Positions 1-24,130 of a stretch of DNA of 24,130 nucleotides are shown one piece after another. Source of the DNA: a virus. Every line of letters starts with the position of its first letter. Within the stretch, counting starts at the first letter, position 1. Location of the stretch: positions 1-24,130 of the IMG/VR virus record IMGVR_UViG_3300035070_001157; one strand, given 5' to 3'. A program made the position numbers and the translations under genes. A model generated the notes under the pieces. That model was not told where the DNA came from and did not search any database. It saw nothing but the letters and a program-made list of their open reading frames with translations.

Positions 1-608
1 CCCGCTTGTCTATCTAATTGTTGTTGCGTTCTTGCTTCTTGTTGACCAAATACAAATTTTTGCCCTTGTATGTCTGCTTCTTGTAATCTGCCAGCTTCAC
101 TTAATTGCACTTGTTGCAATCTTTGAGCCTCAGCCATTTTAGCTTGTTGCATTTGTTGTTCACCTTGTGCTTTTAGTTTTTCATTTTGTGCTTCTTGTTG
201 TTCAATAGAGGCAGCAACACCTTTTTTACTTTGTAAAGCTGCTTGCGCTAATGCAGTTGCGCCGCCAGCACTCGCTCCTGTAGCCCTTAATGTATCTAAT
301 GTATTTGCCAAAGCAATATCAGATTGTTCCATTTGTACTTCTGCCGCTTGTGTTGCAACAGCTAAATCTCCAAATGGATTTGAAATCATTGAGCTTAAAT
401 CAGTGGCCATACTGCTAATATCCTTTACATTGCTATAAGGATTTATAATTGGTTGTCTTGTAATTTCAAGATTTTCAATTTTAGCCTCAGCCCTTGAAGC
501 TGCTGCTTCTGCAGATTTTCTTTGCTTTCTTGCTGAAAGTGACGATATTACTGATCCACCTAAAGCTGCGACCCCTCCGATTATTGCGGCTCCTACTACA
601 AATGCCAT
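1..608 (-). CDS. Internal virion / ejection-type protein, N-terminal part (cut by window edge)
   Basis: An open frame starts at ATG 608 (MAFVVGAAIIGGVAALGG) and runs off the left edge with no stop, giving about 202 visible residues. Residues 1-22 are a glycine/alanine-rich hydrophobic stretch that could insert in a membrane. From about residue 27 on, the sequence is rich in Ala, Gln, Glu and Lys and looks like a long coiled coil. Placement after the tail genes and this build recall T7 gp14-like and other DNA-ejection proteins that are stored in the head and released into the host envelope; that role is inference from position and composition. It starts 3 bases after the stop of the cupin gene. 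A generic coiled-coil structural protein is the alternative. Confidence 0.7.
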   Translation of the reverse strand, partial: MAFVVGAAIIGGVAALGGSVISSLSARKQRKSAEAAASRAEAKIENLEITRQPIINPYSNVKDISSMATDLSSMISNPFGDLAVATQAAEVQMEQSDIALANTLDTLRATGASAGGATALAQAALQSKKGVAASIEQQEAQNEKLKAQGEQQMQQAKMAEAQRLQQVQLSEAGRLQEADIQGQKFVFGQQEARTQQQLDRQA

Positions 609-611
609 AAC

Positions 612-1022
612 TTATTGTTTTTTAATTTTAAATTTATCTTCATCTAACAAAACTATTTCATCCTCAAGTTTTTTAATATTTTTAATATTATTTGGGTTCT
701 TATGTACATTAATAAATATTGAATCTTCATTTGCATAAATAATTCTTTGCGCACCAGGTTTTGATATTGTATAACAAGGCGCTATATGGTTTATTAATTC
801 ATCGCTTTCTTTAATATTTACATTACCGGATAATAAAAACCACACATGCTCGTGATTATGTTTTGCGCCAACCACAACAGTTCCTTTTTTTAAAACCATT
901 TTTCTTAAATAAATTTGATCTGCAAATTCATGAGTTATTGGTATTAAATCTGGTACATTAAGAATTTTGCCATCATTATGTAGCAAAATGTCTTTATCAT
1001 TATTTACTTGTTGTAATTCCAT
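612..1022 (-). CDS. Cupin-fold protein in the tail gene cluster
   Basis: This 136-residue protein has a cupin first motif around residues 52-66 (GAKHNHEHVWFLLSG), with H55, H57 and H59 and the usual hydrophobic-x-x-Gly ending. The second motif region (residues 88-107, KPGAQR...FINVH) keeps the Pro-Gly turn and H107, but the usual His two or three residues after the turn is Gln/Arg. Metal binding may therefore be altered. Small cupins can be enzymes or purely structural beta-barrels. Sitting between the nozzle-like gene and the internal virion protein, it could be a virion decoration or assembly factor (inference). The C-terminal 30 residues are Lys/Asp/Glu-rich. It begins 5 bases after the upstream stop, with no Shine-Dalgarno sequence. 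Confidence 0.7.
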   Translation of the reverse strand: MELQQVNNDKDILLHNDGKILNVPDLIPITHEFADQIYLRKMVLKKGTVVVGAKHNHEHVWFLLSGNVNIKESDELINHIAPCYTISKPGAQRIIYANEDSIFINVHKNPNNIKNIKKLEDEIVLLDEDKFKIKKQ

Positions 1023-1027
1023 TTAAT

Positions 1028-2455
1028 TTAATATGATGATTCAACATAATCAGATGATACCGCAAACAATTCTTTTTCACCGCCGTAATCTGTTACGCTG
1101 TCTGTTGATACTGTTACTGTTGCAAAATAACCTTTAATACCTGTCATTGCAGCTCCCCAAACAATTTCGCCAGCAGTAGCAGGGCTACTATTAATAAGAT
1201 TAGCTTTGTATTTATTTTCTTTTCTTACAAACCCAGCATAATTAATTGGGGGTATAAGAGTTGCTGGATATTGATTTCCATAATTATCATAAGCTCCCTG
1301 ATTATAACTATATACCAATGTAGTCTTATCTTGTGTATTACTTAATGGTGTTTGTGGGCTGCCAATACCTGTAAAGTCAGATTCAAAAGCATTTACTTCC
1401 CAACCATTACTACCCTCATAATTTACAGTTTGGAATACCTTAGGCATGCTAACATTAGGATTAAAAACAAATTTTACAGAAGAATCGCTTATTACTTCAT
1501 AAAATTCATTTCGTTTGGCACTAGGATCGTAATGTTTATAAATCGCACCATTATGGAATGTATAAAAGTTATTTTTTAAGCTGGTCCCCATTGTAGGTTT
1601 ATAAGTATAAAAACTTGTCCATCCTAATGGTTGCTCGTCAAACGATAAAGTTTTATAAGATTCATTTGCACCCGCTGGTTGTAATGATAATGTATAATTT
1701 TTATTATATATATCCCACATACCTTGTGCTTTGCCAGTTAACCCCTGGTTATTATCTAAAGTGCTTAATTCATCTCTAAAGAAATCAGTCATACCATAAT
1801 TAGATATTTCTGTAATACCATCAGCAGATAATCTTAATACCGCATTTCTATCTTTATCTGTAAAATATTTTCTATAGCCATAAACAGCAAAGCTTTCTGG
1901 ATTTCTACTAATACCAAAATTACCGCCATATGCTTGGACTTGTCCTATCACATTTGGACCCGTTGTTATTGTAGCATTTCCTTCGGCAGAATAAATCGCA
2001 TCTTTGTCTATTAAAGCTCTACTTATTTTATTTTCTTGAAATATAATTAAGTTTGTATCTTCTGCATATAACTTTTGTATTGAGCCATTAGCAGGGTCAA
2101 CACTTTTAGTAATATCAGTTCCTACAGAAAATACATTAGTGTCATTAATACCTGTTCTTGAATTAAATACACCTGAATATATTAAAGAATTAATTCTATA
2201 CGATGCATTAGGTTCTGATTCAACAATATAAGCTTTAACACCATATCCATTAGATACATTGTTATAACCACCCCTTATCCTAGCCTCTTCAATAGACCAA
2301 TTTTTATTACTAGTGACTGCCGGATCTGGTATTGATGGTGAACCAATAGGGTATGCCGTACCATTGCATCCATTCCACACAGGAGTATCTGAACTATTAA
2401 CGGTCTTTCTTAAAATGAAGCTATTAAAATACTTTACTTCTATTATTGCAGGCAT
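1028..2455 (-). CDS. Tail nozzle / hub-like protein
   Basis: This 475-residue protein carries the signature of the nozzle-type tail proteins seen in many short-tailed marine phages. A block near residues 175-230 reads GISRNPESFAVYGYRKYFTD, followed by VLRLSADGITEIS and YGMTDFFRDEL. A preceding block (about 90-150) has the form GVFNSRTGIND...GSIQKLYAEDTNLIIF. From memory these belong to a propeller-like body at the distal tail (P22 gp10 / T7 gp12 type). In relatives I recall the same blocks as the C-terminal part of one very large tail protein; here they form a separate gene starting 33 bases after the stop of the 1401-residue gene. The N-terminus begins at once with the conserved-looking YFNSF block, consistent with a split. 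No signal peptide is visible. Confidence 0.65.
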   Translation of the reverse strand: MPAIIEVKYFNSFILRKTVNSSDTPVWNGCNGTAYPIGSPSIPDPAVTSNKNWSIEEARIRGGYNNVSNGYGVKAYIVESEPNASYRINSLIYSGVFNSRTGINDTNVFSVGTDITKSVDPANGSIQKLYAEDTNLIIFQENKISRALIDKDAIYSAEGNATITTGPNVIGQVQAYGGNFGISRNPESFAVYGYRKYFTDKDRNAVLRLSADGITEISNYGMTDFFRDELSTLDNNQGLTGKAQGMWDIYNKNYTLSLQPAGANESYKTLSFDEQPLGWTSFYTYKPTMGTSLKNNFYTFHNGAIYKHYDPSAKRNEFYEVISDSSVKFVFNPNVSMPKVFQTVNYEGSNGWEVNAFESDFTGIGSPQTPLSNTQDKTTLVYSYNQGAYDNYGNQYPATLIPPINYAGFVRKENKYKANLINSSPATAGEIVWGAAMTGIKGYFATVTVSTDSVTDYGGEKELFAVSSDYVESSY

Positions 2456-2488
2456 ATATTATTATTACTTATTTATAGTATAAATTAC

Positions 2489-5400
2489 TTATTGATTTTT
2501 TCGATTAGGTTGAGCAGATTGCTTAATTTTTTTACCATTTGAATCAAATTGAGCTGTCCATCTTCTGTCTTGATCAGTATAAGTAGAAGTAGTTTTTTCT
2601 CCTATCCCATTTGTATGTGAATTTGAATTACCATACTTGCTATTTATAGAATTATCTACTGCAGCACAATAAGAATGAAATCCGCCATTAGTTTGATTTA
2701 ATCCATTAGCTGTAGTTAATGGGATAGTTAAATTAGGATCTTTATATAATTGGGTTATATATTTAAAATGCCATTCTCTAGCGTACACTTCAGTTGCTAT
2801 AGGCTGAGTATTTTGTGCAGTTGTTCTATTAGATTCTCCATTTGAAATCCAATAAGAAAAAGAGGTTGCTGTACCATAAGCACTAGGATAATAAAAATCT
2901 CCAAAAGTTATTTGTGTTTGAAATTTTCCAGAAAACATTTCTGTACCATGATAAATGCTGCCATTTGGAGGGCATATACCTTGATTAACAATTGTTCCAG
3001 TTACTGTTATTGGTACGTTTTGGCCGCCACTACTAGCTGTACCATAAGGAAAACCAACTATTAATCTATAATCACCAAATTTATCTGGACTAGACCCATA
3101 TCCTTGGTCTTTACCTATAGCAAAAGTTCTATTAGCTTTAGCTGATAAATTAGAAGAACCTTGGCTTGATTTTGCATCAACAAACACATTAGCTACATCT
3201 GTTGAAAATAAAGTATTGCTACTACCTTCCGGAGTTCCTTGTAATGAAAGCGAACTTGTTGCAGTGGGGTTTAATAAAACACCTTTATTACTAATTGAAT
3301 CAGAGCTATTTGGTAAAATTGCTGGATAATCACTTTTTTGCTGACCACCAAATTTTATAGGTATTCCTTCAATATCAACTGCTTGTACCCAATTATCATT
3401 CCCAGCTAAACTATCAGCAGCAGAACGATATTGTAAATATGCAGGCCATTTTAAATTTAAAGTATCATTAGTATTCGATGAATTAAAAGAATATTGATTT
3501 AAAATAAAGTCAACACTTATAAATCCAGTTCCAGCAGATAAATCACAATCTTCTTGATCACAATTTACTTTAGCTTTAGAATTAAAATTGCTGTTTTTCA
3601 TTTCTCCTTGACTAAAACCACCAATATTAGTACAATTAGATGGTCCTGTAAATCTTGTTTGCTTATAGCTTTCCGCTAAATCATTATCTAATTCTAGATT
3701 AAGCTCACCTTGATTCCTACTTATTGGTTCATTAGCAGATGCATTTGTTTTATTTGCAACCCAATAAATTCCATAAGCTTGGTTTTGAATACCTATAAAT
3801 GAAGGTGTATAAGGGAAAATATTATTATTAAATCCACAGTTAGCTGGCTCTTCGCCAAATATAACAGAAGTAGCACAAGTGGTTTGTAATCCCCCCGCAT
3901 CTGCCACACTTACAACTACATTATAGCTTCCAGCTGCTTGACCAGTAGACTCTGTTAGTATACCTGTGGCAGGGTCCATAATCAAAGTACTTAATTCAGG
4001 TGTAGAAGAAACTAATGCCCATGTTAAGTTTTGAGTTTCTTTTCCCCCTGTTGGATCTGAACCATTAGTACCAGTAAAAGTAGCTACATTGGTACTGCCT
4101 TGTTGAACAGTTACAGCAGGATTACAATTTGTTATTATAGGGGCAGCATTTGATAATGAACCTGTTGACGTCAAAGTAGTTTGATTACCCCCAGCATCAA
4201 TTACATTAAATGTAAATGTATATGATTCTTTAACAGAAGCATTAACACCATAATAAAAATTTGCTGTTGTTTTTAAATACCATTTATTTGGTGTTCCAGG
4301 CACCTCAACTAATTCCCAACCAGTTCTATTAGTTCCAGTCCCATCAACAATGCTAGTTAATGTTACTATAGAATTATTTATAGGTTGATTAGCGATATCT
4401 AAAGGAATAAATTCCCCTGTAACAGCTGTGCCAATAGGATCAGATTCAGATTGTAAAAAACTCCACCCTTCAAAACCAGTAGCTTGGTCGGTACCTTCCG
4501 CAATAGCTTGATTTAGTTCTGATATTAAACCTGCAGTTGAAGTTTCCCAAAATATATCTAATCTTGATATTTCAGGTGTTGTTTCATAAATACCTAATAG
4601 TATATTATAAGTGCCTGTTGCAAGAGGCTGAGAACCAATAGGTTCACCATCTTGTGTTATTCTACCTAATAAAGGATTTGATTCTGTTTGATAAATATCA
4701 GCATATTCAGCTACTGTAGTAAATAAATCATCTTGTTCAGCTATTGTTGAAACAGTATGAGAAGCTCTACCTGGATAATATTGTTTATTAAACAAAGGGT
4801 TAGCGGTTGTTCCGTCTGGTGTTACTCTACCAAATAGCTGTACGCTGCTTCGATATTGTTTTTGATTGGGTCCAACTTCACTTAAATCTCTTGGAACTTT
4901 ATTTATATTATCATTTAATAAAGTTATATGAGCCGTTTTATTAACCTCCAAGCTAGAAGCTAAATCAGCAGCATTAGGATAACCATTAATTATACCAGGC
5001 AGATATACATTGTAGTAATCTTGTTCTGCTTGTTTAACAACTATTTTATAAGAATACCACCCTAATGGATTGTATTTAGATGAACTAGAATCACCATTAT
5101 ATAAGCCAGGCCATCCGGTTTGAAAATCAGGTGGATTATTAGGAATTATAGTATTAAATAATACTTTTAAAGCATCTCCAGACCAAGTATTTGGACTATT
5201 TCCAGCCTCTGTTTCATAAGGATGATAATAAGTAGACCCTGCAAAAGACCCTGATGAACCGCTAACATCTCCATCATTAACTATAGATAATATAGTAGAT
5301 GAGGATCTTGCATACTTATCTGATAAAACAATACCAACCTGATAATTTCTGTTTTGTTTTAGGGTATGCATAGGGTATTCAACTATGCTTGTTGAGTCAG

Positions 5401-6694
5401 TAGGATAATTTTTATTTGCAATACTATTTACGCTAAAATTAGCCTTATTAAATGCTCCAACATTATAATCTAAATAACTAGGGGGTGTATGTTTATCTTG
5501 AAAATTACTATAGACTATTCTGTTACTTATAATTTCTTGACCAAAAGCTCTAACTGGAACTTTATCATATACTCTAATTACTTCAGAGTCTGGTAATGTT
5601 CTAAATGGTTTTCTTGCTTGGTAGTCATATTCAAAAGTATCAGTTAATATTTTTTTAATTTCGTCAGCAGTAATAACATCTACTACTTGCACCGCAATTT
5701 GATCAGATTCTTTGTATAAAATCTCAATATCAGTTACTTTAAAATTACTAAATGTAGAATTTCCATTAGTTGGTAAAGGTATTTGCAATAAAATATTGTC
5801 TACTTTATTTTCCATAAAGTCTACAATAGTACTTCTGTAAGCAGCATTTTCATCTTCTGAATTACCAGTAGGTGTAGTACTTTCTAAAAAATAACCATCT
5901 TGTTTTGGTATAAATGTAGCTTGAGTAAATGGAGCCATTACAGAATACTCACCATCATCAAATTTATATCTATAGCTAAATCTTACAAATTTATCTTCTA
6001 AATAGTCTGGATCTCCAGCATAATTTGCATTATAATTTGGGTTTGCTGTAATACCATCTGGTAAAAATTCACTAGTAACGTCTAATAGTGTTGTTTCCCA
6101 TATAGGAGAAGCATCAGTGCCTGTATTTTTGTATAATTCAATAGGTTTAAACGGATTTAATTTTGCTACTGATATTTGGTCTTCTGTGGTATAATAATCT
6201 GCTGATTGAGTTGCAGATACAATATTTATTTTTCTTGGTTGATTTCTATTATCAGTCCAAAATAATAAATTTTCTAAAACATTAACCCCATATATTGGAT
6301 TAGTTGTAGAGAAATTTAAAAAATTACCCTCTACAAGTTTTACAACGTTATCGTTTAGTACATTATAAGAATATATAAAGTTTTTAGCAGCAGTATTATA
6401 AGTAGGATTAAAATTATAATTAAGGTCGGTATTATTAGTTAAAAATACATAAATAGTATCATTAGTAGCATCCGTAAATTCCCCAATTGTAATCAAATCA
6501 TTTACTCCAGTTATAGATCTAAAATCTATAACTTTCTTATTACCTAAAATGTTCTGCAATGCGCCTACATCAGCACCTTCCGATTTGCTTACTTGTATAT
6601 TAATTCCTTCACGATATTCTCCAGATGGTAGTAACCTATCATCTAAATCTTGATTCATTTTAGATTTAATAAAAGCATTTTTAACTTCAGCCAT
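2489..6694 (-). CDS. Large tail stabilisation protein with inserted cadherin/Ig-like domains
   Basis: This is the largest protein of the window (1401 residues). The N-terminus, MAEVKNAFIKSKMNQDLDDR followed by LLPSGEYREGINIQVSKSEG, is a signature I recognise from tail stabilisation proteins of crAss-like and other Bacteroidota or marine podoviruses. Residues 1 to about 735 form the conserved beta-rich body, ending in SRLDIFWETSTAG. Residues of about 735-845 and 846-948 look like two beta-sandwich repeats of the cadherin/Ig type; each ends in a similar strand (NVIDAGGNQTT, SVADAGGLQTT), and the second contains MDPATGILTESTG. Residues 950-1401 are Asn/Ser/Gly-rich with no domain I recognise. 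Such Ig-like domains often bind surface sugars weakly. The gene lies 6 bases after the adaptor gene and precedes its apparent partner, the nozzle-like gene. Confidence 0.7.
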   Translation of the reverse strand: MAEVKNAFIKSKMNQDLDDRLLPSGEYREGINIQVSKSEGADVGALQNILGNKKVIDFRSITGVNDLITIGEFTDATNDTIYVFLTNNTDLNYNFNPTYNTAAKNFIYSYNVLNDNVVKLVEGNFLNFSTTNPIYGVNVLENLLFWTDNRNQPRKINIVSATQSADYYTTEDQISVAKLNPFKPIELYKNTGTDASPIWETTLLDVTSEFLPDGITANPNYNANYAGDPDYLEDKFVRFSYRYKFDDGEYSVMAPFTQATFIPKQDGYFLESTTPTGNSEDENAAYRSTIVDFMENKVDNILLQIPLPTNGNSTFSNFKVTDIEILYKESDQIAVQVVDVITADEIKKILTDTFEYDYQARKPFRTLPDSEVIRVYDKVPVRAFGQEIISNRIVYSNFQDKHTPPSYLDYNVGAFNKANFSVNSIANKNYPTDSTSIVEYPMHTLKQNRNYQVGIVLSDKYARSSSTILSIVNDGDVSGSSGSFAGSTYYHPYETEAGNSPNTWSGDALKVLFNTIIPNNPPDFQTGWPGLYNGDSSSSKYNPLGWYSYKIVVKQAEQDYYNVYLPGIINGYPNAADLASSLEVNKTAHITLLNDNINKVPRDLSEVGPNQKQYRSSVQLFGRVTPDGTTANPLFNKQYYPGRASHTVSTIAEQDDLFTTVAEYADIYQTESNPLLGRITQDGEPIGSQPLATGTYNILLGIYETTPEISRLDIFWETSTAGLISELNQAIAEGTDQATGFEGWSFLQSESDPIGTAVTGEFIPLDIANQPINNSIVTLTSIVDGTGTNRTGWELVEVPGTPNKWYLKTTANFYYGVNASVKESYTFTFNVIDAGGNQTTLTSTGSLSNAAPIITNCNPAVTVQQGSTNVATFTGTNGSDPTGGKETQNLTWALVSSTPELSTLIMDPATGILTESTGQAAGSYNVVVSVADAGGLQTTCATSVIFGEEPANCGFNNNIFPYTPSFIGIQNQAYGIYWVANKTNASANEPISRNQGELNLELDNDLAESYKQTRFTGPSNCTNIGGFSQGEMKNSNFNSKAKVNCDQEDCDLSAGTGFISVDFILNQYSFNSSNTNDTLNLKWPAYLQYRSAADSLAGNDNWVQAVDIEGIPIKFGGQQKSDYPAILPNSSDSISNKGVLLNPTATSSLSLQGTPEGSSNTLFSTDVANVFVDAKSSQGSSNLSAKANRTFAIGKDQGYGSSPDKFGDYRLIVGFPYGTASSGGQNVPITVTGTIVNQGICPPNGSIYHGTEMFSGKFQTQITFGDFYYPSAYGTATSFSYWISNGESNRTTAQNTQPIATEVYAREWHFKYITQLYKDPNLTIPLTTANGLNQTNGGFHSYCAAVDNSINSKYGNSNSHTNGIGEKTTSTYTDQDRRWTAQFDSNGKKIKQSAQPNRKNQ

Positions 6695-6700
6695 TTAATT

Positions 6701-7930
6701 TTAGTGTTTAATCCATTTAGATTTACCTCTCATAACTTGAGTTATTTCTTCAAGTTTTATATTAGATAATCTTATTTTAGTATTTCTAATTTTCGTGCTT
6801 TTATCTCTTTTTAAACGATTTACAATATATTCAGGTACATTTATACGTCCATGCATAATTGCATGAAGAACATATGCATATATAGCGTCCTCAGCGAGCT
6901 TAGGGATACGCATATCAGCCGTATAAGCTAAACCATCAGAAATATATTCTAATATAATAACAGCTCCAACCAGGTCGCTAGAAAAAGAAAATTTACCTTC
7001 TCTTTCGTTTATTGTAAACCAACCATTTATTTGTGATGTTTCTGGAGAATTACCAAATCTTTGTCCATAAAATCCACCAGCGCCCCAACTACTCCACCAA
7101 TCAGGATTAAGTCCATTATTAATATCATTAACATTAAACCCACCATTAATTAATTTTTTATTTGCAGCCCCCCATCTTTCTTCAGTTGCGTATTGGCTTG
7201 CAGATATATTATCATCATAATTATCCTGTAAAGGCAAACCATCATCATCTTGTGGTAGTTTAGAATATGGATTTGAAGTTAATGTTGTAGGATATATAAT
7301 ATGTTTTACACCTAAGCTATCTACCCAAGAACATTTAACATAATTAACATAATCTTGAGGAATAGGCACGGATAAACTAGCAGGTATTTGTAATTCTTGA
7401 GATTTAATACTTTTTAAAGTATCATAGCTAAGCTCTTGTAATCCGCGCTTTACATGAAATATTACATCCGTTCTTTTAACACTAGGTATTAATTTACCAG
7501 CCCCAACGTAAGCAACCATAAAGTTATTTATAACATCATTAATACTTAAATAAGAATAATTGTTATAATTTTCTTGTACAGTAGTTCCAAAAGCATCTTC
7601 GTTACCGTAATTTCCACCTGTTTCAGATTTTAATTGCACTACAACAAAACTATTTGTAAGAGGTGCAGCTGCTAGTGTTATAGTATTTTTAGTTACTGTA
7701 TATTCTGCTATATATTCAGCAAAAGTTCCTGGTAAACCTGTTTGACTAATATAAAGAACAAAGTTATTTAAAGCATAAGCATTAACAGTAGGACTATAAC
7801 TCCCAAATTTTAAATCAGTATCAAATGTACATACAAAATCAGTTTGTCCCTCACTTACTAAAAAGCCTTGAGCTCCGCTGTAATATTGTCTATTTGTTTC
7901 GGTTATTAAACCACCATCAGGCTTTGCCAT
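6701..7930 (-). CDS. Tail adaptor / tubular (ring) protein with N-terminal fibre-like beta domain
   Basis: The protein has 409 residues. Residues of about 20-115 look like a small beta-sandwich of the kind found at tail-fibre N-termini, with alternating strands ending in TITLAAAPLTNSFVVVQLK. From about residue 125 (YLSINDVINNFMVAYVGAGK) through VKRGLQELSYDTLKSI and PIPQDYVNYVKCSWVD, the pattern matches helical-bundle head-to-tail adaptors (P22 gp4 / T7 gp11 type), which form a dodecameric ring below the portal. The C-terminus, MRGKSKWIKH, is a basic end I associate with this family in crAss-like phages. It sits between the first adaptor and the stabilisation protein, which fits tail assembly order. 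The exact family is uncertain; a structural role is well supported by context. Confidence 0.6.
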   Translation of the reverse strand: MAKPDGGLITETNRQYYSGAQGFLVSEGQTDFVCTFDTDLKFGSYSPTVNAYALNNFVLYISQTGLPGTFAEYIAEYTVTKNTITLAAAPLTNSFVVVQLKSETGGNYGNEDAFGTTVQENYNNYSYLSINDVINNFMVAYVGAGKLIPSVKRTDVIFHVKRGLQELSYDTLKSIKSQELQIPASLSVPIPQDYVNYVKCSWVDSLGVKHIIYPTTLTSNPYSKLPQDDDGLPLQDNYDDNISASQYATEERWGAANKKLINGGFNVNDINNGLNPDWWSSWGAGGFYGQRFGNSPETSQINGWFTINEREGKFSFSSDLVGAVIILEYISDGLAYTADMRIPKLAEDAIYAYVLHAIMHGRINVPEYIVNRLKRDKSTKIRNTKIRLSNIKLEEITQVMRGKSKWIKH

Positions 7931-7936
7931 AACTTA

Positions 7937-8692
7937 TTAACTTTTTTTATTTATTTCTTCAGCCTGAACTTGTTGAGTGGCTGCTTGCACGATTTGTGGG
8001 TCTCTTATAATAATACCAGCATATAATAATATTTTTAATATTACTTCTGTTTGCTCAGACTCATGAAGCTCAAATTGAATTGAACCATTAGTTTGAGTTG
8101 TAGCATTATATTCATTTTTATTATATATATACTGCCCTAAATTACCCGTTGTAAAACCCCAAATAACATTATTTGGTTTTCTTATATAATCAACTTGAAT
8201 ATTATTTACTATTGTTGTTGGTTTAACAAATAGTTTTTGATTCTCATATAAATATACAGGCCAGTCTAAAGAAGGTTTTGTTATAGGTGATTTATCAATA
8301 TATGTAAATTCACCTCTTTGAAGTCTTTGAAGTTCAACTTCATTATTATAAGTTACAGTACCAAGCCTGTAAAAAGATACATTTGATCCATAGCCATCAG
8401 TTGTTGGCAATGTAAAATAAGTATTGGTAGGAGTAGTATTATCATACACTGCATCACCAAACGTTTTAAATATAGATAATTTTTCATCTAAGTTAGCAAC
8501 TCTATCCGCATAATCTGTATCTGTTTGCTGAACACGAAGTTGTTGATTCAAATCTTCAAAATACTTTTCAAATATTTCAAGCTGAACTTGTGTGCCAATA
8601 TTATTAAACTCAAAAGGCGTCATATATCCACGCTGCTCTTTGTTAAGTATTAATAATACCGTTTGATATACAGTATTTACGTTTATTGCCAT
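7937..8692 (-). CDS. Head-tail adaptor / ring protein
   Basis: I place the start at ATG 8692 (MAINVNTVYQTVLLILNKEQ), giving 251 residues. The frame can be extended to a GTG at 8743, but those 17 extra residues fall on a hairpin-forming stretch and do not look conserved, whereas MAINVNTVY is a start I recognise in marine phages. The N-terminal 60 residues are helical (GYMTPFEFNNIGTQVQLEIF), the centre (about 105-190) is beta-rich, and the C-terminus is a Gln/Glu helix. Position after the capsid gene and before the second adaptor suggests a ring or connector subunit. No Shine-Dalgarno sequence is present; an A-rich run precedes ATG. Confidence 0.6.
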   Translation of the reverse strand: MAINVNTVYQTVLLILNKEQRGYMTPFEFNNIGTQVQLEIFEKYFEDLNQQLRVQQTDTDYADRVANLDEKLSIFKTFGDAVYDNTTPTNTYFTLPTTDGYGSNVSFYRLGTVTYNNEVELQRLQRGEFTYIDKSPITKPSLDWPVYLYENQKLFVKPTTIVNNIQVDYIRKPNNVIWGFTTGNLGQYIYNKNEYNATTQTNGSIQFELHESEQTEVILKILLYAGIIIRDPQIVQAATQQVQAEEINKKS

Positions 8693-8718
8693 TTTATATT
8701 TTTTATTATTTACAGCAA

Positions 8719-8743
8719 GTAAGCCACTTAAAATGTGGCCCAC
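8719..8743 (-). promoter_or_regulatory. Hairpin in the leader of the adaptor gene
   Basis: On the minus strand GTGGGCCAC (8743-8735) and GTGGCTTAC (8727-8719) can pair over nine positions, two of them G-U, around a 7-base AT-rich loop. The pairing can extend outward by three weaker pairs. No T-run follows, so it is not a typical terminator. It lies 27 bases upstream of the ATG and could protect the 5' end after processing or tune translation. Its function is unproven. Confidence 0.3.
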
Positions 8744-8765
8744 CTACTATAAAATATATTACATG

Positions 8766-9599
8766 TTATTTTAGTTTTTTCTCTATTGATCTAAAAACTT
8801 CGGTACCTTCATCTGTTTTAAAGAAAGCCGCCATAGCTGAGTATGGGTTTTCATCAAAAGGAACTGTCATTAATTTACGATCATTAGCGCCCCACATAAA
8901 AGTTCGTTGATCTGGAGATATTTTTATAATCCCTTCTTCGGTAGCTTTAATAGCTAAATTACGCAGTTGAACGTTATCATCATTTGCTAAGTCCATAAAT
9001 AATACTGGATTTCGTTTTGCAAATAATAATAAATCTCTTTTAATTTCTTTAGAGCTCATTGTAGATACTGTAGAACCAATTTCAACTCTTAAAATTGCTT
9101 CACCCTGATCAATGTCCATATTTTTAGCGGCCATTAATGCGTCAAGTTGCAATTCTAAATCATCTAATTCATCTGCGGCTTCTAAAACAGCATCAAATTC
9201 TTCATATACTCTACCTTTTTTAGGATGGAATATTGATAGTAGTTTTTGTAAATTTTGTTTTTCTTTAGGCACTGTTAACGTACCGTTTTGAAAAATAATA
9301 TGACCTAATGTGGCTTCGCCTTTTTGATCGCTAACAAATACAGAGTTTTGATTTGTTGCATATCTTATTTCTTTTTGCTCGCCAGCAACATTATCAAACC
9401 ATAATAATGGAAATCTACTAGTATGTTTAGAAGCTAATGTATATGTTAACGGGCTATGAGCTCCAGTTAAATAATAACTTCTGTCTTTAATTTCCCATTC
9501 TGGTTTCGCAGATACTTTAGGGATTTCTTTTTTGGGTTGTTTTACAACCATTGTTTCTTTAAATACTTCTTCTGTAGAAGTGGTAGCTTTTTTAGCCAT
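8766..9599 (-). CDS. Conserved-looking late protein of unknown function
   Basis: I do not recognise a family for this 277-residue protein. Residues 1-35 are Lys/Glu/Thr-rich and probably disordered. Residues of about 36-115 contain aromatic beta-type stretches (WEIKDRSYYLTGAHSPLTYT, FPLLWFDNVAG, HIIFQNGTLTVP). Residues of about 130-165 form an acidic helix (VYEEFDAVLEAADELDDLEL), and residues 190-277 are helical with DQRTFMWGANDRKLMTVPFD. It lies between the major capsid gene (behind a terminator hairpin) and the adaptor gene. That place is common for head decoration, completion or connector proteins, but I cannot choose. An acidic/helical centre could also fit an assembly factor. The start at 9599 (MAKKATTSTEE) is preceded by an A/T-rich leader without Shine-Dalgarno. 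Confidence 0.6.
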   Translation of the reverse strand: MAKKATTSTEEVFKETMVVKQPKKEIPKVSAKPEWEIKDRSYYLTGAHSPLTYTLASKHTSRFPLLWFDNVAGEQKEIRYATNQNSVFVSDQKGEATLGHIIFQNGTLTVPKEKQNLQKLLSIFHPKKGRVYEEFDAVLEAADELDDLELQLDALMAAKNMDIDQGEAILRVEIGSTVSTMSSKEIKRDLLLFAKRNPVLFMDLANDDNVQLRNLAIKATEEGIIKISPDQRTFMWGANDRKLMTVPFDENPYSAMAAFFKTDEGTEVFRSIEKKLK

Positions 9600-9628
9600 A
9601 ATATAATAAGATTAAATAATTTATAAAA

Positions 9629-9663
9629 GTAAAAATTACCCCCGAAGTTACATCGAGGGTAAT
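9629..9663 (-). terminator. Rho-independent terminator after the major capsid gene
   Basis: Minus-strand ATTACCCTCGA (9663-9653) pairs with TCGGGGGTAAT (9645-9635) over 11 positions, one of them G-U, around a 7-base loop. The stem is followed by TTTTACTTTT. It starts 15 bases after the capsid stop codon. It is the clearest terminator in the window. Since the next gene lies in the same direction only about 30 bases on, it probably acts as a partial terminator or RNA-stabilising end that sets the capsid mRNA apart from downstream genes. Confidence 0.75.
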
Positions 9664-9678
9664 AATTACAAGTTGTTG

Positions 9679-11124
9679 TTATGCAGATGCAGTAAACAAT
9701 ACAAAATTGTTGGCCGCTTGTACAACTAAACATCTTTCAGAAAGGAAGTGAACTTCCATTGCATCAAGATCAGAAGTATAAGCTCCTCCAACAGAACCAG
9801 TTAACCAAGACTTCATTCTTCTGTCGTCAGCTTGTGAAGCTCTATAACGAACATGCAAGAATGGTCTACGGATATTAGTTCCAAGAATTTGATCGTATAC
9901 AGTTGAAGTACCAGCAGGTACAAGTACACCATCAATACCAGATCCTACTTCTCCAGCACCATTAGTAGCACCACGAGTAGAAGCATCATTTAAGTATTTC
10001 CAGTCAGTCTTATAAAAATCATATGATCCTCTACGGAAACCAGTGAATCCAAGATTCAATGCCATTTCTTCAGAGTTTTCAAATAATCCATAAGCAGTAC
10101 CTCCATTTGCTCCAGCAGAAAGACCAGCTAACATATCATCAAAATCAAGAGACGTTTGGCGATTTAAGAAAAGCATGTTTTCTTCAATAGCTCCTTGAGT
10201 ATCTAAATTTTTAAGGATATTATCAAATGATCCAAGTCCACCAACAGCAGTAAAGTTATTAATAACATTACCTCTTGATTGGATAGCAGCAAAAAGACCT
10301 TCAGTTCCTTTGTAACCATCCGCACCAAGTGTAGATCCACCAGAAACTAATTCACCTTCAACTACAGACATTTCAAGATAATCTTCAAAACGTAAACGAG
10401 TTTCAGATTCAGCTTTTAAATACCATAAATATCCAGATGCTCCAGCTTCAGTAGCAACTTCAACCCATCCAATTTGAGCAGTATCAGATCCAGAGATAGA
10501 ATACTTTTCTTTAATAATAATAGGTGAATTACTGTACTGAGTAAAAGAAGGCGTTACAGATTTAATATCAGAATCTGTTGTTCCTTTTTTGTATTCAGAA
10601 CCATATACAAAGATTTTAAGTGCTCCTGCCGCTGCAGAAAGAGCAGTCATATCAGCCGCTGTATAAGGCTTAACTGTAACAGTAGCTAAAGTAGCAGAAG
10701 TGTTTACACTATCTGTTACAAAAACTTTAAGATCTTGCCCAGTTGCAGGATCAACTACTACTAATGTTTGATTTTTAGAAATAACATTAGCTACATAACT
10801 AGGTCCAGCAGTTGCATTTAATGCAAAAGTTAAAGTAGTTTCTGTTGCTTTAGTTACATCATTATATGCAATATGCAATCTATTTTGTTCTGACCAAACC
10901 ACTTGATCAGATGTCATTGGCATTTCAGCACCAACCATACGTAAGAATCCAGAAAGCGTACGGTTTCCGTAACGCTCTACTTCAGCTTCATAAATTTCAG
11001 GAAGATACTGTTGTGCAAAATCATTAGTTCCATTTGTGAAATCTAAATAATTGCTCTCAAGAAGTTGTTGCTTCTGAGAAGGTTTAATTGACCCATATTC
11101 GGGTGCCACAGGTACTACTGCCAT
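9679..11124 (-). CDS. Major capsid protein (HK97-fold type)
   Basis: The protein has 481 residues and a smooth, Ala/Gly/Thr-rich composition typical of a shell protein. The N-terminal arm (residues 1-60) includes YLDFTNGTNDFAQQYLPEIY and RYGNRTLSGFLRMVGAE. The next block, MTSDQVVWSEQNRLHIAY, is one I associate with capsid proteins of Bacteroidota podoviruses. The middle (about 85-190) is beta-rich and may be an inserted surface domain. The C-terminal third contains FLHVRYRASQADDRRMKSWL and ends in LSERCLVVQAANNFVLF, like an A-domain strand. It follows the scaffold gene by 11 bases and is the only gene here with a strong terminator behind it, as expected for the most abundant protein. No maturation protease gene is visible in the window. 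Confidence 0.8.
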   Translation of the reverse strand: MAVVPVAPEYGSIKPSQKQQLLESNYLDFTNGTNDFAQQYLPEIYEAEVERYGNRTLSGFLRMVGAEMPMTSDQVVWSEQNRLHIAYNDVTKATETTLTFALNATAGPSYVANVISKNQTLVVVDPATGQDLKVFVTDSVNTSATLATVTVKPYTAADMTALSAAAGALKIFVYGSEYKKGTTDSDIKSVTPSFTQYSNSPIIIKEKYSISGSDTAQIGWVEVATEAGASGYLWYLKAESETRLRFEDYLEMSVVEGELVSGGSTLGADGYKGTEGLFAAIQSRGNVINNFTAVGGLGSFDNILKNLDTQGAIEENMLFLNRQTSLDFDDMLAGLSAGANGGTAYGLFENSEEMALNLGFTGFRRGSYDFYKTDWKYLNDASTRGATNGAGEVGSGIDGVLVPAGTSTVYDQILGTNIRRPFLHVRYRASQADDRRMKSWLTGSVGGAYTSDLDAMEVHFLSERCLVVQAANNFVLFTASA

Positions 11125-11135
11125 AATTGTAAATT

Positions 11136-12311
11136 TTAATTGTTAAATTTTTTTGTTTTTACTTTTAGTTTTGAAGAATCAGCACCGCTTATAGCCCTAA
11201 CTTTTAATCCTTGTATATAAACATCACCAGGTGATTGTCTTGGCGTAGCATTAATGTTTTTAGAGCTGCTTACAACTTCTTTAACAGCATCTGCTTTGCC
11301 TTGTTCATAAAAATGATTTGCAATTTTGTCTACATTTTCAGCGGCGTACATAGCTTTGTGATAACCTTTAGTGTCAACAACATCTCCTTTTTCATTCAAG
11401 AACTTCTTGATTAGATTGTTTATATTAGACTGGTTTTCAGCAACTTGAGTTGTGTTTTGAATATTATACCTAAATTTCTTTTCTCCAATAGCGAAATCAA
11501 AACCTTTGAAATCATTGTTAAAAAGTTCTTGAGTATTATTTTTAAAACTCTCATGTTGTTGTTGAGCTATGTCCTGCTCTTCATTATATCGATTAAAAAA
11601 CTCCATCGCTTTTTGTTGCTCTTTAGTAATACCAGGTCTCAACTTGATTTCCTCGTAATATTTACTTTTAAGATCTTCCAAATGCGTTTTTGCTTTTGCA
11701 ACCTCTTCTTTAAAAGCGAGTTTTTTCTTTTTGATGTCTCGCTCATCATCAATATCTTCATCCCAGCTAAAAGCATCTTCTATTAAAAAAGAAACTTCTT
11801 CTGCATCTAAATGAGGCCGGGTTGTTTTATAATATTCTTTTAATAATGCGGTGTTATCTATGCTTGAATAATCAGCATTAAGGCGAACGTAATCTTCTAC
11901 ACTTCCACCTGTTTCTTCCATAAATGAAACAAGTTTTTCAATATTTTCAGGTAATTGCTTTCCAGTAGTTTCTTTGTTTTCAATTGCTTCATTAACCTCT
12001 TCAGTTAATTTATTTGTTTCTTCAACAACTTCTTCTTCTGTAATTTCTTGAATTACTGTTACTTCTTCTTCATTAGCCTCTTCGGCAATGATTGTAGATT
12101 CTTCGTTTCCTTCGACCACTTCTTGCAATTCCACTTCGGGTTGTTCTGTGCGTAACACGCTTTCATCTGTGCTTTGCTCTTGAATGGCATCTTCTTCTTT
12201 TTTAGGAGTTAAATCTATTTTAATAATATCATTAGTTTTACCTAATTTTTTTATAGGAGATTTTTTTGTTTTTAATTTAAAATCCCCTTCTTGTTTTACT
12301 TCTTCTGACAT
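11136..12311 (-). CDS. Scaffolding protein
   Basis: This 391-residue protein lies between portal and capsid genes, the standard scaffold position. After a short basic start (FKLKTKKSPIKKLGK), residues of about 40-125 are extremely Glu-rich and likely disordered or coiled. Residues of about 135-190 have a small helical motif (SVEDYVRLNADYSSIDNTAL, then YYKTTRPHLDAEEVSFLIED). Residues 190-290 are charged helices. The C-terminal end is basic (SSKLKVKTKKFNN), as expected for a scaffold tail that contacts the shell, and oddly echoes the N-terminal LKTKK. The acid-helix-basic layout and neighbours support scaffold function in procapsid assembly. A fused protease is not evident. Confidence 0.75.
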   Translation of the reverse strand: MSEEVKQEGDFKLKTKKSPIKKLGKTNDIIKIDLTPKKEEDAIQEQSTDESVLRTEQPEVELQEVVEGNEESTIIAEEANEEEVTVIQEITEEEVVEETNKLTEEVNEAIENKETTGKQLPENIEKLVSFMEETGGSVEDYVRLNADYSSIDNTALLKEYYKTTRPHLDAEEVSFLIEDAFSWDEDIDDERDIKKKKLAFKEEVAKAKTHLEDLKSKYYEEIKLRPGITKEQQKAMEFFNRYNEEQDIAQQQHESFKNNTQELFNNDFKGFDFAIGEKKFRYNIQNTTQVAENQSNINNLIKKFLNEKGDVVDTKGYHKAMYAAENVDKIANHFYEQGKADAVKEVVSSSKNINATPRQSPGDVYIQGLKVRAISGADSSKLKVKTKKFNN

Positions 12312-12342
12312 AATATAATAATATAAAATTGGTTAATAAATG

Positions 12343-14754
12343 TTATCTAGGCGTAAATTGTTCTAAGCCAAATCCGCTAAGGCTGTCATTTCCAGCAGAT
12401 TCAAAGTTTTTAGGTAATAAATCATTTTGTCTTTGATCTATTAATTCAGATTGTTGAGTTCCTTGTATTTTAACTCTTTTATCTTTTCTATCCTCAATCT
12501 CTTTTTCTTTTTGCATATCAGCCTTTGCTCTAACTTGAGCTAATTGCATTTGATAATTAAATTCTTCAGCCATTAATTCTCTTTTTATCTGAGCTTCGGT
12601 TTGTAACCTTTGAATTTCAAATTGAGATTTAGCTTGTTCAATATTAACTTTTTCTTGAGTTAAAGCTTGTTGCTTTTGAACTTCTGCTAAAGCGGCTGCC
12701 TCTGAGGCTTGAGCATTTGCTTGTGCTTGTGCTTGAATATTAGCAAGTTGTTGTGCTTCGGCTCTTTCTTGTTTTTTCTTTCTTTTAAATTTAAGTAATT
12801 GATTAGCTAATTTTAAATTTTTAATTTGCCTAATATCAATTGCATCTTCAAGATCAATACCACCCGATTGCAAAGCCACTTGTATATTTTGTTCAAGTTG
12901 TGCTTTTTCTTCTTCTTCTGGCTCTAATTCTAAATATATACCAAAATCATGAAGATTAAGATTTGATATTTCTTGTAATGTTTTAACATTAAATGTTGAA
13001 ATACTATTTTTTAAAGCGTTAGCTGTAAGTGGAAAGCTTAAAGCATCTGCGATTCTTAAAGAAATATTCTCACATACTCTTAAATATATATACATTCCAC
13101 CTTGTAATATATGTCTTGTAGCAACATTAGATGCATTAGCAGCCATTTTTTGCAGACCAACTAAAGCATTTTTATCTGGATTACTTCCATCTACAGCTTC
13201 ATTAAGCCCTGTAACATCCCTAATCATCTGTAAATAATACTGGTAAGTATTTATTAAAGAAGCTATTTTACCTTGTCCAGAAGATGTAGCCAATTCTTGT
13301 ACTGGGATTTTACCTCTATTTAAATCTCCATCTTGGGTTAATGATCTACCTACAATACTACCAGTTTGAAAATACATGTTTAATGCTTCCGCAGGATTAT
13401 AATTAGTTCCATTACCAAGATCTACTTCTGCTAATCCATCCATATCTAAGAACACTCCATCAGGAACTATTCTTGACATAACTTGCTGTAGCTTTAAATG
13501 GGTTAATTGAATCATATCAGCAAAACTTGTTATTCTACTAACTATAGATTCAATCTTACCTTTATACATTCTTGGCGCAGCAATTGTATAATTCATTTTT
13601 ACTTTTGTAGTATCAGCATAAGGTCTTGACATATGCTCGGATAATCTCCAATCAAGCATTGTATTATTACCTAAAACTTTTGCCCCGGTATATAACACTT
13701 CAATTGTTCTAGATACTTTTTTAAAGTTATCATTTTCAGGAGGATTAAAACTATCATCTTTTTGTATAACTTTTTCAAGACCACTTTCGGTCTGTTTAAT
13801 TTTAAATACTTGGTTGTTATAAGTTTTATATTCAAAATAAAGCACTTGCACCGTATTTTCATCATAATTTCCCCAACCAGTAATATATTGTTTATTACCT
13901 GGCATATTTTGAATATTCTTTAATTCTTCTTCAGAAATATGTGGAAATTGTTTTTTTAATTCAGGTATAGTAATAGACTTAATTTCACCGACATAATAAA
14001 TATCTTCAAAATTAGGATCTTCTGTATATGAATAAACTAAATAAGCAGGATCTATATATTCTGTAGTAATCCCATTGCTTTTATTAAAGCTTGTTTTTGC
14101 TGCACCAATACCAATAACAGTTAAATCGTAATTTATTCTTCTTTTAATTGATTCGTATTTATTAAAATCAAGTACATTATTAATAGCTTCTTCTTCTGCT
14201 ATTTCAATAGCCTCCTTGTAACTAGTTTGTAACATTATTTCTAGTTCTTCTGGCGTTTCTGGCAATTGATCTGCAGGTATAGATGAATTAGAAAAATCTT
14301 CCCCTAATATTTGATTACCAATTTGCTGAAGTTCTTGTGTGTACATGTCACGTAATACAGCTTTAGCATAATTTGTTTTTTTCTCAATAGACACTGGGTC
14401 TTGAGCATATGCTTTTATTTCAACTTCTTTTTCTGATATACCATTTACTAAAATATCTACAAACTTTGGTATTACAGGAACTGGTTTCCAATCTAAATTA
14501 AGATAAGATATATCGCCATTTACAGCAAATTCATCTTTATATTTTTGTATTGATTGTTCACCCCTTGCATATAATCTTAATGAATGAAAATTATTCCAAT
14601 TAGTTAAATATCTATTACCACTAGTTCTACCTTGATCAAACCATTCTTGTTCAATAGCGTGAGCCACTTGTGTACCATACTCTAAAGTAGATTTTTCAGC
14701 ATCACTAACAACTTGGCTAGGAAAAGAACTATTAGTATTTGTTTGTATATTCAT
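12343..14754 (-). CDS. Portal protein
   Basis: The 803-residue protein is at the long end for portals, as in crAss-like and P22-like phages. The N-terminal third includes FHSLRLYARGEQSIQKYKDE and NLDWKPVPVIPKFVDILVNG, followed by a long helical region. A wing/stem-like body contains YDLTVIGIGAAKTSFN and EYIDPAYLVYSYTEDP. The clip and crown region has RDVTGLNEAVDGSNPD. From about residue 655 to 775 there is a long Gln/Ala/Glu/Lys coiled coil (ANIQAQAQANAQASEAAALA), which would form a barrel reaching into the head. Portals are dodecameric DNA gates on which the terminase docks. The start codon follows the TerL stop codon directly (TAA then ATG), so the two are probably translationally coupled. 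Confidence 0.85.
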   Translation of the reverse strand: MNIQTNTNSSFPSQVVSDAEKSTLEYGTQVAHAIEQEWFDQGRTSGNRYLTNWNNFHSLRLYARGEQSIQKYKDEFAVNGDISYLNLDWKPVPVIPKFVDILVNGISEKEVEIKAYAQDPVSIEKKTNYAKAVLRDMYTQELQQIGNQILGEDFSNSSIPADQLPETPEELEIMLQTSYKEAIEIAEEEAINNVLDFNKYESIKRRINYDLTVIGIGAAKTSFNKSNGITTEYIDPAYLVYSYTEDPNFEDIYYVGEIKSITIPELKKQFPHISEEELKNIQNMPGNKQYITGWGNYDENTVQVLYFEYKTYNNQVFKIKQTESGLEKVIQKDDSFNPPENDNFKKVSRTIEVLYTGAKVLGNNTMLDWRLSEHMSRPYADTTKVKMNYTIAAPRMYKGKIESIVSRITSFADMIQLTHLKLQQVMSRIVPDGVFLDMDGLAEVDLGNGTNYNPAEALNMYFQTGSIVGRSLTQDGDLNRGKIPVQELATSSGQGKIASLINTYQYYLQMIRDVTGLNEAVDGSNPDKNALVGLQKMAANASNVATRHILQGGMYIYLRVCENISLRIADALSFPLTANALKNSISTFNVKTLQEISNLNLHDFGIYLELEPEEEEKAQLEQNIQVALQSGGIDLEDAIDIRQIKNLKLANQLLKFKRKKKQERAEAQQLANIQAQAQANAQASEAAALAEVQKQQALTQEKVNIEQAKSQFEIQRLQTEAQIKRELMAEEFNYQMQLAQVRAKADMQKEKEIEDRKDKRVKIQGTQQSELIDQRQNDLLPKNFESAGNDSLSGFGLEQFTPR

Positions 14755-16962
14755 TTAAAGTATAATTTTTGAGGTACTACCATCATTATTGTATTTTTTA
14801 AAACCTAAGGTAAGCACAGGTTTATTTACTTTATTTATTGGAGCATACCTATTTTTATTACATGCCATTATAGCTAATCCAGAACTAATAGAAGCATCGT
14901 GAGATGTTCTTTTATTAATATTAAATTTTGCCCAGTCATTTAATGTTCTTTGAAAATACATATCACCATATCCTTCACCTAAAAATCCAACATATGTTTC
15001 AATATAAGATTCAATAGCAGCGGCATGAGCTTGTTTTATATCTTCACTTGAATTGGGAATTCCACCAATTTCTTTTTCAGTTACTGATAATTTATTCCAA
15101 ATTTTATCTGGTCGGTTCATTGAAAACCCTCTATAACCTCTTCTTCTTAAATAATATAGTAATCTTGGTTTATTATTTTCCGCTAATATTGGCATGCCAT
15201 AAAATACTAATGCCATTAATACATCTTCAAAAAATATTTCTGCAGTTTGAGGTCTTGCAATATATTCTAAAAAGAAACTGTTTGGCGGAACATCTTCCAT
15301 TGAAAATTTAGTTAACCCATGTAAAGAACCATTAGAAGATCTTGTATCAACAGTTCCGGAAATATCGTAGCTATCACAACCAAATGCTCCTAAGTCTTCA
15401 TTACCAGGATATTTAATACCATTCTTTATTATCACTCGGTTTTGAAGATTTTTATTAGGAACCCAAGAAACTTTAAATCTTCCGTCTTTATTTGGTGTAA
15501 ATGTTACTCTAGTATCTTTTATTCCATTTTCCCAGCTAAAACTTCCTGTAGTAACTACAGCTGAGTTTCTTAAATCTTCATTATAATCTATTTGCTCATA
15601 AATTTTTGTCAAATTAAATAAAGATTGTTTTGTTTCATCTCTAAACGCATGTTGCTCGGTTCTTGGAAATTGACGATAAAATTCATTTAAACCATCTTGA
15701 TCATTTTTTAAACCATCAACTTCATTTTCCCAGTGTTCTATAACTCCAACGTCAATCCATTGGTTATCAACTCCTTTAATTGGTTCTGCTGGCGTTTCGA
15801 ATACAGGTAATCCATAAGTATCAATGAATCCTTCGAAATTCCATTCCATAGGTATGAACAAACTATATAATCCTGAGCTAGTCTGTCCATTGCGGTTTCT
15901 TTTGGTAACATTTGATTCATCATAAAGTTTTTTAAAGTTATTACCTCCTTTATCTAAAGCATTTGATGTTGAACCCATCATACATTTACCAATAATTTTG
16001 CTACCTAATCTTAATGTTGTTTTTGTTACTCGCCAGTTATTTAAAATGTTATCAGGTCTTTCCCATTTACCAGATTCATCATGCACTAGTAATCTTAATT
16101 TTTCACCATCATAAGAGTTATCTCCTGTATTTTTCCAGTCAATAGTGGTATCAAGGCCTTCAAGGTCTTCTGTTATTTCTTTAGAAGTAATAGATTTACG
16201 AGTAAGTTTAGAAGCAGGTACTCTGTATGCTAGCTCTGTTTTTGGCCTATCCATACCATCTTGTATTGGTTTAAAAAAGAAAGGATAATTAACAGATATA
16301 GGAACTACTTTATCAGTAAACATTTTTTTAGCATCAGCTCCTGTTTTTGATAATATTCCAAATCTTGCATCAGAAGTACTAGTCGCTTGATTAACAGCTT
16401 CACCTGATGCCATAAAGCTAAAACCTGAACGCCTATTTTTAAGATAACACATTCCATAGCATCTTTGATCAGCTTTCGTTGCTTCCCAAAATATAAAAAA
16501 TAATCTATTTGCTTCTCTATAATCTGGCCTACCTACATCAATTTTAGTCCATTGCAAATACATATAATGAGTTCCTGTAATATAAGTTGGTATTTTATTA
16601 TTATAAAACCAAAAGCCTTCATCGCGTTTTATAAACTCATTATCAATATATGAATACCATTTGTTTTTAAAATTATCAGGATAAGTTTCCCAATCAAAAA
16701 CAGTTTTAATATTATTTAATTCTTTTGGGTATTCGCTTGCTACCCATTTATTATCATTATTAACAATTTCTTTAGGTTTTTCAGGTAAAGCTATTGCTAA
16801 ATTTTGTATTTCAATTATTTCTCCAATTTTTCCGCTTTTACTTATAACTATAATATCATATTCTTTATTATAGCCATATTCCCATTTATTATAACGATTC
16901 ATTCGTTTTATAATATTTGGTTTAATTGGAGTTATTGTTTTTACAAGAGATTGCGTATACAT
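14755..16962 (-). CDS. terL: Terminase large subunit (packaging ATPase and nuclease)
   Basis: This 735-residue protein packages DNA into the procapsid. The ATPase half shows a deviant Walker A near residue 175 (CYLKNRRSGFSFMA), a Walker B with catalytic Glu near 290 (KLRLLVHDESGKW) and a coupling-type motif MMGSTSNA near 320. The nuclease half is of RNase H type: first acidic cluster near 525 (FGCDSYDISGT) and last Asp near 688 (SHDASISSGLAIMA). Length and motif style match TerL of crAss-like and marine podoviruses. It overlaps the stop of the 90-residue upstream gene by one base (TAATG) and abuts the portal start, a tight packaging operon. All key acidic residues appear present, so it should be active. 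Confidence 0.9.
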   Translation of the reverse strand: MYTQSLVKTITPIKPNIIKRMNRYNKWEYGYNKEYDIIVISKSGKIGEIIEIQNLAIALPEKPKEIVNNDNKWVASEYPKELNNIKTVFDWETYPDNFKNKWYSYIDNEFIKRDEGFWFYNNKIPTYITGTHYMYLQWTKIDVGRPDYREANRLFFIFWEATKADQRCYGMCYLKNRRSGFSFMASGEAVNQATSTSDARFGILSKTGADAKKMFTDKVVPISVNYPFFFKPIQDGMDRPKTELAYRVPASKLTRKSITSKEITEDLEGLDTTIDWKNTGDNSYDGEKLRLLVHDESGKWERPDNILNNWRVTKTTLRLGSKIIGKCMMGSTSNALDKGGNNFKKLYDESNVTKRNRNGQTSSGLYSLFIPMEWNFEGFIDTYGLPVFETPAEPIKGVDNQWIDVGVIEHWENEVDGLKNDQDGLNEFYRQFPRTEQHAFRDETKQSLFNLTKIYEQIDYNEDLRNSAVVTTGSFSWENGIKDTRVTFTPNKDGRFKVSWVPNKNLQNRVIIKNGIKYPGNEDLGAFGCDSYDISGTVDTRSSNGSLHGLTKFSMEDVPPNSFFLEYIARPQTAEIFFEDVLMALVFYGMPILAENNKPRLLYYLRRRGYRGFSMNRPDKIWNKLSVTEKEIGGIPNSSEDIKQAHAAAIESYIETYVGFLGEGYGDMYFQRTLNDWAKFNINKRTSHDASISSGLAIMACNKNRYAPINKVNKPVLTLGFKKYNNDGSTSKIIL

Positions 16963-17234
16963 TATTTAGATCTCTTTTCAGCAAACCCACTAAAACTTTC
17001 TTTTTGTTTTACCGGTTTATCTTCAATTAAATTTTTTTCAGCCTCAATGCGATTTAAAATTTCAAAAGCATCAAATATTGCCAGCTTTTTGGTTGCTGCT
17101 GCATTTTTTAATCTATCTGCAGAAACATCATCTTCCGTACCAGTAACAATTTTTTCTTCAGCTACCTTAATTAATTCCTCAACGGCTTTCTGTCCAGCTT
17201 GGATTATACTTAATTTCGTCTCCTTTATATTCAT
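16962..17234 (-). CDS. Small terminase subunit candidate
   Basis: This 90-residue, mostly helical protein includes IIQAGQKAVEELIKVAEEKI and SADRLKNAAATKKLAIFDAF. It sits directly before TerL with a one-base TAATG overlap, where small terminases normally lie, and its size and charged helices fit an oligomeric DNA-recognition subunit. I recall similar genes in marine phages beside terL, but no clear helix-turn-helix is visible by eye, so the call is mainly contextual. Its start overlaps the last 56 bases of the upstream double-GroES-like gene; the next Met is too far inside to be plausible. The C-terminus is basic (GFAEKRSK). Confidence 0.5.
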   Translation of the reverse strand: MNIKETKLSIIQAGQKAVEELIKVAEEKIVTGTEDDVSADRLKNAAATKKLAIFDAFEILNRIEAEKNLIEDKPVKQKESFSGFAEKRSK

Positions 17235-17784
17235 ATTTAATTACAATATCATTTGATTTCATGCAATACAATCTTTCGTTATCTATAACAAAATCATATT
17301 CGCTATTTGGTGTGTACCCAATAAGGTCTCCAGGAGTAATTTTAAGCTTATTTAATGAGCTATTGCCATACTTTAATATACCAATAAGCTTTTGCTCTTT
17401 TTCAAGCGAAAATTGATCTTTATTTTTTAAAGGTGAAACAAAGCATCTGTCTCCAAAACTTTTCCAATCTTTATTATTTTTATATAAATAAATTTGATCT
17501 AAAGCACAAAAATATAAATTATCTTTAAAAAATGATCTACTATCTTTTTGCTTCCCTTTCATATCATAAAATCTTCTAAAAACATTATGATGTATTACTA
17601 TAGTATCACCAACTTTTATATCTGTATTATATGCTAATGGAGTTTTAACAACTTTAGCTATATTATTTACAAACTTCCAGCTTTCAATTTTTGTATTTAC
17701 TATTAAGTTTTTTTTACCAACCTTAATATTATTATTGTATCTTTCTCCTAAAGGCTCTACAATAAAATCGTATATACTATTCAT
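17179..17784 (-). CDS. Tandem GroES-like protein (putative double co-chaperonin)
   Basis: The 201 residues read as two GroES-type halves. Half one (about 4-102) has YDFIVEPLGERYNNNI, then a loop with the hydrophobic triplet L27-I28-V29 (compare the IVL of the GroES mobile loop), then NIAKVVKTPL, DIKVGDTIVIHH and NLYFCALDQIYLY. Half two (about 110-185) has DRCFVSPLKNKDQFSL, LIGILKYGN, KITPGDLIGYTP and a very GroES-like end, DNERLYCMKSNDIVIKY. The order beta-barrel start, x-GD-x-V strand and final Glu/Ser-Asp-Ile strand recurs in both. Chloroplast Cpn20 is a known tandem of two such domains. I infer a co-chaperonin for the phage or host GroEL. It overlaps the upstream 75-residue gene by one base (TAATG). 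Confidence 0.6.
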   Translation of the reverse strand: MNSIYDFIVEPLGERYNNNIKVGKKNLIVNTKIESWKFVNNIAKVVKTPLAYNTDIKVGDTIVIHHNVFRRFYDMKGKQKDSRSFFKDNLYFCALDQIYLYKNNKDWKSFGDRCFVSPLKNKDQFSLEKEQKLIGILKYGNSSLNKLKITPGDLIGYTPNSEYDFVIDNERLYCMKSNDIVIKYEYKGDEIKYNPSWTESR

Positions 17785-18011
17785 TAATATTCAAGATCAT
17801 ATTCAACGGATATTGCCATGTTTGAATTAAACTTCTTCCATGGCATTACCTCGTTGTTTTTCTTTATATAAATGTTATAAGAATTATCTTGTTCATCTAA
17901 AAGTATATAAGCTATTTCGTGGCCTCCATATACTTGCTGACCAACTGAATAATGCATTGCTTCGTTTTTATAATCAGAACCAATACTTATTTTTCTTATA
18001 ACAGAACTCAT
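17784..18011 (-). CDS. Small conserved-looking protein, unknown function
   Basis: This 75-residue protein begins MSSVIRKISIGSDYKNEAMH, a start I recall from several marine phages, always unannotated. It predicts as a short beta-rich fold (QVYGGHEIAYILLDE, NSYNIYIKK) with no Cys pair, membrane segment or catalytic motif. Its stop overlaps the start of the tandem GroES-like gene by one base (TAATG), and its start overlaps the upstream coiled-coil gene in the same way, so the three are likely co-translated. Coupling to the GroES-like gene hints at a shared assembly role, but nothing in the sequence proves it. Confidence 0.6.
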   Translation of the reverse strand: MSSVIRKISIGSDYKNEAMHYSVGQQVYGGHEIAYILLDEQDNSYNIYIKKNNEVMPWKKFNSNMAISVEYDLEY

Positions 18012-18277
18012 TATTCGGTATCTTTAACTATTTCAGTATAAACACCTGTTTCAATGTCAATAGTAATCGCACCGTATTCTTTTTCAAGTTCTGCTTTATA
18101 CTCTTCAATCTCTTTATTAAGATCAGCCTGCTGGTGTAATAACACATGCTTTTGCGCTTCCACAAACCCAATATCTCTTAAAAGAGTATTTAATTTTTTT
18201 TGTTGTTCTTGAACTTTAGATAATTGCTCTTGAGTAATTATCGTTTCTACGATTTCTTGTTCTTCTACTTTTTTCAT
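18011..18277 (-). CDS. Small coiled-coil protein, unknown function
   Basis: The 88-residue protein is dominated by a heptad-like helix from about residue 15 to 72 (EQLSKVQEQQKKLNTLLRDI, then HVLLHQQADLNKEIEEYKAE), ending in a short beta tail (GAITIDIETGVYTEIV). This layout, a hairpin of two helices with a GxxxIDxxTG tail, is common in small late proteins of marine phages, but I know no function. It could be an assembly factor or a minor scaffold. The start is preceded by the repeat-like leader TTAAATTAAATTAA rather than a Shine-Dalgarno sequence. Confidence 0.6.
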   Translation of the reverse strand: MKKVEEQEIVETIITQEQLSKVQEQQKKLNTLLRDIGFVEAQKHVLLHQQADLNKEIEEYKAELEKEYGAITIDIETGVYTEIVKDTE

Positions 18278-18301
18278 TTAATTTAATTTAATTGATTATT
18301 A

Positions 18302-18682
18302 TTATTTTACTTTGTCCTTAATTTTTTCGTAGGTTCTAAGGCCACCTAATCCGAGCATTCCCAATAGTACAGTCATTAAATGTTCCATTTGTAATGCAGG
18401 CGGAATATCTTCAGGCTTTAAGGCCCATATAAATAAATCACGTATAACAAAATTATAAGCTAAAGCAAACCCACAAACCCAACCGATAAACGGGCGCCAG
18501 CCAGCAACAAATACCGTCCTATGGCCTGCTTCAATCTCATTTATTTTAGTTTGTATTTCAAGTAATTGGTTAGGGTCTAATTCTTTACCTTTTATAGCTT
18601 CCCTTATTTCCCAAGCTAAATTACCAGCAACAGATTTTCTTCCTCCGCCACCTTTTAGTAAACCTAGTAATAAATTCCACAT
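18302..18682 (-). CDS. Holin-like protein of the GTA 3TM family
   Basis: The 126-residue protein has a hydrophobic N-terminus (MWNLLLGLLKGGGG), a charged amphipathic middle (25-55) and then RTVFVAGWRPFIGWVCGFAL, followed by a membrane segment to about residue 90 and a second one at about 100-117 (LMTVLLGMLGLGGLRTYEKI). The AGWRPFIGW and LLGMLGLGGLRTYEK blocks are hallmarks of the gene-transfer-agent 3TM holin family (Pfam GTA_holin_3TM). Holins make the inner-membrane lesion that lets the lytic enzyme out. It is separated from the M15 peptidase by several small genes, and a second small membrane protein lies beside that peptidase, so which one is the timing holin is open. Confidence 0.75.
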   Translation of the reverse strand: MWNLLLGLLKGGGGRKSVAGNLAWEIREAIKGKELDPNQLLEIQTKINEIEAGHRTVFVAGWRPFIGWVCGFALAYNFVIRDLFIWALKPEDIPPALQMEHLMTVLLGMLGLGGLRTYEKIKDKVK

Positions 18683-18691
18683 ATATTGTTA

Positions 18692-19177
18692 TTAAGAACG
18701 ATTTCGAGCCGCGTTTTGCTTTACTTTATCTTTAAGCCCTGTAAATTTATAATTAGGTACCATATTTGCAGGAGATTTTTTAGCGCCTACTCTTTTAAAT
18801 TCATATTTTTTAACCTCTACAGTAGAGCCTTTAACGTTTCTTCTTTGAGATCCAGGCTTATCTAAATATTTAGGCTGATTTTCTGTTACTTTAGTTTCAC
18901 CTGAAAGTCTTAAATCTCTTTCCCATTTAGTTCCACCAAAATCTTCAGTAGTACTCCAATCCGGCACTTTTTTACCTGGCTTAAATGATTTACCGCTACC
19001 TGATCTTCCTGTAAAAGCTCTACCTTCATAAGGAGTACCTATAACTTCGGTAGACCCACTATAAAGACCTTTTTCAAACCCTTCAGGTGCTCCTGGATCT
19101 TGAAAAGGTTTTATTTTAGGATCTGTAAGACTTAAAGGTGATATTTTTTGTATTGTTTTTGGTAATTTAAATGCCAT
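18692..19177 (-). CDS. Basic, probably disordered protein, unknown function
   Basis: The 161 residues are rich in Lys, Gly, Pro, Ser and Arg with few hydrophobic clusters. The N-terminus has MAFKLPKTIQKISPLSL, the middle many Gly-Ser-Lys turns (EGRAFTGRSGSGKSFKPGKK), and the C-terminus basic stretches (KVKQNAARNRS). It shares the MxFKL start and general flavour with the neighbouring HEXXH gene. A stretch GRSGSGKS formally fits a P-loop but there is no Walker B or ATPase fold, so I do not call it a nucleotide-binding protein. The start lies within a 25-base tandem repeat. A nucleic-acid- or capsid-bound structural peptide is possible. Confidence 0.55.
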   Translation of the reverse strand: MAFKLPKTIQKISPLSLTDPKIKPFQDPGAPEGFEKGLYSGSTEVIGTPYEGRAFTGRSGSGKSFKPGKKVPDWSTTEDFGGTKWERDLRLSGETKVTENQPKYLDKPGSQRRNVKGSTVEVKKYEFKRVGAKKSPANMVPNYKFTGLKDKVKQNAARNRS

Positions 19178-19225
19178 TGTTTTAATTTTTAGTTTTGTTA
19201 ATTGTTTTAATTTTTAGTTTTGTTA
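19176..19225. repeat. Perfect tandem duplication, two 25-base units
   Basis: The 25 bases at 19176-19200 are repeated exactly at 19201-19225 (unit begins ATTGTTTTAATTTTTAGTTT on the plus strand). On the minus strand the first transcribed copy covers the last codons and stop of the HEXXH gene. The second forms the spacer and the A-rich leader just before the ATG of the 161-residue gene, so the duplication creates the intergenic spacer from coding sequence. Confidence 0.9.
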
Positions 19226-19524
19226 TACGCTTCTTTTTCCCAAGGAAGGCTTTTATCACCTTCTTTCATTTTAGATCTTGGGTATCTTTTACCTTTCCAA
19301 AATACAGCAGAATCATTATAATCTAAATCACCTCTTTTCATTTGGTCTATATGAACTTTTTCGTGATCTATAACTTCTTGTATTTGTTTAGGATTATCTA
19401 CATTTTTATTTATAAGTATAGAGCCATTTCTATCTGCCTTACCTAATACGCCATCTTCCAAGTCTACATTGTAGATTGGAGTGTTATCAATAGCGTAAGG
19501 TTTATTATTTAGTTTGAACGGCAT
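19207..19524 (-). CDS. Small zincin-like metallopeptidase (HEXXH)
   Basis: The 105-residue protein contains a textbook zinc-protease helix, VIDHEKVHIDQ, with H54, E55 and H58. A third ligand could be E96 or E98 in the C-terminal LPWEKEAY block, a spacing plausible for small gluzincins. The N-terminal half is a short beta layer (KADRNGSILINKNVDNPKQI) of the kind that lines the active-site cleft. Possible roles are processing of virion proteins, attack on host proteins, or a structural remnant; the lysis-like neighbourhood does not decide. Its start overlaps the end of the upstream 56-residue gene by 20 bases, and its stop lies inside a 25-base tandem repeat. Confidence 0.6.
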   Translation of the reverse strand: MPFKLNNKPYAIDNTPIYNVDLEDGVLGKADRNGSILINKNVDNPKQIQEVIDHEKVHIDQMKRGDLDYNDSAVFWKGKRYPRSKMKEGDKSLPWEKEAYNKTKN

Positions 19525-19675
19525 TGTTGTATGGAAACATTTGATTTAATGCATCTTTTCTTTTACCACATCCACAAGGGATGTTTAAACCTTCTGACAC
19601 TTTATCAACTATTGTTTTAATTCCAGTTGCGGTAGTAATTTTTTCAACAGTATCGCCTAATCCTTTACTTTCCAT
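19505..19675 (-). CDS. Mini-protein with a Cys-Gly-Cys motif, unknown function
   Basis: ATG 19675 to TAA 19505 encodes 56 residues: a Gly-containing helix (GLGDTVEKITTATGIKTIVD) followed by IPCGCGKRKDALNQMFPY. I recall small phage proteins with this same layout, a helix then a Cys-x-Cys block and an Asn-x-x-Phe-Pro-Tyr end, in marine and Bacteroidota phages; all are unannotated. The two cysteines might bind a metal or form part of an oligomeric metal site. It lies 6 bases after the stop of the 58-residue gene and overlaps the next gene by 20 bases. Its coding nature rests on packing, recognisable motif and amino-acid make-up. Confidence 0.6.
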   Translation of the reverse strand: MESKGLGDTVEKITTATGIKTIVDKVSEGLNIPCGCGKRKDALNQMFPYNNAVQTK

Positions 19676-19681
19676 AATATT

Positions 19682-19858
19682 TTATTTTGAACAATGTTTG
19701 CTCATCCAAGAGCCCTTCATTTCCATTGGAGATTTAGAACCATACATAGCGGGTCCTTTTTTGTCAGCCATTTCATTTTTTAAATAATCAAATCTTGCTT
19801 TTTCTGTAAGATTTTTATTATAGGCTTCTTTCATGTCGTATTTTTCGGCTTTATTCAT
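19682..19858 (-). CDS. Mini-protein of 58 residues, unknown function
   Basis: ATG 19858 to TAA 19682 encodes 58 residues: a charged helix (NKAEKYDMKEAYNKNLTEKA) with RFDYLKNEMADKKGPAMYGS, followed by a Met/Ser/Lys tail (MEMKGSWMSKHCSK). There is no membrane segment or known motif. The tail (GPAMYGSKSPMEMKG) recalls repeats of Met-Tyr-x-Ser-Pro type seen in small phage or virion-associated peptides. It fills exactly the gap between the basic Cys-rich gene (21 bases upstream) and the 56-residue gene (6 bases downstream), which supports it being real in this compact region. Confidence 0.55.
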   Translation of the reverse strand: MNKAEKYDMKEAYNKNLTEKARFDYLKNEMADKKGPAMYGSKSPMEMKGSWMSKHCSK

Positions 19859-19879
19859 AATTGTGTTTTTATATATTAA

Positions 19880-20155
19880 TTAACATTTCCACCTGCGTCT
19901 TGCAGCACAAATTCTTTTATCTGGTGTTTTAGAACAGTTTATACTATGCATTTTCATTTGACCTTTTGATCTAGCACAATATGAAGTCCTTCTTTTTCCA
20001 CCACCTGGTTGTGGTGCTTTTAAATCACCACCAGTTTCTTTATTGTATGCTCTGCGACCAGCCGCTGTCATTCCAGCACCTTCTTTTGCTGTTAAAAAAT
20101 GCCTACCTTTTCCTTTAGTAGTTTTTCTAAGTTTTGCTAATGGTGATTCATACAT
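19880..20155 (-). CDS. Small basic Cys-containing protein (DUF6321-like)
   Basis: The 91 residues are strongly basic. The core runs LTAKEGAGMTAAGRRAYNKE, then GGDLKAPQPGGGKRRTSYCA, KGQMKMHSINC and ends in RICAARRRWKC, with Cys at 60, 74, 83 and 91. The Lys-Arg-x-Ser-Tyr/Phe-Cys-Ala-Arg block and the final Arg-Arg-x-Trp-x-Cys are typical of a widespread viral and archaeal family of unknown function that I recall as DUF6321-like. Four cysteines and the charge suggest a small zinc-binding, nucleic-acid-binding protein (inference). It begins one base after the stop of the M15 peptidase, so co-translation is likely. Confidence 0.65.
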   Translation of the reverse strand: MYESPLAKLRKTTKGKGRHFLTAKEGAGMTAAGRRAYNKETGGDLKAPQPGGGKRRTSYCARSKGQMKMHSINCSKTPDKRICAARRRWKC

Positions 20156-20156
20156 A

Positions 20157-20612
20157 TTAATATACTTTATATATTGTTTTTCCTTTTTCTCTACAAGCTT
20201 TTAAAACTTGATTTCTATTTTGATCTTCTGATACAAAACTGACGTGCACCCAGGCTGGATTCTCATCGTTTCCAAATTCCCAAATTAAATTATCAAAGCT
20301 TAAATTACTTTTTATATAATTAAACATTTCAGCATTTGTTTTATAACCAAATGTGTCATCTAAGTCAATAGCTCTACCTTCACAATGCTGCGACCTAGGG
20401 CTTCCTCCTATAGCTTTATTTAATTTAGCACATCTAAAAAAACTATTAACCCTAATTGGTCCACTAACCCATTCTCTAAGCGGTTCAAATATCTTATCAG
20501 CAACTAAGATCATATTACCTAATTGATATCCATTAGGTTTATTTTCAATACCTAATCTTATACCAGTAGAGGATTTAATTGCTTCATTATAAGATATATG
20601 CTTACTTATCAT
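20157..20612 (-). CDS. M15-family peptidase, putative endolysin
   Basis: The 151-residue protein has the full active site of M15 D-Ala-D-Ala-type peptidases: SQHCEGRAIDLD gives zinc ligands H76 and D83, LIWEFGN gives the catalytic Glu112, and WVHVSF gives zinc ligand H123. The preceding GPIRVNSFFRCAKLNKAIGG is the usual substrate-side loop of the Peptidase_M15_3 group. These enzymes cut peptide stems of peptidoglycan, so it is the best endolysin candidate of the phage. It has no signal peptide and so would need a holin. It starts one base after the stop of the 51-residue membrane protein, forming a likely lysis pair. Confidence 0.85.
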   Translation of the reverse strand: MISKHISYNEAIKSSTGIRLGIENKPNGYQLGNMILVADKIFEPLREWVSGPIRVNSFFRCAKLNKAIGGSPRSQHCEGRAIDLDDTFGYKTNAEMFNYIKSNLSFDNLIWEFGNDENPAWVHVSFVSEDQNRNQVLKACREKGKTIYKVY

Positions 20613-20613
20613 A

Positions 20614-20769
20614 TCACTTAGTTTTATTTCTTTTTACCAGCTCATACCATTTATGAATAGTATAACCAATAGTAACTAATAATAATAATATTTTTAATGT
20701 ATTATCAATATTAGTCATGCTCAATATAAGAGATGCCCCATTAATTGCATAAAGCTTAATATCCGGCAT
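20614..20769 (-). CDS. Small one-membrane-segment protein (holin or spanin candidate)
   Basis: ATG 20769 to TGA 20614 encodes 51 residues. A polar N-terminus (MPDIKLYAINGASLILSM) precedes TNIDNTLKILLLLVTIGYTI, a single hydrophobic membrane segment at about 26-39, and then a basic tail (HKWYELVKRNKTK). Small proteins of the same shape, with a DxKLY-x-x-N start, recur beside lysis genes of marine phages in my memory. Placement one base before the M15 peptidase suggests a holin or pinholin-type partner. The topology, with N-terminus out and basic C-terminus in the cytoplasm, fits. It starts 2 bases after the preceding stop. Confidence 0.65.
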   Translation of the reverse strand: MPDIKLYAINGASLILSMTNIDNTLKILLLLVTIGYTIHKWYELVKRNKTK

Positions 20770-20771
20770 TT

Positions 20772-20978
20772 TTAAGATCCTTTTTGAGCTTTTTTAGTAA
20801 TTGGACCATCAATATAAGACGGTCTATCCATACTTAAAATTATACCATCTTTTCCACTACTAGAGCCTTTTCCCATAGGAAAACCCGTAGTATCTAAAGG
20901 CCCATCCCATAAAGCATTAGCTCCTGTCATACCGTGGTTTTCTATTTTTTGTACTGCGGGGGTTTTTTTAATTTTCAT
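20772..20978 (-). CDS. Small protein, unknown function
   Basis: The 68 residues begin with a basic stretch (MKIKKTPAVQKIENHGMTGA) and continue with NALWDGPLDTTGFPMGKGSS, GKDGIILSMDRPSYIDGPIT and a Lys-rich end. It is Gly/Pro/Asp-rich and likely extended, with no membrane segment. It may be a small virion-bound peptide, as with other Met/Gly/Pro-rich mini-proteins in this cluster (inference). It starts 12 bases after the EF-hand-like gene and stops 2 bases before the membrane protein gene. Confidence 0.5.
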   Translation of the reverse strand: MKIKKTPAVQKIENHGMTGANALWDGPLDTTGFPMGKGSSSGKDGIILSMDRPSYIDGPITKKAQKGS

Positions 20979-20990
20979 AATTTATATTTA

Positions 20991-21308
20991 TTAATCTTTA
21001 TAACCTTCAATTCTTGCTTTAATAACATCGGCTCTTGTAATTTTGCCATCGTCATTTTGATCTTTAAAATAAAGAGGAGCTCTATCCCCTACGCTCATTT
21101 GACGCTGTTGTGGAGTACCATAAATATTTTGTGCTGTTTGAGAAACTGCATTATTAAATACCGGCTGAGCATTACCCATAGTGTTACTAGGCATTGGTGG
21201 AGCTGGAGGAACCATTGAGTTTTGAACTGGCATTCCAGTCATTGGGTCTATCATTTTAGTTGGAGCATTCCCTTCGGTTGCACCCATATCTTGTTTATAT
21301 GTTGGCAT
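20991..21308 (-). CDS. Protein with one EF-hand-like calcium loop
   Basis: The 105-residue protein is Met/Pro/Asn/Gln-rich and probably disordered over residues 1-75 (VQNSMVPPAPPMPSNTMGNA). The C-terminal 30 residues carry a clear EF-hand loop, D83-Q-N85-D-D87-G-K-I-T91-R-A-D94, flanked by helices (APLYFK and VIKARIEG). The last ligand is Asp rather than Glu, as in dockerin-type and other prokaryotic calcium loops. It may sense or bind calcium, perhaps to stabilise virions, or dock to a partner. A single EF-hand usually needs dimerisation. It starts 2 bases after the stop of the winged-helix-like gene. Confidence 0.6.
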   Translation of the reverse strand: MPTYKQDMGATEGNAPTKMIDPMTGMPVQNSMVPPAPPMPSNTMGNAQPVFNNAVSQTAQNIYGTPQQRQMSVGDRAPLYFKDQNDDGKITRADVIKARIEGYKD

Positions 21309-21310
21309 AG

Positions 21311-21757
21311 TTATCTATTTTTATCTTTATTTACGTTGTGTATTGCTGTTATTAAAACAGTATCAGTATATGTTTTACCTTTCATTATTGGATTTCTTCT
21401 TTCGTTTGTAGGTATATCATCAAGCCCAAGCATAATACGATATATTCTGCTTATCATTTGTTTGCCTTTAAAAGAAACTTTATATATATGGTATTTTTGG
21501 GTAGTATGATTTCTTTTACGCCATACTACAATCCAATTATTTTTTAATAATTTATTCCAACGTTTATTGTCCCAGCTATATGCGTAAGTACCAATTTGGT
21601 AATCATTTTTAGTGAATAAATCCATACAGTCTAAATATATTAATAATTCAAGATCTGCATCTGTAAGGTTGTTGTTTTTGCAAGCCCACTTTCTTATTAT
21701 TCGATAATGTTTTAACAAGTTTAATTCTCTAATATCACTTGCTTCTAGCTTTTTCAT
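21311..21757 (-). CDS. Winged-helix-like (MarR-type) DNA-binding protein
   Basis: The 148 residues resemble a MarR/PadR-type winged helix: LTDADLELLIYLDCMDLFTK (helices, 31-50), WDNKRWNKLLKNNWIVVWRK (recognition helix and first wing strand, 62-81) and HIYKVSFKGKQMISRIYRIM (second wing strand and dimer helix, 90-109). The sequence is quite basic. I infer a transcription regulator, perhaps of late genes, or a DNA-binding packaging factor; the fold call is from pattern only. Its ATG overlaps the groES stop codon (ATGA), so it is translationally coupled to groES, an unusual partner for a regulator. Confidence 0.55.
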   Translation of the reverse strand: MKKLEASDIRELNLLKHYRIIRKWACKNNNLTDADLELLIYLDCMDLFTKNDYQIGTYAYSWDNKRWNKLLKNNWIVVWRKRNHTTQKYHIYKVSFKGKQMISRIYRIMLGLDDIPTNERRNPIMKGKTYTDTVLITAIHNVNKDKNR

Positions 21758-22014
21758 AAAACAACAACTATATCTTGTAATTTAATAACATGATATGTTT
21801 CTTTACTAATTTCTATTTTATGCCCCGCGTGACGATCATAAAATATAGAATCGCCTTCTTTAACACCTTCTACTTCGGTACCAATTGATAAAACTTTAGC
21901 TTGTATATATCTAATGTCATCCCTTTGATTTTCAGAAAGTAAAAGACCACCTTTCGTTTGAGTGGTTCCTTCTTTTATTTTATTTATTATTAAATTTCTA
22001 CCTATTGCTTTCAT
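21754..22014 (-). CDS. groES: GroES-like co-chaperonin
   Basis: The 86-residue protein follows the GroES plan: GRNLIINKI at the start, a mobile loop with G22-G23-L24-L25-L26 (compare GGIVL, the part that binds GroEL), IQAKVLSIGTEVEGVKEGDS, then FYDRHAG and a last strand ending HVIKLQDIVVVL. It is about ten residues shorter than E. coli GroES. The missing part seems to be near the roof hairpin, which T4 gp31 and other phage versions also change. It would cap the phage or host GroEL. It starts 17 bases inside the groEL 3' end, so the two are tightly coupled, in the order groEL-groES. Confidence 0.85.
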   Translation of the reverse strand: MKAIGRNLIINKIKEGTTQTKGGLLLSENQRDDIRYIQAKVLSIGTEVEGVKEGDSIFYDRHAGHKIEISKETYHVIKLQDIVVVL

Positions 22015-23560
22015 TAATTCTTAAATTATTAATTATACAATCAGTAGATAATATTGTGGTTGCAACAGAGGCAGCATTTCTTAATGCACTTTTTGTCACC
22101 AATAACGGATCAATAATACCTTCTTTTATTAAATTGCAACCCTCGCCTGTAATTACGTTAATGCCCCATCCTTCTTTAAAATACGGCCCGTAAGATATAC
22201 CCGCATTAGCAAGTATTGTTTTATAAGGGGCTTTAATAGCTCTAAGTAAAACTTCTTCGCCTTTATTAGTACTATTAATATTATCAGATGCGTTATGCAA
22301 AGCAATACCAGCACCGGAAACAACGCCTTCTTTGATAGCAGCTTTTGTAGCACAAATTGCATCTTCAACACGATCTTTCTTTTCTTTTAATTCAACTTCA
22401 GAGTTTGCCCCAACTTTTACTACAGCAATTTTGGCTGATAATCTGGCTAATCTTTTTTCAAGCTTAACAACTTCGTTAGGACGTTTTGTTTTTAACAAAT
22501 CTTTTTTAATACTACTAATAACATCCTTAATTTCTTTTGTCATTTCATTAACTTGAAGAATAGTCTCTTCATCAGTAGTGATACTTTTTATACAAGTACC
22601 TAAGTGCTCTGGTTGTATAAGATCTAAATCATCACCTAAATCTTCATTAATTATTGTAGCTCCTGTAAGCATTGCAAGATCATCTAATGTTTCTTTTTTG
22701 CTTACTCCATAAGTAGGAGCATTAATTATATTTATTTTTATATTACCTTTAACTTTATTCATTGCTAATGTTGAAATCACAACGGGCTCAACATCTGCAA
22801 TTATTAATAAAGGCTTATTATTTTTAATAACATGCTCTAAAACACTTTGTATTTGTCTAACATTATCAACTGGTGATTCTATTAATAACACTAAAGGGTT
22901 ATCTAATTCAGCAGCTCTTTGCTGTTGGCTAGTTATAAAATGAGAATTTGTTAATCCTTTATTATATTGAACGCCATTAACAACTTCAAATTTTGTTTCA
23001 GAATCTTCTGATGTTTCCATCATTACAACACCAGTTTCTCCTACTGATCTAAATGCATCAGCAATAATTTTACCTAATTCAGGATCGTTATTAGTTGAAA
23101 TTGTAGCAATATTGTCTATCATATTACCCGCAACAGGTAATGATTTTTCTTCTAAATATTTTACAACTAATTCTGTTGCTTTTTCAATACCATCTTTTAA
23201 AGCTCTTGTACTTATTGGATCATCTAAATCTAATTCATTGTAAGCTTCCAATAGTATTGCGTGAGCTAATACGGTGGCCGTGGTTGTACCATCTCCAGCT
23301 TCCTTTACAGTTTTACGAGCAGCTTCTTTTAATAACGTAGAGCCCATGTTTTCCACTGGGTCTAATAATATAATACTATCAGCTACTGTTACACCATCTT
23401 TAGTAATTAGCGGCTTTCCGTTACCGTCTTCAAGCATCACACATTTACCGCTAGCCCCTAATGTAGAGCTAACGGCTTTTGTGAGTTTTGTTATTCCTTC
23501 AAATACTTTATCTTTAGCTTCTTTTCCAAAGCTAAGATTTTTGACTATTAAGTCTGACAT
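21998..23560 (-). CDS. groEL: GroEL-like chaperonin of the phage
   Basis: The 520 residues align by eye with GroEL along the full length. Nucleotide-site residues are kept: D55 (KDGVTV), D90 in GDGTTTATV and D400 in RVEDAICATKAA. The apical domain (about 185-365) includes VDNVRQIQSVLEHVIKNNKP and LLIIADVEP, the substrate- and GroES-binding helices. Differences from bacterial GroEL are: TLGASGKC where TLGPKGRN is usual, GAG for GGG near 416-418, about 25-30 fewer residues, and no Gly-Gly-Met C-terminal tail. Phage GroELs are known in several large phages and often lack that tail. It probably folds phage capsid or tail proteins. It follows the 96-residue gene by 31 bases. Confidence 0.95.
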   Translation of the reverse strand: MSDLIVKNLSFGKEAKDKVFEGITKLTKAVSSTLGASGKCVMLEDGNGKPLITKDGVTVADSIILLDPVENMGSTLLKEAARKTVKEAGDGTTTATVLAHAILLEAYNELDLDDPISTRALKDGIEKATELVVKYLEEKSLPVAGNMIDNIATISTNNDPELGKIIADAFRSVGETGVVMMETSEDSETKFEVVNGVQYNKGLTNSHFITSQQQRAAELDNPLVLLIESPVDNVRQIQSVLEHVIKNNKPLLIIADVEPVVISTLAMNKVKGNIKINIINAPTYGVSKKETLDDLAMLTGATIINEDLGDDLDLIQPEHLGTCIKSITTDEETILQVNEMTKEIKDVISSIKKDLLKTKRPNEVVKLEKRLARLSAKIAVVKVGANSEVELKEKKDRVEDAICATKAAIKEGVVSGAGIALHNASDNINSTNKGEEVLLRAIKAPYKTILANAGISYGPYFKEGWGINVITGEGCNLIKEGIIDPLLVTKSALRNAASVATTILSTDCIINNLRINESNR

Positions 23561-23591
23561 AATTTAATTGAATTTAATTTGATTGTAATTT

Positions 23592-23882
23592 TTATTTGAA
23601 AGTCTTTACAACTTTAGGACCATTTAAGAACTCAATCTTTTTAGCATAATGCTCAACTGTTGAATCAATTGCCATTTCAGCCCCTTTAATTGTTTCTCTT
23701 CTGGTTACGTCATGCCAAGTGTCTTCTTTTTTAAGGTCTTGGTATTCAGTTTGGTAAAAACCATTAGGTAATTGGACAATACGCCAGTTTCCTTTTTCAG
23801 CCATATGTTTCCATAAAGCTTTGGTTTCTTCGGTAATTTGTGGTTCACTACTCCACGAATGAGTGCGGTAATAAAAAGTCAT
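23592..23882 (-). CDS. Conserved-looking 96-residue protein, unknown function
   Basis: The protein reads MTFYYRTHSWSSEPQITEET, then KALWKHMAEKGNWRIVQLPN, GFYQTEYQDLKKEDTWHDVT, RRETIKGAEMAIDSTVEHYA and a basic tail. I recall the same pattern in proteins of marine T4-like and other phages, without a function. It is aromatic-rich with one long helix at about 64-84 and no membrane segment. It is the first gene after the longest intergenic region of the window and precedes groEL, so it likely opens this transcription unit. The leader before its ATG is A-rich (CCAAAACCAAATG), without Shine-Dalgarno, and contains a pseudoknot-like fold. Confidence 0.65.
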   Translation of the reverse strand: MTFYYRTHSWSSEPQITEETKALWKHMAEKGNWRIVQLPNGFYQTEYQDLKKEDTWHDVTRRETIKGAEMAIDSTVEHYAKKIEFLNGPKVVKTFK

Positions 23883-23900
23883 TTGGTTTTGGTTTTATTT

Positions 23901-23947
23901 CGGTTTACACTAATTTAATTACGCTAAAGGTAAACCGTCCTTAGCGT
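23901..23947 (-). promoter_or_regulatory. Leader RNA with potential H-type pseudoknot
   Basis: On the minus strand ACGCTAAGG (23947-23939) pairs with CCTTTAGCGT (23930-23921) as a 9-bp stem with one bulged base. Its 8-base loop (23938-23931) contains CGGTTTA, which is complementary to TAAACCG at 23907-23901, so either a pseudoknot or a switch between two exclusive stems is possible. It ends about 19 bases before the start of the 96-residue gene. There is no T-run, so it is not a normal terminator. A translational control or RNA-processing signal is the inference. Confidence 0.45.
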
Positions 23948-23997
23948 TTGGTTTATAGTATATTATTACTTGTTTTTTTTGTTATTTAATTATTTTT

Positions 23998-24130
23998 TTA
24001 TTCTGTTATTAAATCCCAAGTTTGTGTTTCTTCATTCCATTGGTAAGGTTGATCGTCATCCGGATAAGGTACGTCAATAATAACATCCCATTGAACTAAT
24101 TCATCATTCCAATCATAAATTTTTCTGTCT
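23998..24130 (-). CDS. C-terminal fragment of a Trp/Asp-rich protein (cut by right edge)
   Basis: A frame open at the right edge ends at TAA 23998, leaving 43 complete codons. It holds two similar 15-residue units, YDWNDELVQWDVIID and YQWNEETQTWDLITE, with Tyr, Trp, Asn, Glu and Trp in the same places. Such Tyr-x-Trp-Asn/Asp-Glu-x-x-x-x-Trp tails occur at the C-termini of small phage structural or assembly proteins in marine phages (recalled, not checked). The 5' part is outside the window, so length, start and function are unknown. The stop is followed by the intergenic leader of the 96-residue gene. Confidence 0.55.
   Translation of the reverse strand, partial: DRKIYDWNDELVQWDVIIDVPYPDDDQPYQWNEETQTWDLITE

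Follow-up and report, generated by a model that had tools for sequence, protein, structure and literature searches.

Does a phage that encodes groEL, groES and a further GroES-like gene carry a complete folding chamber of its own, and which GroEL do its lids serve? We analyzed the whole of IMG/VR record IMGVR_UViG_3300035070_001157 (24,130 bases; hereafter the window). Every gene discussed below, the late genes included, lies on the minus strand. To our knowledge, the phage chaperonins described so far fall into two kinds, lids that serve host GroEL (gp31, CocO) and GroEL relatives of jumbo phages that have no lid. Both parts occur in the window lineage, and its sequences bear signs that the rings have separated and that groove and loop are co-adapted. 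We consider it rather likely that this phage encodes a dedicated chaperonin for its own proteins, composed of a GroEL chamber, a cognate GroES and a second, tandem lid, for which we infer the ring number, the lid pairing and the substrates.

Order of the groEL-groES pair in phages and bacteria

The groEL gene (21998..23560) encodes a group I chaperonin of 520 aa. It matches Pfam Cpn60_TCP1 (PF00118) with an E of 1.5e-55 and 189 bits against a cut-off of 34, over positions 1-487 of the 490 in the profile. The groES gene (21754..22014) encodes a co-chaperonin of 86 aa with the mobile loop TKGGLLL and without a roof loop, and matches Pfam Cpn10 (E 9.4e-13; 48.5 bits against a cut-off of 21). PHROG matches were obtained for both genes, with E values of 2e-131 for groEL and 6e-15 for GroES. 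As originally predicted, groEL comes first and the groES ATG is located inside groEL, 17 bases from its 3′ end, so that the two minus-strand ORFs overlap at 21998..22014.

The third gene of this conserved unit (21311..21757) overlaps groES by 4 bases and encodes a MarR-like winged-helix protein of 148 aa. Its model has a pLDDT of 86, and the top PDB folds were MexR/MarR with a probability of 0.99 and a weak E (0.01). The mean column identity of this protein across relatives is 74%. Judged by the modeled fold, it may regulate the groEL-groES unit.

Directly upstream of groEL is an ORF of 96 aa (23592..23882), and near relatives have a similar sequence upstream of groEL. Upstream of this ORF and ahead of the unit lies a conserved intergenic stretch (23883-23969, minus strand). 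It holds a promoter-like element and then short inverted repeats, CGCTAA...TTAGCG and GGTTTAC...GTAAACC. The element, GTAATAATATACTATAAACCAAA (23947..23969, minus strand), occurs once in the window, is kept in the nearest relatives and is a candidate promoter of the unit. Sigma-70-type promoters in the region were not commoner than in shuffled sequences. Compared with three relatives, every gene of the unit shows purifying selection (dN/dS 0.05-0.33), with values of 0.07-0.33 for groEL, groES and the tandem gene.

To place the reversed order among other genomes, we searched viral contigs and obtained 80 loci with GroEL relatives of 57-96% identity. Together with cultured phages, the window record and a locus cut from the window, these gave 84 entries with both genes. 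In all 84, among them the cultured Flavobacterium elemo phages, groEL is first, and the two genes usually overlap. The overlap is 17 bases in 30 loci, 4 in 28 and 20 in 15, and most of the others vary. A groES gene was found in 84 of 86 groEL loci; one exception is cut by the contig end (L011), and in the other (L002, phage immuto) groES is annotated just upstream. Nine longer viral records were available, and groEL, groES and the tandem gene are present in 9/9. The shared order in 84 loci and the dN/dS values of 0.07-0.33 argue that the arrangement is more than chance.

Bacterial loci (n = 80) had groES first in 74 cases, no groES within 2 kb in three and groEL first in three. The last three (L118, L119 and L162) are from Planctomycetota, and a gap separates their groEL from the downstream groES in place of the overlap. 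The reverse order is thus real but not special to the window. The inverted pair is a mark of an old phage lineage and no peculiarity of this genome, and as it is conserved across the lineage it is no evidence of a one-off event.

The same data bear on a plainer explanation, that a host groES-groEL operon was recently captured and rearranged and that nothing about it is special. Bacterial groEL-first loci do exist, as the three from Planctomycetota show. Phages immuto and DAC23 have groES before groEL, as hosts do, and the tree puts their GroELs among or beside those of bacteria. But no bacterial GroEL among the 80 nearest retrieved is more than 42% identical to that of the window, which excludes a recent bacterial transfer, and the window protein belongs to a phage-only clade. 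We therefore rejected recent host capture as unsupported by tree or identity, and regard this explanation as very improbable.

That clade was recovered with support 100/99 in a GroEL tree of 58 sequences, for which the program warned of several long phage branches. Elemo and Panino join the window clade (96/97), and phi38:1 attaches next, as do two Manatee Spring phages. A branch with support 100/95 separates these from every bacterial GroEL sampled. When the long-branched phages except elemo were omitted, the viruses formed one group and the Bacteroidota another. AU tests rejected neither viruses with Bacteroidota (p 0.22) nor viruses with Flavobacteriaceae (p 0.28). An ancient Bacteroidota origin of the phage GroEL is compatible with these tests, and we do not claim that it was never bacterial. 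The GroES tree gave the same split of viruses and bacteria with weak-to-modest support (92/91); it is poorly resolved, with 95 columns and seven starred branches. The outcome that the original prediction named as contrary evidence, a recent transfer that nests the two proteins in a single bacterial clade, was thus not found, more firmly for GroEL than for GroES.

Ring contacts of GroEL and the GroES lid

We compared 68 GroELs of the clade with 80 bacterial GroELs, using E. coli residue numbers. The ATPase residues D52, D87 and D398, said beforehand to be kept in the window protein, are present there and in all 68, as is the GDGTTT loop. D155 is kept in 68/68 and E386 in 67/68. P33 of the nucleotide site is Ala in 68/68 clade members and Pro in 80/80 bacteria. 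The alignment also bears out the loss of the Gly-Gly-Met tail from the window GroEL, which ends in ...NNLRINESNR.

The contacts between rings differ more strongly. Residues 463-466, an inter-ring contact segment, are deleted in 68/68 clade GroELs. R452 is replaced by E in 29 and by K in 28 (57 of the 68), and A109 is changed too. Among the 80 bacterial GroELs, 75 have R452 and 78 have A109, and none has the 463-464 deletion. Of the E. coli-type inter-ring residues (A109, R452, E461, S463 and V464), those within 463-466 are deleted and the others are changed. Residues 452, 461, 463 and 464 are the ones mutated in laboratory single-ring GroEL (PMC5575113, PMC10953559). Since the residues that join one GroEL ring to the other are missing, the working form would probably be a single heptameric ring or weakly paired rings. 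Judged by a gap in the alignment, at a loop that is variable, the phage GroEL is possibly single-ring. In mitochondrial Hsp60 the salt bridges between rings are missing too, and double rings still form in some states (PMC5575113, PMC7174398). The GroEL of elemo retains the 463-466 segment, so the trait is not common to all phages that carry groEL and groES.

The apical groove is altered as well. In the clade, L234 is Q in 65/68, Y203 is H in 56, V263 is A in 64 and Y199 is mostly L. These are residues that we take to face substrate and lid. GroEL distances correlated with tandem-lid distances at a partial r of 0.65 and with GroES distances at 0.50, values in which saturation and shared ancestry partly remain, and the co-variation of GroEL with GroES is weak. 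Because the groove for substrate and lid changed along with GroES, the pair is probably specialized and not interchangeable with that of the host.

The shortening of GroES that had been noticed in the window could be located to its roof. The roof-loop segment (E. coli 42-60) has 10 residues instead of 19 in 61/63 viral GroES, and GroES is short because this loop is missing. The mobile-loop span (14-37) has 27 residues instead of 24 in 60/63, three more than in E. coli. The GroEL-binding motif GG[IL]xL is present, as TKGGLLL in the window and as GGLxL in most of the 63. The lid is thus of the gp31 type, with a long mobile loop and no roof loop. T4 gp31 departs from GroES in these two respects as well, and the changes are considered to make room for gp23, a larger capsid protein (PMC6318259). 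However, T4 encodes no GroEL and relies on the one of its host, whereas the window phage encodes GroEL next to groES. As in gp31, the longer loop and absent roof suggest that larger or protruding substrates should fit.

Compared with E. coli and Bacteroidota, the window GroEL and GroES share the fold, the ATP site and the loop motif. They differ in gene order, spacing, C-terminal tail, inter-ring contacts, apical groove and roof loop.

The jumbo phages EL, OBP and AR9 also encode group I relatives, and theirs are single rings or dissociate to them and need no co-chaperonin to act (PMC7185714, PMC9598537). In its missing inter-ring contacts, the window clade resembles them. The window GroEL could accordingly be an open-ring chaperone of this kind, which prevents aggregation and needs no lid, with GroES in a minor part. 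We consider this unlikely. Window-type phages carry groES in every complete locus, and it is conserved with its GroEL-binding loop under purifying selection. Over its full length, the window GroEL also has about 40% identity with bacterial GroEL, to which it is much closer than to the chaperonins of jumbo phages.

The tandem co-chaperonin

The tandem GroES-like protein named in the original prediction is real. Its gene (17179..17784, minus strand; PHROG 13932, E 1e-26) lies about 4 kb downstream of groEL-groES and two genes before the terminase, and encodes a Cpn20-like protein of 201 aa with two domains. The AlphaFold model, made from an alignment of contig-derived rows only, has a pLDDT of 87. 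Its best PDB match is chloroplast Cpn20 (7ekq_R) over the whole length (215 columns, E 3e-5, probability 1.00), and GroES structures were the next fold matches. A PDB sequence search with the protein gave no match, and Cpn20 was identified by the fold search only.

Of 46 distinct sequences, 44 have a fully hydrophobic tripeptide, L-[IV]-[LIV], at the loop position of domain 1, and in the other two its third residue is T. An N follows always or nearly always. Domain 2 is without a GroEL-binding loop, and the segment is deleted in some relatives. By these sequences, domain 1 keeps a hydrophobic loop of the GroEL-binding type, and domain 2 has lost it. Chloroplast Cpn20 also consists of two tandem Cpn10 domains, but it has the GGxLL loop in both, and the phage protein in the first only. 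For this reason we call it Cpn20-like and not Cpn20. Neither the lost second loop nor the lost inter-ring contacts of GroEL had been noted before in this DNA.

Three small features were noted around this gene. Its last 56 bases (17179-17234, minus strand) are shared with the following gene (16962-17234, 90 aa). The C-terminal extension of the tandem protein is longer and rich in Cys in a subclade to which L030, L035 and L049, among others, belong. An ORF of 75 aa (17784-18011, minus strand) immediately precedes the tandem-lid gene, and a gene of similar size is found there in MW202828, Calle_1 and elemo. The match of this ORF to the Pfam archaeal argonaute N-domain was weak and below the cut-off, and we discarded it as probably due to chance.

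The tandem gene is present in 59/59 loci that reach the terminase. The annotations of Callevirus, elemo and Panino name it co-chaperonin GroES, and so does that of phi13:2, at the same position. "Chaperonin cpn10" is already on the list of Pervagoviridae core proteins (PMC8776804).

The distribution of the lids raises the question of which GroEL they serve. In phi13:2 (Pachyviridae) we found the tandem lid and a short GroES, and groEL was not detected, so a phage can have a tandem lid and no GroEL, and the lid may act on the GroEL of the host. Accordingly, the tandem lid, and perhaps the short GroES too, could mainly serve host GroEL in the manner of gp31, with the phage GroEL as a separate, later addition. 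The single position of the tandem gene by the terminase across families and the core status of cpn10 in Pervagoviridae also favor this explanation. However, wherever there is a groEL, groES overlaps it, and no complete locus is without groES. At least the short GroES is thereby linked to the phage GroEL. All three genes are absent from Gundel_1, which also belongs to Pachyviridae, so the tandem gene is not indispensable. We regard service to host GroEL as a serious possibility, a little short of an even chance. Of the predicted folding chamber with two kinds of lid, the gene-level part stands. The ATP site is intact, the GroES looks like a cognate one and there is a second lid, but phi13:2 shows that the tandem lid may serve host GroEL.

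Cultured relatives share these parts in different arrangements. The elemo phages (Elemovirus) also have groEL followed by groES, abutting by 1 base, and a tandem co-chaperonin beside the terminase. They differ in that their GroEL is 38-40% identical to that of the window and that the pair is on the strand opposite its neighbors. Phages phi38:1 and Calle_1 (Pervagoviridae, Callevirus) have GroEL, Cpn10 and the tandem co-chaperonin, and their GroEL shares P33A, R452E and a gap at 464-469. In contrast to the window, their order is cpn10, a hypothetical gene and groEL, beside exonuclease and DNA polymerase genes.

GroEL was reported in phi38:1-like marine viral genomes in 2017 (PMC5332604), and GroEL with GroES in Panino in 2024 (PMC11590407). 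In the literature covered, which is incomplete, we found no description of lost ring contacts, a gp31-like GroES or a one-looped Cpn20-like lid in these phages. The single parts are already known in related phages, and the lost inter-ring contacts and altered groove are new here.

A possible phage folding chamber and its host

In the reading that we prefer, the dedicated phage chaperonin, GroEL with its predicted active ATP site and GroES would be made together from overlapping genes and form a chamber with its cognate lid. The substrates would be phage proteins, for example a virion structural protein of 52 kDa (9679..11124; PHROG 13704, E 2e-95), which is the probable major capsid protein and a candidate substrate.

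An engineered single-ring GroEL stalls with GroES unless the binding is weakened (PMC5575113). Lost ring contacts and an altered lid interface would fit a single-ring cycle. If it is one, the natural pair would reveal how the stalling of single-ring GroEL by GroES was overcome in evolution.

The tandem lid, made beside the terminase, would be a second co-chaperonin for host GroEL, perhaps for phage GroEL, or for both. A hybrid ring of tandem lid and GroES is conceivable, and a hybrid Cpn10/Cpn20 ring has been proposed for the chloroplast (PMC5780408). A natural single-ring GroEL with an open-topped GroES and a Cpn20-like second lid mixing into hybrid lids would make a chamber with an adjustable lid, unlike host GroE or the lid-less jumbo chaperonins. 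We put this forward tentatively, as possible but doubtful.

Data from phi38:1 address expression. GroEL peptides of this phage were found by mass spectrometry in infected cells and in free virions (PMC13288928). Lack of expression during infection, which would have spoken against a phage chaperonin, is thus not what is seen in this cultured relative. The protein (2251-3816 of locus L185) is gp054 in PMC13288928 and gp005 in the GenBank record. The peptides from free virions could also mean that phage GroEL is in addition, or mainly, associated with the virion and acts in the particle or early after entry. But a 14-mer or 7-mer that is abundant can be carried along when virions are purified, and PMC13288928 deals with methylation and makes no claim of packaging. 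We consider a role in the virion quite improbable. As phi38:1 and the elemo phages are cultured, the dedicated-chaperonin hypothesis can be tested in them.

The terminase large subunit (14755..16962; PHROG 6681, E 6e-163), used as the family marker, and the portal protein (12343..14754; PHROG 6547, E 1e-137) belong to families that also occur in phages of Flavobacterium, Cellulophaga, Maribacter and Tenacibaculum. The host is therefore probably a member of the Bacteroidota. It is probably a marine bacterium. Homologues of the Pervagoviridae terminase, portal and core cpn10 were found in this 24 kb fragment, as was synteny, and the terminase is 38% identical to that of phi38:1.

Near the other end of the window, an ORF of 475 aa (1028-2455, minus strand) matches the interior (944-1205) of a virion protein family of 1474 positions, and a separate ORF of 1401 aa (2489-6694, minus strand) precedes it. 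The two are possibly one large structural protein in two pieces.
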